64,000 nt of DNA. It comes from Citreicoccus inhibens (lineage in GTDB: Bacteria > Myxococcota > Myxococcia > Myxococcales > Myxococcaceae). Both the position numbers and the translations under genes were made by a program. Within the stretch, counting starts at the first letter, position 1. Each line of letters begins with the position of its first letter. Location: assembly GCF_019039035.1 (NCBI RefSeq), contig NZ_JAHNZT010000003.1:1-64000 (forward strand), in the 5' to 3' direction. This document shows, one piece after another, positions 1 through 64,000 of the stretch. The notes beneath the pieces were generated by a model. It saw only the letters and a program-made list of their open reading frames with translations. It was not told the DNA's origin and did not search any database.

Positions 1-1134
1 CGGCACCGTCGTGCTGCTCGCGCGCGCGCCCGGCGTGGGCGTGGCTGTGGCGACCGGCGGGCGCGGCGGCGGCGCCGTGGGCGAGGGCCGAGACACCGGC
101 GCGGTGGGCTCCGCGGAGATGGGCGGCGTGGCGCGCGGGGCCGACAGCGGCACCGTCGCGTCCTTGCGTCCCGCGGGCGCCGCCACCGGGATGTGGAGGA
201 TGGTCCGCTCCTCCTCCTCCCCGAGCAGCCGGGAGATGTAGTCGGCCACGTCCGTGCTCTGGCGCAGCGTGCCCGAGGCGAGGAACGCGTCCAGGTCCGC
301 CTGCACGTCCGCGGCGCGCTGGTAGCGCTGCGCGCGGTCCTTGGTCAGGCACCGCATCACGATGCGCGAGAGCACCTCCGGGTAGTCCGGGCGCATCAGG
401 TGCGGCGGCGAGGGGTCCTCATACCGGATGGCGTAGAGGATGCCCTCGGTGGTGGGCTTGGCGAAGGGCTGCCGGCCCGTGCTGATCTCGTACAGCATGG
501 AGCCCAGCGCGAAGATGTCCGCGCGATGGTCCAACCGCTCCTGCATGACCTGCTCGGGCGCCAGGTACAGGAACTTGCCCTTGATGACGCCGGGCTTGCT
601 GCGCTCCATGAACGCGCCGGCCTTGGCGATGCCGAAGTCGACGAGCTTCACCCGCCCGTCGTAGGCAATCATCACGTTCTGCGGGCTGACGTCCCGGTGG
701 ATGAGCTCCAGCGGGCGCCCATCCACGCCCCGGCTGTGGTGCGCGTAGTCGAGCCCGCCCGCCACCTGCGCGCAGATGCGCGCCGCCACCCCGTACGGAA
801 TCGCCGTGCCGAACTTGGACTCCTCGGCCATGACGCGCCGCAGGTCCACGCCCTCGACGTACTCCATGGCGATGAAGATGTTCTCGCCCAGCTTCCCCAG
901 CTCATGCACCTGCACGATGTTGGGGTGATGGAGCTGCGCGGCGATGCGCGCCTCGTCCAGGAACATCTGGACGAACTCCGGCTCCTCCGAGAGGTACGGG
1001 AGGATTCGCTTGAGGACCACCAGCTCGGGGTTCGGCGGCTCCTGGGCCAGGAACAGCTCTGCCATCCCTCCCACCGCGAGCCGCTTGATGAGGAGGTACT
1101 TTCCGAACGGAATGGCCGTCTGGGGCGAGCTCAC
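1..1134 (-). CDS. Ser/Thr protein kinase, C-terminus cut off by window edge
   Basis: Hanks-type Ser/Thr kinase; 378 residues are visible and the frame runs off the left edge. The kinase domain covers about residues 10-270: GGMAE in the glycine loop (22-26), ATP-binding Lys42, catalytic loop HRDVSPQN (146-153), DFG (166-168) and APEQ (192-195). A Pro/Ala/Thr-rich linker begins near residue 320, as in myxobacterial kinases that continue into a membrane segment and sensor tail. The chosen GTG start puts the usual FGKY motif at residue 10. The catalytic-loop Lys is replaced by Ser, as in two other kinases of this window. Substrate unknown. Confidence 0.9.
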   Translation of the reverse strand, partial: MSSPQTAIPFGKYLLIKRLAVGGMAELFLAQEPPNPELVVLKRILPYLSEEPEFVQMFLDEARIAAQLHHPNIVQVHELGKLGENIFIAMEYVEGVDLRRVMAEESKFGTAIPYGVAARICAQVAGGLDYAHHSRGVDGRPLELIHRDVSPQNVMIAYDGRVKLVDFGIAKAGAFMERSKPGVIKGKFLYLAPEQVMQERLDHRADIFALGSMLYEISTGRQPFAKPTTEGILYAIRYEDPSPPHLMRPDYPEVLSRIVMRCLTKDRAQRYQRAADVQADLDAFLASGTLRQSTDVADYISRLLGEEEERTILHIPVAAPAGRKDATVPLSAPRATPPISAEPTAPVSRPSPTAPPPRPPVATATPTPGARASSTTVP

Positions 1135-1257
1135 GGGAACTTGGGTGTGCCTTCTGGTTGAACGGTGGACCTTTTCCGGAGCTTACCTGCAATCAGGAGT
1201 CAGGGGGAGCAACGGCACCTCCCGACGGACAGCCTGGATCCAGGAGGGGCCCCCTGG

Positions 1258-1296
1258 AAATAAAAAACCGCCCCCCGCGACAGGCGCGAGGGGCGG
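1258..1296 (-). terminator. Rho-independent terminator of the lipoprotein gene
   Basis: Read on the minus strand, a GC-rich stem (CCGCCCC pairing with GGGGCGG, extended by CGCG/CGCG) is followed directly by TTTTTTATTT. It lies about 45 nt beyond the stop of the minus-strand lipoprotein gene and ahead of the kinase on the same strand. The two are therefore probably separate transcripts. Confidence 0.85.
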
Positions 1297-1340
1297 CATG
1301 AGGGCAGGCCGGCGCGAATGCCCGGCCCAGGCCCCAAGGC

Positions 1341-2444
1341 CTACGGGGGGCTCCCAGCGTCGAACTCGCCCACCGCGTCGCCGCAGTTATCCGGGTAGAT
1401 GACGTAGGTGAACTTCTTGGTCGAGCCCGGCACCGTGCCGTTGAGGCGGCGGCAGGTCAGGACGTCCGTGTTGTTGTCCGTGCCGTCGCACTGCGCGAAC
1501 GAGTACGTGTCCCAGACGCCGCTGATGCCGTTGGGGAACCGGACCGTGCCGCCGTTGCGCACCGCCGCCTGCCAGTCACACCGGATCACCGTGCCGCCAT
1601 CCGACAGGTGCTGGTCGCGGGTGTTGTCGTGGTTCACGAGGATGCCGTCGGCGACCTCGAAGCCGTAGAACACCGCCGGCCCCCCGTCCGTGCCGGGCGC
1701 GTCGATGCGCGCGAACGCCGCCGGGGTCGGGTTGGTCATCGCGATGTCGCCCGTCAGGTGCACGCGCGTGCCCGCGTAGCCGGCATCCGCCTGGCTGGAG
1801 GCCTGCATCGCGTCCTTCAGGTTCTGCACCGTCACTTCGTTGTCCGCCGGGCGCGACGCCTTCACCTTGAAGGTGATCTTCAACGGCTTCGAGTTCTTGA
1901 AGTCGTTGACGACCTTCTGGCGGTAGGCGCGGAACTGCTCGTAGGGGAGGTCCGTGTTGACGAAGCCTTCCACGTCAATCTTGTCACCCACCGTCGGGTG
2001 ATAGTCCGTGGGCGTGTCGCTGTAGAACTTGTCGACGAAGATGCCCTCGGTGGGACGCGCGGGGTCCGTCACCCAGAAGCGCGAGCGCCAGTCCTTGCCG
2101 TTCTGGTCGCTGAGCTTCTCGTACTCGATGCTGGTGATGACCACGTCGTGCAGCGTGACCGGCGTGGCGAACTTGAGCTTGCGGATCTCCGGAATCGTCG
2201 GGCCCGTGTTGCTCCCGGCATCCGTGCCCGCGTCCGGCTTGATCTCCGTGCCCGAGTCCGGCTTGATCTCCGTGCCCGAGTCCACGCCGGCATCGAACCC
2301 GGCATCCTGGCTGCACACGCCGGTGCAACCCGGGTTCTCGGGGCCAGGGCCCTCTTCATCGCGCCCCGAACATCCCGCCGAAACCATCATCGCGGTAGCC
2401 GCAACCACCGCTGCGGCGCCCAGCGCCTTGCGCAGTTCCATCAC
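1341..2444 (-). CDS. Secreted lipoprotein with Asp/Gly-rich linker
   Basis: A 367-residue predicted lipoprotein. The signal peptide ends in a VSAGC lipobox (Cys about residue 24). A low-complexity linker rich in DAG and DSG follows (about 40-80), with a duplicated DSGTEIKP unit. The remaining 280 residues look like a folded all-beta domain; the stretch TVGDKIDVEGFV resembles an OB-fold-like surface module, but I cannot name a family. AGGAG lies about 10 nt before the ATG. The gene has its own terminator, so it is probably monocistronic. Short Asp/Gly-rich linkers are common in myxobacterial surface lipoproteins. Function unknown. Confidence 0.8.
   Translation of the reverse strand: MMELRKALGAAAVVAATAMMVSAGCSGRDEEGPGPENPGCTGVCSQDAGFDAGVDSGTEIKPDSGTEIKPDAGTDAGSNTGPTIPEIRKLKFATPVTLHDVVITSIEYEKLSDQNGKDWRSRFWVTDPARPTEGIFVDKFYSDTPTDYHPTVGDKIDVEGFVNTDLPYEQFRAYRQKVVNDFKNSKPLKITFKVKASRPADNEVTVQNLKDAMQASSQADAGYAGTRVHLTGDIAMTNPTPAAFARIDAPGTDGGPAVFYGFEVADGILVNHDNTRDQHLSDGGTVIRCDWQAAVRNGGTVRFPNGISGVWDTYSFAQCDGTDNNTDVLTCRRLNGTVPGSTKKFTYVIYPDNCGDAVGEFDAGSPP
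2233..2280. repeat. Perfect 24-bp tandem duplication in lipoprotein linker
   Basis: Two identical adjacent 24-bp copies (2233-2256 and 2257-2280) encode the doubled DSGTEIKP of the lipoprotein linker. The identity at DNA level, including wobble positions, points to a recent duplication or to slippage that keeps the frame. Confidence 0.9.
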
Positions 2445-2599
2445 TGAAGTTCTCCTATTCGTTGGGGCGCCACACTTCTTGAAGTCCGACGCCGGTCGGC
2501 CTGAGGATGACGGGCCTTATACCGGCGCCCCGCGGGGGGCGGCAAGGAACGCCGCGGCATGCTGCCGGTGACACCTCTGTGAACCCGGGAGACATCCGC

Positions 2600-3628
2600 A
2601 TGAAGGCCGTGGCGTTTCAGCAGCACGGAGACGAGAGAGTCCTTCAAGTCGTGGAAATGGCAGACCCTCCCGTGGGCGCGCGAGAGGTGCGAGTCCGGGT
2701 CAAGGCCGTGGCCCTCAACCATCTGGACGTGTGGGTCCGCCAGGGCTGGCCCGGGCTGAGGCTGGAGCTGCCGCACGTGCTCGGCAGCGACATCGCTGGC
2801 GTGGTGGATCAGGTGGGTGCGGAGGTCACCGACCTGGCGCCGGGCACCGAGGTGCTCGTCAATCCGGGACTCTCGTGCGGCGCGTGCGAGCGGTGCCTCA
2901 CGGGCGAGGACAACCTGTGCCGTCAGTACCGGCTGCTCGGTGAGCACGTGCGTGGCGGTTACGCCGAGTACGTGAGCGTGCCGCGCCAGAACATCCTGCC
3001 CAAGCCCAGGGAGCTGACGTTCGCGGAGGCTGCCTGCCTGCCCCTCACCATGCTCACCGCGTGGACGATGCTGGTGCGCCGCGCGGAGCTCAAGCCAGGG
3101 GAGACGGTGCTGGTGCACGCGGCGGGCTCGGGCGTGGGCAGCGCGGCGGTGCAGATCTGCAAGCTCATGGGCGCCACCGTCATCGCCACGGCCTCCACGG
3201 AGGAGAAGCTGCGGCGAGCCAGGGAGCTGGGCGCGGACCACACCATCAACTACGTGGAGCAGGACTTCTTGGAGGAAGTGAAGCGGCTCACCTCGCGGCG
3301 CATGGTGGACGTCGTCTTCGAGCACACGGGCGCGGCCACCTTCGACAAGAGCGTGGCGTGCCTGCCGTACGGCGGGCGGCTCGTCACCTGCGGCGCCACG
3401 TCTGGCCATGAGGTGAAGCTCGACCTGCGGGTCCTCTTCTACAAGCGCATCTCGCTCCTGGGCTCCACCATGGGCTCCAAGGGCGACCTGTTCCGCGTGC
3501 TCAAGCTCGTGCAGGACCAGAAGCTGCGGCCCGTGTTGGACCGGACACTCCCTCTGGCCGATGCCGCACACGCGCATCAATTGCTGAAAGACCGCTCGCA
3601 GTTCGGCAACATCGTCCTCATCCCATGA
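2600..3628 (+). CDS. Zinc-binding MDR-family oxidoreductase
   Basis: A 342-residue medium-chain dehydrogenase/reductase. The N-terminal GroES-like domain keeps the structural-zinc cysteines (Cys93, 96, 99, 107). The catalytic-zinc positions are not recognisable: NHLDVW stands where a Cys motif is expected and GSDIAG where GHE is expected. The Rossmann domain has a GSGVGSAA nucleotide loop near residue 174. It is therefore probably an NADPH-dependent quinone oxidoreductase or enoyl reductase rather than a classical alcohol dehydrogenase. A GGGAG site precedes the chosen ATG; an upstream in-frame extension has no matching features. The stop overlaps the start of the next gene (ATGA), implying translational coupling. 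Confidence 0.85.
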   Translation: MKAVAFQQHGDERVLQVVEMADPPVGAREVRVRVKAVALNHLDVWVRQGWPGLRLELPHVLGSDIAGVVDQVGAEVTDLAPGTEVLVNPGLSCGACERCLTGEDNLCRQYRLLGEHVRGGYAEYVSVPRQNILPKPRELTFAEAACLPLTMLTAWTMLVRRAELKPGETVLVHAAGSGVGSAAVQICKLMGATVIATASTEEKLRRARELGADHTINYVEQDFLEEVKRLTSRRMVDVVFEHTGAATFDKSVACLPYGGRLVTCGATSGHEVKLDLRVLFYKRISLLGSTMGSKGDLFRVLKLVQDQKLRPVLDRTLPLADAAHAHQLLKDRSQFGNIVLIP

Positions 3629-4443
3629 CGTTCCGCCCCGCCTTCCTCCACGGACTGAAGCCCACGCTGCACATCGCCCACCGAGGCGGTGCACTCCTCG
3701 CGCCGGAGAACACCTTGGTGGCCTTCCGCCAGGCCGTGGAGCGCTACCACACGGACATGCTGGAGCTGGATGTCCACCTGTCGCGCGACGGCGAGTTGGT
3801 GGTGGCGCACGACGAGACGCTGGAGCGCTGCACGGACGGCACGGGCCCCCTGGCCGCGCTGACGCTGGCCGAGCTCCAGCGCCTGGACGCGGGGCACGGC
3901 TTCACGCCGGATGGCGGCGCCCACTTCCCCTTCCGAGGCCAGGGCGTGCGGCTGCCCACGCTGCGCGAGGTGCTGCGCGCCTTCCCCTCCCTGCGCCTCA
4001 ACGTCGAGCTGAAGCCAGACACCCCGGGCATCGAGCACGTGTTCGCGTCGCTCCTGCGCGAAGAGGGCGCGATGGACCGGGTCTGCATGGGCAGCGAGTT
4101 GGACGCGGTGGGCGAGAGGCTCGTCACCGCCCTCCCCGATGCGTGCCACTTCTACCCGCGCGATGCGCTGGCCGCCGCCGTGCTCAGCTTGAAGGCGGGC
4201 GAGCCCCCACCGGAGGACTCGCGCTACCACGTGCTCGACATGCCGCTGTTCTTCGGCGAGGTGCGGCTGGTGGACCCGGAGCTGCTCGCCTGGGTGGCGT
4301 CGCGCGGCAAGTGGCTCAACGTGTGGACGGTGGATGATCCGGAGCAGATGGACCTGCTGCTCCAGGAAGGGGTGGGTGGAGTCATGACCGACCGACCCGA
4401 CCTGCTGCGCCAACGAATGGACGCCTTCGGCAAGCCGGGTTAA
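3625..4443 (+). CDS. Glycerophosphodiester phosphodiesterase family protein
   Basis: A 272-residue GDPD-family TIM barrel. Family motifs are complete: HRGG near the N-terminus, PENT, the ELD metal ligands, and DGELVVAHD with the catalytic His. These enzymes hydrolyse glycerophosphodiesters to glycerol-3-phosphate and an alcohol. No signal peptide or membrane segment is visible, so a cytosolic place is likely. It overlaps the upstream oxidoreductase by 4 nt and is followed 14 nt later by a deoxynucleoside kinase, so the three probably share a transcript. Confidence 0.9.
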   Translation: MTFRPAFLHGLKPTLHIAHRGGALLAPENTLVAFRQAVERYHTDMLELDVHLSRDGELVVAHDETLERCTDGTGPLAALTLAELQRLDAGHGFTPDGGAHFPFRGQGVRLPTLREVLRAFPSLRLNVELKPDTPGIEHVFASLLREEGAMDRVCMGSELDAVGERLVTALPDACHFYPRDALAAAVLSLKAGEPPPEDSRYHVLDMPLFFGEVRLVDPELLAWVASRGKWLNVWTVDDPEQMDLLLQEGVGGVMTDRPDLLRQRMDAFGKPG

Positions 4444-4457
4444 GCCCAGGGGCCCCT

Positions 4458-5231
4458 ATGCCCCGTCCCAGCGCACGCAAGCGCCCGCGTTCGGTCGCGT
4501 CCCCTCCCCCGCCGGCTCCCGCCTCCACGCCGGAGCCGACTCCGTCCCCCGCGCCGCCCGAGGCTCCCGCGCGCAAGCCGCGCAACACGGTGCGCACCAA
4601 GGCGCCGCTGTCCCGGCGCTTCCTGGCGCTCGCGGGGAACATCGGCGCGGGCAAGACGACGGCCGCGAAGATGCTCAGCCAGTCCTTCGGCTTCGAGCTG
4701 TTCGACGAGCCCGTCATCGACAACCGCTTCCTGCGTGACTACTACACCGACATGAAGCGGTGGTCGTTCACGCTCCAGTTGGAGTTCCTCATCCGGCGCG
4801 TGGAGCACCACGAGCTCATCCACTCGGTGCGCAAGAGCTGCGTGCAGGACCGGACGCTCTACGAGGACCCGGAAATCTTCGCCAAGTACCTGCACGGCCT
4901 GGGGCACCTGACGGACTCGGAGCTGGACCTCTACTACGAGTACTTCCAGCGGCTGTCGCGCAACATCGTGCGGCCCGACAAGGTCATCTGCTTCGAGGTG
5001 GGTTCGGTGGACATCCTCCTGGACCGCATCCGCACGCGCGGGCGCGAGGAGGAGAAGGGCATCGGGCGCGACTTCCTGCGCGGGCTCAACGGCTACTACA
5101 CGAGCTTTCCCCAGGTGCTCCAGGAGAAGTACGGCGTGGACTGCCTGGTGCTGGACGTGTCCCAGCAAGACATCCGGCGGGGCCGCGGCCGCGAGGAGTT
5201 CCTCGACCGCGTGTCTTCCTTCCTGGCCTGA
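4458..5231 (+). CDS. Deoxynucleoside kinase family protein with N-terminal extension
   Basis: A 257-residue P-loop kinase of the deoxyadenosine/deoxyguanosine kinase family, a salvage enzyme phosphorylating deoxynucleosides with ATP. The P-loop GNIGAGKTT starts near residue 59. The family signature QDRTLYEDPEIFAKYL follows, with its Asp-Arg and acidic YED region, then a Tyr-rich helix (LDLYYEYF) that normally lines the nucleoside pocket. The first 55 residues are a Pro/Ala/Arg-rich extension absent from typical 200-220-residue members. It could be a disordered tail or reflect an upstream start choice; no better ATG is seen before the P-loop. Confidence 0.85.
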   Translation: MPRPSARKRPRSVASPPPPAPASTPEPTPSPAPPEAPARKPRNTVRTKAPLSRRFLALAGNIGAGKTTAAKMLSQSFGFELFDEPVIDNRFLRDYYTDMKRWSFTLQLEFLIRRVEHHELIHSVRKSCVQDRTLYEDPEIFAKYLHGLGHLTDSELDLYYEYFQRLSRNIVRPDKVICFEVGSVDILLDRIRTRGREEEKGIGRDFLRGLNGYYTSFPQVLQEKYGVDCLVLDVSQQDIRRGRGREEFLDRVSSFLA

Positions 5232-5265
5232 CGGGCATCCGTCACGCCGCATCCCAGGTGTACCC

Positions 5266-5784
5266 GTGCATTCGACGACGCCGAAGAAGTCCCGCGACTC
5301 GGAAGTGGTGATGACGCAGCTCATCCTTCCGCCCGACGCCAACAACCTGGATGCCGCGTTCGGTGGAAAGGTGATGCAGTGGATCGACATCTGCGGCGCC
5401 ATCGCGGCCCAGCGTCACTGCCGCGAAGTCGTCGTGACGGCGTCCATGGATGACCTGCACTTCCACGCCCCCATCCGCGTGGGGTGGATTGCCCTCTTGC
5501 ACTCGCGCGTGCTGGCCACGTTCCGCACGTCCATGGAAGTGGGCGTCACCGTGCACGCGGAGAATCCGCTGACGGGCGAGCGGCACCTCACCACCAGCGC
5601 CCTGCTCACCTTCGTGGCGTTGGACAGCGCGGGGCAGCGCGTGCCCGTGCCCGGGCTCATCCTGGAGACGGACTCCGAGCGGGCGGCTTTCGCCGAGGCC
5701 GAGGCTCGGCGCGCCCAGCGCATCGCGCGCCAGAAGGAGAGCCAGTCCTGGCTGAAGGTGATGACCCCGTTCGCCGGGGCCTGA
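5266..5784 (+). CDS. Acyl-CoA thioesterase, hotdog fold (YciA/BFIT type)
   Basis: A 172-residue hotdog-fold thioester hydrolase. DANNLDAAFGGKVMQWID matches the family pattern with Asn, GG and the catalytic Asp, followed by AAIAAQRHC-type helix residues and a VVTASMDDLHFHAPI strand. Members cleave acyl-CoA to free fatty acid and CoA in the cytosol. Start is GTG, 34 nt after the deoxynucleoside kinase stop, so it may be the last gene of that plus-strand group. It faces the Fe-S carrier gene tail to tail. Confidence 0.85.
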   Translation: MHSTTPKKSRDSEVVMTQLILPPDANNLDAAFGGKVMQWIDICGAIAAQRHCREVVVTASMDDLHFHAPIRVGWIALLHSRVLATFRTSMEVGVTVHAENPLTGERHLTTSALLTFVALDSAGQRVPVPGLILETDSERAAFAEAEARRAQRIARQKESQSWLKVMTPFAGA

Positions 5785-5858
5785 AACACCCCGGGCCGGG
5801 AGGGGCGCCATGAGCACCCGCTTCCGGCCCGCGAGTTGTCATCGGAATGCGGCGTGGC

Positions 5859-6242
5859 TCAGGTCGTGAACGACGTGCCGCAGCCGCACGAGGACTTCGC
5901 GTTCGGGTTGTTGAACTTGAAGCCCGCGCCGGTGATGGCGGAGACGTAGTCAATCTCCGTGCCCAGCAGGTAGTTGGCGCTCAGGGCGTCCGTGGCGATC
6001 TTCACGCCGTCCTGCTCCCACATGGAGTCGCCGGCCTTGCACTCCTTCACCAGGTTCAGGTCGTAACCCAGGCCGCTGCAGCCGGCGGGGACGACGCGGA
6101 TGGAGAAGTAGTAGCCCTCGAAGCCCTGGGCCTGGATGACGCTCTTCACCTGGGCGATGGCGGCGCTCGACAGGCGAACCGGAACTTCGGGGCTGGGCTG
6201 GAAGGCCGGCGCGGCGGTGGGCGTGGAAGGGGTGGTATCCAT
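5859..6242 (-). CDS. A-type iron-sulfur carrier (IscA/ErpA/HesB family)
   Basis: A 127-residue Fe-S biogenesis protein. All three cluster-binding cysteines are present: one in VPAGCSG and two in the C-terminal SCGCG. The body (LSSAAIAQVKSVI, then YDLNLV and ITGAGFKFNNPNAKSSCGCG) follows the HesB-like fold. Such proteins carry Fe-S clusters to apo-enzymes. The first 20 residues are Pro/Thr-rich and extra to the family core. No isc or suf partner is adjacent; the gene stands alone between convergent and divergent neighbours. Confidence 0.9.
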   Translation of the reverse strand: MDTTPSTPTAAPAFQPSPEVPVRLSSAAIAQVKSVIQAQGFEGYYFSIRVVPAGCSGLGYDLNLVKECKAGDSMWEQDGVKIATDALSANYLLGTEIDYVSAITGAGFKFNNPNAKSSCGCGTSFTT

Positions 6243-6370
6243 GTCCTTGAGTCTCCTCTGAAAAAAGCCTCATAACGCCCTGGCCCGCTGAAAACCAGCG
6301 GCCGCGCGCCGGAGCGCCCCCTTCTTCAACAGGAGGACGCCCTCCGAGCCCCGGGTTATACCCGGCGGAC

Positions 6371-7531
6371 ATGGCGCCCACCTTTCGAGAGCTCCTGGCG
6401 GCGGTGAAGTTGGAGATTCGCGAGGTCTCCGTGGAGGAGCTGCGCCAGTTCCTGGACGCCCGGACGCCCGTGAAGCTGGTGGACGTGCGCGAGGCGGACG
6501 AGTACGCGGGCGGCCGGCTGCCCGGCGCCCTGCACATCCCCCGAGGATTCCTGGAGCTGCGCATCGAGGAGCGTGCCCGGCGGGACGAAGCGCTCGTCGT
6601 GTACTGCGCGGGTGGAACGCGCTCGGCGCTCGCGGTGAAGACCCTGCGGGACATGGGCTACGTCAACGTCGCCTCCCTGGCGGGTGGGTTCAACCGGTGG
6701 AGCGACGCGGCCCTGCCGGTGGAGAAGCCCGTCGTCTTGAGCGCCCAGCAGAAGGAGCGCTACCGCCGCCACCTCATGCTCCCCGAGGTGGGCGAGGAGG
6801 GACAGGCGCGGCTGCTCGGCGCGCGCGTGCTGCTCCTGGGCGCGGGCGGGCTCGGCTCTCCCGCCGCGCTGTACCTGGCCGCCGCGGGCGTGGGCACGCT
6901 GGGCCTCGTCGACTCGGACGTGGTGGACTTGAGCAACCTGCAGCGGCAGGTGATTCACACGCAGGAGCGCCTGGGGCAGCCGAAGGTCGAGAGCGCGCGG
7001 GCGGCCCTGGAGGCCCTCAACCCGGACGTGAAGGTGGTGCCCATCCAGGAGCGGCTCACCGCGGCCAACACGCTGCGCATCCTCGAGGGGTTCGACCTGG
7101 TGCTCGACGGGGGCGACAACTTCCCCACGCGCTACCTGCTCAACGACGCCTGCGTCCTCACGGGAAAGCCCAACATCCACGGCTCCATCTTCCGCTTCGA
7201 GGGACAGGTCACCACGTTCCTCCCCGGCCAGGGGCCCTGCTACCGTTGCCTCTATCCCGCGCCGCCGCCGCCGGAGCTGGCGCCCTCGTGCGCCGAGGCG
7301 GGCGTGCTCGGCGTGCTCCCCGGCGTCATCGGGCTGCTGCAGGCGACCGAGGCGATCAAGCTCATCCTCGGCCAGGGCGAGCCGCTCGTGGGCCGACTGC
7401 TCACCTTCGACGCGCTCGGCTCGCGCTTCCTGGAGCTGCGCTCGCGAAGGGATCCGAGCTGCCCCACGTGCGCGCCCGGCGCCCGCGTGGACCTGGTCGA
7501 CACCGAACGCTTCTGCTCCACTGGCGGGTAA
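6371..7531 (+). CDS. moeB: MoeB/ThiF-type adenylyltransferase with N-terminal rhodanese
   Basis: A 386-residue fusion. Residues about 15-120 are a rhodanese domain with active-site Cys in VVYCAGGTRS. Residues about 130-375 are an E1-like ThiF/MoeB domain with nucleotide loop LGAGGLGSP, the DLSNLQRQ motif and two zinc CxxC pairs (CYRC and CPTC). This class adenylates the C-terminal Gly-Gly of MoaD or ThiS; the rhodanese can supply sulfur. In known MoeB-rhodanese fusions (MoeZ, MOCS3) the rhodanese is C-terminal, so the order here is reversed. A molybdopterin synthase fusion lies 24 kb away. A second rhodanese gene follows 27 nt downstream. Confidence 0.9.
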   Translation: MAPTFRELLAAVKLEIREVSVEELRQFLDARTPVKLVDVREADEYAGGRLPGALHIPRGFLELRIEERARRDEALVVYCAGGTRSALAVKTLRDMGYVNVASLAGGFNRWSDAALPVEKPVVLSAQQKERYRRHLMLPEVGEEGQARLLGARVLLLGAGGLGSPAALYLAAAGVGTLGLVDSDVVDLSNLQRQVIHTQERLGQPKVESARAALEALNPDVKVVPIQERLTAANTLRILEGFDLVLDGGDNFPTRYLLNDACVLTGKPNIHGSIFRFEGQVTTFLPGQGPCYRCLYPAPPPPELAPSCAEAGVLGVLPGVIGLLQATEAIKLILGQGEPLVGRLLTFDALGSRFLELRSRRDPSCPTCAPGARVDLVDTERFCSTGG

Positions 7532-7558
7532 CACCCGCGCGCCCGAAGGACGCACGCC

Positions 7559-7891
7559 ATGCCCATCCCCGAAATCATGCCGGCCGACCTCGCGCGCCTC
7601 CTCGCGGGCCCCGCCGAGTCGCGCCCCGCGCTGCTCGACGTGCGGTTCCCCGAGGAGCACGAGATGGTCGCGCTGCCCCACTCCGTGCTCATTCCGCTGC
7701 CGGAGCTGCCGGATCACGACGAGGCGCTGGAAGCCTTTCGGGGCCGGCCCGTGGTCGTCTACTGCCACCACGGCGTGCGCAGCCTGGATGGCACCGCGTA
7801 CCTGCTGTCACGCGGGCTGGAGGCGGTGTCGCTGCGCGGTGGCATCGACTTGTACTCGCGGACGGTCGACCCCGCCCTGCCCCGCTACTGA
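7559..7891 (+). CDS. Single-domain rhodanese-like protein
   Basis: A 110-residue rhodanese with active-site Cys in VVYCHHGVRS, LLDVRFPEEHEM as the CH2A-like motif and a C-terminal GGIDLYS helix. It probably moves sulfane sulfur. Placement straight after moeB suggests work in the same sulfur-transfer pathway. Its 3' end overlaps the 3' end of the convergent kinase gene by 7 nt. Confidence 0.9.
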   Translation: MPIPEIMPADLARLLAGPAESRPALLDVRFPEEHEMVALPHSVLIPLPELPDHDEALEAFRGRPVVVYCHHGVRSLDGTAYLLSRGLEAVSLRGGIDLYSRTVDPALPRY

Positions 7892-10131
7892 CCCAGGGCG
7901 GAGGTGACGTCCAGGGTGACCTCCGTCGTCTCCCCTGGCTTGATGATGGCCTCGAAGAAGACGGGGTCCTTGAACTTGGGACCGCGCAGCTCGAGCTTCT
8001 GCTTGCCCTCCATCAGCGACAACTGGCTGCCGGGGAGCCCCACGCGCTGATTGTCACGCATGATGGTCAGCCCCGTGAGGCCCTTGGGGGTGATCTTCAA
8101 GCGGAGGTTGCCCTCCTTGAACGTGCGGTCCAGGACCTTCACGTCCCCGGGCTCACCGAAGGCGAGCACGTCCGGATCCTCGACGTAGATGCCCCGGTCC
8201 TCGTTCTCCAGGATGAGCGTGTCCTGCAGGTGCGCCCCGTCCTTGCGCGTGAAGGGCGCGAAGCCCAGCACCGTCACGGGCTCGGCCGCGCTACAGCGCT
8301 CGGTGTGCTTCACGGACACCTTGACCTTCTCATTGGTGTTGACCGTGAGCCACACGCCCTGCCCGTCCGACGCGGTCGAGTTGAGCACCTTCAGGATGGG
8401 CTTGTGGAACACGCCGAGCACGCCGAGCAGGCCCACGATGAAGCCAATCATCGCGACGTTCCGGAACTCGATGCCCCGGCGCATCTTGCGGTCGTCGGCG
8501 GCGATGACGCGCTCAGGACGGCGCTCGGACTCCTCGGAGTCCTCATCGCGAGGCGCGGGCCGAGGCCGAGGCGCGGCCGCGACTTGATCCACGCGGCTGG
8601 ACGTGCGGCGACGAGGCGGCTCCGACTCGGCGGCGGCCTGCACCATGCCCGTGCGGCGGCGCGGGGGCGGCTCCGGCGGCGGCAACATGGTCCGCTCGTC
8701 GTCCGCCTCCTCATCCATCGGGTGCACGCCCGAGCGTGAGCGAGGCGGCGGCTCCTCGGCCATGGGCGCGACGCGCGACTGCGTGCGCCGGGGCGGAGAC
8801 GAAGGCTCAGCCCCCCCCGCGCGGCTCAGGTCCGAGCGGGAGCTGGTGCGCGCCACCTGGGTGGCGTTGGGATTGGACGTGGACGTACCCCGGCGCGCCG
8901 CGGGCTCCGCCACGCTGGTGCGACGCCGAGGAGGCACCTCGACGCCCGTGCCCGAGGGGGCCTCCCACTCGTTCGGCTCCTCGGGCTGGACTGCCGGAGC
9001 CACGCTGCTGCGGCGCGGAACGGACGTGCGAGACGGAGACGAAGCGCGCGAGCGATCACGCGGAGCCGACTCACCCGGAGGAGCCTCCCAGCTCATGTCC
9101 ATGGTGGCCGGGCGGTTGCGGCCCCGGTCCGGCTGCGCGGGAGGGCTCGAGCCCGAGCCGCTCGCCTCTTCGTCCACCGGCACGAACTGGCCCTGCTTGC
9201 GCTCCTCCTCCAGGCGGTCCGCGAACAGCGTCTCCATCAACTCGGAGATCTGCACCGAACCCGCCACCCAGCGCTGGCTGACGAGCAGCTCCTCCAGCGC
9301 CGTCTGGAACTGGCGGGCCTCGCGGTAGCGGTCGTCGGCGTTCTTCGCCAGCGCCCGCATCACCACCGCGTCCATGTCCTCGGGCACGTCCGCCACGGCG
9401 GAGGGCACCTGGATGGCGCACTCCATGGCGGCCTGGAGCGTGGCCAGCTCCGAGTCGCGCTTGAGCGGCCGGTGTCCGGTGAGCAGTTCGTACAGCACCA
9501 GGCCGATGGCGAAGATGTCCGCGCGCGCGTCCAGCGGCCGGCCCGCGGCCTGCTCGGGCGCCATGTACGCGAACTTGCCCTTGATGGCGCCGGACTTGGT
9601 GAGCGAGGCCTGGTCCGCCGCCTTCGCGATGCCGAAGTCCACCAGCTTCACCGAGCCGTCGAAGCTGATGAGGATATTCTGCGGCGAGATGTCCCGGTGC
9701 ACGACCTTGAGGGGACGCCCCGCGTCATCCGTGCGCGTGTGCGCGTAGTACAGACCCTCGCAGGCCGAGGCGACGATGCGGATGGCCAGCGGACGCGCGA
9801 TCCACTGATTCGCGCTGTACGCCTTGCGCATCACCCGGCCCAGGTCCTCGCCGTGGATGAACTCCATGGCGATGTAGTAGGTGCCGTTGGCTTCGCCGAA
9901 CTCGTAGACCTGCGCGATGTTCGGATGGTTGAAGCGCGCCGCAATCAACGCTTCGTTGCGGAACATCTCCACGAATTCGCGGTCTTCCGCGAGATGCGGG
10001 AGGATGCGCTTGACTACCAGGTTCTTCTGGAAGCCCTCGATGCCCATCTGGCGCGCAAGCCAAACCTCGGCCATGCCACCGGTGGCGAGCTTCTTAAGGA
10101 GCTGGTATTTCCCGAAAGATTGAGGGTTCAT
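7885..10131 (-). CDS. Membrane Ser/Thr protein kinase with extracytoplasmic tail
   Basis: A 748-residue Hanks kinase. The kinase domain covers about 7-270: GGMAEV loop, Lys41, catalytic loop HRDISPQN (145-152), DFG (166-168), and APEQAAGR in the activation segment. Residues about 300-555 are a Ser/Pro/Arg-rich linker with several PPRRRT-like blocks. One hydrophobic helix at about 560-580 is followed by a roughly 165-residue C-terminal domain, presumably outside the membrane. The chosen ATG places FGKY at residue 6, as in sibling kinases. It is divergent from the next plus-strand gene with 72 nt between. Signal and targets unknown. Confidence 0.9.
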
Positions 10132-10203
10132 CCCGGGGTCTCGCCGGGGGGAGCGAACTCGGTGGAAGGCGTCAAAGCAGCGCATCCTAGGCGACACACC
10201 GCG

Positions 10204-11034
10204 ATGAGGCAAAGGTGTCTGAGAAGGTTTTCCTGGACACCCCTCTTGTGGGTCTGGCTGTGGGCCATGCAGGCGGCCGCGGAGCCGGCGGCGGATCAGA
10301 TCAACGTGGAGCGCCGTGGCGGCGTGCTGGAGCTGTCCTGGCAGGACGCCGAGGACCGGCTGCAGGGCTCCTTCACGCCGGTCACTCCTCGGCCTGAGAC
10401 ACCGCTCCAGCTCACCTTGAGGGTGAACAGCTTCGAGGGGCCCGCCTTCGAGGGGCCCATCACCGTCACCTTCCAGCAGGAGGGCGCCCTGTCTCAGCAG
10501 ACCGTCACCCTGCAACGGGACGGCAAGAGCTGGCGCACGGAGTTCACCCCGCCGAGCACGGGGACCTGGCAGGTCGACGTGCGTTTTCGCACCACGCGGC
10601 TCAAGGTGCTGCACACGCACTTCGACGTCACGTCCAGCCCTCCTCCCAAGGAGCTTGCCTGGGCGCTGCTCGGCGCGGGCGTCGTGGCGGCGCTGGTGCT
10701 GGGCGCGCGCAGTCTCCTGAAGCGCGAGGGTGAACCGGAGCCCCGGGTGGATGAGACCCAGCGTGCTGTCGCCGTGACCCAGGTGGCGCCCACCGCGGTG
10801 CCCGAAGCGGGCAGCGTGGTGCCCACCGAGCCCCGTGACGCAAGTGCCTCCACCTCCTCCGAGGCTCCTCCCACGGGTGCATCGGACGACAAGGGGGCCA
10901 CGGTCATGGAGGAGCAGGCCGCCTCGGCGCCCACCGAGGCCGCGCCGGTGCCTGAAGGTTCCGTCCCGGCGCCCCACGAGTCCTCGGCGGGAGCGCCGGT
11001 GGAGACCTCGCCGGACCGCGGCAGCGGGCAGTAA
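10204..11034 (+). CDS. Signal-peptide protein with beta domain and one membrane helix
   Basis: A 276-residue protein of unknown function. An N-terminal signal peptide ends near AMQAAAEPAA (about residue 25). The next 120 residues look beta-rich and Ig-like (alternating TVTF, TVTL, VDVRF strands). A hydrophobic helix near residues 152-170 (LLGAGVVAALVLGA) is followed by a long Ala/Pro/Thr/Glu-rich tail. This reads as a periplasmic sensor-like domain, one anchor and a disordered tail. It is divergent from the membrane kinase, and both carry a membrane anchor plus tail, so a working link is possible but unproven. Confidence 0.65.
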   Translation: MRQRCLRRFSWTPLLWVWLWAMQAAAEPAADQINVERRGGVLELSWQDAEDRLQGSFTPVTPRPETPLQLTLRVNSFEGPAFEGPITVTFQQEGALSQQTVTLQRDGKSWRTEFTPPSTGTWQVDVRFRTTRLKVLHTHFDVTSSPPPKELAWALLGAGVVAALVLGARSLLKREGEPEPRVDETQRAVAVTQVAPTAVPEAGSVVPTEPRDASASTSSEAPPTGASDDKGATVMEEQAASAPTEAAPVPEGSVPAPHESSAGAPVETSPDRGSGQ

Positions 11035-11245
11035 CGCGCCACTTCTTACAGGGGGCCGTTACAGGCTCCCTCGCCCTCCGAGGGAAAAAACCTTCCCAGG
11101 CCGGGGCGCGCCCATTCCTCTGGGGACGGCCGAATCACGACGCGGGGCCCGTGCGCGCGTCGGCCACCACACACCGCCTCGAGGCATTCCCCCTAGGCAC
11201 CCTGGTTGCACCAGGGGCCTGCGACTGCGGCGGGAGGCGAGGGGA

Positions 11246-12406
11246 ATGGTGGGGTGGCGGTTGGCTGAACAGGAGTGGCGGGGACTTCTCGCCGCAGTCC
11301 TCCTGGGGATTCCGGCGGGAGCGGGGGCGGAGCGGGACGAGGGCGGGCCTCCGCCGGACCCCAGCGAGTCGGTCACCCAGGCCGAGCCCCCATCGCGTGC
11401 GTCGGGTGGCGCGGAGCACGCGGCGGCGCCTCGCAAGGTGAAGCCCGCGGACTCGATGGGCGAGGACCCGGCGGGTGCGGACAAGGTGGATGACGCGGCT
11501 CAAGATTCGGACGCTCCCGTCCACTCGCTGCGACTGTTTGGACGGGTCTTCGCGCAGGCGCGAGCGGATGAACGGGCGAACTACGCGCGTTCGCTCAGCA
11601 TCCCTTCCGCGCGCGTGGGCGTGGAGGCGTCCTTCCCCAACGTGGACGCGGAGCTGAGCGCTGACCTCGCCTCCAAGTCCATCCTGAAGGACGCGTTCGT
11701 GCGGCTGTCCAACGACTCGAAGCGGCTGCGCCTGTACGGCGGCCGGTTCAAGGCGCCCTTTCTTGAGCGCGAGCTGGGCTCCTCGTGGACGCTGCCGTTG
11801 CAGGGGCGCGGACTGGTGGCCGACTATCTGGTGGACACGAATGACCTGGGGGGACGTCGCCTGGGCGTGATGGGCGAGGCGCGGTGGAAGGAAGCCTGGG
11901 GCCTCAAGGTGTCCGCGGGCCTCTTCCAAGGCGCCGAGGGCGAGACGGGCGAGCGACTCAGCGAGGACGGCGCGATGCGCGTCACCCTGCACCCGCTCAA
12001 GCGCCTCACGGTGGGCGCCAGCACCTATCTCACGCAGGTCTTCGATGGCACGCGCCAGTACGCGCTCTCCACCGACGCGCAGTTCCAGGCGGGCGCGCTG
12101 CTGCTCGCCGCCGAGGGCGTCGCCGGGCAGGTCGCGATGGGGCCCTTCACCGCGCAGCTCGTCCTGGCGTCGTGGCTGGTGGGCCTGGGGCAGCAAGGCT
12201 GGGCGCTCCAACCGGTGCTCGGCGCGGAGGCGCTCCAGCTTCGCATCGACGCGGTGACGAAGACGGGCCACGCCTTGGTCGGAGGCCTCAACCTGTTGCT
12301 GGCCGACCTGTTCAAGGTCCAGCTCCAAGTGGAGCGCGCCCTGCGGCCTGGAGAACCAGCGGCCGCGCTGGAGCTGTCGCTGCAACTCGCCACCCGCTTC
12401 CAGTGA
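11246..12406 (+). CDS. Outer-membrane porin-like protein
   Basis: A 386-residue predicted outer-membrane barrel. An N-terminal hydrophobic signal (LLAAVLLGIPAGAGA) precedes an acidic, disordered stretch to about residue 95. After that, alternating hydrophobic strands predominate (LRLFGRVFAQ, SIPSARVGVEASF, KRLRLYGGRFKAPFLERELGSS and so on), and the chain ends in ATRFQ. The fragment with GRFKAPFLERE resembles phosphate-selective porin O/P-type barrels, by eye only. GGAGG lies 9 nt before the ATG. It begins a tight run of genes (14 nt to the VTC gene), which supports a role in phosphate or polyphosphate passage. Confidence 0.6.
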   Translation: MVGWRLAEQEWRGLLAAVLLGIPAGAGAERDEGGPPPDPSESVTQAEPPSRASGGAEHAAAPRKVKPADSMGEDPAGADKVDDAAQDSDAPVHSLRLFGRVFAQARADERANYARSLSIPSARVGVEASFPNVDAELSADLASKSILKDAFVRLSNDSKRLRLYGGRFKAPFLERELGSSWTLPLQGRGLVADYLVDTNDLGGRRLGVMGEARWKEAWGLKVSAGLFQGAEGETGERLSEDGAMRVTLHPLKRLTVGASTYLTQVFDGTRQYALSTDAQFQAGALLLAAEGVAGQVAMGPFTAQLVLASWLVGLGQQGWALQPVLGAEALQLRIDAVTKTGHALVGGLNLLLADLFKVQLQVERALRPGEPAAALELSLQLATRFQ

Positions 12407-12420
12407 GTCGGAGTCCGCCC

Positions 12421-13134
12421 ATGCGCTCGTTCGCCGAAGGCGATGTCACTCGGCTGCGCCGTGAGTTCAAGCTCGTGCTCGAGGAGCGCCAGGTCGCGGC
12501 GCTCCACGACCGGCTGTCCCAGGAGATGGAGGGCGTGTCGAGCCCGCCCACCCGCATCGTGTCGGTCTACTTCGACAAGCCGGGCTGTCCCCTGGCGCTG
12601 CGCGCGCTGCGCACGCCCGAGGACTGCGTCAAGGTGCGCACGAAGGAGTACGCGCCGGACCTGGGCGCCGAGGGCCACGAGCGCGTGGTGCTGGAGGTCA
12701 AACGGGAGCGCGGAGGCGTAACCCAGAAGCGGCGTCTGTGGGTGCCGCGTGCGCGGCTCGGGCAGGCGGTGCGCGGGGGCGCGCGGCTGCTGCCCCTCAT
12801 CGCGGGAGGCAGTCTGCGGCCCGTGCTGGCGGTGACGTATCAGCGCCACGTGTATCAGGTGGAGGAGACCTGGCGGGTGACGATGGACCGGGACATCGGC
12901 TTCCACGCGATCACCCCGGAGGTGGCCCTGGGCGACACGGCGCTGACCGTCGAACGACTGGGCGTGCCCGTGGCGAGGGACTCGCGCGTGGTGGTCGAGG
13001 TGAAGCACCTGGGGCGGGAGCTGCCCGGGTGGCTGGGCGCGCTTCATGTGGAGGGCGCGCCGGCCTACAGCAAGTTCGCGGAAGGCATGGCACGCGTCCA
13101 CGCCTTCACGGCGGCCGGGGCGACGGGGGGATAG
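12421..13134 (+). CDS. VTC-domain polyphosphate polymerase
   Basis: A 237-residue protein that is almost wholly one VTC domain, the tunnel fold that makes polyphosphate from ATP in yeast Vtc4. The expected basic and acidic signature is present in order: RREFK (13-17), a VYFDKP strand, KVRTKEY (71-77), LEVKRERGG (91-99), PVLAVTYQRHVY, MDRDI, VEVK (192-195) and YSKFAEG (216-222). No membrane segment, so cytosolic. GGAG sits 7 nt before the ATG. It lies between a porin-like gene and a P-loop kinase, with DUF4956 close by; VTC and DUF4956 genes are often neighbours in bacteria (established, from memory). Confidence 0.9.
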   Translation: MRSFAEGDVTRLRREFKLVLEERQVAALHDRLSQEMEGVSSPPTRIVSVYFDKPGCPLALRALRTPEDCVKVRTKEYAPDLGAEGHERVVLEVKRERGGVTQKRRLWVPRARLGQAVRGGARLLPLIAGGSLRPVLAVTYQRHVYQVEETWRVTMDRDIGFHAITPEVALGDTALTVERLGVPVARDSRVVVEVKHLGRELPGWLGALHVEGAPAYSKFAEGMARVHAFTAAGATGG

Positions 13135-13140
13135 GGCACT

Positions 13141-14847
13141 GTGTTCATCGACTTCGAAGGCATCGACGGCAGCGGCAAGACAACGCTGTCCAACCTCCTG
13201 GCCGCGCGGCTCAAGCGGCTTGGATACAAGGTGGTGCACGCGCGTGAAGGTGGCGAGCTGCAGTCATCCACCGCGCGGCGGATCCGGGAGCTGACGCGCG
13301 ACTCGCGCCTGTTGGAGATGACCTCGCGCGCCGAGTTCTTCCTCAACCTCGCGCGCGACGCGCAGCAACTGGAGGAAGTGGTGGCGCCCGCGCTGTCTCG
13401 CGGTGAGGTGTGCATCACGGACCGCTACCTGCACTCGCAGCTCGCGCTGAGCAGCGGGGGCCGGGGGCTGCCCATGGATGCCTTGCAGGGTGCCTGTGAG
13501 CTGGCGGCGCAGGGGCTATGGCCCGACCTGATCATCCTGGTGGACGTGGACCCAGAGATGGCGCGCCTGCGCAAGCGCCTGGGCAAGGTCCAGGGAGGAC
13601 GCGCGCAGGACGCCGACAGCCGCAAGGGCCTGTCCGGCGCGGGCCTGTCCGTGCGCGTGCGCGAGTCCTTCCTCGCCATGGCGCGGAAGGATCCGCACCA
13701 CTGGCTCATCTTGGAGAACAACGAGCAGCCCCTGTGGGTGTTGGAGCAGCGGCTGGTGGAGGCGGTGGTGGCGCGGCTGGAGCAGCGCGAGCTGCCCGTG
13801 CAGCGGCTGGTGCCCGCGCCTCCGGCCCCGCAGCCGGGTGCGACATCCGTGGCGGATGTGGAGTCGCGATTCTTCCTCGCGCTGGATGCGCTGGAGACTC
13901 GCGAGCCCCATCTGGCCGCCTGGATGCTGGGCCGCATCCCGGGCCTGCCCGCGCATCAACGGCGCCTCGCCCTGGCCGAGCGCTACCCCGCCCTCATCGC
14001 GGGCGGACTGCTCGGTCTGGATGACGAGGCCGCGTGGGACTTGCGGGAGGCGCTCGCGGCGACGACGCCCACGAGCGTGGCCAGCGGGCTGGAGGCGCTC
14101 TCGTCACCGCGCGCGGATGCCCTGCGCTTGAGGCTGTATGCCCAGGCCACGCCGGAGGTTCTCGCCAGCCTGACGCGCCATGACTCCCCCGAGGCCTGGG
14201 CGCTGCGCGAGCGCGGCCTGCGCGACGGACGGCTGGCTGATGTGCTCGCGGGCCTGGGAGGCGTGGACGGAGACGATGCCTGGGAGGTGCGCGAGGCGGG
14301 CATGCGGCGCGAGCTGTACGGGGCGATCGCGCTCAGCCTCGCGGGGCTGGACTCGGCGCGCGCCGAGGCACTGCGCCAGGAGCTCGTGCCTCACGACCGG
14401 TTGGCGGTGCTGCGCAGCACCACGGGATTGGACACGCCGGTGGCGAGGACCCTTCGGGCCCAACTCGAGGGCAAGGCGCTGAAGCTGGTGCTGCGCTCGG
14501 TCACGGGGCTCACCACGGACGACGCGTGGGCCTTGCGCGAGCGCGGCGCGACGCGGACGAAGGAGGCCATCGACTCGTTGGATGGCCTGGATGATCCACG
14601 CGCCTGGAGACTGCGCGCCCGCCACGCCCGACAGTGGACCTGCACGGTGGTGTCTTCGCTGCGCGGCCTGCCGCTCGGTCCCGAGGCACGCGTGTTGCTG
14701 GAGCGCGCGCTGGAGGCGCATCCGGGGCGCCTGCCGGTGCTGCGCAATGCCTATGCCGTCGTGGCCACGGCGCGCGAGGCGGCGCGCTCGGGCCGTGCTC
14801 CCCGCTCCGGGACTCAACCGAGCCCCACGGTTCAACTCGAATCCTAG
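13141..14847 (+). CDS. Thymidylate-kinase-like protein with long repeat tail
   Basis: A 568-residue protein. Residues 1-215 follow thymidylate kinase: P-loop GIDGSGKTT (7-15), REGG (36-39), the paired helices with RAEFFLNLARDAQQ, and DRYLHSQLA (94-102); a LID-like Arg/Lys/Gly-rich stretch lies near 145-165. A Pro-rich linker (220-236) leads to about nine repeats of roughly 27 residues (286-525) with a GLDxxxAWxLRE-like core, probably a helical solenoid. Ordinary Tmk is about 210 residues, so the tail is unusual. Start is GTG, 6 nt after the VTC stop. It may be a dTMP kinase, or a related nucleotide/polyphosphate kinase partnering the VTC enzyme; PPK2 kinases share this P-loop fold. Confidence 0.85.
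   Translation: MFIDFEGIDGSGKTTLSNLLAARLKRLGYKVVHAREGGELQSSTARRIRELTRDSRLLEMTSRAEFFLNLARDAQQLEEVVAPALSRGEVCITDRYLHSQLALSSGGRGLPMDALQGACELAAQGLWPDLIILVDVDPEMARLRKRLGKVQGGRAQDADSRKGLSGAGLSVRVRESFLAMARKDPHHWLILENNEQPLWVLEQRLVEAVVARLEQRELPVQRLVPAPPAPQPGATSVADVESRFFLALDALETREPHLAAWMLGRIPGLPAHQRRLALAERYPALIAGGLLGLDDEAAWDLREALAATTPTSVASGLEALSSPRADALRLRLYAQATPEVLASLTRHDSPEAWALRERGLRDGRLADVLAGLGGVDGDDAWEVREAGMRRELYGAIALSLAGLDSARAEALRQELVPHDRLAVLRSTTGLDTPVARTLRAQLEGKALKLVLRSVTGLTTDDAWALRERGATRTKEAIDSLDGLDDPRAWRLRARHARQWTCTVVSSLRGLPLGPEARVLLERALEAHPGRLPVLRNAYAVVATAREAARSGRAPRSGTQPSPTVQLES
13996..14716 (+). repeat. Degenerate coding repeats in kinase C-terminal region
   Basis: About nine diverged units of near 81 bp each encode a repeating pattern: a small-hydrophobic start (V/A-L-x-S-L), GLD, a short acidic turn, then AWxLRER or AxxLRxxL. 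Clear units begin near residues 286, 313, 340, 367, 394, 422, 449, 475 and 502 of the protein. They differ at DNA level, so this is an old protein repeat, not a recent tandem array. Confidence 0.75.
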
Positions 14848-14859
14848 GAGGCCGCCGAC

Positions 14860-15564
14860 ATGGACACCGCGTTCGCGCCCCTGATGCAAGAGGTACAGAC
14901 CGAGCTGCACGCCTTCTCCCTGGCGTCCATGGTTCCGCGCATGCTGGCCGCGGTGCTCATCGGGACACTGCTCTCGCTGAGGCCCTGGCGGCCCCTGCTG
15001 GGCCATCCCCTGCCCCGCGCGGAGATGGTGCAGGCCCAGGTGCTGCTGTGCGCCGCGGCGGCGGTCATCACGACCGTCATCGGCAACAGCGTGGCCAAGG
15101 CCTTCGGGCTCGTGGGATTGGGCGGCTTCGTGCGCTTCCGCTCGGGGCTGAAGGACCCTCGTGACGCCGCCATCCTCTTCCTGGTGATCGGCTTCGGCAT
15201 GGCGTGTGGACACGGGAACCTCGTGCTAGCGGCCATGGGCACGGCGTTCACCACCGTGCTGCTGTTCGTCCTCGACCTCTTCAATCGGCCCGCGAAGACG
15301 GCGGCCCGGCAGCGGCTGCTGCTCAGCGCCCAATCCGATGACCTCGTCGGAGCGGAGGCCGCGCTGCGCAAGGCCCTCGGAGACCGAAATGTGCTGGTGA
15401 AGAGCTGCGCGTTGGACTTCGACGGCCGCCGGCTGGAGCTGGAGGTCGAGGAGTCCGAGCCGGGCATGCTGGCCGCGGCCATGGGCCGCACGGTGGGCCC
15501 GCCCCTGCGGGGGCTGCGGTGGACCGCGATGGCGCCCCGGAGCACGAAGGAGGACTCCGCATAA
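14860..15564 (+). CDS. DUF4956 family membrane protein
   Basis: A 234-residue inner-membrane protein. Four hydrophobic segments lie at about 25-40, 57-77, 103-118 and 119-141, and a soluble C-terminal domain at 145-234. The conserved block GGFVRFRSGLKDPRDAAILFL, with its Arg-rich loop before a membrane helix, is typical of DUF4956. An excellent GGAGG site lies just before the ATG, 12 nt after the kinase stop. DUF4956 proteins often neighbour VTC-domain genes; a role as the membrane partner or channel for polyphosphate is an inference, not established. Confidence 0.85.
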   Translation: MDTAFAPLMQEVQTELHAFSLASMVPRMLAAVLIGTLLSLRPWRPLLGHPLPRAEMVQAQVLLCAAAAVITTVIGNSVAKAFGLVGLGGFVRFRSGLKDPRDAAILFLVIGFGMACGHGNLVLAAMGTAFTTVLLFVLDLFNRPAKTAARQRLLLSAQSDDLVGAEAALRKALGDRNVLVKSCALDFDGRRLELEVEESEPGMLAAAMGRTVGPPLRGLRWTAMAPRSTKEDSA

Positions 15565-15653
15565 AGCCCGGATGGACTGGACGGCCCGGACCGAGGAACG
15601 AAGCGCCTGTGACGTGACGGCGCCCTAGCGACACGCTCGCGCGGGGGGATGGC

Positions 15654-16979
15654 ATGGCGCACATGCGCATCGGGTGGCTCCTCGCGCTGCTGCCCTGGCT
15701 CGTGAGGGCCCAGGCCGCACCTGTGCCCTCGCTGATCCGCGAGCCGTACCTCCAGAAAGTGGAGCCGACCCAGGCCCTCGTGGCCTTCCGCCTGTCCACC
15801 GACTGCGTGGCCCAGGTGGACTATGGCGTGGGTGATGAGCACCGGCTCGCCACGTCGCGAGACTCGGGGCGCATCCACGCGGTCTCGCTCACGGGCTTGG
15901 CTCCAGGGACTTCGTACCGCTACGCCATCCGCGCCTGCGGGCTCCAGTCCGCCGACCATGCGCTGCGCACCGCCCCGGCCCCCGGCTCGCGCTCCGCGCA
16001 TTTCGTGGCAGTGGGAGACCTCGGCACGGGCGGCGGAGACCAACGGGCCATCGCCGAGCGCATGCGCACGCGCCAGCCGGAGCTGTTCCTCGCGCTGGGA
16101 GACCTCGCCTACGCCTCCGGCACCGAGGCGGAGTTCCAGGCGCACTTCTTCCAGCCGCTGGCCCCCCTGCTCTCCGAGGTCCCCCTCTTCACCGCGCCCG
16201 GCAACCACGAGTACGTGACGAACGAGGCACAGCCGTACCTCGACAACCTGTACCTGCCCAGTGGCAACCCGCAGGGCACCGAGCGCTACTACGCGTTCGA
16301 CTGGGGACCCGTGCACTTCGTCGCGCTCGATTCCAACTGCGCGCTGGGGATGGCCTCACCCGCGCACTGCACCGCCGCCGCGCAGCGGGCCTGGGCCGAG
16401 ACGGACCTGACCGCGTCGCGGCTCCCCTGGAAGGTGGTCTTCTTCCACCACCCACCGTGGTCCAGCGGGACGCACGGCTCGCAGGTCACCGTGCGTCGCC
16501 AGTTCGGGCCCATCTTCGAGCGCGCGGGCGTGGACCTCGTGCTCTCCGGGCATGACCACGACTACGAACGCACCCGCCCCATGCGCGGCGACGTCGAGGC
16601 CCGCCCGGGCGAGCGCGGCATCCCCTACCTCGTGGTGGGGGGAGGCGGCGCAGACCTGCGTCGCTTCCCCGGTGCCACCCCCACCTGGAGCGCCCGACGG
16701 GACGACACGCGCCATGCCTTCCTGGAGGTCGTGGTCCAAGAGGGTACCCTCACCGCCTGGGCGATGACGCCCACGGGCGAGATGTTGGACGGCTTCGTCC
16801 TGAACAAGCCCCTGCCCCCTGGCCCGGCCCCTTCGGGCCCGACGCGCGGTGTCCTCCCGAGCCACCCCATCCCCCGTCGGGGTTTCCAGGAAACCCAGGG
16901 TCCCGAGGGGCTTCCCGCACATCAGCGCTTGTCAACCCGGCCCGGGGAGTGCGATGGCCCCAGTCCTCCATGGCCATGA
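15654..16979 (+). CDS. Secreted metallophosphoesterase, purple acid phosphatase-like
   Basis: A 441-residue exported phosphatase. A short signal peptide (about 1-22) is followed by an FN3-like domain (about 27-108) and a calcineurin-type metallophosphoesterase domain with all metal motifs: GDLG (121-124), LGDLAY (148-153), GNHE (about 184), HHPPW and GHDHDYER. This matches purple-acid-phosphatase-like enzymes, which remove phosphate from esters or anhydrides outside the cytosol. The catalytic domain ends near residue 385; the last 55 residues are Pro/Gly-rich. A hairpin (16821-16826 with 16834-16839) lies inside that tail. The stop overlaps the next start (ATGA). Confidence 0.85.
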   Translation: MAHMRIGWLLALLPWLVRAQAAPVPSLIREPYLQKVEPTQALVAFRLSTDCVAQVDYGVGDEHRLATSRDSGRIHAVSLTGLAPGTSYRYAIRACGLQSADHALRTAPAPGSRSAHFVAVGDLGTGGGDQRAIAERMRTRQPELFLALGDLAYASGTEAEFQAHFFQPLAPLLSEVPLFTAPGNHEYVTNEAQPYLDNLYLPSGNPQGTERYYAFDWGPVHFVALDSNCALGMASPAHCTAAAQRAWAETDLTASRLPWKVVFFHHPPWSSGTHGSQVTVRRQFGPIFERAGVDLVLSGHDHDYERTRPMRGDVEARPGERGIPYLVVGGGGADLRRFPGATPTWSARRDDTRHAFLEVVVQEGTLTAWAMTPTGEMLDGFVLNKPLPPGPAPSGPTRGVLPSHPIPRRGFQETQGPEGLPAHQRLSTRPGECDGPSPPWP

Positions 16980-18421
16980 AACGAAAGTCCGGGCCGTCCC
17001 GCCGGCATGCCTCCACCTCCTCGCCCTCCTCGTCGCGCGCGCCCGGCGAGCGCCCGGGCAAGCGGCCCAAGCCGACCGCCGCCGAGAGCGCCACCCGGCC
17101 CATGCGCGAGGACCTGGTGCTCCAGGCGAGCCTGGAGGCCTACGGACTCGTGCGCCACGAGGGCCGCCTGTCCGACCGGGCCCTGGACTTCGTGCTGCGC
17201 CGCAAGACGAACCTCTACTCGTCCGAGCGCCGCGCCGTGGCCGAGCGGGTCTACGCGCTCCTGCGCCGCCAGCGCACGGTGGACTTCCTCCTCGGCCGCG
17301 CCCACAAGCGCTTCGACTCGCTGGACACCACGCGCCAGGACGTGATGCGGCTGGCGGCCTCGCGCGTGCTGTACGGGGAGTCCCCGTCGATGGTGGCGCG
17401 CACCAGCGCGCTGAGCAGCTCGGAGGCCGCCGTGCTGGACGCGCTGCCGAGCGCCGCCGCCGCGCTGGAGGCCCTGCCCGAGAACGAGCGCTTCGCCATC
17501 GCCGCGTCGCTGCCGGACTTCCTCGCCGAGCGCTTCCGCGACGTCTTCGGCGCCGAGGCCGCCCGCGCCGCCGAGGCGATGAACGAGCGCGCCCCGCTGA
17601 CCGCGCGGGCCAATCCCATCCAGGGTGACCGCACCGCGCTCCAGGCCCGACTCCAGGCCGAGGAGGTGCAGTCCAAGCCCACGCCGCTGTCCCCGTTCGG
17701 GCTCGTGTTGGAGACGCGGCTCAACATCTTCTCCCTGGAGGCCTTCCGCGAGGGCGGGCTGGAGATCCAGGACGAGGGCAGCCAGCTGTTGGGCATGCTC
17801 GTCGACGCGCCGCCCACCCGCGTGGTGGACGCGTGCGCGGGCGCGGGCGGCAAGACCCTCCAGCTCGCGGCGCAGATGAAGAACCGCGGCGACCTGCACG
17901 CGTTGGACATCGACGAGCGCCGGATGGACGAGCTCAGGAAGCGCGCGCGGCGCGCCGGTGTGCACAACGTGCGCACGCTGCTCATCCCGCCAGAGGGTCC
18001 CGAGGTGGACACGGCCCTCGAGCCCCTGAAGGAGAAGGCGGACCGCGTGCTGGTGGACGCGCCGTGCAGCGGCACGGGCACCTTCCGCCGCAAGCCAGAC
18101 GCGCGCTATCGCCTGACGCCGGATGATCTGGCCATGCACGTGACGCGGCAGAAGACGCTGCTCGCGCGCTTCGCCCAGCTCGTGAAGCCCGGCGGCCGGC
18201 TCATCTACGGCACGTGCAGCGTGCTGCGCGAGGAGAACGAGCAGGTCATCGAGCACTTCCTCGCCCACCATCCAGAGTTCACGGTGCGCCCGGTGTCCGA
18301 GGTGCTCGGCGCCGAGCTGGGCGCGAAGCTCGGCCCCGGGCCGTATCTGCGACTCGCACCGCACACCCATGGCACGGACGGCTTCTTCGGCGCCGTGCTC
18401 GTCCGGGCCAAGCGCCCGTAG
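16976..18421 (+). CDS. RsmB-like RNA (cytosine-5) methyltransferase
   Basis: A 481-residue SAM-dependent RNA m5C methyltransferase of the RsmB/NSUN family. An Arg/Ser/Pro-rich N-terminal stretch (about 1-40) is followed by a NusB-like helical domain (about 50-190) and the catalytic domain: SAM loop DACAGAGGKTLQLA, the DIDERRMDEL strand, active-site PCSGTG and second Cys in YGTCSVLREENE. RsmB itself modifies 16S rRNA C967; the exact target here is not certain. The ATG at the ATGA overlap with the upstream phosphatase was chosen; two ATGs lie just upstream in frame. Confidence 0.9.
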   Translation: MKRKSGPSRRHASTSSPSSSRAPGERPGKRPKPTAAESATRPMREDLVLQASLEAYGLVRHEGRLSDRALDFVLRRKTNLYSSERRAVAERVYALLRRQRTVDFLLGRAHKRFDSLDTTRQDVMRLAASRVLYGESPSMVARTSALSSSEAAVLDALPSAAAALEALPENERFAIAASLPDFLAERFRDVFGAEAARAAEAMNERAPLTARANPIQGDRTALQARLQAEEVQSKPTPLSPFGLVLETRLNIFSLEAFREGGLEIQDEGSQLLGMLVDAPPTRVVDACAGAGGKTLQLAAQMKNRGDLHALDIDERRMDELRKRARRAGVHNVRTLLIPPEGPEVDTALEPLKEKADRVLVDAPCSGTGTFRRKPDARYRLTPDDLAMHVTRQKTLLARFAQLVKPGGRLIYGTCSVLREENEQVIEHFLAHHPEFTVRPVSEVLGAELGAKLGPGPYLRLAPHTHGTDGFFGAVLVRAKRP

Positions 18422-18445
18422 GACCTCCGCACGAGGGACACGTCC

Positions 18446-20224
18446 ATGTTGGAAGCGGTCCACTATCGCGTCGCCATGCCTCGGCCGCACACGCACCTCT
18501 TCGAGGTCGAGGCCCGCTTCCCCTCGGGCCCGGATGTGCTCGAGGCCCTGATGCCGGTGTGGACGCCGGGCAGCTACCTGGTGCGCGAGTTCGCCCGGCA
18601 CGTGCAGGACGTGTCCGCGCAGGACGCTCAGGGGCGCCCGCTGCCAGTGTCGCGCGTGGACAAGCGAACGTGGCGCGTGCAAGCCGGCGGGCAGGCCGTC
18701 ACGCTGCGCTACCGCGTCTACGCCAACGAGCTGACGGTGCGCACCAGCCACCTGGATGGCAGCCACGGCTACTTCAACGGCGCCACCGTCTTCCTCTACA
18801 CGGAGGCCACCCGGCGCCTCGCGCATCACGTCACCGTGGTGGCCCCCGAGGGCTGGCGAGCCTTCTGCGCGCTGGAGCAGCAGGACAGCGCGTTCGTGGC
18901 CGACGACTTCGACGCGCTCATCGACAGCCCCTTCGAGGTCGGGCCGCACACGCCCCTGAGCTTCACCGCCGCGGGCGTGCCCCATGAAGTCGTGGTGTGG
19001 GGCGACAGCGTGCCGGACGCGGAGAGGCTCTGCGCGGACCTCCAGCGGGTGTGCGAGACGCAGGCGCGGATGTACGGCGGCGCGCTGCCCATGAAGCGCT
19101 ACCTGTTCCTCGTGTACCTCACCGACAAGGGCCGGGGTGGGCTGGAGCACCAGGCGTCCACCGTGCTCGTCTTTCCTCGGCTCGGGCTGGGCTCGCACCG
19201 CGGATGGGAAGACTTCCTCACCCTGGCGGCGCACGAGTACTTCCACCTGTGGAACATCAAGCGGGTGAAGCCGCGCGCGCTCGTGCCGTTCGACTACGCG
19301 CAGGAGAACTACACCACGCTGCTGTGGGCCTTCGAGGGCGCCACGGCGTACTACGACAACCTGCTCGTGCGCCGCGCGGGGCTCATGTCCGCCGCGCGCT
19401 ACCTGCAACGGCTGGGCGAGACCCTGACCGCGCTCCAGTCCACGCCGGGCCGCAAGACCCAGACGCTGGCCGAGTCGTCGCTGGTGAGCTGGGTGAAGCA
19501 CTACCGGCCGGACGAGAACTCCCTCAACAGCGCCATCTCCTACTACCTCAAGGGCGAGGTCGTCTCCGCGCTGTTGGACCTGGAGCTGCGCCGCGCGACC
19601 CAGGACGCGCGCGGCCTGGACGACGTGATGCGCGGGCTGTGGCAGCGCTACGGAGATGGCTCCGGGGTTCCCGAAGCTGGCGTGGAGGCGCTGGCCAGCG
19701 AGCTTGCGGGCACGGACCTCACGCCCTTCTTCGACCGCGCGGTGCGCTCCACTGAGGAGCTGGACTACTCGCTGTTCTCGCACGTGGGCCTGGAGCTGCG
19801 CCTGCGCCCGCGCGAGTCCGCGGGCGACAAGGGCGGCAGCGCGCCCCGCGTGAAGGCCCATGAGCAGAAGCCCAAGGGATGGCTGGGTGTCACGACGAAG
19901 GGGCAGGCCACGCTCGCCTCCGTGTTGGAGGGCTCGCCCGCGATGGAGGCGGGCCTCTATCCCGAGGACGAAGTCGTCGCGCTGGACGGATGGCGCGCGG
20001 ACGGCGCGGCGCTGGTGGCGCGCTGCGAGGACAAGCGCCCCGGCGAGACGGTGCGCGTGACGCTCTATCGCCGTGACCGCCTGCTGACCGTGCCGGTGGT
20101 GCTGGGGCAGAAGCCCGCCGAGGCCGCGTACCTGGTGCGGGTGGACAAGCCCACCGACACACAGAAGGCCGCGTTCCAGGCCTGGCTCGGCGCGCCGTGG
20201 GACGAGGCCCCCGGCCCCAGCTAG
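18446..20224 (+). CDS. M61-family peptidase with C-terminal PDZ domain
   Basis: A 592-residue protease of the M61 (glycyl aminopeptidase) family. The N-terminal beta domain (about 1-170) contains the MPVWTPGSYLVREFARHV signature. The thermolysin-like catalytic domain has GLEHQAST, the zinc motif HEYFH in AAHEYFHLWNIKRVKP, and the third ligand Glu in FEGATAYYDNL. A PDZ domain occupies about 470-550 (GWLGVTTKG, then GSPAMEAGLYPEDEVVALDG). No signal peptide is obvious, so a cytosolic place is likely. It follows the methyltransferase by 24 nt. Confidence 0.9.
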   Translation: MLEAVHYRVAMPRPHTHLFEVEARFPSGPDVLEALMPVWTPGSYLVREFARHVQDVSAQDAQGRPLPVSRVDKRTWRVQAGGQAVTLRYRVYANELTVRTSHLDGSHGYFNGATVFLYTEATRRLAHHVTVVAPEGWRAFCALEQQDSAFVADDFDALIDSPFEVGPHTPLSFTAAGVPHEVVVWGDSVPDAERLCADLQRVCETQARMYGGALPMKRYLFLVYLTDKGRGGLEHQASTVLVFPRLGLGSHRGWEDFLTLAAHEYFHLWNIKRVKPRALVPFDYAQENYTTLLWAFEGATAYYDNLLVRRAGLMSAARYLQRLGETLTALQSTPGRKTQTLAESSLVSWVKHYRPDENSLNSAISYYLKGEVVSALLDLELRRATQDARGLDDVMRGLWQRYGDGSGVPEAGVEALASELAGTDLTPFFDRAVRSTEELDYSLFSHVGLELRLRPRESAGDKGGSAPRVKAHEQKPKGWLGVTTKGQATLASVLEGSPAMEAGLYPEDEVVALDGWRADGAALVARCEDKRPGETVRVTLYRRDRLLTVPVVLGQKPAEAAYLVRVDKPTDTQKAAFQAWLGAPWDEAPGPS

Positions 20225-20307
20225 CACCGGACTCCCGGCGCGACCGGAGCGACTTCCGGGCGACAGTCGCGTTGCCAGCGACACCGCTCCGCCCCACCTT
20301 CTCCTCC

Positions 20308-20721
20308 ATGGCGCGGGTGGGCGGGACGGGAGCGAAGCGGAGGCGCGGGTCGTGGCGCTCGGGAATCCTCGGGCTGCTGCTGCTGGCGGGGTGCGACGAC
20401 GCACCTCGCGGCTCGCGGACAGAGTCCGCCTGTCAACCGGATCCGCTGGCACTGCACGTGGAGGTCGTCGCGGCCGACGGCGCGTTGGTGCGCGGCGCGA
20501 CGGTGGTCGCCACCAACCTGGACTCGAATGTCAGCATCACCGCCCTCACCAATGACCACGGTGTCACCACCGCCATCGACGAGGTGCTGGCCCCGGGCCC
20601 CTTGCACGTGGTGGCGACCGCGGGCTCCAAGACGTCCTCCGCGGTGCGGGTGGAGTGGACGTGCGACCCGTGCCACTGCGCGCCGGTCCCCCCGGACCTC
20701 CGCCTCCAGCTGAGCGAATGA
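20308..20721 (+). CDS. Small predicted lipoprotein with Ig-like domain
   Basis: A 137-residue protein. A basic N-terminus (KRRRG) and a hydrophobic stretch end in LLLLAGC, a lipobox with Cys near residue 29. The mature part has a repeated beta pattern (VEVVAADGALVRGATVVATN) like carboxypeptidase-regulatory or Ig-like domains. Four further Cys (CQPD and the cluster CDPCHC) may form disulfides or bind metal. Function unknown. It lies 83 nt after the M61 gene and 270 nt before rnhB. Confidence 0.65.
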   Translation: MARVGGTGAKRRRGSWRSGILGLLLLAGCDDAPRGSRTESACQPDPLALHVEVVAADGALVRGATVVATNLDSNVSITALTNDHGVTTAIDEVLAPGPLHVVATAGSKTSSAVRVEWTCDPCHCAPVPPDLRLQLSE

Positions 20722-20991
20722 CAGCCCGGGCGCTGTGGGCGTCCCGGTGAAATCCGCCCGAGGCCCTCCTCTGGCGGTTGTGCCGACCCCACCGCCTGGG
20801 ATACGGCTTACGCCATGCGTCACGTCCTCGCGGCTGTCCGATGCCCGGCCTCCCTCCCCTTCTTGGCGGCGGGACAGCGGTGCGCTCGGACGGACGAGGA
20901 CCGGGCATGTTGTGGGAGCGCGCGTGTTGGCAGTGTCCAGCAGGTCGTTCCCCCGGATACCTCTAGGGCATAGCCCTTCGCAGGCCCCGTC

Positions 20992-21861
20992 ATGTCCGTC
21001 GACAGCGTGGAATTGCTTCTCCAGTGCTCGCTCTCCGAGCTGACCGAGCGCTACGTCAATCTGGCGCAAGCGGTGCCCCAGGGGCTGCTCCAGGCCCTGG
21101 AGGCAGATACCCGTCAGGGCGCGCGCACCCTCGCTCGCCGCATCCGCGCCCGGCAGGAGAAGAACCGCGCCGAGGGACAGCGGCTGCGGCACCTGCTGCG
21201 CTTCGAGACCGAGCTGTGGGAGCAGGGGCTGCTGAAGGTCGCGGGGGTGGATGAGGCGGGCATGGCGCCGCTGGCCGGCCCCGTGGTCGCCGCCGCCGCC
21301 ATCCTCCCCAAGGGCTTCAAGCTGAAGGGGCTGGATGACTCGAAGAAGATTCTCGACGCGGAGAAGCGCGAGGCGCTCGCCGTGGCGATCAAACGCGACG
21401 CAGTGGCGTGGGCGATAGGCCAGGCGGAGGTCGAGGAGATCGACCGCCTCAACATCTACCACGCGGGCCTCCTCGCGATGCGCCGGGCCGTCGAGGGGCT
21501 CTCACACCGGCCCGACTATGTGCTGGTGGACGCCCGCACCATCCCGGAGTGCCCGGCCCCCCAGCGCGGCATCATCCACGGCGACGCCCTGTCGCTGAGC
21601 ATCGCCGCCGCCTCCATCCTCGCGAAGACGACGCGCGACCGGCTCATGGGCGAGTTGGACGCGCGCTATCCCGGCTACGGACTGGCAGCGCACAAGGGCT
21701 ACCCCACCGCGCAGCACTTCCAGGCGCTGCGCGAGCGCGGCGTGCTGCCCATCCACCGTCGCTCGTTCGCGCCGGTGCGCGAGGCGCTCGGGCTGGATGC
21801 GCCCGGCCCCGTGCAGACGGACCTGTTCGCGCCTCGCGCCAAGCCGGCGGGCTCGCCATGA
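20992..21861 (+). CDS. rnhB: Ribonuclease HII with altered GRG motif
   Basis: A 289-residue RNase HII, which removes RNA and single ribonucleotides from DNA. Catalytic Asp87-Glu88 lie in GVDEAG; further conserved parts are [33 protein letters not shown] and the C-terminal HKGYPT. The first 75 residues are a helical extension beyond the usual start. The motif that normally reads GRG after DEA is GMA (90-92). The C-terminus carries QTDLF (275-279), a beta-clamp-binding motif. It overlaps the next gene by ATGA. Fold assignment is certain; whether junction recognition is normal is not. Confidence 0.92.
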
Positions 21862-22493
21862 GCGCGGACCGGGACATCGACGGATGGCTGGCGGAGCGCG
21901 GCCTCACCCTGACCGAGACGCGCGCGCGGGCGCGTGAGGTGCTGGAGGGCGCGGGCCTCACCCGCCAGGGCAAGGCGCGCATGAGCGAGCCCAAGCTCTT
22001 GCGCGCCGCCGAGCTGCTCACCGAGCGCTTCTTCCCCGTCTGCGCGGATCCCGCCTGCCTCCAAGTGGCGCGAGCGAGCGGGCGAGAGCCCCTGCGCGTG
22101 GAGCCTCGCAGCCACTGCGCCCGGTGCGGAGGCTCGGCCAATCACCGCGCCGAGGTGGCCTTCCTGGAGGCGTGCCGACGCCATGGTGTCCACCGGGTGG
22201 TGGTGGTGGGCGGCTCTCCCGCGGTTCGAGAGGAACTGGAAGCCAAGCTGGGCGAGCACATCGCGCTGCGGATGGTGGATGGGACGGAGCGGCGCACCGC
22301 GGACCGGGCGAAGAGCGACTTGGAGTGGGGAGACCTGGTGCTTGTCTGGGGTGCAACCGAGCTGCACCACAAGGTCAGCGGCCACTACACGCACGGGCCG
22401 TCGATCCACCACCACAAGGTCGTTCACGTGGTACGTCGAGGCGTGGCCGCCCTGTTGGACGAGGCCATCATCCACCTCCAACGAGGCCCGTAG
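21858..22493 (+). CDS. DUF2325-like protein with Cys4 metal site
   Basis: A 211-residue protein of unknown function. The N-terminal helix-rich half ends in a four-Cys site (Cys62, 67, 87, 90) that probably binds zinc. The C-terminal half (about 110-205) has a Rossmann-like pattern: [21 protein letters not shown], then [19 protein letters not shown] and a His-rich HHHK, resembling the DUF2325 family (inference by eye). Translational coupling to rnhB by ATGA overlap suggests a role near nucleic acid metabolism, but no activity is known to me. Confidence 0.7.
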
Positions 22494-22663
22494 TCCGCCA
22501 TGAAACCCGCGGGTGTTGACGTGCACCACAAGACGCGGCGTCCGCTCATTTTTCGCTCTGTTTCATCCATCATCCGGTGTTGGTTCCCAAGAGGGCGGAT
22601 GGCATTCTCTCCGTCCTCCAGATCCCAGGCCCCCGCCTGGGTCGGGCCGGGATGGGGAGTTCC

Positions 22664-24964
22664 ATGAATCGCAAGCCAGTCGTCCTCCTCGTTTTCGGCG
22701 AGTACCCTCCCTACACCGCCTGGGGCGGCGCCGCGTACCTCGCCCAGCACCTCGCCGTGCAGCTCCAGCGTGAGGGCTTCGAGGTCGAAGTCATCGCCGA
22801 GTCCGATACGGATGAGGAGTTCATGCACCTCGACGCGGCGGGCAACCTCGTCCACCGCGTCACCGGGTCGCGCTCCTATCTGTCCAAGGCCCTGCAGAAG
22901 GCCGTGCCGGTGCTGGGTCGCAAGCTTCACTTCGGCAACGTCGCGTTCGCGGCCCGCGTCCTGGAGAAGACGTTCGAGCTCACGCAGCTCTGGGGTCGCG
23001 AGATCCTCTGGGTGGAGACGACCAACTGGCGCGCGGAGACGCTCTTCTTCCACTTCGTACCGTGGCTCAACGAGCGCACCGTGGTGCGCATCGTCACGCC
23101 GTATGAGGAAGTCGTTCAGCAGAACGGGCTCGACCGCGGCGACCTGGGCGTGCAGGTGCATCTGCACACGGAGACCCTCCAGCAGCTCCTGCTCAAGCAC
23201 CGGCTGTACTCGAACCCGGACTATGCCGGGTACTTCAAGGAGCGCGTGCGCACCTCGCTGCTGGGGGTGAGCCGCGCGCGGGAGCACGACTTCCTCCTGC
23301 CGTTCAACTTCGCGCGGATCGCCCCGCGCACCAAGCGCGCCCGCGCGCCCTCGGACAACGTGTTCCGGCTGGTCATGGTGGGGCGCATCGAGCACCGCAA
23401 GGGCTTTGACCTGGTGTGCTCGGCGCTCGCGGGACTGACGCCCGAGCAGCGCCGCCGCGTGCGCATCCAAGCCGTGGGCCGCGACGTCCCCATGGGCCCG
23501 TTCGGCAGCTACCAGAAGATGCTCGAGGAGCGCTTCCCGGGCATCGCGGACACGGCCTTCGAGTGGATGGGGAGCGTGTCCGACGCGGAGCTGGCCCGCA
23601 TCATGGCGAACGCGGACGGCGGCCTCATGGCGTCCACGTCCGAGTCGTTCGGCTTCAACCTGGTGGAGCTGCTCGCGGCGGACCTGCCGGTCATCGCGGC
23701 CGAGGTCGGCGCGGCCCGCGAGTTGGAGCGGCGGGGCATCCGCTATCTGGGCCTGTTCAAGAAGGCGCAGGAGCTGACGCAGGTCCTCGCGGAGCTGCCC
23801 GAGCGCATCGCGACCTACGAGTCCAGCGCGCCCCGCAACCGCGCGGTCCTCCAGCAGCTCTACACGGAGAACGACCGCGCCTACCTGGAGTTCGTGCGCA
23901 CGCAGGTGGCGCCCACCATGCCGGACGCCACGCTGGAGCGCACGCGCAACGCGCGCCTGCGGGAGCTGCCCGTGCGCAGCGTGGACATCGTCTGCTGCTC
24001 GTACAACCGCTTCGAGGAGCTGACCATCTCGCTGCCCTCGCTGCTGCGCGAGGCGACCGCGGCGCGCGAGGCCGGCATCCAGGCGCAGGTCATCGTCGTG
24101 TACCAGAACGAGGGCATGCCCGAGCGCGTCTACGAGATGCGGCCGGACTGGCGCGACGAGCCCGCGCTGCGCTTCGTGCCGTCGCAGCCCGCGGGACTGA
24201 CGCGCGCGCGCAACGTGGGCGTGGCCTCGTCGCATGGTGACCTGGTCATCTTCGTGGATGACGACGTGGTGCTCGCGCCGGGCTTCATCATGGCGCACGT
24301 GCGCGCGGCGCAGGACAACCCGGGCGCCATTGGCGTGGCGGGGAGGATCCGCTCGCGGCTGGACGCCGACCGCACCACGAAGGAGCGCGCCGTCGGACAG
24401 GTGCGCATGTCGGGCTTCGTCGAGGCGAACTTCGACTCGGTGGAGCGCTCGGCGGTGCTGGTGCCGCACACGCCCATGGGCGCGAACATGAGCTTCAAGC
24501 GCGCGCCCACCACCGCCCTCTTCGGCCACGCGTGGTTCGACGAGCGCATGGCGCCCTCTGCCTTCCGCGACGAGACGCTCTTCTGCTCGGAGCTGTTCCG
24601 CCACGGCGAGCACCTGGTGTACGCGCCGGACGCGGTGCTCTACCACTTCGAGTCGGCCCAGGGCGGCTGTGAGAACCGCGCCAGCATGTCGATGCGCAAG
24701 CGGGTCAACCACCTGTCCACCGAGTACCTGTTCCTGGGCGTGCTGTACTCGCCCGTGACGGTGCTGCGGAACACGGCGCCGTGGCTGCTGCTGCGGCGGG
24801 ACGTGGAGGCCTCCGCCACGCTGCGCGGCAAGGCCAAGCGCATGGTGCTCAACGCGGCGGCCTTCATGCGGGGCAAGAAGCTGCTCGCCTCCGAGCGCCC
24901 CGCGCGTCCCGCCTCCCCCGAGCCCGCGCCCGCCCCCGACGTGCGCAACGTCCGCGCGGTCTGA
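22664..24964 (+). CDS. Two-domain glycosyltransferase (GT4-type plus GT2-type)
   Basis: A 766-residue fusion of two glycosyltransferases. The first half (about 1-400) is a GT-B, GT4-like domain: FGEYPPYTAWGGAAY near the N-terminus, GRIEHRKGFDLV in the middle and the donor-site pattern SESFGFNLVELLAADLPVIA. The second half (about 430-700) is a GT-A, GT2-like domain: VDIVCCSYNRFEEL, the DDD metal motif in FVDDDVVLAPGF, then FDERM...DETLFCSEL. No signal peptide; the C-terminus is basic. It probably adds two sugars in a surface glycan or glycoprotein pathway. The start was chosen for GGGGAG just upstream. Confidence 0.88.
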   Translation: MNRKPVVLLVFGEYPPYTAWGGAAYLAQHLAVQLQREGFEVEVIAESDTDEEFMHLDAAGNLVHRVTGSRSYLSKALQKAVPVLGRKLHFGNVAFAARVLEKTFELTQLWGREILWVETTNWRAETLFFHFVPWLNERTVVRIVTPYEEVVQQNGLDRGDLGVQVHLHTETLQQLLLKHRLYSNPDYAGYFKERVRTSLLGVSRAREHDFLLPFNFARIAPRTKRARAPSDNVFRLVMVGRIEHRKGFDLVCSALAGLTPEQRRRVRIQAVGRDVPMGPFGSYQKMLEERFPGIADTAFEWMGSVSDAELARIMANADGGLMASTSESFGFNLVELLAADLPVIAAEVGAARELERRGIRYLGLFKKAQELTQVLAELPERIATYESSAPRNRAVLQQLYTENDRAYLEFVRTQVAPTMPDATLERTRNARLRELPVRSVDIVCCSYNRFEELTISLPSLLREATAAREAGIQAQVIVVYQNEGMPERVYEMRPDWRDEPALRFVPSQPAGLTRARNVGVASSHGDLVIFVDDDVVLAPGFIMAHVRAAQDNPGAIGVAGRIRSRLDADRTTKERAVGQVRMSGFVEANFDSVERSAVLVPHTPMGANMSFKRAPTTALFGHAWFDERMAPSAFRDETLFCSELFRHGEHLVYAPDAVLYHFESAQGGCENRASMSMRKRVNHLSTEYLFLGVLYSPVTVLRNTAPWLLLRRDVEASATLRGKAKRMVLNAAAFMRGKKLLASERPARPASPEPAPAPDVRNVRAV

Positions 24965-25380
24965 TGGCGGACACCCCCACGCGACAGGCCGAGCGCCCTG
25001 GCGTCCGGAGAGCACGGCCCCTCGCGTGGGCGCTGCTGGCAGGCGGAGTCCTGGTGGTCGGCGCGGCCCTCGGGGTGACGTACCAGGAGGGCACCGTCAT
25101 CTCCGTCCAGGTGAGCCCCGATGGGAACTTCCAGTTGGAGCGCGCCGTGCTCTGGAGCTTCCCGCCCAGGTTCCTGCACATGACGCTGCCCGGTGACGGC
25201 GGCGACACGTACAGCCCGGGTTACGTGCGGCTGCGCGATGCGCATGGGCGCAAGCTCGACGAAGTCTTCACGGACGCGATTGGACTGGTGGACCGCGTGG
25301 AGTGGACTCCCACCAGCGTGTCCTTCGTGTACACGCGCGAGGACCTGCACTTCATCGAGTGGGTGCTCGCTCCGAACTAG
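24964..25380 (+). CDS. Small membrane-anchored protein of unknown function
   Basis: A 138-residue protein. A basic N-terminus is followed by one hydrophobic helix (about 20-42, LAWALLAGGVLVVGAALGV) and a 90-residue domain with beta-strand character (VISVQVSPDGNFQLERAVLW, YVRLRDAHGRKLDEV). It is probably anchored in the inner membrane with the domain outside. Its start overlaps the stop of the double glycosyltransferase, so it is translated with it. I do not recognise a family. Confidence 0.65.
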   Translation: MADTPTRQAERPGVRRARPLAWALLAGGVLVVGAALGVTYQEGTVISVQVSPDGNFQLERAVLWSFPPRFLHMTLPGDGGDTYSPGYVRLRDAHGRKLDEVFTDAIGLVDRVEWTPTSVSFVYTREDLHFIEWVLAPN

Positions 25381-25388
25381 GCGCGCGC

Positions 25389-25814
25389 TCACTCGCGCAC
25401 GGACAGCCGGCCCATCGCCGCGTCGACGGTGGCCGCGTCGCAGTTCTCGAAGACGATGCGCACCAACCAGTCCGCGCCTTGAATGAAGGCGACGTCCACG
25501 CGCGTCTCCTGGCCCTCGAACACGCGGGTGGTGGACAGCTCCAGCGTGCCCGCGCCCGTGCGCACCACGCGCCGCGAGGCCACCACCATGGGATGGCCCG
25601 GCGACAGCGGTTGATCCCAATGGCGCGTCATGCGCACGCACGCGTTCCCGCGCTCGAAGGACCAACAGCGCAGGTTGGGCGGCCCCCCCGCCTCGGTGCC
25701 TTGGACCGTCATCGTCCAGCCCGGCAGATCCAACGTCACGGGCTCCTGGCCCTCGTCGTCACGCCTCGCCCAGGTCGCGGCTTGCCCAGGTAGATACGGA
25801 AGGAGCGCTGACAT
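25389..25814 (-). CDS. Hypothetical protein, 141 residues
   Basis: No recognised family. The predicted protein is soluble, beta-rich and ends in DAAMGRLSVRE. Two Cys (in NLRCWSFERGNACVRM) and one further Cys (ENCDAATV) are present. The pattern of a bounded average-length domain with a final helix is reminiscent of small secreted-effector or immunity-like proteins, but that is only an impression. It converges with the preceding small membrane protein (8 nt apart). The ATG before SALLPYLPGQ was chosen because upstream sequence is less protein-like. Confidence 0.6.
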   Translation of the reverse strand: MSALLPYLPGQAATWARRDDEGQEPVTLDLPGWTMTVQGTEAGGPPNLRCWSFERGNACVRMTRHWDQPLSPGHPMVVASRRVVRTGAGTLELSTTRVFEGQETRVDVAFIQGADWLVRIVFENCDAATVDAAMGRLSVRE

Positions 25815-26392
25815 GCACCGAGCATAACGCGCGCATCCGCCACGCATGCCCGCACGCAATCTCGCGGAGCGAATTCCTCACGGGCCTCACCGCGCCAGCG
25901 GAGATTTCCTCGCAGCTTGCACATGCGGCCGCGCGCGATGCCGGAGGGTGAACAGCGACTCGGGCCGCGAACCCGCGACGCAGACGTTGACGTCCGACGC
26001 GTGCACGACGCCGCGGCGTTCGCGACGGATCCGCATGCGCCCCGCGCGAACTGCGAGCCGTGCTGCGCGGCGACGGCGCGCTTCAGGGGGCGGGTGGACA
26101 CGTGGGACCTCGCCCCGACCTGCGCAAGCAGAGCGCCCCATGCAGAACCGCTCCCTCAACCCGCACTCCACCAGCGTCGATGGCGATGGCCGGAGCGACC
26201 TCGCCGTGTGGAGGCCCGGCTCGGGTGCGCGGCGCATCCGCTCATCCTCGCTCGCGGTTCACGGGGGCGCGCGCGGCGACGGGTACCGGGTACGACAGCT
26301 CCTTCGCCCGCGGACTTCCGGGCGACCTCGCGATGGTTCGCTGCGAACCAACTCGGGCCCCGCGCGCGTTCGACGCGGGGCCCGGGGCGCGG
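25815..26392. other. 578-bp region without an intact gene
   Basis: The largest non-coding stretch in the window. Base composition is similar to coding parts, yet none of the possible frames shows protein-like composition or a start with a ribosome site; most are Arg/Ala/Pro-rich. It lies upstream of the 141-residue gene (minus) and downstream of acs (minus). The only structured signal I see is the FG-GAP-like remnant near its right end. Confidence 0.7.
26150..26345 (+). pseudogene. Possible decayed FG-GAP/VCBS repeat fragment
   Basis: One frame reads VDGDGRSDLAVWRPGSG (from 26176), the usual opening of an FG-GAP/VCBS beta-propeller repeat (xDGDGxxDLAVWRPxxG). About 130 nt further, in the next frame, GLPGDLAMV (from 26312) matches the typical repeat end (GLPGDxPV). 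The two halves are at the normal spacing but one frame apart, so a single indel would split them. This suggests the remains of a secreted repeat protein. No signal peptide or longer repeat array survives. Confidence 0.35.
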
Positions 26393-28348
26393 CTACTCGT
26401 CGTTCTGACTGAGGGCCGCGAGCACGTTGAGGTCCTCCAACGTGGTGGTGTCACCCGTGGCCTGCTTGCCCGCGGCCACGTCGCGCAGCAGCCGGCGCAT
26501 GATCTTCCCCGAGCGCGTCTTCGGCAGGCCCTCGGCGAAGCGAATCTCATCCGGCCGCGCGATGGCGCCAATCTCCTTGGACACGTGCGCCGCCAGCTCC
26601 TTCTTCAACTCCGGCGACGGGCGGATCCCCGCCTTCAGCGTGACGAAGGCGACGAGCGCGGTGCCCTTGAGGTCATCCGGGCGGCCCACCACCGCGGACT
26701 CGGAGACCTTCGCGTGCGCCACGAGCGCGCTCTCCACCTCGGCGGTGCCCAGGCGGTGGCCGGCCACGTTCACCACATCATCCACGCGCCCCATCAACCA
26801 GAAGTAACCATCCTGATCCGTGCGCGCGCCATCGCCCGTGAAGTAGCGACCGGGCAGCTCGCTGAAGTACGTGCGCACGTAGCGCTCGGGATCGCCGTAC
26901 ACGCTGCGCAGCATGGACGGCCACGGCTTCGTGATGAAGAGCAGGCCGCCCTGCCCGCGCGGCACCGGCTTGCCCGCGCGGTCGAGGATCTCCGCGTGGA
27001 TGCCGGGCAGCGGGAAGGTGGCCGAGCCCGGCTTGGTGGGCGTGGCACCGGGCAGCGGGGAGATCATGATGCTGCCCGTCTCCGTCTGCCACCACGTGTC
27101 CACCACCGGGCAGCGTCCGCCGCCGATGACGTCGCGGTACCACATCCAGGCTTCGGGGTTGATGGGCTCGCCCACGCTGCCCAGCAGGCGCAGCGAAGAC
27201 AGGTCGTGCTTGCGCGGGTGCTCCTCGCCCAGGCGCATGAAGGCGCGGATGGCGGTGGGCGCCGTGTAGAGGATGGTGGCCTTGTAACGCGCGATGAGCT
27301 CCCAGAAACGGTCCGGCCCCGGGTGCGTCGGCGCGCCCTCGTACATGACGGTGGACACGCCGTTCATCAGCGGGCCGTAGACGACGTAGCTGTGTCCCGT
27401 CACCCATCCCACGTCTGCGGTGCACCAGTAGACGTCGTCCTCGCGCAGGTCGAACACCCAGCGCGTGGTGAGCGAGGCGCCCAACGCGTAGCCCGCCGTG
27501 GTGTGCAGCACGCCCTTGGGCTTCCCCGTCGAGCCGGAGGTGTAGAGGATGAACAGCGGGTGCTCGCTCTCCACCCACTCGGGCTCGCACACGTCGGACT
27601 GGCCCTGCACCAGCGCGTCCCACGCCACCCACTTCGAGCCCGAGGGAATCGCCACGTCCGCCGTGCGCTTCAGCACGACGACCTTCTCCAGGCTCGGCGT
27701 GTTCGCGAGCGCCGCCGTCACGTTCTTGAGCAGCGGCACCACCGCGCCCTTGCGCCAACCGCCATCCGCGGTGAGGAGCACGCGCGCGCCCGCGTCGTTC
27801 ATGCGCTCCTGGAGCGCCTCGGCGGAGAAGCCACCGAACACCACGGAGTGCACCGCGCCGATGCGCGCGCACGCCAGCATGGCCACTGCTGCCTCGGGCA
27901 CCATGGGCAGGTAGATGCCCACGCGGTCACCCTTGCGGACGCCCAGCGACTTGAGGCCGTTGGCCATCCGGTTCACCTCGGCGGAGAGCTCTCCGTAGGT
28001 GATGCGGCGGCGGTCCCCGGGCTCACCCTCGAAGAGGATGGCGGGCTTGTCCTTGAGCGCGGGAAGGTGCCGGTCCAGGCAGTTGTACGCGAGGTTGGTG
28101 CGGCCCTCGACGAACCAGCGCGCGTGCGGCGGCTTCCAGTCGAGCACGGTCTGGAAGGGCTCCTTCCAGTACAGCTCCTCGCGGGCCCGGTCGCCCCAGT
28201 ACTTCTCCGGCGCCTTCGCGGCCTCGTCCCAGAGCCGCTGATAGTCCTGCATGCCTCGGATGTGGGCTCGCCGAGCGAACGCCTCGGGCGGCGGGAAGAC
28301 GCGAGCCTCGGTCAGGACCGAGTGGATCTCCTGCGGTGTGTCAGCCAT
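26393..28348 (-). CDS. acs: Acetyl-CoA synthetase
   Basis: A 651-residue AMP-forming acetyl-CoA ligase: acetate + ATP + CoA to acetyl-CoA. Adenylate-forming motifs are complete: [12 protein letters not shown] (P-loop), WWQTETGS, the YFTGDGA hinge region, and [11 protein letters not shown] with the catalytic Lys near residue 613, the usual target of acetylation control. Length equals the family norm. GGAGGGG lies 9 nt before the ATG at MADTPQE; an upstream start would add a non-conserved leader. Cytosolic; supplies acetyl-CoA from acetate. Confidence 0.96.
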
Positions 28349-28407
28349 GGGGCTCCCCTCCAGACAGGTGGCAACGCCCCCTGTTCTAGGAACCCCGGGC
28401 ACTCAAC

Positions 28408-28905
28408 TCAAGACTCCGGCACGCACCGTTTGTCATCCTGAACGGCCTGGTAGCGGATCCACAGCTCGCACGAGCAGCGCTCCAGGCGGTTGGACTGGTA
28501 GATGACCCGCAGGACGCCATCGAACTGCGTCGCGCACTGCGTCGTGCCCTCCATGTGGACGCTCACATCATCCAGGAGGCACTCCAGCCCGTTGGTGTTG
28601 GTGCTGACGTTGGCCACGCTTCCATCGGCGGTGAAGGACTCTCCCTCCTCGAGGAAGAAGCCGATGAGCTGCATGTTCTGCACGCCGAAGTCGATGCGGA
28701 CCACGCGGCCGGTAATCTGGAGCGCGAGGTGGAGATCCGCCTGCGTCTCCTTGAGGAGCTCGCAGTCGTCACGCAGCACCTCGGTGGGCGTGATGTTGTA
28801 CTCGCCTTCGCGCTGGGCGAACGGCAGACAGCCCGTCTGCGTGAGAGCAGAACACACGAGGAGCGCAAGCACGAAGCGTCGGAGGGTGGACACGGCTCTC
28901 ACCAT
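28408..28905 (-). CDS. Predicted lipoprotein, 165 residues
   Basis: N-terminal signal ([19 protein letters not shown]) with a lipobox ending in TQTGC, Cys near residue 26. The mature part contains paired strands and six or more Cys (for example ERCSCELW and CLLDDV), suggesting disulfides in the envelope. No family recognised. It lies 59 nt upstream of acs on the same strand, and back to back with the NUDIX gene (60 nt apart). Confidence 0.7.
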
Positions 28906-28965
28906 ACCCCACGGGATGCACGCGGCGCGGTGCGTCCGCGGCGGCAGGGGGTAGACTGCGTCCCC

Positions 28966-29388
28966 ATGCCCGAATACCGCAACCCCAAACCCACCGTGGA
29001 CTGCATCATCGAGCTGCCGGGGGACCGCATCGTGCTCATCCGGCGCGCCAATCCGCCGGTGGGCTGGGCCTTGCCTGGCGGCTTCGTGGACGAGGGCGAG
29101 CCCCTGGACAAGGCGGCGGTCCGCGAGGCCCGTGAGGAGACGGAGCTGGAGGTCACGCTGGAGGAGCAGTTCTTCACGTACTCGGACCCGAAGCGTGACC
29201 CGCGGCTGCACACCATCTCCACGGTGTTCATCGGCAAAGCCCAGGGCGAGCCCCACGGCGCGGATGACGCCGCCGAGGCGCGGGCCTTCCCGGTGAGCGC
29301 GCTGCCCCAGGACCTGTGCTTCGACCACGGCACCATCCTCGCCGACTACCTGACCTACAAGCGGACGGGGAAGCGCCGGAAGCTGTAG
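28966..29388 (+). CDS. NUDIX hydrolase
   Basis: A 140-residue NUDIX enzyme. The Nudix box is complete ([26 protein letters not shown], residues about 43-68), with GX5EX7REUXEEXGU spacing. Members hydrolyse nucleoside diphosphates linked to another group; the substrate is not told by this sequence, though the short form with an N-terminal PxVDCIIE strand suits ADP-ribose or NTP-cleaning enzymes. TAGACT, a possible -10, sits only 10 nt before the ATG, so the transcript may be nearly leaderless. Confidence 0.92.
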
Positions 29389-29400
29389 CCCGCGCCACGG

Positions 29401-31005
29401 ATGCACTACCTCTTCGTCCTCCTCGCCCTCGAGGCGCTGCTCGTTGTTCACGAGCTGGGGCACCTCATCGCCGCGCGCCTGCTCGGCGTGCCGGTGCCCA
29501 GGTTCACGTTGGGCTTCGGGCCGCCCGTGCTGTCGTTCGGCGTGGGGGGCACGCGGTTCATCGTGGGGGCGGTGCCGTTGGGCGCGGCGGCCCATCTCCA
29601 GGGGATGAATCCGCATCGCGCGGACGCGGCCGAGGAGACGGCCTTCGATCGGCGCCGCCCTTGGAGGCGGCTGCTCATCATCCTGGCGGGGCCGCTGGCC
29701 AACTACGTGGTGGCGGTGGGAATCCTGTTGGGCTTGTACCTGTCCGGCACGCACGTGGTGGTGCCGTTGACGGTGGGCACGGTGTTGCCGGGCTCCGAGG
29801 CGGCGCGCGCGCAGCTGCTGCCGGGAGATCGCATCGTCCACGTGGACGGCAAGGCGCTGTCGAGCTGGTCTGAGTTCGTGGAGCGCATGGCGCAGGGAAC
29901 CGGCCGCGCGTTGACGCTCGGGGTGGACCGGCACGGCGAGGCGCGCGAGGTGACGGTGCGCCCCCGCTCCGACGAGCGAGGCCAGGGCCGCATCGGCGTG
30001 AGTCAGCAGTACGTCTACCGCACGCACGCCCCCGGCGAGGCGCTGAGGCAGGCGTTCGTGCACACGGGGAACGTGGCGGCCGAGGGACTCGCGACGATGA
30101 CGGAGCTGCTCCAGGGCCACGACGCGGGGCCGGGCGGCCCCGGGGCGCTGATGCGGCAGGAGTCCACGGACGTGGCGACGTCCGACGTGGATGCGCTCTT
30201 GCGCGCCTTGGTGGCGGCATCGGTGGCGCTGGCCTTGTTGACGCTGATTCCCGTGCCGGGCTTGGACGGGGGACGGGTCCTGCTGCTGCTCATCGAGGCG
30301 GTGAGCGGCCGACGGCTGCCCACGCGCGTGGAGACGCTGGCGCAGACGCTCGGGTTCCTGGCGCTCGCGTCCGCCATCGTGCTCATGGCGGGCGCGGAGA
30401 TCCGCCGGGCGCTCCCGAGCGTGCGCCTGTCGATGTTCGCGACCGCAACGAATGACGGAGGAGCCACCGCATCCGTGGACGCGGGGATGGGTGCGACAGG
30501 CGTTGCCGCGCTTCGTGGGGACGGCGACGGTGGGGTGACGAGCGCGGATGGAGGGACACTCGCCGCGTCGACAGCGCGTGCTGATGCCGGCAGCACGGAC
30601 GCAGGCGCGCTGGCCGCATCGACGCTCCGCTCGGATGGCGGGTTCTCCTCCGATGCGGGGAGCCTCGCGATGACGGCAGCGCAGCGGGATGCGGGAAGCT
30701 CGGAGCCGCCAACGCTCGCGACCTCAGCGCCGCTCATGGATGCAGGCAACGCGAGCCCCTCCACGCTCATCGCGGCCACGCATTCCGCGGATGCAGGCGG
30801 CGCGGGCACACCATCGCTCGCGGCGATCGCCGCTCATGTGGATGCCGGCAGCAGCTCGACGACGCTCATGCACACGGACAGCGCTGCGACAGCAGCGCGC
30901 GCGGATGCAGGGAGCGCGAATGCTGTCGCGCGAATCGCTTCGGAATCGCGTCCCGACGCTGGCAGCCCGAGCACCCAACACCTGGCGCAGCCGGCACCTC
31001 CGTGA
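29401..31005 (+). CDS. M50 site-2-type membrane protease with Ala/Asp/Gly-rich tail
   Basis: A 534-residue intramembrane zinc protease. HELGH (17-21) is the zinc motif; LDGG near residue 282 holds the third ligand. A PDZ domain (about 125-200) sits between membrane parts, and hydrophobic helices occur at about 1-25, 95-115, 260-285 and 315-335. This is the RseP/S2P plan. The last 175 residues are a low-complexity tail with many DAG and DGG units (see the repeat feature). The start is 12 nt after the NUDIX stop. Substrate unknown; RseP-like relatives cut anti-sigma factors. A second, more typical RseP is encoded 8 kb away. Confidence 0.88.
   Translation: MHYLFVLLALEALLVVHELGHLIAARLLGVPVPRFTLGFGPPVLSFGVGGTRFIVGAVPLGAAAHLQGMNPHRADAAEETAFDRRRPWRRLLIILAGPLANYVVAVGILLGLYLSGTHVVVPLTVGTVLPGSEAARAQLLPGDRIVHVDGKALSSWSEFVERMAQGTGRALTLGVDRHGEAREVTVRPRSDERGQGRIGVSQQYVYRTHAPGEALRQAFVHTGNVAAEGLATMTELLQGHDAGPGGPGALMRQESTDVATSDVDALLRALVAASVALALLTLIPVPGLDGGRVLLLLIEAVSGRRLPTRVETLAQTLGFLALASAIVLMAGAEIRRALPSVRLSMFATATNDGGATASVDAGMGATGVAALRGDGDGGVTSADGGTLAASTARADAGSTDAGALAASTLRSDGGFSSDAGSLAMTAAQRDAGSSEPPTLATSAPLMDAGNASPSTLIAATHSADAGGAGTPSLAAIAAHVDAGSSSTTLMHTDSAATAARADAGSANAVARIASESRPDAGSPSTQHLAQPAPP
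30460..30990 (+). repeat. Degenerate DAG/DGG repeat tail of M50 protease
   Basis: About ten loosely spaced repeats of 18-22 residues with a shared pattern: a small-residue run (ATSTA/TLAAST-like), a polar turn, then DAG or DGG and Ser. DNA copies have diverged (for example gatgccggcagc, gatgcgggaagc, gatgcaggcaac). Predicted disordered and presumably on the same side as the C-terminus of RseP (periplasmic), by family topology. Confidence 0.75.
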
Positions 31006-31110
31006 GGCGTCGGACGTGGGGCAAGCGGGCAGGCCGTCGCGTTGGCGGCGCAACGGGCCTGCGCGGGTGAGTGGGCCCACCGAGTCAGAACGCCTATGCT
31101 GCCGCGACCG

Positions 31111-31773
31111 ATGGACACCCGCACTCCGAGCACCCGCGCCCCCGCGAAGGGCGGCCTCTTCTGCGAGCTGTACTGGGGCACGACCCTGTCAGAAGCGTGG
31201 AGCTACGGCCCCGAGCAGGTGAACGTCCACGCGGCACCGGACGAGAAGGCCCCCCTTCCCCTCTACGGCTTCACCCTGCCCCACGAGCCCTTCCTGCTCG
31301 CGGAGAAGACCGACCAGGGGTGGCGCATCCATGTACCGCCCGCCGCGCGCGTCGAGTACAGCCAGTCGGGCACCCCCTTCGCCCCCCTCACTCAAGGCTC
31401 CAAACCGGACGCCTTCGAGCTGCGCGAGGGCATGAGCCTGCGGCTCAGCGAGGGCGAGCTGCGGCTGATCGTCGCGCCCTCCGTCGTGAAGGACGCGCCT
31501 CGCCGCGTTGAGACCCAGGACGTCGTCCGGCTCATCCTCGCCGTCCTGTTCTTCCTCAGCGCGCCCCTCGCCTTCCTCACCATGGCGCCCGATCCCGCGC
31601 GCCTCGCCGCGTCCAACGCGCGCGTGCTGCAGCAGGCCCGCGCCCAGGAAGCCGAGCGCCTCAAGGCCCAGGGACTGGACAAGCCCGCGCGCCCCATGAC
31701 GGAGCAGGAGCGGGCCGATGCCCAGGACGCGGGCACACGCATCCGAGTGCCCGCCAGCTTCGGCGTCCGCTGA
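31111..31773 (+). CDS. Membrane protein resembling the N-terminal part of AgmX/GltJ-type proteins
   Basis: A 220-residue protein. Residues about 12-120 form a beta-rich module (GLFCELYWGTTLSEAW, ARVEYSQSG, LSEGELRLIV) ending in one membrane helix (about 145-165, VVRLILAVLFFLSAPLAFLT), followed by a charged, Ala/Arg-rich tail. The overall plan resembles the FHA-like N-terminal module of myxobacterial AgmX/GltJ-type envelope proteins, recalled from memory and not verified. A TATGCT element, a possible -10, ends 10 nt before the chosen ATG, fitting a nearly leaderless message. An earlier in-frame ATG overlaps that element. Confidence 0.55.
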   Translation: MDTRTPSTRAPAKGGLFCELYWGTTLSEAWSYGPEQVNVHAAPDEKAPLPLYGFTLPHEPFLLAEKTDQGWRIHVPPAARVEYSQSGTPFAPLTQGSKPDAFELREGMSLRLSEGELRLIVAPSVVKDAPRRVETQDVVRLILAVLFFLSAPLAFLTMAPDPARLAASNARVLQQARAQEAERLKAQGLDKPARPMTEQERADAQDAGTRIRVPASFGVR

Positions 31774-31779
31774 CTCGGC

Positions 31780-32448
31780 CTACGGCCCCAGCCCCACCCA
31801 GACCTCCCCATCCTCGAAGAACTCCTTCTTCCAGATGGGAACGTCCTGCTTGAGCCGCTCGATGGCGTGCTCACAGCCGCGGAACGCCTCCGCGCGATGC
31901 GCCGCCGCCGCCGCGATGACGACCGCCAGCTCGCCCGGCGCCAACGTGCCCACGCGATGGACGATGGCCAGCCGGGTCCCAGGCCACCGCGCGGCCACCT
32001 CGTCCCCAATCTCCGCCAGCTTCTGCTCGGCCATTGGCGCGTAGGCTTCGTATTCCAGCCGCAACACGCGCCGGCCGCGCGTCTGGTTCCGCACCGCGCC
32101 CGAGAACGTCACGAGCCCACCCGCGGACTCACCCGCCACCGCGTCCACCACTTCCTCCAGCCGCAGCGGCCGAGCCACCACGGAGAAGAGTCGCGGCGCG
32201 CCCCCCGCGACCGGCGGAATCAACGCCAGCTCCGCGTCCGGAGGGACTGGCGCATCCAACCCCACGAACTGCTGGTTCACCGCCACACGCAGATGCGGCA
32301 GCAACGGCGCGAGCGACGGGTGCCGCTCCGTCAACAGTCGCAGCACCTCCGCCACCCGCGACGACTCCGGAACCTCCAGCGACTCGCGGGACGCCCCAGC
32401 GCGCTCCCGTGCGGCGGCGAAGTACAGGACAGTCAGGGGCATGGGCAT
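31780..32448 (-). CDS. MoaD-MoaE fusion, molybdopterin synthase
   Basis: A 222-residue fusion for molybdenum-cofactor synthesis. Residues 1-83 are MoaD (ubiquitin-like, beginning LTVLYFAAARE) ending in PPVAGG; residues about 86-222 are MoaE, with KQDVPIWKKEFFEDGEVWV holding the conserved lysines. Molybdopterin synthase moves sulfur from the MoaD C-terminal thiocarboxylate to precursor Z. Because Gly-Gly is internal here, a cut after Gly83 seems needed. It converges with the preceding membrane-protein gene (6 nt apart). moeB with its rhodanese, the activating enzyme, is elsewhere in this window. Confidence 0.9.
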   Translation of the reverse strand: MPMPLTVLYFAAARERAGASRESLEVPESSRVAEVLRLLTERHPSLAPLLPHLRVAVNQQFVGLDAPVPPDAELALIPPVAGGAPRLFSVVARPLRLEEVVDAVAGESAGGLVTFSGAVRNQTRGRRVLRLEYEAYAPMAEQKLAEIGDEVAARWPGTRLAIVHRVGTLAPGELAVVIAAAAAHRAEAFRGCEHAIERLKQDVPIWKKEFFEDGEVWVGLGP

Positions 32449-32453
32449 CGCGC

Positions 32454-34256
32454 TCAGTGCTCGCGCAGGACGACCCGGCCCTTGAGCCGTCCTCCGCCTT
32501 CGGTGGGCGTGAAGTCCAAGAAGCCGTGGTCCAGCGGCGTGAGCTGATCCAACAGCGCGCCCACGAAGGCCTGCGCCGCGATGAGCTGCCCCTGCGGAAC
32601 CCCGACCACCTCACGCCGCGCCTGGAGTTCCTCGCGCAGCCGCCCCACGTCCACCATCAGCGACAGGTGTCCCGGACCGAACGCCTCCGCGCCAAACCGC
32701 TCGCGAAGCCGCGCCCCCACGTCGCCCGTGGGCTGTCCCGCCAACGACTCCCCCGCGAGCAACGTGGCGCCGCGCGAGGTGACCGTCAGCTCCACCGGCT
32801 GATCCAACAGCCGTGTCCGGAAGCGCATGCCGTCATTGAGCCGCTGGAGGTCGTAGCGCAGGCCGCTCTCCTCGAGCTGCCGCGTCAGCAACTTCAATAC
32901 GGGGTCCGCCGATGAGAGCCCCGCCTCCATCACCACCGTGCCCTTGGGCGACGGCTGCCGAGCGCGGATGAAGTCGCGATAGAACGCCGCCGCGTCGAAG
33001 TAGACGAGCATCGCCACGTCGCCGCGCAGGGCCTTCAACAACGCCTCGGCGTCCACGCCCTGCGCCTTCCAGCGCTCCAGCATCTTCTCGCGCCGCGCCG
33101 ATCCCGGTGCACCGAAGGTCAACCGAGCCAGCTCCTCGGGAGGCACCGACAACTGCGCGACGGCGACCGGCCCCAGCACACTGCGAGACAGCACCGCGGC
33201 GGCCGGCCCTCGCTCGCCTTCGAGCAGCGGCGCGGACGTGCTCAAGAAACCATCCAGCGACATCTCGGTGGCCTTCACCGCCAACGAGCCCAGGAAGCCG
33301 CGCACCGTGCCCGCCTCCTCCGGCACCTGCTTGGGCGGCGACGCGAAGAGGAACACATCCCCCGGAGCCACGCGCTCGCGCAGGTCGCTGAGCAGCGGAG
33401 ACTCGGACATGCCGGCCGCGGGCGAGCGCTCCACCTTCGCACGCACAATCGACAAGTCCGCGGGCACATCCGAGATCGCCTGCACCGGCGTGCCCTCCGG
33501 AGGCGTATCGTCCGCGTCCGGCACCGCCAGGTACACGTAGCCTCGGTCCGCGAAGAGCAGCATCGCGTGGCCCCCGTCGCGAGGCATCACGCGCACCGTG
33601 CCATCGGCCTGCGGCAACACCTGGTGCCCCGCGTTGCGCAACTCGGCGGACACCGCCTCCAGCGCCGCGGGCGTCTCCGTCACGCCCAACAGGGCCACCA
33701 CGCCTTCGAAGTCCGGCACGAGGAAGAAGCCGAGCCCCTCCTCCGGGTCCACGACGCTCGGCCCGCCGACGAGGCTCCGCAACACGAGCGGCACGAGCGG
33801 CGCCTCCTCCAACGTCGTGCGCGCATTCTCCGCGCCGACCAGGCGCTCATAGAAGTCGACGAGCGGCTCCACGCCCCCGTGCAGGCGCGGCAGCCACAGC
33901 ACGGTCTGAGCATCCGGCGGCACCGCGCGCAACAGCGGACGCGGCACCACGGTGAGCTGGACCCGAGCCGCCTCGGTGTCCGCGCTCAGCGCGCGCACGG
34001 TGTACGTGCCGGCGCGCGCGAACGCATGACTCACCTGGGCCGCGGACTGGTGCGGCGTGCCATCTCCGAAGTCCCACGTGACCACCGGGGCCTTCGGAGA
34101 CGCGGAGCCGAAGGCTTCCGGTACGCCCGCCTCCAGCGTTCGCGCCTGCCCCACCTCGGGCCGCACCGCGTGGCAGCCGGAGGAACCGAGCCCCACGGCG
34201 GCCAGACACAACAGGAGCGGCAGAGGCTTGGAAGCGGAACCCAACGGAGGCGGCAT
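32454..34256 (-). CDS. Large lipoprotein with PKD domain
   Basis: A 600-residue predicted lipoprotein: hydrophobic signal ending in GLGSSGC (Cys near residue 28), then a PKD-type beta domain (about 35-105; WDFGDGTPH and HAFARAGTYTV are the classic PKD signature). The remaining 490 residues are mixed alpha/beta with no motif I can place. PKD domains serve carbohydrate or protein binding in surface proteins. It lies 5 nt upstream of moaDE on the same strand and 9 nt after the barrel gene, but shares no obvious function with them. Confidence 0.75.
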   Translation of the reverse strand: MPPPLGSASKPLPLLLCLAAVGLGSSGCHAVRPEVGQARTLEAGVPEAFGSASPKAPVVTWDFGDGTPHQSAAQVSHAFARAGTYTVRALSADTEAARVQLTVVPRPLLRAVPPDAQTVLWLPRLHGGVEPLVDFYERLVGAENARTTLEEAPLVPLVLRSLVGGPSVVDPEEGLGFFLVPDFEGVVALLGVTETPAALEAVSAELRNAGHQVLPQADGTVRVMPRDGGHAMLLFADRGYVYLAVPDADDTPPEGTPVQAISDVPADLSIVRAKVERSPAAGMSESPLLSDLRERVAPGDVFLFASPPKQVPEEAGTVRGFLGSLAVKATEMSLDGFLSTSAPLLEGERGPAAAVLSRSVLGPVAVAQLSVPPEELARLTFGAPGSARREKMLERWKAQGVDAEALLKALRGDVAMLVYFDAAAFYRDFIRARQPSPKGTVVMEAGLSSADPVLKLLTRQLEESGLRYDLQRLNDGMRFRTRLLDQPVELTVTSRGATLLAGESLAGQPTGDVGARLRERFGAEAFGPGHLSLMVDVGRLREELQARREVVGVPQGQLIAAQAFVGALLDQLTPLDHGFLDFTPTEGGGRLKGRVVLREH

Positions 34257-34265
34257 ATCCGCCCG

Positions 34266-34982
34266 TTAGTAATCCAGCCCCAGTCCGAACATCCAGCGCC
34301 GACTGGACAGGACGAGTCCAGCCTCGCCGAAGTTGTTCACTTCCACGTGCGAGTACTCAGCGAACAGGAACGTGTGGTTCACGCCCAGGTCCGAGTCGAA
34401 GTCGCGCGCGAAGCGCGGCTCCAGCACGTCCAGCAGGAACGCCACGCCGCCGGTGGCCGCCCAGCCCCACTTGCCGCCCGAGGCCTTGTTGCCGTTGATG
34501 AGGCCCGTGCTGGAGCCCTTGGTCATCCACCACGGCGTGTAGACGAGGCCGAGCTTTCCGTAGGGGATGAGCGGAATGCCCCACTCGAACGCGGCGTAGT
34601 CGAACTTGTAGAAGGCGTCGAGCTGAAGCGGCACGAGCTTGAGGGCCGTCTTCTCCGCCGAGGCCGCGCCCGAGTCGAGCTTCGCGGGCGCGTACTTCTC
34701 TCCGTACCCAACGGAGAGGCCCATGCCCGCGGTCCCGATGCCCTGGTAGAAGAACCGCTGAAGCTCCAACTCGATGACGAGCAGCGACGCGTCGTTGAAC
34801 GTCTCTTTGTAGGGCTTCTTCGTCAGCCCCTTCTCCGTGTCGATGCGCGGCATGTAGCCGCCACCACGGAAGATGACCGCGCCATGACGCGGCGAGCGCA
34901 TGGGCGGCGCCGTGATGTCCTGCGCCATCGCAGGCAGCGCGAACAGCAGCGCCGCGATTCCCAACCCCAGAACCCGCCTCAT
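34266..34982 (-). CDS. Outer-membrane beta-barrel protein (MXAN_2562-like)
   Basis: A 238-residue protein with a signal peptide (about 1-20, LLFALPAMAQ) and alternating amphipathic strands down to a C-terminal aromatic strand (WMFGLGLDY), typical of an outer-membrane barrel. The name MXAN_2562-like is from memory of a myxobacterial family of this size that lies beside a MYXO-CTERM protein, as here. Its start overlaps the stop of the MYXO-CTERM gene (ATGA), so the two are made together. Confidence 0.75.
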   Translation of the reverse strand: MRRVLGLGIAALLFALPAMAQDITAPPMRSPRHGAVIFRGGGYMPRIDTEKGLTKKPYKETFNDASLLVIELELQRFFYQGIGTAGMGLSVGYGEKYAPAKLDSGAASAEKTALKLVPLQLDAFYKFDYAAFEWGIPLIPYGKLGLVYTPWWMTKGSSTGLINGNKASGGKWGWAATGGVAFLLDVLEPRFARDFDSDLGVNHTFLFAEYSHVEVNNFGEAGLVLSSRRWMFGLGLDY

Positions 34983-36010
34983 GACACCTTCCTCCGGGAC
35001 GACAACCAGAAGCCCAGGGCGGCCATCACCGCGCCCCCCGCGAGCCCCCCGCCCGTCGCGCCACAGCCACCCGTCTCATGCCCACCCGCGGACGCGTACG
35101 CATCCGAGAGGCCCAGGCTCGCCACGGGCGTGCCCAGCGCCGTCGCCGAGGCCGGGCTCGTGTTGCCGGCGCGGTCGGTCGCGGTCGCCGTGAGCACATA
35201 CGTCACGTCGTTCGTCAGGCCATCGATGATGACGGCCCCCTCGCCCTCCACCTTCGTGCCCGTGCGCTGCATCGCGGTGACGATCTGCGCCGTCACGATG
35301 CGCGGCCTCGCGCCCACGCCCGCCTGCCCCGCATCGCCACCATCCGTCTGGCCACCATCCGCCACGCCGGCGTCCGAGCCCGCGTCCGTCACCGGCTGGG
35401 CCTCCTGCGGCACCGCCGTCACGGTGATGGTCGAGTCCGTCTCGGCATTGACCGACACCGCGAGCGCGGAATCCCGAGGCGTGACGCCGGTGATGACCGG
35501 CGCATCCGGGGCCTGGGGGTCGTACTTCACGTTGATGGGGTTGCCGATGGACGAGAAGACGGTGTCACACGACGTCGTGCCCACTCCGGACGTGGAGAAC
35601 TTGCGCGTGGTCGCGCAGACCTTGAAGTTGCGCTCGATGCCCTGGTCATTGCTGCACGAGATGGGCGGAGCGCCGTCCGTGGGCACGGCCAGCTTCGCCA
35701 GCACCTGCGAGACGCTGAAATTCAGGGTCCCCGAAACCGTGGTGGTGTCGCTGGTGGGAATCTCCTTGAGGATCAAGTCCGCGGTGCTCGGCTGCGAGTT
35801 GTTCGACGAGCACGAGCCGCCTGACGCCACCCAGAGGGTGATGACGTCGCAGCTTCCGCCCGAGCGGGAATAGCTGACCTGACGGCTGGTCTCGCAGTTG
35901 TCCTTGGGCACGAGCACATCCGTGCCGTTGGTGGACGTCACCGTGAACGTGACGGCCTGAGCGAAAGCCGTCGACGCGCAAAGCATGAGGCCGACGAGTA
36001 GAAGGCGCAT
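34979..36010 (-). CDS. Secreted protein with MYXO-CTERM-like C-terminal anchor
   Basis: A 343-residue exported protein. The signal peptide is LLLVGLMLCASTAFAQ (about 3-18). The body is an alternating beta-rich region with cysteine pairs, then a DAG/DGG-rich stretch and an FN3-like beta region. The C-terminus has a Cys in GGCGATGGG followed by a hydrophobic helix and a basic end (SSRRK), as in MYXO-CTERM (myxosortase) tails that anchor proteins to the surface. Start ATG gives a standard signal peptide; a GTG 36 nt upstream is possible. Probably the MXAN_2561-type partner of the next barrel gene (from memory). Confidence 0.75.
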   Translation of the reverse strand: MRLLLVGLMLCASTAFAQAVTFTVTSTNGTDVLVPKDNCETSRQVSYSRSGGSCDVITLWVASGGSCSSNNSQPSTADLILKEIPTSDTTTVSGTLNFSVSQVLAKLAVPTDGAPPISCSNDQGIERNFKVCATTRKFSTSGVGTTSCDTVFSSIGNPINVKYDPQAPDAPVITGVTPRDSALAVSVNAETDSTITVTAVPQEAQPVTDAGSDAGVADGGQTDGGDAGQAGVGARPRIVTAQIVTAMQRTGTKVEGEGAVIIDGLTNDVTYVLTATATDRAGNTSPASATALGTPVASLGLSDAYASAGGHETGGCGATGGGLAGGAVMAALGFWLSSRRKVS

Positions 36011-36135
36011 GAGTAGGCGGACGCTAGCAAGCGGGAGGCCACTCACAAGCCCCGCGTGCTCCGTCGGAAATCCCCCGGTTCGCCCGCCTCACCGCGCCAA
36101 ACAGACACGGCGGGGAGAGGGGGATTGCCAAAATG

Positions 36136-37167
36136 TCAGGAAGTCCGTTCCGCCAGCTTGAGCCCGGCCTCGACGAGGTGCTGCGCGGCCCGACCGGCGT
36201 TGTCCACGGCGGCGAACAGCGTCACCCACTCCGGCGCCTGCGGGAAGGCGCGCACCCGTCCCACCTGGATGGCGGGGTCCGAGACGATGAGCATGGGCAT
36301 GGGGTAGATGCGCTCGCCGGGCGCATCCAGCACCTTGAGCGAGGGGGACGTCTTGAGCGCGGCCCGCACCTGCTCCACCGGCCCCGGCGTCTTGAGCTGA
36401 ACGTTCACCGTCAGCCCGTGGCCGTGGAACGTGGGGACCTGCACGGCGGTGCCGGCGATGACGGGCACCTCGCCCCGAGCCGCGAACAGGCGCGCGGCCT
36501 CCAGCGTCCAGGCCCCCTCTTCCTCGGTCCAGGGCGAGTTCACCATGAAGCCGCCCACCTGCGGCACGAGGTTGAAGCCCACGCGGTGCGGAAAGGCCTG
36601 GGCCTCCGGCTCACGGCCCGAGAGCAGATCCGCCGTCTGCTTCTCCAGCTCCGCCACGCCGCGCACCCCCGCGCCGGACACGGACATGAGCGCCGTCACC
36701 TGCGCGCGCACCACGCCGAAGGCTCGGCGCAGCGGCTCCAGGATGTGAATGACGGAGGCGGACACCACGCCGGGCAGCGCCACCACGCGGCCCTTGAACG
36801 AGAACTGCGGCCCCAGCGCCTCCAGGTTGAAGCCCGGCAGCACCATGGGGACGTTGCCGTCGCTCCGGAACGCGGAGCTGGCGTCCACCACCCATGCCCC
36901 CGCGGCCTGCGCGGCCGGGGCGAGCACGCGGGACGCCTCGGCCGGCGTGGCCAGGAGCGCGAGCCCCACGCCCCGGAACGCCTCGGGCGTCGCCCGCTCC
37001 ACCTCCAGGGTGTCCTCGCCGTACTCCACCTCGAGCCCCTGGGAGCGCTCGGAGCCGAACGCCCGCACCCGCTCGGCGGGGATGTCGCGCGCGTACAGCG
37101 CGGCCAGCACCTCGCGGCCCACCACTCCGGTGGCGCCCACCACGGCGATCTTCAGGTCGTCTCTCAT
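36136..37167 (-). CDS. Aspartate-semialdehyde dehydrogenase homologue lacking the catalytic Cys
   Basis: A 343-residue ASADH-family protein: NADP loop VVGATGVVGREVL, DASSAFR, then ALPGVVSA where the family reads ANPNCST, so position 134 is Val and the acyl-binding Cys is gone. The VPTFHGHG region, with its His, is kept. Active aspartate-semialdehyde dehydrogenase needs that Cys for the homoserine/lysine/diaminopimelate branch. A non-catalytic role, as suggested for the E. coli USG-1 paralogue, is more likely. It is last in the minus-strand envelope cluster, 52 nt after tsaB. AAGGGA lies 6-8 nt before the ATG. Confidence 0.85.
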   Translation of the reverse strand: MRDDLKIAVVGATGVVGREVLAALYARDIPAERVRAFGSERSQGLEVEYGEDTLEVERATPEAFRGVGLALLATPAEASRVLAPAAQAAGAWVVDASSAFRSDGNVPMVLPGFNLEALGPQFSFKGRVVALPGVVSASVIHILEPLRRAFGVVRAQVTALMSVSGAGVRGVAELEKQTADLLSGREPEAQAFPHRVGFNLVPQVGGFMVNSPWTEEEGAWTLEAARLFAARGEVPVIAGTAVQVPTFHGHGLTVNVQLKTPGPVEQVRAALKTSPSLKVLDAPGERIYPMPMLIVSDPAIQVGRVRAFPQAPEWVTLFAAVDNAGRAAQHLVEAGLKLAERTS

Positions 37168-37219
37168 GGCGGGTCCCTTTACGCCACCGGCCGCCACGGC
37201 GCGAGCACCTCGCGGCGCT

Positions 37220-37954
37220 TCAGTCTTCCTTCAACCGCGCCGTGGGCGCGGGCCCAGGCAGCGGCGGGAACTTCGGGTTGCGCTCCGGCTCGGAGGCCCG
37301 CACGTAGTGGGGCTCCAGCGCGAAGAGCGCCTCCAGCGTCTGGGACTCGGGGATGCGCGCCAGCCGAGCCAGCGACACCGCCGACGGGAACATGGGGCCC
37401 TCCAGCAGCCGCTCCGGCGCCACGCCATGCGACACCAGCGCCGCGCGGTAGTCCCCGAGCGCCGGCCCCAGCGCCACCGCGCCAGGAGCGGCGGCCAGCT
37501 TCGCGGCCACCTCCTCCGGGGACATGGCCGTCTCCGGCGCGAGCGCCTCCACGGACTGGCCCCGCCGCACATACGCGCCCAGGTACAGGTCGTCCTTGCG
37601 CGCCACGGCCAGGCAATACAGGGGCACGCCCTCCGGGCCCTCCAGCGCCACCGCCGCCAGCGAGGACGCCCCGGCCACCTTCAGCCCGGTCGCGTACGCC
37701 AGCGCCTTGAAGGTGGCCAAGCCGATTCTCAAGCCCGTGAAGGAGCCCGGCCCCAGGCCCACCACCAGCCCCTCCAGGCTCGCGAGCGCCACGCCGTGAC
37801 GGGCGAGCAGCTCCCCGATGATGCCCGGCAGCACCTCGCTCTGCTTCTGAGGTGGGCCCACCACCGCGTGCTCCACGACGCGCAGGGACGCGCCCTCGCG
37901 CTCCACCAGGGCCAGCGACAACGTCAGCGTGGAGGTATCCAGCGCGAGCAGCAC
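37220..37954 (-). CDS. tsaB: tRNA t6A biosynthesis protein TsaB
   Basis: A 244-residue ASKHA-fold protein. VLLALDTST opens the N-terminal phosphate loop, and GLGPGSFTGLRIGLATFKAL is the TsaB signature. TsaB works with TsaD and TsaE to make threonylcarbamoyladenosine on ANN-decoding tRNAs. Start is GTG with AGGGA 5-6 nt upstream; the alternative in-frame leader is Arg-rich and not conserved. Lies 14 nt after the RlpA stop. Confidence 0.92.
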   Translation of the reverse strand: MLLALDTSTLTLSLALVEREGASLRVVEHAVVGPPQKQSEVLPGIIGELLARHGVALASLEGLVVGLGPGSFTGLRIGLATFKALAYATGLKVAGASSLAAVALEGPEGVPLYCLAVARKDDLYLGAYVRRGQSVEALAPETAMSPEEVAAKLAAAPGAVALGPALGDYRAALVSHGVAPERLLEGPMFPSAVSLARLARIPESQTLEALFALEPHYVRASEPERNPKFPPLPGPAPTARLKED

Positions 37955-37968
37955 GGCAATCCCTATCG

Positions 37969-38439
37969 TCAGGAAGGAGAGGCCCCAGGGGGCGCCAACA
38001 ACTCGGACACGCGAGTACCACATCGGTACAGGCGCACGCGCGCCAGTCCTTTGTCGAGCATGCCCAGCGCCTTGGCCGCCGCGCGCGACACGTCGATGAT
38101 GCGGCCCTCCACGAACGGACCGCGGTCGTTGATCCGCACCTCGACCGAGCGCCCGTTCTCCATGTTGACCACCTTCACGCAAGCGCCGAAGCGCTCCGTG
38201 CGGTGGGCCGCGGACAGGGCCTGCTGGTCGAACCGCTCCCCGCTCGCGGTGCGCTGCCCATGGAGTCCCGGGCCGTAGTACGAGGCGAGGCCCTCGCCCA
38301 GGTACGTGCGCGGCATCTTCTCCCGCGTCGTCACGCGCCCCTCGGACGCGTCACCTTCGGACGGCGTGGGCCGAGCCACCCGCGAGGCACAGCCCGCGAG
38401 CAGCCCGCACACCATCGCCAGCACCACCGCCCCTCGCAT
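37969..38439 (-). CDS. rlpA: RlpA-family lipoprotein (septal lytic transglycosylase type)
   Basis: A 156-residue lipoprotein: signal with lipobox GLLAGC (Cys about residue 17), then a double-psi beta-barrel domain: ASYYGPGLHGQRTASGERF, then ALSAAHRTERFGACVKVVN and VRINDRGPFVEGRIIDVS. RlpA cleaves or binds peptidoglycan glycan strands without stem peptides at the septum. The C-terminal SPOR domain of some homologues is absent here. It ends in a Pro/Ser-rich run. Lies 5 nt after rseP stop. Confidence 0.9.
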   Translation of the reverse strand: MRGAVVLAMVCGLLAGCASRVARPTPSEGDASEGRVTTREKMPRTYLGEGLASYYGPGLHGQRTASGERFDQQALSAAHRTERFGACVKVVNMENGRSVEVRINDRGPFVEGRIIDVSRAAAKALGMLDKGLARVRLYRCGTRVSELLAPPGASPS

Positions 38440-38443
38440 GGCG

Positions 38444-40075
38444 CTAGTGGCGCGTCACGTCGTTGGTGACGGCCAGGAGCATCAGGAGGATGAGCAGCGC
38501 CAGCCCCACGACGTTGGCCACCTCGCGGACGCGGATGGGGATGGGACGGCGGCGAATGCCCTCCCACACCGCGGACAGCAGGTGGAAGCCGTCCAACACG
38601 GGGATGGGCAGCAGGTTCATCACGCCCAGGTTGATGGAGATGATCGCCATCAAGTTCAGGAAGCTGTCCAGGCCCTGCTCGGCGCTCTTCGCGGCCAGTT
38701 GGTACATCATGATGGGCCCGCCGATGGTGCGGCTCGACACCTGGAACGTCGCCAGGCCGTAGAGCACCTTCACCATCTGCACGACGATGCGCGGGACGAT
38801 GAGCACCGCCTCCTTCAGCGCGGCGCCCGCCCCCATGTGCACGGTGACTTCGTCCACGGGGGTCGCATCCGCGGCGGAGAGCGCCCAGTTGCGCACGCCC
38901 AACACCGGCACCTTGCTGGGCCGGCCCAGCTCGTCCTCCACCGCCAGCGGCGCCTGCGCCAGCGTCTGCGTCTGCTCGCCGTCCGCGCCCCGCCACGTCA
39001 GGGTGAAGGGCGTCTCCTTCAGCCCATTGAGCCGCACCGCCAGGGCCATGAACGAGTTGAGCGGCTGGCCATCCATCGACACCAGCCGATCCCCCGTCGC
39101 AAGGCCCGCCTTGGCCGCCACGCTGCCGGGCGCCACCGAGGCCACGTAGAGGTCCGCCGCCTCGGCGCCCAGGGCCGCAGGGCCATCGCCGGGCTGCCGC
39201 GGCACGGCGACCTCCACCACCTGGGTCACCCGCCCCATCACCGCGCCCGCCATCACCGGGGACAGGCGGCGCACGACCACCTTCAACGGGTCGCCCACCG
39301 GGTGCTTGTCCAGCACGCGGTAGAGGGCCGCCTCGTCCTGCACGCCTTCGCCGTTGATGGCGATGATGCGGTCGAACGTGCGCAGACCCGCCTGCGCCGC
39401 GGCGGAGCCAGCCGGCACGCCCAGCAAGGGCGTCTTCGCCGGGGCCACGCCGATGATGCCGCGGTCCACGGACTCCAGGGCCGTCGACTCGGAGTTCTTC
39501 TGCGGCGTCACCTGCACCACGCGCGACTGACCGTCACGCTCGAGGGTGATGGGGATGGGCCGCTCGAACCGCCCGATGAAGGCGTCGCGCATGTCATCGA
39601 ACGTGCGCACCTGCTCGCCATCCACGGACGTCACGCGGTCGCCGGGACGGATGCCGGCCATGGCCGCGGGCATCCCGGGCTCCACGCCGCCCACGAGCGT
39701 GGACGTCGCCTGGTGCGGCCCGACGAAGACGAAGAAGTAGACCAGGATGGGGAACAGCAGGTTGAACGCCGGCCCGGCGATCACGATGAGCGCGCGCTTC
39801 CACGGCGGCTGGGCCAGGAAGCCTCGGCTGGCTTCTTCCGGGCTGAGTTCCTCATGGGGAAGGTCGCCCGCCATCTTCACGTAGCCCCCCAGGGGGAGCA
39901 GGGCGATCTGGTACTCCGTCTCGCCCTTGGTGAAGCCGATGAGCTTCGGCCCGAAGCCGATGGAGAACTTGAGGACCTTCACCCCACAGGCTTTGGCCAC
40001 GATGAAGTGACCAAACTCGTGCACCGTGACGAGCACGCCCAGCAGCAGGACGAAGTACCCGGAGTTGTGGAGCAT
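38444..40075 (-). CDS. rseP: RseP-family site-2 protease with three PDZ domains
   Basis: A 543-residue intramembrane metalloprotease. The HEFGH zinc motif is at 19-23; LDGF near the C-terminus is the third-ligand motif (Gly-Phe instead of Gly-Gly). Membrane parts lie at the two ends. Between them I count three PDZ-like domains, from the pattern EPGMPAAMAGIRPGDRV, PAGSAAAQAGL and APGSVAAKAGLATGDRL; RseP of E. coli has two. The usual job is cutting an anti-sigma factor in the membrane to start envelope stress response. The chosen ATG gives the standard short N-terminus; an in-frame start 84 nt upstream would add a weakly conserved leader. Confidence 0.93.
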   Translation of the reverse strand: MLHNSGYFVLLLGVLVTVHEFGHFIVAKACGVKVLKFSIGFGPKLIGFTKGETEYQIALLPLGGYVKMAGDLPHEELSPEEASRGFLAQPPWKRALIVIAGPAFNLLFPILVYFFVFVGPHQATSTLVGGVEPGMPAAMAGIRPGDRVTSVDGEQVRTFDDMRDAFIGRFERPIPITLERDGQSRVVQVTPQKNSESTALESVDRGIIGVAPAKTPLLGVPAGSAAAQAGLRTFDRIIAINGEGVQDEAALYRVLDKHPVGDPLKVVVRRLSPVMAGAVMGRVTQVVEVAVPRQPGDGPAALGAEAADLYVASVAPGSVAAKAGLATGDRLVSMDGQPLNSFMALAVRLNGLKETPFTLTWRGADGEQTQTLAQAPLAVEDELGRPSKVPVLGVRNWALSAADATPVDEVTVHMGAGAALKEAVLIVPRIVVQMVKVLYGLATFQVSSRTIGGPIMMYQLAAKSAEQGLDSFLNLMAIISINLGVMNLLPIPVLDGFHLLSAVWEGIRRRPIPIRVREVANVVGLALLILLMLLAVTNDVTRH

Positions 40076-40159
40076 GGGCGCAAGAGTAATCGCGGGTGCC
40101 AGGACGGACAACGCGCATCCGACCCCGGGCACCAGACGGGCAGGCGCGAAAACAGCCAC

Positions 40160-40990
40160 TTACGGCAACAGGCCCCGCACGAACTGCACGTAGACGAACA
40201 CCAGCGGCGCGTTGAAGAGCAGCGCGTCGATGCGGTCCAGCACGCCGCCATGCCCCGGGATGAGCGATCCCGAGTCCTTCACCGAGTACGCCCGCTTGAG
40301 CATGGACTCGCACAGGTCACCAATGGGACCGAGCACCCCGCCGGCGATGCCGAGCAGCACGCAGTCCCACACGGTGAAGACAGGGAAGAAGAATCCCCGG
40401 GCGATGAACATTCCCAACACCGAGCCCACCATGCCGCCGAAGAAGCCCTCCCACGTCTTGTTGGGGCTCACCGCCGGGTAGAGCTTGTGCTTTCCGAGGA
40501 AGCGACCCGCGAAGTAGGCCAGCGTGTCATTGGCCCAGGTGATGGTCAGCGCGCAGATGACCCACGCCAGCCCGTCCTGGGGCAGCAGGCGCAGGGCGGA
40601 CAGCGCGGTGAGCCCGATGCCGCTGTAGAGGAAGCCCGTGACGAGGTGCGCCGCGCGGGAGGGCGCCTCGGCCAGGGGGCCGTGGAACAGGTGGTAGATC
40701 CACGCGAAGAAGAAGAAGACGGCCGTCACCCAGAAGGCCGTCTCCCCCGTGCGCGCGGCGTCCCGCAGCGGCAGGAAGGGCAAGAGGGCCGCGGCGGCCA
40801 TTCCGACCCAGGCGGCCACGCCCAGGCGCTTCTGGGTGATGAAGTAGTACTCGCCGGCACATGCCGCCGCGGCGGCGCCGAGGAGGCCCGCGCTGAGCAC
40901 CCCGCCCTTGAAGAGCAGGAACAGCACGAGCGGCAGGAGGGTCACCGCCGTGACAGCGCGGATGATGAGGTTTTTATTCTTCTCGTTCAC
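40160..40990 (-). CDS. cdsA: Phosphatidate cytidylyltransferase
   Basis: A 276-residue polytopic membrane enzyme making CDP-diacylglycerol from phosphatidate and CTP. The C-terminal signature is complete: SPNKTWEGFFGGM, GDLCESMLKR, then KDSG and GHGGVLDRIDALL. Eight or so hydrophobic helices span the chain. Start is GTG in a GTGA overlap with the uppS stop, so the two are coupled. It sits between uppS and rseP, the common bacterial order, but dxr, often between cdsA and rseP, is absent here. Confidence 0.95.
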   Translation of the reverse strand: MNEKNKNLIIRAVTAVTLLPLVLFLLFKGGVLSAGLLGAAAAACAGEYYFITQKRLGVAAWVGMAAAALLPFLPLRDAARTGETAFWVTAVFFFFAWIYHLFHGPLAEAPSRAAHLVTGFLYSGIGLTALSALRLLPQDGLAWVICALTITWANDTLAYFAGRFLGKHKLYPAVSPNKTWEGFFGGMVGSVLGMFIARGFFFPVFTVWDCVLLGIAGGVLGPIGDLCESMLKRAYSVKDSGSLIPGHGGVLDRIDALLFNAPLVFVYVQFVRGLLP

Positions 40991-41778
40991 GCCTTGGCCC
41001 GCTGGGGAGGGTCCTCCCGCTGCACCTGCGCGGAAGTCAGACCGAAGCGCCGCTCCCGGCCCTGATACTGGGACAGGCAGCGCAGGAACTCATCGGTCCT
41101 GAAGTCCGGCCAGAGCGCGTCCGTGAAGCACAGCTCCGCGTACGCGAGCTGCCAGAGCAGGAAATTGGAGACGCGCTGCTCGCCACTGGTTCGCACCACC
41201 AGGTCCACCGGAGGCAGGCCCTGCGTCCACAGACGCGACTCCAGGTCCGTCTCCTCCAGTTGGGCCGGGTCCAACTCGCCCCGCGCCGCCGCCTCGGCGA
41301 GCCCGCGCGCGGCCCGGAGGATCTCCTCGCGCCCGCCGTAGGACAGCGCCAGGGACAGGACCATGCCCGTGTTGTGCGACGAGTCGGCGATGAGCCGCTC
41401 CAGGGGCTCGCGCACGTAGCGGGGAAGCTTGTCCACCTCGCCAATGGCGTTGAGGCGGATGCTGTTGTCGAGGATCTCCGAACGCTCCGACTCCAGGTAC
41501 TCGCGCAGCAGCTCCATCAGCCCCGCGACCTCCTCGGCGGGGCGGGCCCAGTTCTGCGACGAAAAGGCGTACAGGGTAATCGCCGGGATGCCGAGCCGGC
41601 GCGCGGCGCGGGTGACCTCGCGCACACTCACGCTGCCCTCGCGGTGGCCGTCCAGCCGAGGCAGTCCTCGGGACTCAGCCCAGCGCCCGTTGCCGTCCAT
41701 GATGATGCCCACGTGGCGCGGCAGGGGCCGGGCCTTGACCTGCAGTTCGAGGGCGCTGGGTACGGGGGGGCGTTCCAT
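40987..41778 (-). CDS. uppS: Undecaprenyl diphosphate synthase
   Basis: A 263-residue cis-prenyltransferase making the C55 lipid carrier for peptidoglycan and O-antigen. Motifs: GIIMDGNGRWA with catalytic Asp, GHREG, LYAFSSQNWARP, then RTSGEQRVSNFLLWQ and the final GRERRFG. Length and the ATG before ERPPVPS match the family; an in-frame leader upstream is Arg-rich. It is first in the uppS-cdsA-rseP-rlpA-tsaB-asd-homologue group. Confidence 0.95.
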   Translation of the reverse strand: MERPPVPSALELQVKARPLPRHVGIIMDGNGRWAESRGLPRLDGHREGSVSVREVTRAARRLGIPAITLYAFSSQNWARPAEEVAGLMELLREYLESERSEILDNSIRLNAIGEVDKLPRYVREPLERLIADSSHNTGMVLSLALSYGGREEILRAARGLAEAAARGELDPAQLEETDLESRLWTQGLPPVDLVVRTSGEQRVSNFLLWQLAYAELCFTDALWPDFRTDEFLRCLSQYQGRERRFGLTSAQVQREDPPQRAKA

Positions 41779-41912
41779 GAAGCCGCGCACCCTAGCGGTG
41801 GCGCCGCGTCGCGTCCACGGGCGCGTGGCCCAGCCGTCCCCCCGCTGCGCTGGACGGTCGCGACCGCTGCGCGAGCGGCGCCCGGGCTTGGAAGGGGTGG
41901 GCCAATGTAGGC

Positions 41913-44132
41913 TCACTCCGCCTGGAGGTTGAGCTTGAAGACCGTTGGCTCCCCGGGTTTGACCTCGACCTGACGGGTGACCTCTTTCTGGAGGTCGCGG
42001 TTGACCAGCCGCACCGCATGCATCCCCACGGTGACCTCGACGGGGTCCATGGGGGTCTGCCCCAGGTTCTTTCCATCGAGGAACACCGTCGCGTACGGGC
42101 GAATGCGGAACTCGAGCATGGCGCGGCGGACCGGAGCCGCCGCGCGGCGCACGGCCAGAGGGGTGGAGGGGCGCACCTCGCGCTGAGCGACCTTGGGCTC
42201 GGGGAAAGGCGTCGGCGCGGGCTCCGGAGGAGTCTCGCGGGGCGGCGGAGTGGGCTGCGCCTCTGGCGTGCGGCCCGCTTCGGGCACCGGAGGAGTCTCG
42301 GCCCCGGCGGGCGCTTCAGCGACGACCATCGGATTCGCGGGAGGCGTGGCCCCCTGCCCCGCCACCCCAGGCGCGCTTCCGCGTGTGTCTGGCACCTTGG
42401 CGCCGCCCGCCTGGTGCGCGGTGTCACGGGCAGGCTCCGGCTTCTCCAGGGCGGCGCTCGGAAACGCGGCGTCGCCCTCGGACTCCTCCGTCGCCCAGGA
42501 AGCGCGCGTCAGCGCGACGCCTCCGACCACCAGGAGCAAACCCGCCACCGTCGCCGCCACGAGCCCCCCGCGCAGGCCTCGTGGCGCAGGCACGGGCTCC
42601 TCGACAGGCTCCGGCGTGTCGACCTCGGGGGTGGCGACATCCAATGGAGCCGGCACTCGAACCGTGGGGCGCTCTGGAGTCCGGCGGGGCCCCGCGTTGG
42701 ACTTGGGCGTTCGAGGTCCCTCGGAATCCGTGGGCGGCGCGGTCGAACGCCCCTTCACCAGCGTCCCCGCCACGACATCTCCCGCGCGGGGTATGACCTC
42801 CGATGGCGACAGTCTGGCCAAGCGCTCACGACCCCCATTCGGGACCGCTGCGCCAGCCACCGCGGGCGACACGGGCACGGCATCCGAGGACGACGCAGCA
42901 GCGCGCGTCCGTCCCCCCGCAGGGACCGCAACCGCCTCCGCTCCGGTCGCCACGGGCACCGCATCCGACGATGGCGAAGCAGCGCGGCTCCTCGCGCCCA
43001 CTCCCGGTGGCGCGTCCACCGAGCCGAGGTCTTGTCCACCCGACGGAGCGGCCTTCACCCCTGCCGCGGGCGTCGCGGGATCGGTCCGGTCATCGGAATC
43101 ACGCTTCTCAACAGGCGCCCCACCCCTGCCCGGATTCGGCTTGGGCTCTGCTCGCGCGGCTTTCTCCGCGGCCTCGCGCGGCGGCGTCACAGGCGACGGC
43201 AGCGCCCCGCCTCCCGTCTCCGAGTCCGCCAGCTGCGCCACGAACTGGGCGATCTGATACGCGCCCACCGGCTCGCCTTCGGACAGGAGGAAGCGCTCCA
43301 GCTCCGCTTGCAGCGCTCGGCAGTCCGGGTAGCGCGCCTCCCGGTCCTTCTCCAACGCGCGCGCCAGGATGCGCTGCATCGCCACCGGCAAGCCCGGGCG
43401 CCGCTGAACCGCGGGCACGAAGGGCTCGAACATGATGGCCTGCATCATGCTGACTTCGGTCGTCGCGTCGAAGGGACGCCGCCCGGTCAACAGCTCGTAG
43501 AGCACGACCCCCAGCGCGTACACATCCACGCGGCGGTCCATGTTCCGCCCCTGGAGCTGCTCGGGCGGCATGTACGCCACCTTCCCCTTCACCACGCCCG
43601 TCTGCGTGCGGTGCCCCTGGCCCGCCACCTTCGCGATGCCAAAGTCCACCACCTTCACCGCGCCCTGCCGCGACACGAGCACGTTCTCCGGGCTCACATC
43701 GCGGTGGATGAGCCCCAGCGCCAGCCCCGTCTCCGGGTCCGCCAGTTCGTGCGCGAACGCGAGCCCCTCGGCCGCCGACGCCACCAGCTTGGCGCAGATG
43801 CCCACCGGCAGCTCGCGCCCCTGCTCGCCCGCGCGCTTGATGAGCCGCCGCAGGTGCGGCCCATCGATGAACTCCATGGCCAGGAAGTAGCTGCCCGCCG
43901 CCTCGCCGAAGTCGAAGATCTGCACGATGTTCGGGTGGTTGAGCTGCGCCGCCAGCTTCGCCTCGCCCAGGAACATCTCGACGAAGGCCACGTCCTCCGC
44001 CAGATGCGGGAGGATGCGCTTGAGCACGAGCGTCTTCTCGAAGCCCATGGGCCCCGCGGCCTTCGCGAGGAACACCTCCGCCATCCCTCCGGAGGCGAGT
44101 TTGCGGATGAGCTGATACTTCCCCAGTTGCAT
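41913..44132 (-). CDS. Membrane Ser/Thr kinase with C-terminal PEGA domain
   Basis: A 739-residue Hanks kinase. Kinase domain about 4-265: GGMAEV loop, Lys38, catalytic loop HRDVSPEN, DFGIAK, and PPEQ. A long Ala/Pro/Ser linker includes two partly repeated units (near PSSDAVPVATGAEAVAVPAGG and SSSDAVPVSPAVAGAAVPNGG). A membrane helix lies at about 522-544, and a PEGA domain at the end (about 672-739; ATVFLDGKNLGQTPM is the signature), probably outside the membrane. It is back to back with the soluble kinase gene, 134 nt apart. Confidence 0.92.
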   Translation of the reverse strand: MQLGKYQLIRKLASGGMAEVFLAKAAGPMGFEKTLVLKRILPHLAEDVAFVEMFLGEAKLAAQLNHPNIVQIFDFGEAAGSYFLAMEFIDGPHLRRLIKRAGEQGRELPVGICAKLVASAAEGLAFAHELADPETGLALGLIHRDVSPENVLVSRQGAVKVVDFGIAKVAGQGHRTQTGVVKGKVAYMPPEQLQGRNMDRRVDVYALGVVLYELLTGRRPFDATTEVSMMQAIMFEPFVPAVQRRPGLPVAMQRILARALEKDREARYPDCRALQAELERFLLSEGEPVGAYQIAQFVAQLADSETGGGALPSPVTPPREAAEKAARAEPKPNPGRGGAPVEKRDSDDRTDPATPAAGVKAAPSGGQDLGSVDAPPGVGARSRAASPSSDAVPVATGAEAVAVPAGGRTRAAASSSDAVPVSPAVAGAAVPNGGRERLARLSPSEVIPRAGDVVAGTLVKGRSTAPPTDSEGPRTPKSNAGPRRTPERPTVRVPAPLDVATPEVDTPEPVEEPVPAPRGLRGGLVAATVAGLLLVVGGVALTRASWATEESEGDAAFPSAALEKPEPARDTAHQAGGAKVPDTRGSAPGVAGQGATPPANPMVVAEAPAGAETPPVPEAGRTPEAQPTPPPRETPPEPAPTPFPEPKVAQREVRPSTPLAVRRAAAPVRRAMLEFRIRPYATVFLDGKNLGQTPMDPVEVTVGMHAVRLVNRDLQKEVTRQVEVKPGEPTVFKLNLQAE

Positions 44133-44226
44133 TGACGAGAGGATTCTCCGGTTTGTCGGAAAAGGGAAACCCTCTTGGTCGCCAGGCGTCCCACACGGCA
44201 CACGCCGGAGCAGGCGCACAGGGTGT

Positions 44227-44256
44227 TTGACCCTGGCGTGACCGGGTCCGTAGGAT
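44227..44256 (+). promoter_or_regulatory. Candidate sigma-70-type promoter for the soluble kinase
   Basis: TTGACC (5 of 6 matches to TTGACA), an 18-bp spacer and TAGGAT (4 of 6 matches to TATAAT). The -10 ends 10 nt before the ATG, so transcription would start at or within a few bases of the start codon, giving a nearly leaderless mRNA. No Shine-Dalgarno site precedes the ATG, which agrees. Confidence 0.45.
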
Positions 44257-44266
44257 CCGGCCCCCC

Positions 44267-45385
44267 ATGCCCCCGAAGGCCATTGGCCCCTACCACGTCC
44301 TGGAGACGCTCGGCAGCGGCGGGGCCGGGACCGTCTATCGCGCCCTGGACCGCCGCACGAACGACGAGGTCGCGCTGAAGCTGTTGTCAGCGGGCCCGGC
44401 GCTGGACGCACGCGCGTCGCAGCGGCTGGCGCGCGAGTTCGAGACGCTGGCGGACCTCTCGCACCCCAACGTGGTGAAGGTCTTCGACGCGGGCGTCCAC
44501 CAGGGCTGGCCGTACCTGGCCATGGAGCTCATCGAGGGCCTCACGCTGCGGCCCTACCTGGAGATGCGCGGCGCGGAGCTGCACTCCCCGCCGAGCGGCC
44601 ACACGCCCCGCCGCCCCCTCTCCGTCCGCCGCACGGCCGACGACGACTTCGGCAGCGACAGCGAGCGCGAGCCCTTCGACGACTCGGACGACGACGTCCT
44701 CCCCGGCACCTTCAACCTGGATGCCTTCGCGGAGGAGTCCCCGAGCGAGGACCTCGCCAGCTTCCAGGGTGACTCCGCGCGCCACGCGCTGGATTCCGAT
44801 GACTCGATGGAGCCGCCGCGTCCCGTGCCCGCGCCGAAGAAGGCGCCCGCCCCGACCGCGCCGCGCGTGGAAGACCTGAACCGTCCCGAGCGGATGGGTC
44901 GACTCAAGGACGCCATGCTCCAGGTCTGCGAGGCGCTCGCATACATCCACGGGCACGGGCTGGTGCACCGCGACCTCAAGCCCTCCAACATCATGGTGGA
45001 CGAGGATCGCCAGGTGCGGTTGATGGACTTCGGCCTGGCGAAGTTCCTCGCGGATGACGCGCAGATCACCGCGGACGGCAAGCTGGTGGGCACGTACCGG
45101 TACATGGCGCCGGAGCAGATCCTCGGCGAGCCATTGGATGGGCGCGCGGACCTGTACAGCCTCGGCGTCATCCTGTACGAGCTGCTCGGTGGGCGTCCGC
45201 CGTTCGACGCCAAGACACCGCACGAGCTGTGGCGTCAGGTCCTGGAGACCGAGCCGCCACCCCTGCTCGCGCTCAACCTGCATGGGGACCCTCAGTTCGC
45301 GAGGGTCGCCCACCGCCTCATCCGCAAGGAGCCGGACGATCGGTTCCAGACGGCCGAGGAAGTCTACGAGGCCCTCTCCGAGTGA
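44267..45385 (+). CDS. Soluble Ser/Thr kinase with large acidic insert
   Basis: A 372-residue Hanks kinase without a membrane helix. GSGGAGTVY loop (16-24), Lys38, catalytic loop HRDLKPSN (234-241), DFGLAK (254-259), APEQ. Between the hinge/alphaD region and alphaE, residues about 103-206 form an extra Asp/Glu/Ser/Pro-rich insert ([19 protein letters not shown] and others). This keeps the usual LK-type catalytic loop, unlike the other three kinases in the window. The stop overlaps the pseudouridine synthase start (GTGA). Confidence 0.9.
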
Positions 45386-46332
45386 GCACCCCCACCACGC
45401 ACACCCTCACCGTGGACGCCGACAAGGCGGGCCAGCGGGTCGACCTCTTTGTCGGCGAGGCGCTCGGCCTGTCGCGCGCGCGCCTCAAGCGCCTGTTCGA
45501 CTCGGGCGCGGTGCGCGTCAACGGGCGCCCCGCGAAGAAGGGCCTCACGGTGACGGCCGGCCAGCAGGTGGCCGTCGTGGTGGAGCCCGACGCCCCCGAG
45601 GCGGTGCCCGACGAGGGCTTCCCCCTGGTCGTCCTGCACGAGGACGCCACGCTCGTGTTCGTGGACAAGCCCGCGGGTCGGCCCTCGCATCCGCTCCAGC
45701 CCGGCGAGACAGGCACCGTGGCCAACGCGCTCATCGCGCGCTATCCCGAGTGCGCGCAAGCGTCGCTGTCGCCGCGCGAGGGCGGCCTCTGTCACCGCCT
45801 GGACGTGGAGACCTCCGGCGTGCAGGTGGCCGCTCGCACGCGCGAGGCGTGGACCACCGTGCGCGAGGCCTTCAGTGAGCGCGCCGTGGACAAGCGCTAC
45901 CTGGCGCTGGTGACGGGCCCGCTGGTGGACGAGGGCGAGATTGAAGTCCCGCTGCGCCACCACCCGCGCCATCCGGACCGCGTGGAGCCCGCGCCCCACG
46001 GCGCCGAGGACGCGCGCGAGGCCCTGTCTCACTTCCGCGTGCTGTCGCGCGCGGGGGACTACAGCCTCGTCGAGGTGCGCATCCTCACAGGCGTGCTGCA
46101 TCAGGTACGCGCGCACCTCGCGGGCGTGGGCGCCCCCATCGTCGGCGACGCGCTCTACGGCGGGCGCGAGTCGCCGGGCCTGTCGCGCTTCTTCCTCCAC
46201 GCGCGCGCGCTCGAGGTGACGCACCCCGTGACGCACAAGCGGCTGCTCGTGCAGAGCCCGCTGCCAGCCGAGCTGCGCGCGGAGCTGGAGCGCCACCACC
46301 TCACGCTCCCCGAGCCCACGCCGCGAGGTTGA
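45382..46332 (+). CDS. RluA-family RNA pseudouridine synthase with S4 domain
   Basis: A 316-residue pseudouridine synthase. An N-terminal S4 RNA-binding domain (about 14-70; [21 protein letters not shown]) is followed by the RluA-type catalytic domain: active-site Asp in [10 protein letters not shown], the KRYLALV strand and [18 protein letters not shown]. RluA/C/D members modify rRNA or tRNA; which site is not evident. Start GTG lies in a 4-nt overlap with the kinase stop. Confidence 0.92.
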
Positions 46333-46336
46333 GGGG

Positions 46337-46750
46337 CTACTCGCCCATCACCTTCACGACGACGCGCTTGCGGCGTTGTCCATCGAACTCGGCGTAGAAC
46401 ACCTGCTGCCAGGGCCCCAGGTCGAGCTTCCCCGCCGTGACGGGAAGGATGACCTGGTGGTGGACGAGCAGCGACTTGAGATGCGCGTCGCCGTTGTCCT
46501 CCCCGGTGCGGTGGTGCCGGTAGTCAGGACCCGCGGGGGCGAGGTGCTGGAGCCACTCCCAGATGTCCTCGTGGAGACCGGACTCGTCGTCGTTGACGAA
46601 GATGCCCGCGGTGATGTGCATGGCGGACACGAGCACCATGCCCTCCTGGATGCCGCTCTTGCGCACGAGCGACGTCACCGTGTCCGTCAGGCGCACCAGC
46701 TCGCGCTTCGCTTTCGTCTCGAACCAGAGATACTCGGTGAGGGTCTTCAT
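46337..46750 (-). CDS. YjbQ/UPF0047 family protein
   Basis: A 137-residue small conserved protein. [31 protein letters not shown], the His/Glu cluster [13 protein letters not shown] and [23 protein letters not shown] are the family signatures (the GxW motif). Some members bind thiamine phosphate-like ligands, and the E. coli homologue YjbQ has a weak thiamin-phosphate-synthase activity (memory). The gene is back to back with dinB, 42 nt apart, and converges with the pseudouridine synthase. Confidence 0.9.
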
Positions 46751-46792
46751 GAGGACGCTCTGTCAGAGGGGACCGCTACAGTGACCCACGTC

Positions 46793-47995
46793 ATGCGAGC
46801 CATCATCCACGTGGACATGGATGCGTTCTATGCATCGGTGGAGCAGCGGGACAACCCGTCCCTGCGAGGCAAGCCCGTCATCGTCGGCGGACATGCCCAG
46901 CGCGGGGTGGTGGTCGCCGCATCCTACGAAGTCCGGCCCTTCGGCGTGCGCAGCGCGATGCCCATGGCCCGAGCCATGAAGCAGGCGCCGCACGCCATCG
47001 TCGTCAAGCCCCGCTTCCCCGCCTACGCCGAGGCCAGCGAGGCCGTCTTCAACATCTTCGAGCGCTACACGCCCCTCATCGAGCCGCTGTCGCTCGACGA
47101 GGCGTTCCTCGACGTGACGGCCTCGGTGGGATTGTTCGGCTCGCCCGCGGAGATTGCGCGGCGGATCCGCAAGGAGATCGCCACGGAGCTGGGACTGCCG
47201 GCCTCGGCGGGCATCGCGAACGCGAAGTTCGTGGCGAAGATTGCCTCGGACCTCGCCAAGCCCAACGGGCAGCGCGAAGTGCGCTCCGAGGAGACGGTGG
47301 CCTTCCTCGCGGGCCTGCCCGTGTCGCGCCTCTGGGGCGTGGGGCCCAAAACGGAAGAGGCGCTCAAGCACGAGGGCCTGGAGACCATCGGGGACGTGGC
47401 GCTCAAGGACTCGGCCTGGTTGGACAGCCGGTTCGGCAGCAGCGGGCGGCACCTGTGGGAGCTGTCGCATGGCATTGACGCGCGCGACGTGGTGCCGGAC
47501 CGCGCGGCGCGCAGCGTGGGCGCCGAGGACACGTTCGACGAGGACCTCACGGGCCAGGAAGCGCTCCGGCCGCACGTGCACGCGCAAGCGTTGCGCGTGG
47601 CGCGGCGACTGCGGCGCGCGGGCCTGAAGGGGCGCGTCATCCAGCTCAAGTTGAAGTTCAGCGACTTCACGGTCGTCACGCGGCGCACGACGCTGCGCGA
47701 GGCCACCGACGACGGTCAAACCCTCTACCGCACGGCGCTCGACCTCCTGGAGCGCGCGCACGAGGGGCGCGCGCTGCGACTCACGGGGGTGAGCGTCCTG
47801 CTGGACGAGGAGCCGCCCCAGCTCGGCCTCTTCCCCGCCGCGCCACCGCGCAGCGCGAAGCTGAACGCGGTGTTGGACCGCATCGCGGACCGCTTCGGGA
47901 CCAAGGCCATCACCACGGCGGACATCGCGGGCGCGGATGCCTCGGACGACGGGGCGCATCGCTCCGAGCGGCCGGTGGACAAGCCGCGTCGCTGA
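46793..47995 (+). CDS. dinB: DNA polymerase IV (Y-family translesion polymerase)
   Basis: A 400-residue Y-family polymerase. HVDMDAFYASVEQ (catalytic Asp), YEVRPFGVRSAMP and SLDEAFLDVT (metal-binding acids) mark the palm; the little-finger domain follows at about 240-345. QLGLF near residue 345 is a beta-clamp-binding motif. Pol IV makes error-prone bypass synthesis past lesions. An acidic C-terminal tail with charged residues follows. The ATG was chosen for the standard MRAIIHVDMDAFY N-terminus. TACAGT, a possible -10, lies 10 nt before the ATG. Confidence 0.95.
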   Translation: MRAIIHVDMDAFYASVEQRDNPSLRGKPVIVGGHAQRGVVVAASYEVRPFGVRSAMPMARAMKQAPHAIVVKPRFPAYAEASEAVFNIFERYTPLIEPLSLDEAFLDVTASVGLFGSPAEIARRIRKEIATELGLPASAGIANAKFVAKIASDLAKPNGQREVRSEETVAFLAGLPVSRLWGVGPKTEEALKHEGLETIGDVALKDSAWLDSRFGSSGRHLWELSHGIDARDVVPDRAARSVGAEDTFDEDLTGQEALRPHVHAQALRVARRLRRAGLKGRVIQLKLKFSDFTVVTRRTTLREATDDGQTLYRTALDLLERAHEGRALRLTGVSVLLDEEPPQLGLFPAAPPRSAKLNAVLDRIADRFGTKAITTADIAGADASDDGAHRSERPVDKPRR

Positions 47996-48094
47996 AGGCG
48001 CCTGGAGCAAGGCCCCCGCATTCAGCAGGCGAACGACCAGGCACTTGCGCCCCCCCGCGGTGAGGGACACGCCGCAGCAGTGCCCACCAACACC

Positions 48095-48124
48095 GAGGCC
48101 CATCCCTGGGAAGAGATGGGCCTC
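48095..48124. terminator. Perfect 10-bp stem-loop between convergent dinB and pcnB
   Basis: GAGGCCCATC pairs exactly with GATGGGCCTC across a 10-nt loop. It sits 99 nt past the dinB stop and 11 nt past the pcnB stop on the opposite strand, so it could act in both directions. No U-run follows on either strand, so this is probably an intrinsic-like or processing stop rather than a classic terminator. Confidence 0.6.
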
Positions 48125-48135
48125 GAAGGTGAGAC

Positions 48136-49953
48136 TCAGGCCTCGCCTGCGTCGGAGCCGGATGAAGAGCCCGAGCCCTTGCCCGAACCGCTCCCCGGGC
48201 GACGGCGACGACGGCGACGACGCTTGCGGCCCGGCCCGTCGCCTTCCGCGGACGGGGCGGCGGAAGAAGCATCGGGGCGAGGCGGCGGCACATCGCCGGC
48301 CTTCCACGCCTCCAGTTGCTCGCGCCCCTCGTCCGTGGCCTCCACCGTCATCTCGAAGACGGCCAGCGCCTCGTTGAAGAGCGGGTGGCGACGGAAGGCG
48401 CCCGTCTTGCGGCGGCGCTCGCCCGAGAGCGTGCGCTGCGCCAGGAGCAGCATGCGGCACCGCTCCGCGATGCGACGCGGGAGGCGCGCGGACTGCACGA
48501 AGCCCGCGAGGAGATCCTCGATGACGTGCGCGACGGACGGGCGGCCCGCGTCCTGCGGCTCCTCTGGCGGCTGCGCGCGGCTGATGGGCACCAGGAGCGT
48601 GGCCAGGAGAATCGCGTCATCCAGCGGCTCACCCGCCGCCAGCCGGCGATCCAACGCCCCGGCGAAGGCGTAGAAGGTCTTCTCCCCTTCCTTGCCGTAC
48701 TGCTTGAGGTACGCGTCCAGCGGGGGCAAGAGGAGCTTCAGCGCATCCAGCGCGGACAGCAGCTTGAGCGCCGGGGCCGCGACGCCGCCGCGGATGAGCC
48801 GGAAGGTCTCCTCCAGCAACCGCGCGGGAGCGCAGCGCGGCAGGTCCTCCACCGCGCCCTCCATCGCCGCGTAGGTGCGCGACTCGATGTCCAGGTCCAG
48901 CTTGGCCGCGAACCGCACCGCGCGGAGGATGCGCACCGGATCCTCGCGCATGCGAATCTCCGGATCGCCGATGGTGCGGATGAAGCGCTCGTCCAGGTCG
49001 CGCCGGCCGCGGACGTAGTCGATGACCCGTCCCTCGCTGACGTCGTAGAACAGGCCGTTGATGGTGAAGTCGCGGCGGCGCGCGTCCTGCTGCGCCGTGC
49101 CGAAGACGTTGTCGTGCGTGATGAGCAGGTCGTCTTCCGACGGCGCGGCCTCGCTGTCCTCTTCGACGGCGGGCGCCTCCATCTCCAGCGGGTTGGCGCG
49201 GAAGGTGGAGACCTCAATGATCTTCCCGCCCTTGAAGTAGACGTGCGCCAGACGGAAGCGACGACCAATCAACCGGCAGTTTCGGAAGATGGCGCGCACC
49301 TCGCCCGGGTGGGCGCTGGTGGCCACATCGAAGTCCTTGGGCTTGCGACCCAGCAAGAGGTCGCGCACGCAGCCCCCCACCAGATAGGCCTGATGGCCGT
49401 GCTGGTGCAGCCGCAACACCACCTTCAGCGCGTCGGGGTCCAACGAGTCCGGGTCAATCTCCGCGGGCTCTCCGGTGCGCGTCGTCGTGGGGGCCTGTAG
49501 CTCGGGCTCGAAGGAGGCGGGCTCTGGCTCGGGCTCGGGGACCGGCTCGGGCTCCGCCTCGGCGACTTCCTCGGTGCCGAGGGCGAGCAGGACGTCGTCA
49601 CCCTCCTCGGGAAGTCCCGAGTCGTCGCCGTCATCGGTGTCGTCGTCATCGAACGCCTCACCGGCATCCGCCGCGTCGGCGGCGAGGGAGGGTTCGGCGG
49701 GCTCCGGGTCTCGGGGATGGGAGGACAGGGTTTCACTCTCGACCGGGAGCGACGCGGGGACCGTCGGCGCGCTCGCCTCGGTCGACTCCGTGTGTCCCGT
49801 GAGTTCCAGGGGGGAAGACATAGAAAGAACCTCGCGCGCTGAGCCGAGCGCCGCCACCTCGGAGGAGGCATCCCCGCGCGCATCGTTCTCGGGCGCGGTT
49901 GGCGGCAGTTCGCCGTCTGTCGGCGTGTCGGTCGGGTCTCGCGTCATTGCCAT
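48136..49953 (-). CDS. pcnB: Poly(A) polymerase / CCA-type nucleotidyltransferase
   Basis: A 605-residue class II nucleotidyltransferase. The acidic N-terminal tail (about 1-165, Glu/Asp/Pro/Ser) is followed by the head domain: YLVGGCVRDLLLGRKPKDFDVATSA with GG and the DxD metal pair, RRRDFTINGLFYD, and DPVRILRAVRFAAKLD. The C-terminal end is basic with a run of one Lys and eight Arg, then Gly/Ser. It may be the poly(A) polymerase that tags RNA for decay; CCA-adding enzymes share this head. The ATG (MAMTRDP) was chosen as the first with a protein-like start. Confidence 0.88.
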   Translation of the reverse strand: MAMTRDPTDTPTDGELPPTAPENDARGDASSEVAALGSAREVLSMSSPLELTGHTESTEASAPTVPASLPVESETLSSHPRDPEPAEPSLAADAADAGEAFDDDDTDDGDDSGLPEEGDDVLLALGTEEVAEAEPEPVPEPEPEPASFEPELQAPTTTRTGEPAEIDPDSLDPDALKVVLRLHQHGHQAYLVGGCVRDLLLGRKPKDFDVATSAHPGEVRAIFRNCRLIGRRFRLAHVYFKGGKIIEVSTFRANPLEMEAPAVEEDSEAAPSEDDLLITHDNVFGTAQQDARRRDFTINGLFYDVSEGRVIDYVRGRRDLDERFIRTIGDPEIRMREDPVRILRAVRFAAKLDLDIESRTYAAMEGAVEDLPRCAPARLLEETFRLIRGGVAAPALKLLSALDALKLLLPPLDAYLKQYGKEGEKTFYAFAGALDRRLAAGEPLDDAILLATLLVPISRAQPPEEPQDAGRPSVAHVIEDLLAGFVQSARLPRRIAERCRMLLLAQRTLSGERRRKTGAFRRHPLFNEALAVFEMTVEATDEGREQLEAWKAGDVPPPRPDASSAAPSAEGDGPGRKRRRRRRRRPGSGSGKGSGSSSGSDAGEA

Positions 49954-50272
49954 GGACGCCCCGAACGGGGCGCTACAAGGGCAGCCGTCTATACCGCATC
50001 CTCCCGGGAAGGGAGTAGCGCAGGAAGACATTGTTGACCGGGGCCCCCCAGCCGGCGCGCGGCCGCCTCCGCCCACCTGCCAGGTAACCGGAAAGACGGG
50101 CCCTTCCCTTCCGCTCGGAGCGGAGCGGCCATCGGGGACAGGGATGTGGGAAGGGCCCGGGCCATCCCAGGGTGAACGCCTCCCAGACACGGAAACGTTC
50201 TGGAACCGGCCCCGCGCCTGAGGCCCGCCTATCCGGGGAGCGGGCAGCCAGCGGGCCATCCGCCCCGTCAGG
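49954..50272. other. 319-bp region between pcnB start and App1-like gene end
   Basis: No gene is supported. It is the leader region of pcnB (minus) and the trailer of the plsX group. It holds a 12-bp inverted repeat enclosing a small hairpin, described separately. An extra GC-rich stretch (CTCCCGGGAAGGGAG near 50005) can also pair. No promoter with clear -35/-10 spacing was found. Confidence 0.6.
50097..50159. repeat. 12-bp inverted repeat enclosing a small hairpin, upstream of pcnB
   Basis: CGGGCCCTTCCC (50097-50108) and GGGAAGGGCCCG (50148-50159) are exact reverse complements, 39 nt apart. Within the spacer, CCGCT and AGCGG pair around CGG (50111-50123). The whole could fold as a large stem-loop in RNA: a transcript end for the plsX group or an element in the pcnB leader. 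Confidence 0.75.
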
Positions 50273-51316
50273 TCACGTGGCCGGCTTGGTGCGCGCCTTG
50301 TGGTTTCGAGGCAGCGCGTGGGAGATGAGTGACACGTAGTCCACGGCCTGGACCGGCGGCGGGGGCGGCGGTGTCCCCAGCGCGGCCAGCCGCTTGCTGA
50401 AGGCCGCGAGGATGTCCGGCACCGGCCGCATGGCCTTGAACAGCGCGTTGGGACCCTCCAGCGCCTGCGACAGCGCGATGGCCGCCTGCTGCAAGGGCAG
50501 GCCGCGGCGCAAGAGGTCCTGGAACGAGTTGGACAGGGTGATGATGTTGTGCCCCGCCGTCTGCACCATCTCCACGGCGATCTTCAGCACCTGGGGCGCC
50601 GTGAGGTGCCCGTCCGCCAGGAGCACCAGCGCCGCCTGGAAGTAGTTGAACACGGGCACCACGCGGGGCCCGTAGGGCGTGAAGTGCGCGGGCGGCGTCA
50701 ACCGGTCCAGGTGGATGAAGATGCGGCGCACGGGATCCGCGACGGGAATCTTCTTCCAGGCCGCGTGCACCCGCGTGACGTCATCCGGGTACACCCCGCC
50801 GGCCTCCAGCACCTGCGACAGCACGCGCTCGTCCACGCGCCCCGCGATGAGGTCCGCGTAGAGCGAGTAGATGAACGCGTCCGCCTCCGCGTCGTCGCCG
50901 AAGAGCACCTCCTCGGCCTCCACGGGCGCGTTGACGCGGCTCTCGAGGATCGCCGGCAGCTTGTAGCCCACCTGTCCGCGCAGCGCCCGGAAGCGCCCGC
51001 GCAGCAGGTTGCCCACGTTGTCCTTGAGGACGAACTCGTCCCACTGCACGCCGTCCAGCTTGAGCTTCTCCTCGAGCACGGCGCGCATCTGCTTGGGGCT
51101 CCCCGAGACGATGCACAGCCGCGAGTCCCCGTTGGCCGCCAGCTCGCGGATGAGCGCGCTGGCGCCCGGCACGGCGGTCTTCTCGTGCGCCTTCTGGAAC
51201 GCCGTGCGCACCAGGTCCCGGAGCGACTCGAACTCCGTCTGGAGGTACGTCTTGTCCAGGTCCCACCGGTAGATGCGCCGAGGGGGCCGGGGATCGATGC
51301 GGTCCGGCAGGCTCAC
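50273..51316 (-). CDS. App1/DUF2183-like HAD phosphatase
   Basis: A 347-residue protein. YRWDLDKTYLQTEF near residue 15 holds the DxDxT nucleophile motif of HAD enzymes, and CIVSGSPKQMR is HAD motif II with the Ser. The FGDDAEADAFIYSLYADL segment gives the acidic motif IV. This suits DUF2183/App1 relatives, which are phosphatidate phosphatases in yeast (memory). The start overlaps the plsX stop (ATGA), which suggests a phospholipid-related job. The C-terminus is Pro-rich then basic. Confidence 0.75.
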   Translation of the reverse strand: MSLPDRIDPRPPRRIYRWDLDKTYLQTEFESLRDLVRTAFQKAHEKTAVPGASALIRELAANGDSRLCIVSGSPKQMRAVLEEKLKLDGVQWDEFVLKDNVGNLLRGRFRALRGQVGYKLPAILESRVNAPVEAEEVLFGDDAEADAFIYSLYADLIAGRVDERVLSQVLEAGGVYPDDVTRVHAAWKKIPVADPVRRIFIHLDRLTPPAHFTPYGPRVVPVFNYFQAALVLLADGHLTAPQVLKIAVEMVQTAGHNIITLSNSFQDLLRRGLPLQQAAIALSQALEGPNALFKAMRPVPDILAAFSKRLAALGTPPPPPPVQAVDYVSLISHALPRNHKARTKPAT

Positions 51317-52356
51317 CGCTCGAGCCCCTCCCGGATGGCGGTGCCCAGCTCATGCGCCACGGCCTTGGCCGCCACCTTCCCCGCGTTGGCGATGGCGCGC
51401 GCCCGCGAGCGTCCGTGCGCCTTGATGAAGATGCGGTCGAACCCGAGGATGGGCGCGCCCCCGTACTGCTCCCAGTCGGTGATGTCCTTGAGGCGCTGGA
51501 TGCCGCTGGACAGCATGGCCAGGCCCGCGCGCCAGCGCAGGCTCTCCTTGTAGGCGTACTGGGCCAGCTCCATCACCGTGTCGTGCACGCCTTCGAGCAT
51601 CTTCAGGCACACGTTGCCCACGAAGCCGTCCGTGACGATGACGTCCGCGGTGCCCTTGGGAATGTCGATGCCCTCCACGTTGCCCGTGAAGTTGAGGTTC
51701 GGCATGGCGAGCAGCCTCGCATGCGCCTCCGTCACGCGGGGCGGGCCCTTCTGCGGCTCCACCCCGTTGGAGAGCAACGCCACCTTGGGCCGCTCATTGC
51801 GCGAGATGATGCGCGCATAGGCCGAGCCCATCACCGCGAACGCCACCAGGTCATCCGCGGTGGCCTCCACCGTGGCGCCCACGTCGAGGATGAGGCTGAA
51901 CGGGTCCTGCTTCTCACCGCGCACGCCCCGCGTGGGGTACACGGTGGCGAGCGCCGCGCGCCGCACGCCGGGGATGAGCTGGAAGTGCCGAGCGCACGCG
52001 AGCACGCCCGCGCCCGTGTTGCCCGCGGACACCAGCGCCTGCGCCTCGCCCTCGGCCACCAATCGCGCCGCCACGGACACGGAGGCCTGGGGCTTGCGCG
52101 CCAGCGCCTCACCCGGCTTCTCATCCATGCCGACGTACTCTGCGGCGTGGTGGATGGAGAGGCGCTCGCCGTTGTGCTTGGTCTGCGCCAGCACCTCATC
52201 GATGAGCCTGCGATCGCCCACGAGCAGCGTGTGGATGTGAGGTGACTCCAGCGAGAGCTGGGCCGCGCCGCGCACGACCTCCGTCGGCCCGTAGTCTCCC
52301 CCCATCACGTCGAAAGCGATCGTGATCTGCTCCGGCTTGCCCACCATGCCTCCCAT
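51313..52356 (-). CDS. plsX: Phosphate acyltransferase PlsX
   Basis: A 347-residue PlsX, which makes acyl-phosphate from acyl-ACP for phosphatidic acid synthesis. Conserved: IAFDVMGGDYGP, VSAGNTGA, GNVEG, and VTDGFVGNVCLK; length matches the family. First ATG chosen; a second lies three codons in. It is 1 nt after the MFS stop and overlaps the App1-like gene by 4 nt. Confidence 0.95.
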   Translation of the reverse strand: MGGMVGKPEQITIAFDVMGGDYGPTEVVRGAAQLSLESPHIHTLLVGDRRLIDEVLAQTKHNGERLSIHHAAEYVGMDEKPGEALARKPQASVSVAARLVAEGEAQALVSAGNTGAGVLACARHFQLIPGVRRAALATVYPTRGVRGEKQDPFSLILDVGATVEATADDLVAFAVMGSAYARIISRNERPKVALLSNGVEPQKGPPRVTEAHARLLAMPNLNFTGNVEGIDIPKGTADVIVTDGFVGNVCLKMLEGVHDTVMELAQYAYKESLRWRAGLAMLSSGIQRLKDITDWEQYGGAPILGFDRIFIKAHGRSRARAIANAGKVAAKAVAHELGTAIREGLER

Positions 52357-52357
52357 C

Positions 52358-53650
52358 TTACGAGCTTTGCCTCTGCCCCGCCCCCGTCATTCGCACCTGG
52401 GCCATCAGGGTCAGCCCCACCACCCCGCCCACCGCCACCAGCGCGGCCGCCGTGCCGTAGGGCGCCGCGGGCCCCAGTCGGGTGAACAGCAGGCCGCCCA
52501 GCGCGGGGCCCAGGATGCGGCCCAGTGAGCCAAAGGCCTGATACGCCCCCAACGACGCCCCCTGCCGGTCCTCCGGCGCGTGGAGCGAGACGAGCGCGGA
52601 TAAGCACGGATTCACCAGCGCCGAGCCCACCGCCAACAGTCCCATGATGGGAAACAGCCCGACGTAGGAGGTCGCCATCGGCAACAGCCCGAGCCCCGCG
52701 GCCGTCAGGCCGAAGCCCACCACGGCCACCGGGGCCTCTCGCCCTCCCTGTCCCTTCTTGCCGCCCACCAGCCGCCGCACCAGCCCGCCCTGCACCAGGG
52801 CGGACAGCACGCCCACGAGCGCGAACAGCCACCCGGCGCGCAAGCTCGCCTCGCGCAGCACCGCCGCGTCCGGCATCACGGGATGCAGCAGCCACCCACC
52901 CGCCAGGGCGACCGGCCCGGACGACAGGAAGCGCGTCAGCAGGTAGACCGAGAACGTCCCCTCCATCTGCGCGAAGGCCGTGTTGAACAGCAGCACGAGG
53001 AGCAGGCACCGCCCCACCACGGGCAGCCGCAACGCCAGCGCCGCGCCCTTCGCCGAGCGCTCTGGCACGCCCGGGGCCCCGGGCACCCGCGTCTCGGGCA
53101 GGAAGCGCCAGGTGCAGGCCAGGTTGATGGCGGTGAGCGCCGCCGCGAACAGGCCAATGGCGAGGTTGCCGCCCCACGCGCCCAGGAAGCCGCCCAGCGC
53201 CGGCCCCAGCACGAAGCCTAGCCCGAAGCCCGCGCCGATGAGCCCCATGCCCCGCGCCCGCTCGTGCGGTGGCGTGATGTCCGCCACCACCGCCTGCGCC
53301 GTGGAGATGTTGCCGCCCGACAGCCCGTCGATGACGCGCGACAGGAACAGGAGGGGCAGCGCGTGCGCGAACGCGAACAGCACGTACCCCAGCAGCGAGC
53401 CCACCTGACTCAAGAGCAGCACGCGGCGCCGCCCGAAGCGGTCCGACCACCGGCCCAACACCGGCGCCGCCACCAACTGCATCAGCGAATAGACGGAGAC
53501 CAGCAACCCCACCGTGAAGGGCGAGGCGCCGTACTTCACGCCGTACACCCCCAATTGGGGAATCAGCAGGCCAAACCCGATGAGGTCCAGCGCCACGATG
53601 CCAAACACCACCCGCAACGACGCCACCCGAGCCACCACCGTCTCCTTCAC
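52358..53650 (-). CDS. Major facilitator superfamily transporter
   Basis: A 430-residue MFS carrier with about twelve hydrophobic helices. The TM2-TM3 loop signature GRWSDRFGRRRV is typical, and ITPPHERARGMGLIGAGFGLGFVLGPALGG is the TM4-5 antiporter-like motif. By motif it is closest to drug/tetracycline-type exporters, but substrate is unknown. Start is GTG with GAAGGT upstream. It is first of a group with plsX and the App1-like gene. Confidence 0.9.
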   Translation of the reverse strand: MKETVVARVASLRVVFGIVALDLIGFGLLIPQLGVYGVKYGASPFTVGLLVSVYSLMQLVAAPVLGRWSDRFGRRRVLLLSQVGSLLGYVLFAFAHALPLLFLSRVIDGLSGGNISTAQAVVADITPPHERARGMGLIGAGFGLGFVLGPALGGFLGAWGGNLAIGLFAAALTAINLACTWRFLPETRVPGAPGVPERSAKGAALALRLPVVGRCLLLVLLFNTAFAQMEGTFSVYLLTRFLSSGPVALAGGWLLHPVMPDAAVLREASLRAGWLFALVGVLSALVQGGLVRRLVGGKKGQGGREAPVAVVGFGLTAAGLGLLPMATSYVGLFPIMGLLAVGSALVNPCLSALVSLHAPEDRQGASLGAYQAFGSLGRILGPALGGLLFTRLGPAAPYGTAAALVAVGGVVGLTLMAQVRMTGAGQRQSS

Positions 53651-53734
53651 GCACGGACCTTCAGAAAGCGAAAACCGCCGGAGCGCGCGCAGGCGCTCCG
53701 GCGGACGGGAAGAACATCCCTTCGCCCCGAGGCG

Positions 53735-55804
53735 CTAGTTCGCCTCGGCCGACTGGATGTTGCGGTTGGCCGTATCCCGCTCGATGCAGCCCTTGGTGAG
53801 CGTGTACTGGTACGTGCCCAGCTCGTCGCGCCAGTACTCACCCTCGTACGGCCAGTAGAGCTGATCGTCCGCCACGGCCACCGAGAACTTGTACTTCTTG
53901 ACGATGGCGGTGCGGCCACCGGCCTTGAGCTGCTCCTCGAGGAACTCCTTCTCCTTCGTCGTCGTCTCGAACTTGATGCGCAGGCCGTTGGCGAGCAGCT
54001 GCTTGAGCGAGCCCAGCTCCGTCTCCAGCTTGCCCTTGGCCATGATGCCGGCCTTGGAGATGAGCCCGGTGCGCTGTCCCTTCAGCCCCTCCAGCAGCTC
54101 CTTGGTCAGCTCCGAGTACTTGAAGGTGTCGCCCTTGTTCGAGAACAGGTCCATCTCGCCTTCCAGCTCGAGGATGGAGTCGTTCGTCTTCTTCAGGTCC
54201 TGGTCCGTGAGGGCCAGCCGGAGGATGCGCTCCAGGATGACGTCGGTGCCGTTCTTCTCCAGGCCTTCCTTGTTCTTCTTCTGCACGTCGGCGAGCACCG
54301 TGTAGTACTCGCTGGCGTCCATGTTCTTCTTCACGAGCGAGTCCAGCTGGTCATGCACCGGCAGGTACGTGCGCTCGAAGTCCTGGAGGATGAGGTTGGA
54401 CTCCCGGTAGCGGCAGTTCTCGTAATAGATGACCGCCTTGAGGATGAGCGCCTCCGGGAAGTACTCCTCGCGGAAGAACGGCGACGAGAGCGTGATGAGG
54501 TTGCCCAGCGCCTGCTCGTACTGGCCGATGCGGTAGTTGGCCCAGCTCGCCTCGAAGAGGGACTCCAGCCACTGCGTGTTCCCGCGCTCCACCTTGTTCA
54601 AATAGAAGATGGCGAAGCGGTTCTGCTGCATGCCGTAGTGCGTGCGCGCCAGCTGCATGAAGGCCAGCTCGCGCAGCGACTGATCCAGCTTCGCCTGCTC
54701 GCCCACGTGGCCAGCCTGCGGACGGGTGAGGCGCACCACTTCCTTCATCGCCTCCACGGACGCGACCACGTCGTTGTTCGTGCGCTTGCCCGCGGCGTCC
54801 TTCGAGCGCGTGCCGTTGCGGAAGTACGCCAGGCCCTCCAGGTACTTGGCGCGCGCGAAGAACGTGTCCGTGCGCGGAATGGAGAGCGCCAGCCGCTTCA
54901 CTTCCTCGAAGCTCTTGTCCGCGTCCGCGTACTGGCCCACCTGATCCAACGCGCGGCCACGCACGAAGTGGTAGCGCGCCAGCAGGTAGCGGAACTCGTT
55001 GCGGAACTTCTCCGGGAACTCGTAGTTCGCGTACCGGGCAATCTCATCCAGGATGACCGTCTCGTTCTTCGTCTTGCGGCTGATGAAGAACAGCCACTCC
55101 AGGCTCGACTTGAAGAACCGCGTGGACGGGCCCACGGCGAGGATCTTCGAGAACTCGCCGAGCGACGAGTGGTACAGCCCCATGCGGTAGAGCGACTTGG
55201 CGAGCACGTAGCGCGCCTCGGTGTGCAGGCCCGCGAGCTTGGGGTCCTTCAAGAGCTCGTGCGCCGCCATGGCGGACTTCTCGTACTCGTCGTTCTTGAA
55301 GAGCGACACCGCCACGTCCAGGCGCTGGCGGTCCGCCGTCTTGCCGGACACGTCCACCGCGTCGAACGTCATGGTGGGCGCGGCGGGCTTGGGCGTGTCG
55401 CTCGTCAGGTCCAGGCCGAATCCCCCACTGCCGGAGGACGCGGTGGCGGGCGAAGGCGTCACGGGCGAAGGCTTGACCACGACGGGCGCGGCCGGGGTCA
55501 CCGGCGCGGGCGTGGCGGCAGGCGTCGCGAGGGCGGGCGTCGCCGGGGCGGGCGCGGCGCTCTCGGCGGTGGCGTCATCAGGCTCGGCAGGAGCGACCTT
55601 GCCTTTGGCCGTGCGCGACTTGCGCGAGGACTTCTTCTTCGCGGACGCGCTGGAGGAGGTAGTGGAGGAGCCGCCGCGCTTCTTCTTCTTCTTGGTCTGA
55701 CCGGCGAGGTCCAGACCCTCGAAGCTCTGCGCGTGGCTGGGGGCCGCCCACACGAGCACAAGCCCGAGGACGGCGATGCGGAGGAGCCGGTGGATGCTCA
55801 TCAT
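53735..55804 (-). CDS. gltC: Periplasmic TPR-type gliding motility protein, GltC-like
   Basis: A 689-residue exported protein: signal peptide (about 1-26, ending in SHAQ), then a FGLDL-type short motif and a Lys/Ser/Pro/Ala-rich disordered stretch to about 150. The rest is all-helical with TPR-like repeats (for example ALDQVGQYADADKSFEEV and ASWANYRIGQYEQALGNLITL). In M. xanthus, GltC is a periplasmic TPR protein of the Glt gliding machinery encoded next to gltA and gltB. Naming rests on size, domain plan and neighbours, from memory. ATGA overlap with the gene upstream. Confidence 0.7.
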   Translation of the reverse strand: MMSIHRLLRIAVLGLVLVWAAPSHAQSFEGLDLAGQTKKKKKRGGSSTTSSSASAKKKSSRKSRTAKGKVAPAEPDDATAESAAPAPATPALATPAATPAPVTPAAPVVVKPSPVTPSPATASSGSGGFGLDLTSDTPKPAAPTMTFDAVDVSGKTADRQRLDVAVSLFKNDEYEKSAMAAHELLKDPKLAGLHTEARYVLAKSLYRMGLYHSSLGEFSKILAVGPSTRFFKSSLEWLFFISRKTKNETVILDEIARYANYEFPEKFRNEFRYLLARYHFVRGRALDQVGQYADADKSFEEVKRLALSIPRTDTFFARAKYLEGLAYFRNGTRSKDAAGKRTNNDVVASVEAMKEVVRLTRPQAGHVGEQAKLDQSLRELAFMQLARTHYGMQQNRFAIFYLNKVERGNTQWLESLFEASWANYRIGQYEQALGNLITLSSPFFREEYFPEALILKAVIYYENCRYRESNLILQDFERTYLPVHDQLDSLVKKNMDASEYYTVLADVQKKNKEGLEKNGTDVILERILRLALTDQDLKKTNDSILELEGEMDLFSNKGDTFKYSELTKELLEGLKGQRTGLISKAGIMAKGKLETELGSLKQLLANGLRIKFETTTKEKEFLEEQLKAGGRTAIVKKYKFSVAVADDQLYWPYEGEYWRDELGTYQYTLTKGCIERDTANRNIQSAEAN

Positions 55805-56679
55805 GACTCGGGATGGGCAGTGGGGAAGAAGAAGGACACACCCAGCTCGAACATCAGCTGGTTGCGCAGGTAGTGGGGCGTGGGCTCGCGGCCCTTCTCC
55901 ACATAGATGAGGTCACGCACCTCGGTGCGCAGCGTCATCCAGCGGTTGAAGAAGAAGCGCAGACCGACGCCCACGTTGCCGCCGCCCGTGAGGTACGACT
56001 TGCTCACGACGTCGAGGGGCGTGGAGTCGTTCTCCGTGCGGAAGTAGGGCCCCTGGTACTGCACCACCGAGGCGCCGACGATGCCGTACATGTCGAAGTG
56101 GACGAACTTCTCCGCCAACAGCGACAGCTTGCCGTAGATGGGCGCCCACTGAAGGTCCGCGCCCCCCATCAGCGTGAGCTGTCCGGGCGCGCTCCCGTTC
56201 AGCTCGCTCTTGCTCGGGGCGCGGCAGCCGCGCTGCGAGCCATCCGTGCCCTCGGTGAAGGAGCAGATCTGCGCCGAGCCCGCCACCGAGTTGAGCGCGT
56301 AGCCGGCGCGCAGACTCACGCCGAGCGTCTCCATGGGGTGGTACGTCAGCGTGGCGCCGAAGATGTACTTCTTGAAGAACGCGTCGCGGATGGTGACCGT
56401 GGCCGAGGGGCTGAACTCGAAGCGCCCCTTCTTCAGGAACATGTGGCCGGACACCGGACGGATGCGCTCGCGAAGCGGGCCGAGCGCGTCCTTGTCCACC
56501 TCGGACACGTCACCGGCCTCGTCCTCGGAGTTGCCGACGGGAGACGGGGGCCGCGCGGCGGCGGGCACCGGCTTGGCGTCGGTCCCCTCGGGCTTCGCGG
56601 CGGGCGCGGGGTCGGCGGCGCGCGAGAGCGCCGGGAGCACCAGACACAGAGACAACAGCAGGCGGAGGGCGGACTTCAT
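55801..56679 (-). CDS. gltA: Outer-membrane beta-barrel protein, GltA-like
   Basis: A 292-residue barrel: signal peptide (1-21), Pro/Ala-rich linker to about 65, then KKGRFEFSPSATVTIRDAFFKKYIFGATLTYHPMETLGVSLRAGY and further strands to the C-terminal LMFELGVSFFFPTAHPES. Two Cys (CSFTE, GCRAP) may form a disulfide in a surface loop. It shares the KKxRFE(L/F)SP signature with the next gene, so they are paralogues. Start overlaps the upstream stop (ATGA), and its stop overlaps the GltC-like start. Confidence 0.7.
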   Translation of the reverse strand: MKSALRLLLSLCLVLPALSRAADPAPAAKPEGTDAKPVPAAARPPSPVGNSEDEAGDVSEVDKDALGPLRERIRPVSGHMFLKKGRFEFSPSATVTIRDAFFKKYIFGATLTYHPMETLGVSLRAGYALNSVAGSAQICSFTEGTDGSQRGCRAPSKSELNGSAPGQLTLMGGADLQWAPIYGKLSLLAEKFVHFDMYGIVGASVVQYQGPYFRTENDSTPLDVVSKSYLTGGGNVGVGLRFFFNRWMTLRTEVRDLIYVEKGREPTPHYLRNQLMFELGVSFFFPTAHPES

Positions 56680-57506
56680 TCCGAGTCCCTCCCCGTCGAG
56701 TGCAGCGGCAGGAAGATCGAGATGCCGGCGTTGAGGGTCATGACGTTCTGGATGGCGCCCTTGGTGCTTCCCAGCGGCTGATCCACGTAGGCGGTGTTGA
56801 TGAGGGCCACGTTCACGGCCAGGAAGTCCTTGGTCACGAACCGCATGCCCAGGCCCAGGTCCGCCGCGGGGTTGAGACCCCGGCCCGGCAGCGACGACGT
56901 CTCCGTCTTCACCACGCCCAGGCCACCCAAGAGGTACCCGTCGAAGTGGAGGATGGAGTTGAGGAAGGCGACCTTGCCGTACAGCGGCGCCCACTCCACG
57001 TCTCCCATGCCGGACCACTCCGGCACCGAGTTGTAGATCTTGCTGTTGAAGGTGCGCTTGGCGGTGCGCACATCATCGGAAGGAACGACTTGGAGGAGCG
57101 AGACGCGCGCCGACAGGGCCAGCGTGTCCGCCAGGTACCACGCGCCGCGAACCGACAGTCCCACCTTGGAGTAGAACGGATCGTTCACGGAGATGCTCAC
57201 GAGCGGCGACAGCTCGAAGCGGTTCTTCTTGAGATAGACCTTGCGCTGCACGCTCTTCACCCGGTCCTCCTGGGTGATGTCGATGAGCGGCGGCGGAGCA
57301 TCCGGCACGGGCGCATCCGCTGTACTGCTGGCGAGCGTCGTCGCGGGTCGGGCCTCCTCTGCGGGAGGCGGGGCGGGGGTGTCTTCCTGAGGCTTGGCCT
57401 GGGTGTCCTCGGTGAGGTCGAGACCCATACCCTCTTGTTGCTTCTGGGCAAGGGCCAGCGTGGGCCACATCAGGCTCAGCGCGAGCAGCAGCGTCGGGCG
57501 GTTCAA
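56676..57506 (-). CDS. gltB: Outer-membrane beta-barrel protein, GltB-like
   Basis: A 276-residue barrel: signal peptide (1-20), GMGLDLTED and a Pro/Glu/Ala-rich linker to about 75, then KKNRFELSPLVSISVNDPFYSKVGLSVRG with alternating strands, ending in ISIFLPLH. GltA and GltB form part of the outer-membrane Glt complex that moves focal adhesions in M. xanthus (memory). First gene after the divergent promoter region; it leads the gltB-gltA-gltC-like group. Confidence 0.7.
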   Translation of the reverse strand: MNRPTLLLALSLMWPTLALAQKQQEGMGLDLTEDTQAKPQEDTPAPPPAEEARPATTLASSTADAPVPDAPPPLIDITQEDRVKSVQRKVYLKKNRFELSPLVSISVNDPFYSKVGLSVRGAWYLADTLALSARVSLLQVVPSDDVRTAKRTFNSKIYNSVPEWSGMGDVEWAPLYGKVAFLNSILHFDGYLLGGLGVVKTETSSLPGRGLNPAADLGLGMRFVTKDFLAVNVALINTAYVDQPLGSTKGAIQNVMTLNAGISIFLPLHSTGRDSE

Positions 57507-57571
57507 GTCCGGGGGCTCCGTGGGGGAGGGGGCGTACTGCCACCGGGGTTCAGCGTGACTCTGGTTTGTGC

Positions 57572-57600
57572 ATCCTATCGGCCGTGTTCCGAACCATCAA
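57572..57600 (-). promoter_or_regulatory. Candidate promoter for the gltB-gltA-gltC group
   Basis: On the minus strand: TTGATG (-35, 4 of 6), a 17-bp spacer and TAGGAT (-10, 4 of 6). Transcription would start near 57565, giving a leader of about 60 nt before the gltB-like ATG. The 15-bp palindrome begins 3 nt upstream of the -35. Confidence 0.45.
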
Positions 57601-57603
57601 CCG

Positions 57604-57618
57604 CCACGCAGTGCGTGG
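57604..57618. promoter_or_regulatory. Interrupted palindrome, possible operator
   Basis: CCACGCA and TGCGTGG are exact reverse complements separated by one G, in the intergenic region between the divergent gltB-like and gltK-like genes. It lies just upstream of the -35 for the left operon and about 75 nt upstream of the right candidate -35. This placement suits a regulator binding site for one or both genes. Confidence 0.5.
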
Positions 57619-57691
57619 ATGCGATGTATCCCTTCGGTATCTCTGCACAATTCCACTCTGGTCAGGAGAACACCTGCTCCGGGAGCTTGCG

Positions 57692-57719
57692 TTGGCAGGC
57701 CGAATCGGTGTGGTAGCCT
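57692..57719 (+). promoter_or_regulatory. Candidate promoter for the gltK-like lipoprotein
   Basis: TTGGCA (-35, 5 of 6), 16-bp spacer, TAGCCT (-10, 3 of 6). Transcription would start near 57726, about 70 nt before the lipoprotein ATG. Confidence 0.4.
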
Positions 57720-57795
57720 CGACCCACGAAGCGGCTCCCTTCGTTTGCAAGCGGCCCCCGCCGCTCACTCCCCCTTTCGTCCGAGGTTCCTGACG

Positions 57796-58293
57796 ATGTC
57801 CGCGAGATCCGCCCTCCTGCTTTGCGCTGTCGTCCTGCTGGGCGGCTGTAATGTGACCACCGAGCTGGGACTGCCGTGCACGCTGGTCCGCAAGCCGAAC
57901 GCCACCGATCCGAATCCCCAGGCCAAGTTCATCGCCATGAAGGAGAAGGAGCTGCAGCCCAACCAGGACTTCATCTCCTTTGGCGCGGTGGAGTGTGAGG
58001 ACCTGATTTGTGTGCGCGACGCCTCCATCGCGCCCTCGGACAATCCGGAGCTGGAGGCCAAGGGCTACTGCAGCAAGTCCTGCGTCGAGGGGTCCTCCAA
58101 GAGCTGCGACGTCACCAGCAGCGACGTGCCGAAGGATCTGCGCGACCGCCTCACCTGCCGGGCCATGATGCTGGATCAGGCCACCCTGGACGCGCTGCGC
58201 ATCGCCGATGAGACGGCCTACCGGCGCATCTTCGGCGAGAACACGTCCACGTTCTTCTGCGCGGCGGCGGTCCCCACAACGCAGACTCCCTGA
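57796..58293 (+). CDS. gltK: Gliding motility lipoprotein, GltK/CglC-like
   Basis: A 165-residue lipoprotein: signal LLLCAVVLLGGC with Cys near residue 19, then a cysteine-rich mature part (CTLV, CEDLIC, CSKSC, SCDV, TCRAM, FFCAA) consistent with several disulfides. In M. xanthus a lipoprotein gene (gltK, called also agmO or cglC in the literature, from memory) is next to gltB, gltA and gltC; the neighbourhood here is the main reason for this name. Divergently transcribed from the barrels. Start chosen by the standard signal peptide. Confidence 0.65.
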   Translation: MSARSALLLCAVVLLGGCNVTTELGLPCTLVRKPNATDPNPQAKFIAMKEKELQPNQDFISFGAVECEDLICVRDASIAPSDNPELEAKGYCSKSCVEGSSKSCDVTSSDVPKDLRDRLTCRAMMLDQATLDALRIADETAYRRIFGENTSTFFCAAAVPTTQTP

Positions 58294-58383
58294 CAGTTCC
58301 AGCGTGGGGACGTAGACCTATTTCCCCACGTCGTTCGTAAAGGCAGGGCGGCGTCCCCTCCGAGGACGCCCAGGAGCCCTGCC

Positions 58384-59808
58384 ATGAACCGAACGGTCCT
58401 CTTCCTCGCCCTGGCCGGCGGCCTCGCTCTCACCGCGCTGGTGCTGGGGCTGCCGCGGGCCGGTGGGTCGCCGCAGCCGCCTCCCCCGGCGACGCATGTG
58501 GCGCCCCCCCTCCCCCCCACTCCGCCGGCCACCGCGTCGCTGGGCTCGCTCACGCTGACGGGCCGGCTGTCGCATCCGTACATCCCGCAGGGTGCCTCGG
58601 AGGTGTTCGCCACGGTGGACCTCACGGGCGCGCAGGTGCCGGGCGCCACGCGCAGCCCGGTCAACCTCGCGGTGGTCATTGACCGCTCGGGCTCCATGAG
58701 CGGCTACAAGCTGTCGCAGGCGAAGCAGGCCGCGCGGCACCTCGTGGGTCTTCTGCGCGACGAGGACCGGCTCGCCATCATCCACTACGGCTCGGACGTG
58801 AAGAGCCTGCCGTCGCAGGCGGCCACTCCCGCCAACCGCGAGCGGATGTTGCAGTTCATCGAGGGCATCTGGGACGACGGCGGCACCAACATCAGCGCGG
58901 GCCTGTCCGCGGGCCGCTTCCAGCTCGCCTCCGGGATGGAGCACTTCCGCGTCAACCGCCTCATCCTCATGAGCGACGGCCAGCCCACCGAGGGCATCAG
59001 CGACGCGGCCGGGCTGCAGCAGGAGGTGCGCGACATCCGCGCGGCGGGCATCACGGTGAGCGCCATTGGCGTGGGCACGGACTTCAACGAGGACCTGATG
59101 CAGTCCTTCGCGGAGTACGGCGCGGGCGCCTACGGCTTCCTCGAGGACGCGGGCAAGCTGGCCACCCTCTTCCAGCGCGACCTCCAGCAGGCCTCCACCA
59201 CCGTGGCGCGCAACGTGGAGCTCTCCTTCGAGCTGCCCGACGGAGTCTCGCTGGGCGAGGTGCTGGGCTACACCGCGCACCAGGCGGGCAACGTCGTGCG
59301 CGTCGCCATGCCGGACTTCTCCGCGGGCCAGGTGGAGCGCGTCGTGGTGCGGCTGCTCGTCCAGGGAAGCGCCGTAGGCCAGGCCGTGCAGGTCACGGGG
59401 CTGAAGCTGGCGTACACCGACCTGCTCCAGAACAAGGGCGTGGAGAGCGCCGCCTCGCTGAGCGCGCAGGTCACGGACCGCCGCGAGGAGGTCCTCGCGC
59501 GCCAGGACAAGGACGCCACGGTCTATGCGGCCCGTGCGCGCAGCGCCCAGAACCTCCAGAAGGCCGCCGAGGCGATGAGCCAGGGACGTAAAGACGAGGC
59601 CAAGGGCTACCTGCAGGACAACCAGACCCTCTTCACCGAGACCGCCGCCGTGGCGGGCGCGGCGGCGGTGGCCGAGGATCAGGCCCAGCAGAAGGCCGCC
59701 CTCGACGAGTACGAGTCGGCCGCGACGCCCTCGGCGGTGGGCGCGGCGGTGAAGAACAGCAAGGTGCGCGCGCTCAAGAGCTTTGGCCGGCTGGGCACCA
59801 CCTACTGA
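58384..59808 (+). CDS. Von Willebrand A domain protein, membrane-anchored
   Basis: A 474-residue protein. N-terminal hydrophobic helix (about 5-23) is an uncleaved signal or anchor; then a Pro-rich linker, a beta region and a VWA domain (about 95-290) with a full MIDAS: DRSGSMSG, the Thr in DGGTNISAG, and SDGQPTEG. The C-terminal part (about 375-474) is helical and Ala/Gln-rich. VWA domains bind proteins through metal. It follows the motility lipoprotein by 90 nt and may belong with the glt-like locus, though that is not shown. Confidence 0.88.
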   Translation: MNRTVLFLALAGGLALTALVLGLPRAGGSPQPPPPATHVAPPLPPTPPATASLGSLTLTGRLSHPYIPQGASEVFATVDLTGAQVPGATRSPVNLAVVIDRSGSMSGYKLSQAKQAARHLVGLLRDEDRLAIIHYGSDVKSLPSQAATPANRERMLQFIEGIWDDGGTNISAGLSAGRFQLASGMEHFRVNRLILMSDGQPTEGISDAAGLQQEVRDIRAAGITVSAIGVGTDFNEDLMQSFAEYGAGAYGFLEDAGKLATLFQRDLQQASTTVARNVELSFELPDGVSLGEVLGYTAHQAGNVVRVAMPDFSAGQVERVVVRLLVQGSAVGQAVQVTGLKLAYTDLLQNKGVESAASLSAQVTDRREEVLARQDKDATVYAARARSAQNLQKAAEAMSQGRKDEAKGYLQDNQTLFTETAAVAGAAAVAEDQAQQKAALDEYESAATPSAVGAAVKNSKVRALKSFGRLGTTY

Positions 59809-59930
59809 GCGACCCAGCCGAGGCGCTGGCGCTTTCCTCGGCGGACGCGCGCCTTCGTCACTAGTCTCCCGCCGCGCGGCCTCGGTCCTGGACCGGGGCT
59901 GCGCCGTTTCCACCCTTGCGGAGAGACCCC

Positions 59931-60983
59931 ATGCTGAAGACCCGCGCCTATGCCGCCCCGAGCGCCAAGGCTCCCCTCAGCCCCTTCACGCTCGAGCGCC
60001 GAGAGCCCGGCGCCCATGACGTGCTCATCGACATCCTCTACTGCGGCGTGTGCCACTCGGACCTGCATCAGGCCAAGGATGAGTGGGGCGGCGCGATCTT
60101 CCCCCTCGTCCCCGGCCACGAAATCGTCGGGCGCGTGACCCAGGTGGGAAGCGCCGTGCGCCGCTTCAAGGCAGGCGACACCGTGGGCGTGGGATGCATC
60201 GTCGACGCGTGTCGCGAGTGCGCGCCCTGCAAAGCCGGCGACGAGCAGTACTGCGACCACGGCATGGTGGGCACCTACAACAGCCGTGAGCGCGGCACTG
60301 GCGCGGTGACCTACGGCGGCTACTCCACCCGCATCACGGTGGACGAGAACTTCGTGCTGCGCATCCCGGAGGGCCTGCCGTTGGACAAGGCCGCGCCGCT
60401 GCTGTGCGCCGGCATCACGACGTACTCGCCGCTGCGCCACTACGGGCTCAAGGCGGGAGACCGCATCGCCGTGGTGGGGCTCGGGGGCCTGGGCCACATG
60501 GGCGTGAAGCTCGCGCGGGCCATGGGCGCCGAGGTCACCGTGTTGAGCACCTCGCCCTCCAAGGAGAAGGACGCGCGAGCGCTGGGCGCCAGCGACTTCG
60601 CCGCCACCTCACGGCCGGAGACGTTCCAGCGGCTGGCGGGGCGCTTCGACTTCATCCTCGACACCGTGTCCGCGCCGCACGACTACAACGCGTACCTGAG
60701 CCTCCTGAAGGTGGATGGGACGATGATCCTCGTGGGCGCGCCCGAGGAGCCCACCCCGCTGTCCGCCTTCCCGCTCATCATGCGGCGGCGGCGGCTCGGC
60801 GGCTCGCTCATTGGCGGCATCCGCGAGACGCAAGAGATGCTGGACTTCTGCGCCCAGCACGGCGTGACGTCCGACATCGAGCTCATCCCCATCCAGAAGA
60901 TCAACGAGGCCTACGAGCGCATGCTCCGCGGAGATGTGCGCTACCGCTTCGTGATTGACATCGCCAGCTTGCAAGAGAAGTAG
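59931..60983 (+). CDS. Zinc-dependent alcohol dehydrogenase (cinnamyl-alcohol/YahK type)
   Basis: A 350-residue NAD(P)-dependent alcohol dehydrogenase. Catalytic-zinc residues in CGVCHSDLH and GHE, four structural-zinc Cys in [15 protein letters not shown], nucleotide loop GLGGLGHMG. This fits the NADPH-dependent aldehyde reductases such as YahK and plant cinnamyl-alcohol dehydrogenases. GGAGAG precedes the ATG (5 codons after another in-frame start). Stands alone between VWA and pur genes. Confidence 0.93.
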
Positions 60984-61166
60984 GCGCACACGGCCACCGC
61001 CCTCCCGGCCGCCCGTCGGGAGGGGCACGGCTCGCGCCACGGCATTGTGAAGTCGGTGCAACGACGGAGGGCGCACATTCCCGGTTGACCGATGGAATCA
61101 CGCCGCCCTATCTCCGCGTTCCTCCGGGCTTCAGCCGGAAAGTGCGCATGGGAGGCGCTTCACAGC

Positions 61167-61670
61167 ATGGCGAGCGCGGCGAGCACCCCGTGGGTCGGGG
61201 TCATCATGGGTGGCAGGAGCGATCTCGAGTTCCTGCGGCCCGCTATCGATATCCTCAACGAGCTGGGCATCCCTCACGAGGTGCGCATCGTGTCCGCGCA
61301 CCGCACTCCGGACTGGATGATGGAGTACGCCTCCACCGCGGAGGCGCGCGGCCTGTCCGTCATCATCGCGGCGGCGGGCGGCGCGGCCCACCTGCCCGGC
61401 ATGGTGTCCAGCAAGACGCTGCTGCCGGTGCTGGGCGTGCCCATGCCCACCACCGTCCTCAACGGCTTCGACGCGCTGCTGTCCATCGTGCAGATGCCCA
61501 AGGGCGTGCCGGTGGGAACACAGGCCATTGGCAAGCCGGGCGCCGCGAACGCCGCGCTGCATGCCGCCGCCATCCTCTGCCTGAAGTACCCGGAGCTGCG
61601 CGAGCGCCTGTCCGCCTACCGCACCGCCCGCACGCAGGAAGTGCTGCGCGAGCGCGAGGTGGAGGGATGA
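61167..61670 (+). CDS. purE: N5-carboxyaminoimidazole ribonucleotide mutase
   Basis: A 167-residue PurE, catalysing the carboxyl shift from N5-CAIR to CAIR in purine synthesis. Signature: GVIMGGRSDLEFLRPA, SAHRTPDWM with the catalytic His, AAAGGAAHLPGMVSSKT, and the final helix. The ATG giving E. coli-like length was chosen; longer in-frame leaders exist but are Arg-rich. Overlaps purK by ATGA. Confidence 0.95.
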   Translation: MASAASTPWVGVIMGGRSDLEFLRPAIDILNELGIPHEVRIVSAHRTPDWMMEYASTAEARGLSVIIAAAGGAAHLPGMVSSKTLLPVLGVPMPTTVLNGFDALLSIVQMPKGVPVGTQAIGKPGAANAALHAAAILCLKYPELRERLSAYRTARTQEVLREREVEG

Positions 61671-62809
61671 AGGCGCGCACGGTGCTCCCCGGCGGCACGC
61701 TGGGCATCCTCGGCGCGGGACAGCTCGGGCGGATGATGGCCCTGGCCGCGCGCACGCTCGGCTACCAGGTGCAGGCGTTGGATCCGGACTCGACCGCGCC
61801 CGCGCGCTCGGTGGTGGATCGCTGCCTGACCTCGGCGTTCTCCGACATCGACGCGGCGAGCGACCTGGCGCGCGCGTGCGACGTCGTGACGCTGGAGATC
61901 GAGAAGATTCCGCTCGCCACGCTGAACGCCGTGGCCCGGCAAACCCCCATGCGTCCCGGCGCGGGCGTGCTGGAGGTGATTCAGCACCGCGGCCGGCAGA
62001 AGAGTTGGCTTGCGCGCGGAGGATTCCCCTTGGGCCCGTGGCGCGAGGCGCACTCCGCCGCGGAGCTGGCGCAGGCCATCGAGGCCCTGGGCGGCCGGTG
62101 CTTCGTGAAGTCCAGCGAGGGGGGCTACGACGGGCGAGGCCAGTACGAGGTCTCTCGCGCCGACGAGGCCGCCACCGCGTGGCGCGAGTTGGGTGAGCGC
62201 TCGGTGGTGGTGGAGGCCGCGCTCGACCTGGAGTCCGAGCTCTCGGTCCTGGTGGCGCGCGGCCCGGACGGGCAGGCCGTCGTCTACCCGCCCGCGTTCA
62301 ATCACCACGAGCAGCGCATCCTCGCGTGGTCGTTGCTGCCGGGACAGCTGCCGCCCGCCATCACCGCGCAGGCCACGGAAGTGGCGCGCGCCATCACCGA
62401 CGCGCTCCAGGTCGAGGGCCTGCTCGTCGTGGAGATGTTCCTGCTGCGCGATGGCCGCCTGCTCGTCAACGAGCTGGCGCCGCGTCCGCACAACAGCTTC
62501 CACTCCACCGAGGTGGCGTGCCTCACCAGCCAGTTCGAGCAGGCGGTGCGCGCGGTGTGCAACCTGCCGTTGGGCTCGGTGGAGGTCGTGCGCCCGGCGG
62601 CCATCGTCAACCTGCTCGGCGACCTGTGGCTGCGCGAAGGCGGGCCTCGGTTCGCCCAGGCGCTGGCCATGCCCGGCGTGCGGCTGCATCTGTATGGCAA
62701 GCGCGACGCTCGCAAGGGCCGGAAGATGGGCCACCTCTCGGCGGTGGGCTCCACCCCCGAGGAGGCCCTGGCTCGGGTCAAGGCAGCCGCCACCGCGCTG
62801 GGGATGTGA
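61667..62809 (+). CDS. purK: 5-(carboxyamino)imidazole ribonucleotide synthase
   Basis: A 380-residue ATP-grasp enzyme making N5-CAIR from AIR, bicarbonate and ATP. GILGAGQLGRM is the N-terminal loop; ATP-grasp residues follow (FVKSSEGGYDGRGQ, VEAALDLESELSV, NELAPRPHNSFHSTE). The typical ENV of this family (EFENVP) reads EIEKIP here. It works next to PurE, and the pair are made as one unit. Confidence 0.95.
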   Translation: MKARTVLPGGTLGILGAGQLGRMMALAARTLGYQVQALDPDSTAPARSVVDRCLTSAFSDIDAASDLARACDVVTLEIEKIPLATLNAVARQTPMRPGAGVLEVIQHRGRQKSWLARGGFPLGPWREAHSAAELAQAIEALGGRCFVKSSEGGYDGRGQYEVSRADEAATAWRELGERSVVVEAALDLESELSVLVARGPDGQAVVYPPAFNHHEQRILAWSLLPGQLPPAITAQATEVARAITDALQVEGLLVVEMFLLRDGRLLVNELAPRPHNSFHSTEVACLTSQFEQAVRAVCNLPLGSVEVVRPAAIVNLLGDLWLREGGPRFAQALAMPGVRLHLYGKRDARKGRKMGHLSAVGSTPEEALARVKAAATALGM

Positions 62810-62813
62810 CGCC

Positions 62814-63290
62814 ATGAAGACGAATGCCGCCCGGCTGTTGGACTCGCTCGGCGTGCGCTACGAGCTGCGCGACTACGAGGTCGACCCGGACGACCTGTCC
62901 GCGGAGACCGTCGCCGGCAAGGTGGGCATGCCCGCCGAGCAGGTGTTCAAGACGCTCGTGGCGCGCGGCGACCGGACCGGCGTGCTGATGGCGGTGGTGC
63001 CGGGCAACGCCGAGTTGGACCTCAAGGCGCTCGCCCGGCTCAGCGGAGACCGCAAGGTGGACACGGTGCCGCTCAAGGAGCTGCAGCCGCTGACCGGCTA
63101 CGTGCGCGGCGGCTGCACCGCGATTGGGGGCAAGAAGGACTACCCCGTCTTCGTCGATGAGACGCTGGAGCTGTTCGACACCATCGCGGTGTCCGCAGGC
63201 ATTCGCGGCACGCAGCTCGTGCTCGCGCCCGCGGACTACCTGCGCGTGACGAAGGGCCGCACCGGGCCCATCTCTCGCCCCAAGGCCTAG
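62814..63290 (+). CDS. YbaK/EbsC-type Cys-tRNA(Pro) deacylase
   Basis: A 158-residue trans-editing domain protein. The catalytic Lys near residue 46 (VFKTLVARGD), GYVRGGCTAIGGKKDYPVFVDE and the C-terminal RVTKGRTGPISRP are family hallmarks. Such enzymes clear Cys from tRNA-Pro made in error. The start is 4 nt after the purK stop. Confidence 0.92.
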   Translation: MKTNAARLLDSLGVRYELRDYEVDPDDLSAETVAGKVGMPAEQVFKTLVARGDRTGVLMAVVPGNAELDLKALARLSGDRKVDTVPLKELQPLTGYVRGGCTAIGGKKDYPVFVDETLELFDTIAVSAGIRGTQLVLAPADYLRVTKGRTGPISRPKA

Positions 63291-63297
63291 GACCCGC

Positions 63298-64000
63298 TCA
63301 GGACTGCGCGCCACCGTCGAGGCTCGGCGCGAAGAGCACCTTGCCGCTCGTCATGTCCGAGGAGGCGATGCGCAGCGCTTCGCCCGCGGACTCCAGGGGC
63401 AGGCTCGCGCGGAGGGGCGTCTCCAAGGCCTTGCCCATCAGCGTCGCCGCGCCCACGAGCGCCCGGAGCTGCTCGCGTCCGAAGCGGCCACGCCCCCAAC
63501 GCGCCAGCCAGAAGCCGTCCACCTTCTTGTCGTGGAAGATGAAGTCTCCGGGGTCGATGCGGCACTCCTGCTCCGCCAGCGCGCCGTAGACCGTCACCGT
63601 TCCGCCGTCCGGCATCGCGCTCAAGAGGCGCCCCGTGAGGTGACCGCCCACCGCGTCGAACGCCAGCGTCACGCGCAGCTCGTGGAACAGGAGCCGCAGT
63701 CGCTCGTCGAACTCGGGCTCCGCGCTGCTCAGCACGTGCTCGGCGCCCAGCGCGCGCAGCACCTGCACCTGCTCGGGACGACGCACCACGTGCACCATGG
63801 GCAGTCCGCGACGCCGGGCCAGCGTGGCCAACATGCGCCCCAGCGCGCTCGCCGCCGCCGTCTGCGCCAGCGCGCCATGGCCCTCCTGCCGCGCTCTGTC
63901 CAACAGCGCCCACGCCGTCAGCGGATTGATGAAGAGCGTGGAGCCCTGCTCGTCGCTCATGCGCGCGCGCAAAGGCAGACACTGCGGCAGGGGCACCACC
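63298..64000 (-). CDS. MDR-type dehydrogenase, N-terminus cut off by window edge
   Basis: The last 234 residues of a medium-chain dehydrogenase/reductase; the frame runs past the right edge, so the start is not in view. The Rossmann part is recognisable (LTAWALLDRARQEG, ALGRMLATLA, VHVVRRPEQVQVLRALGAEHV, TLAFDAVGG, GTVTVYGALA) and the substrate part ends in DMTSGKVLFAPSLDGG. Probably quinone oxidoreductase- or enoyl reductase-like; zinc residues cannot be judged without the missing part. Confidence 0.8.
   Translation of the reverse strand, partial: VVPLPQCLPLRARMSDEQGSTLFINPLTAWALLDRARQEGHGALAQTAAASALGRMLATLARRRGLPMVHVVRRPEQVQVLRALGAEHVLSSAEPEFDERLRLLFHELRVTLAFDAVGGHLTGRLLSAMPDGGTVTVYGALAEQECRIDPGDFIFHDKKVDGFWLARWGRGRFGREQLRALVGAATLMGKALETPLRASLPLESAGEALRIASSDMTSGKVLFAPSLDGGAQS

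Follow-up and report, generated by a model that had tools for sequence, protein, structure and literature searches.

In the yeast VTC complex, membrane helices anchor the enzyme and pass the polyphosphate chain across the membrane. Gene pairs of VTC and DUF4956 occur in several bacterial groups; in the open literature we found no functional study of such pairs, nor any publication naming 'VTC domain' together with DUF4956. The pel operons of Streptococci, Clostridia and Bifidobacteria carry genes for a poly-phosphate polymerase, DUF4956 and CotH as accessory members, in a set that can be written CotH - poly-phosphate polymerase - DUF4956 (- DUF4832) (PMC7112168), and we read this polymerase as VTC-type. 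The locus considered here was found in Citreicoccus inhibens, in a window of 64,000 nucleotides (the whole stretch of DNA that was analysed). Like the pel set, it holds a VTC-type polymerase and DUF4956 within one gene run. Unlike that set, it has a Tmk-fold repeat kinase between the two, a porin upstream and no CotH. Its features are the following:

11246..12406, + strand, gene for a porin-like beta-barrel of the outer membrane, 386 aa, with a signal-peptide-like N-terminus judged by eye
12421..13134, + strand, VTC domain gene, 237 aa, PF09359
13141..14847, + strand, kinase gene, 568 aa, GTG start, Tmk-fold domain and repeat solenoid
14860..15564, + strand, DUF4956 membrane protein gene, 234 aa, PF16316
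15565..15653, + strand, spacer of 89 nt at the place of a lipoprotein gene in relatives, the gene being absent here
15654..16979, + strand, gene for a secreted calcineurin-like / purple-acid-phosphatase-like metallophosphatase, 441 aa, PF00149

The five genes run in one direction with gaps of 14, 6, 12 and 89 nt, just as the initial annotation had described them. Our preferred reading, to which we assign a probability of about 0.5, is that 11246-15564 represents a variant, specific to Myxococcales, of the widespread CotH/VTC/DUF4956 module, one that probably makes and moves polyphosphate.

Judged by gene order in related genomes, porin-VTC-kinase-DUF4956 (11246-15564) is a conserved operon. 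The order is found in 29 of the 31 named loci, the porin being cut by the contig end in two of these 29, and in the remaining two contig ends cut inside the kinase. Across the 16 measured loci in which all four genes are complete, the gaps are at most 20 nt or there is an overlap of 13 nt, with gene starts chosen by script. The kinase-bearing Myxococcaceae share this order, and so do two other Myxococcales families, one represented by Anaeromyxobacter and one by L163, whose flanking genes differ, those of the Myxococcaceae not having been found there. The run is more than a chance arrangement, since related genomes show the same order and similarly short gaps, and since comparison with the sister species gives dN/dS values of 0.07-0.18 for the four genes. 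The comparison of neighbourhoods that had been suggested as a check on the locus thus came out in its favour. A scan of 10900-17100 gave no sigma-70-type promoters or terminators, and such a scan is uninformative for a GC-rich genome.

Over the Myxococcota, the kinase was counted in 75 of 195 genomes and VTC in 94 of 193, and the two occur together in 70. Among the five kinase genomes outside the VTC count, three have the operon VTC on direct reading and in one a contig end interrupts the locus; in the fifth (G037) the kinase is present without porin and DUF4956, and no VTC was seen in the stretch read. At 23 VTC loci from Myxococcota that lack the kinase, DUF4956 adjoins VTC in 17 and does not in 6; the porin family is present in 5 and was not found in 18, some of which are contig-cut.

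We now consider the proteins one by one, starting with the polymerase. The VTC domain is complete, as had been claimed, with a PF09359 score of 71.5 bits (cut-off 23) over profile positions 2-235 of 235. A search of the PDB with the single sequence gave a chance match only, so a family profile was needed; the profile built from 20 VTC relatives matches yeast Vtc4 (PDB 3g3q, 8i6v) with an E-value of 6.9e-8. For the comparison we used a list of Vtc4 residues which we take to be the catalytic site, with positions mapped and counted by hand. A like residue is kept at nine of the ten aligned positions (R264, R266, K281, K294, R361, R373, E426, K428 and K458), and the tenth, K455, is not conserved; the alignment spans profile positions 37-231, with the K200 region outside it. 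In the window protein R73, K94, K103, R142, R152, E193, K195 and K218 are invariant in 20/20 relatives and K75 nearly so, in an alignment that includes just one paralogous copy (L055). Judged by these residues, this appears to be a polymerase domain of the VTC type whose site looks competent. Unlike yeast Vtc4, the 237-aa protein has no SPX domain, VTC being its sole Pfam family at E<=0.1, and neither fused membrane helices nor any other obvious membrane part were seen. In this locus, the membrane partner would instead be DUF4956.

The assignment of DUF4956 as this partner, proposed initially, is upheld as likely by a Pfam match (PF16316, 42.0 bits against a cut-off of 30.6) and a predicted helical N-terminal part, which bears the conserved stretch AFGLVGLGxFxRFRSGxKDxRDAA. 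The C-terminal domain is ACT-like, and the Anaeromyxobacter proteins (L051-L053) are without it. The structural model reaches a pLDDT of 73, a modest confidence, and the fold search with it returned no PDB entry at E<=0.001, only weak ACT-like matches and, at rank 43, the C-terminal domain of MgtC (E 0.06). The sequence profile gave nothing credible against the PDB.

The identity of the porin rests on its relatives, as the window member itself has no Pfam match. Of 21 family members, 12 match Porin_O_P (PF07396) at E<=1, with a best E-value of 2.4e-9; the window protein is among the nine unmatched, and a distant homologue is above the cut-off of that model (25.3 vs 20.9). The family has invariant GxFKxP and LPxxxRG stretches, in an alignment that excludes the contig-cut L047 and L049 as well as L057 and L059; its profile found nothing credible in the PDB. 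The family thus resembles phosphate-selective porin O/P at the level of sequence, in agreement with the porin-like barrel first proposed.

The kinase requires a more detailed discussion. Residues ca 1-216 form a domain scoring 91.8 bits with Thymidylate_kin (cut-off 27), and the model of these residues superposes on 4edh with a Z-score of 27.3 and an rmsd of 1.9 over 205 aligned residues; the fold matches listed for the model cover residues 1-217. It shares with bacterial Tmk this fold, the P-loop and the DR motif. It differs from bacterial Tmk in its place in a VTC operon and in a long tail (ca 238-530) of about nine helical repeats with a 27-residue period that form a solenoid; for 19 such tails, examined as possible HEAT-type repeats, no repeat family was found in Pfam at E<=10. 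It differs also at the Gln of AYQ and the Arg of ADRxEH, which we take to be the dTMP-recognition residues of Tmk. Both are present in 8/8 ordinary Tmks of relatives; the Gln is found in 0/26 members of the kinase family, and the Arg is replaced by Asp/Glu in 26/26 (alignment without the cut copy L050). In addition, 14 genomes were searched for another gene of the Tmk family; the nine of them that bear the kinase all have one, scoring at least 81 bits. A housekeeping dTMP kinase can therefore be rejected; the initial annotation had named an ordinary and sole dTMP kinase as the outcome that would speak against its proposal, and neither was found. Because the parts that recognise the DNA building block are lost, the kinase probably has its role in storing or exporting phosphate and not in making DNA.

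PPK2 polyphosphate kinases are P-loop kinases resembling Tmk, and a PPK2-like fold had been suggested here. The window kinase is a P-loop kinase too, but at E<=0.1 neither Pfam nor NCBIfam yields a PPK2 family for it, so that this relation finds no backing in sequence. A bolder idea, which we regard as a long shot, is that the protein is an independent phosphate-polymer kinase, that is, a Tmk without base pocket and with a basic lid (residues 138-175, 10 Lys/Arg vs 4 Asp/Glu) that would act on the polyphosphate chains of the neighbouring VTC, starting them, ending them or drawing on them, with the solenoid as docking arm. If true, the locus would be a machine for polyphosphate synthesis and export, and the kinase dedicated to it would be distinct from both PPK1 and PPK2.

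It had also been suggested that the kinase takes the place of CotH in the module. This is too simple, because a paralogous myxobacterial cluster carries CotH, VTC, porin, Tmk-fold kinase and DUF4956 side by side, and a strict replacement is thereby rejected. The presence of CotH in that cluster is a further likeness to the pel accessory genes (PMC7112168). In another paralogous cluster (L057), CotH, kinase and DUF4956 stand without VTC and porin beside them, and in the distant Myxococcota loci L151 and L153 CotH separates the porin from VTC, while none stands between VTC and DUF4956. No CotH is encoded by the five window genes, and the four matches in the genome are all on other contigs.

The metallophosphatase, a Pfam match (Metallophos, PF00149, 64.6 bits vs cut-off 21.5), had been placed in the pathway as its periplasmic member. 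We downgrade it from a core part to a recurrent but loose neighbour. It is shorter at the C-terminus than the complete Myxococcaceae copies (441 aa vs 476-562 aa), it lacks the PKD domain of the L037 protein, and in the sister species it is reduced to a 118-aa remnant. In relatives a lipoprotein gene of ca 260 aa lies between DUF4956 and the metallophosphatase, and it is because this gene is missing at the 89-nt spacer that the two adjoin here. One lipoprotein copy is weakly DUF3108-like, below the cut-off.

In the preferred reading, a variant module for polyphosphate, VTC would polymerise phosphate from ATP in the cytosol beside DUF4956, which would anchor it and pass the chain through the inner membrane, much as the membrane helices of yeast VTC do. 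Passage of phosphate or short chains over the outer membrane could be the task of the porin. The kinase would use its solenoid for docking and phosphorylate a non-thymidine acceptor, possibly a different nucleotide, a primer for the chain, polyphosphate or one of the partner proteins. Both the secreted phosphatase and the lipoprotein seen in relatives would be optional components at the surface, where they may recover phosphate. Polyphosphate as such does not depend on VTC, since a PP_kinase (PPK1-type) gene is present elsewhere in the same genome; should the operon make polyphosphate, the cell would have, in addition to PPK1, a second route that is coupled to the membrane.

Alternatively, the product could be meant for a polymer of the cell surface, because the related Gram-positive gene set accompanies Pel exopolysaccharide genes (PMC7112168). 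The locus would then build or modify a phosphate-decorated polysaccharide or protein, with VTC, DUF4956, CotH and kinase as the phosphorylation machinery and polyphosphate at most an intermediate. The CotH genes of the paralogous clusters and distant Myxococcota loci fit this picture, as do the lipoprotein and porin neighbours as surface parts. However, the genes that recur alongside encode a phosphate-type porin, a phosphatase and PhoU_div (beside 2 of 12 paralogous clusters), and the proteins scanned with Pfam, in a general and not pel-directed scan, include no pel or glycosyltransferase family. We consider this alternative unlikely.

Another option considered was a module for phosphate uptake and sensing, where porin and phosphatase gather phosphate, VTC merely binds polyphosphate and the kinase is a nucleotide sensor. 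The Porin_O_P resemblance, the secreted phosphatase near the operon in many relatives and the PhoU_div genes are in line with it. The conservation of the VTC site residues is, however, contrary to expectation for a binding-only domain, and no inner-membrane phosphate transporter is among the five genes by Pfam. Nor is there a consistent Pho-box-like site upstream of the porin: with the E. coli consensus as pattern and 200 shuffles per upstream region, only two of 17 regions (L036 and L043, not the window) exceed all shuffles, and this candidate was dropped. We find this scenario quite improbable.

Finally, it is very improbable that the kinase is merely an extra dTMP kinase, slightly drifted and in the operon by chance. 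In favour of this, it exceeds the cut-off of the NCBIfam dTMP kinase equivalog TIGR00041 (102.3 vs 83.25 bits) and has the Tmk fold; the lost Arg might be compensated by an invariant Arg at the preceding residue; and a Tyr in the Phe column, seen in 6/26 members (paralogous type), occurs likewise in 1/8 ordinary Tmks. Against it stand the loss of both presumed dTMP contacts, the further Tmk-family genes and a dN/dS of 0.038 for the kinase domain, which is a sign of strong purifying selection.

The operon ties VTC to a phosphate-type porin and a kinase, and the changed pocket of the latter poses a concrete, testable question of substrate. The carriers are soil-dwelling myxobacteria, and the operon-bearing genera include that of Myxococcus xanthus (L103), in which gene removals are routine.

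The phosphate-polymer pathway proposed in the initial annotation, comprising porin, VTC polymerase, kinase, DUF4956 and secreted phosphatase, is partly supported. What stands is a conserved operon in which a probable polyphosphate polymerase and the membrane protein that is likely its partner are encoded together with an orphan kinase and a porin of the phosphate type. The phosphatase is a recurrent neighbour and not part of the core. Beyond this, we infer the pathway chemistry, the transport direction and the kinase substrate. All five genes, and the spacing between them, match the initial annotation exactly:

11246-12406, plus strand, porin
12421-13134, plus strand, VTC
13141-14847, plus strand, kinase with a thymidylate-kinase (Tmk) fold and a repeat tail
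14860-15564, plus strand, DUF4956
15654-16979, plus strand, metallophosphatase

In Pfam, the window proteins match VTC, Thymidylate_kin, DUF4956 and Metallophos above the cut-offs, the porin alone having no match; a Porin_O_P match is found in 12 of 21 porins. NCBIfam would assign the name dTMP kinase to the kinase. A further gene on the porin's strand (10207-11034) is separated from the porin start by 211 nt and adjoins the operon in many Myxococcaceae. By eye, its product begins with a signal-like stretch and contains a segment that looks membrane-like, and its Pfam matches are weak.

The core of the claimed gene neighbourhood is kept in relatives, from which 26 kinase-encoding loci were taken (20 + 6) and the window genes mapped onto each; a seventh stretch of the second batch encodes a different gene. 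Among the first 20, the order porin-VTC-kinase-DUF4956 is present in 15 Myxococcaceae loci (L035-L049, two of which, L047 and L049, have a porin truncated at a contig end). It also holds in three loci of another family, Anaeromyxobacteraceae (f5, L051-L053), in which neither of the genes located downstream in Myxococcaceae (methyltransferase, M61 peptidase) was found. In L050 a contig end falls inside the kinase, and in L054 (genome G037) the kinase adjoins the methyltransferase gene, without porin, VTC or DUF4956. With gene starts picked by script, the gaps are at most 20 nt in the 16 loci having all four genes complete, and kinase and DUF4956 overlap by 13 nt in the three Anaeromyxobacter loci.

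A contig collection covering 84,980 species was also scanned for the kinase tail by means of two peptide patterns, which may miss distant members. This gave 96 stretches, 31 of them encoding relatives, in loci that overlap genomes of the other set and are not independent of it. The four-gene order is found in 29 of the 31 (porin cut in L108 and L109), and the remaining two, L092 and L107, are cut inside the kinase. One locus, L111, is from Anaeromyxobacter soli. The record titles are myxobacterial except for one Comamonas: L096 (BNCN01000003.1), titled Comamonas sp. KCTC 72670, is an operon locus with full myxobacterial synteny, and is probably mislabelled.

Among Myxococcota, the kinase tail occurs in 75 of 195 genomes, all 75 belonging to the order of the window, and VTC in 94 of 193, the two being together in 70. 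Five genomes have the kinase without VTC according to the scan. On direct reading, three of these (G045, locus L053; G085, L162; G144, L161) do have VTC in the operon, the kinase of G114 lies at a contig edge, and G037 has no VTC within the stretch read. VTC without the kinase is found in 24 genomes, five of them in the family of the window.

The phosphatase, in turn, is reduced to a 118-aa remnant in the sister species (G001), compared to 476-562 aa for complete Myxococcaceae phosphatases. A relative lies nearby on the opposite strand in L051-L053 (35-37% identity) and L162, and there is none nearby in L110. The remnant and the window gene have a common 3' end. In the window, the end of the phosphatase frame apparently runs on into sequence that relatives have as spacer, which fits a truncation. 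Between DUF4956 and the phosphatase, relatives encode a lipoprotein-like protein of ~260 aa, which is present in the sister species and absent from that place in the window. The phosphatase of L037 has a PKD domain, and its C-terminus by eye resembles a sorting-like tail. In the window, the phosphatase gene and its downstream neighbour, by eye an RsmB-type methyltransferase gene, share 4 or 10 nt at 16970-16979, according to which of two in-frame ATGs serves as the start.

We now turn to the kinase. In the high-confidence structure model (mean pLDDT 90.7), residues 1-216 adopt the Tmk fold, with 205 residues aligned to 4edh (Z 27.3, rmsd 1.9). The tail has a period of 27 residues (score of 0.11 at this lag, against −0.50 for the best-scoring among 300 shuffles) and matches none of the Pfam repeat families. 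The protein is neither the sole nor an ordinary dTMP kinase. A further Tmk-family match of at least 81 bits is present in all nine kinase-bearing genomes (14 genomes searched), and the substrate pocket differs between 26 operon-type kinases and eight ordinary Tmks of relatives. The P-loop Lys (5/8 Tmks) and the DR motif are found in all 26 kinases. The Gln of AYQ and the Tyr preceding it, present in 8/8 Tmks, occur in 0/26 kinases, and the Arg that presumably contacts dTMP (8/8 Tmks) is Asp or Glu in 26/26. Against a changed pocket, an invariant Arg one residue earlier in the kinases might compensate, and the Phe column (Phe in seven Tmks, Tyr in one) is Tyr in six kinases, the paralogous ones, the others having Asn (19) or Leu (1). 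The dN/dS values relative to the sister species are 0.038 for the kinase part and 0.101 for the tail. Given the residue changes, the dN/dS and the further Tmk genes, the protein is under selection for kinase function, most likely on a substrate other than dTMP.

The best Tmk of the window's own genome (L001, C28:126109-126675) has the P-loop GAGTTTQ, with Thr in the usual place of Lys, and keeps the dTMP-recognition residues looked at. The observation extends to L029 and L030; Thr is found at this place in 3/8 of the relatives' Tmks examined. Such a Tmk is presumably functional, since genomes G007 and G010 have no other Tmk-family match above 40 bits; the operon kinase tail was not found in them either.

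For VTC, a profile built from 20 relatives finds yeast Vtc4 (E 6.9e-8) ranked above Vtc2 and Vtc3. By hand count, Vtc4 R264, R266, K281, K294, R361, R373, E426, K428 and K458, which we take to be residues that matter, align with window R73, K75, K94, K103, R142, R152, E193, K195 and K218, in a mapping with offset 185 that depends on the residue numbering assumed for Vtc4. K455 is aligned with a non-basic residue, and the K200 region is outside the alignment. Judged from these alignments, VTC is a probable polyphosphate polymerase. DUF4956 is likely its membrane partner; the model is helical with an ACT-like C-terminal domain, at modest confidence. Its weak fold matches include the MgtC C-terminal domain, the Pfam MgtC model matches below cut-off, and the DUF4956 proteins of L051-L053 are without the C-terminal domain.

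According to PMC7112168, the pel loci of streptococci and clostridia include cotH, a poly-phosphate polymerase, DUF4956 and DUF4832 as accessory genes, with a variant of the set in bifidobacteria. No report of a Tmk-fold kinase in VTC/DUF4956-type loci was found in searches of open-access papers.

Six relatives have second kinase matches (~40% identity) in a separate paralogous cluster. The order CotH-VTC-porin-kinase-DUF4956 is found in L055, L056, L058, L059 and L060, and the same five genes occur in six further loci (L169-L174). In L057, CotH directly adjoins kinase and DUF4956, VTC and porin not being found beside them; its genome (G015) has two VTC matches, one on a contig, C8, other than that of L057 (C7). 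A PhoU_div-type protein is encoded downstream in two of the 12 paralogous clusters (L055 and L171). Among 23 VTC loci read from kinase-less genomes (L143-L160, L164-L168), DUF4956 adjoins VTC in 17, lies within ~3 kb in L167 and L168, and was not found in L156, L164, L165 and L166; in L165 the VTC profile likewise did not recover VTC. A porin of the window's family is present in five of the 23 and the kinase in none. All these counts, those for DUF4956 included, are lower bounds, since contig ends truncate several of the loci and the profiles were built for this analysis. Large CotH-domain proteins are encoded between porin and VTC in L151 and L153, and a CotH gene lies upstream of the porin in L147. 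Because the kinase-less and paralogous loci hold such CotH, porin, VTC and DUF4956 arrangements, the kinase looks like a Myxococcales addition to an older porin-CotH-VTC-DUF4956 locus, and CotH may subsequently have been lost from the window-type cluster. The window's genome has four CotH matches, on C35, C46, C40 and C43, all on contigs other than that of its sole VTC match.
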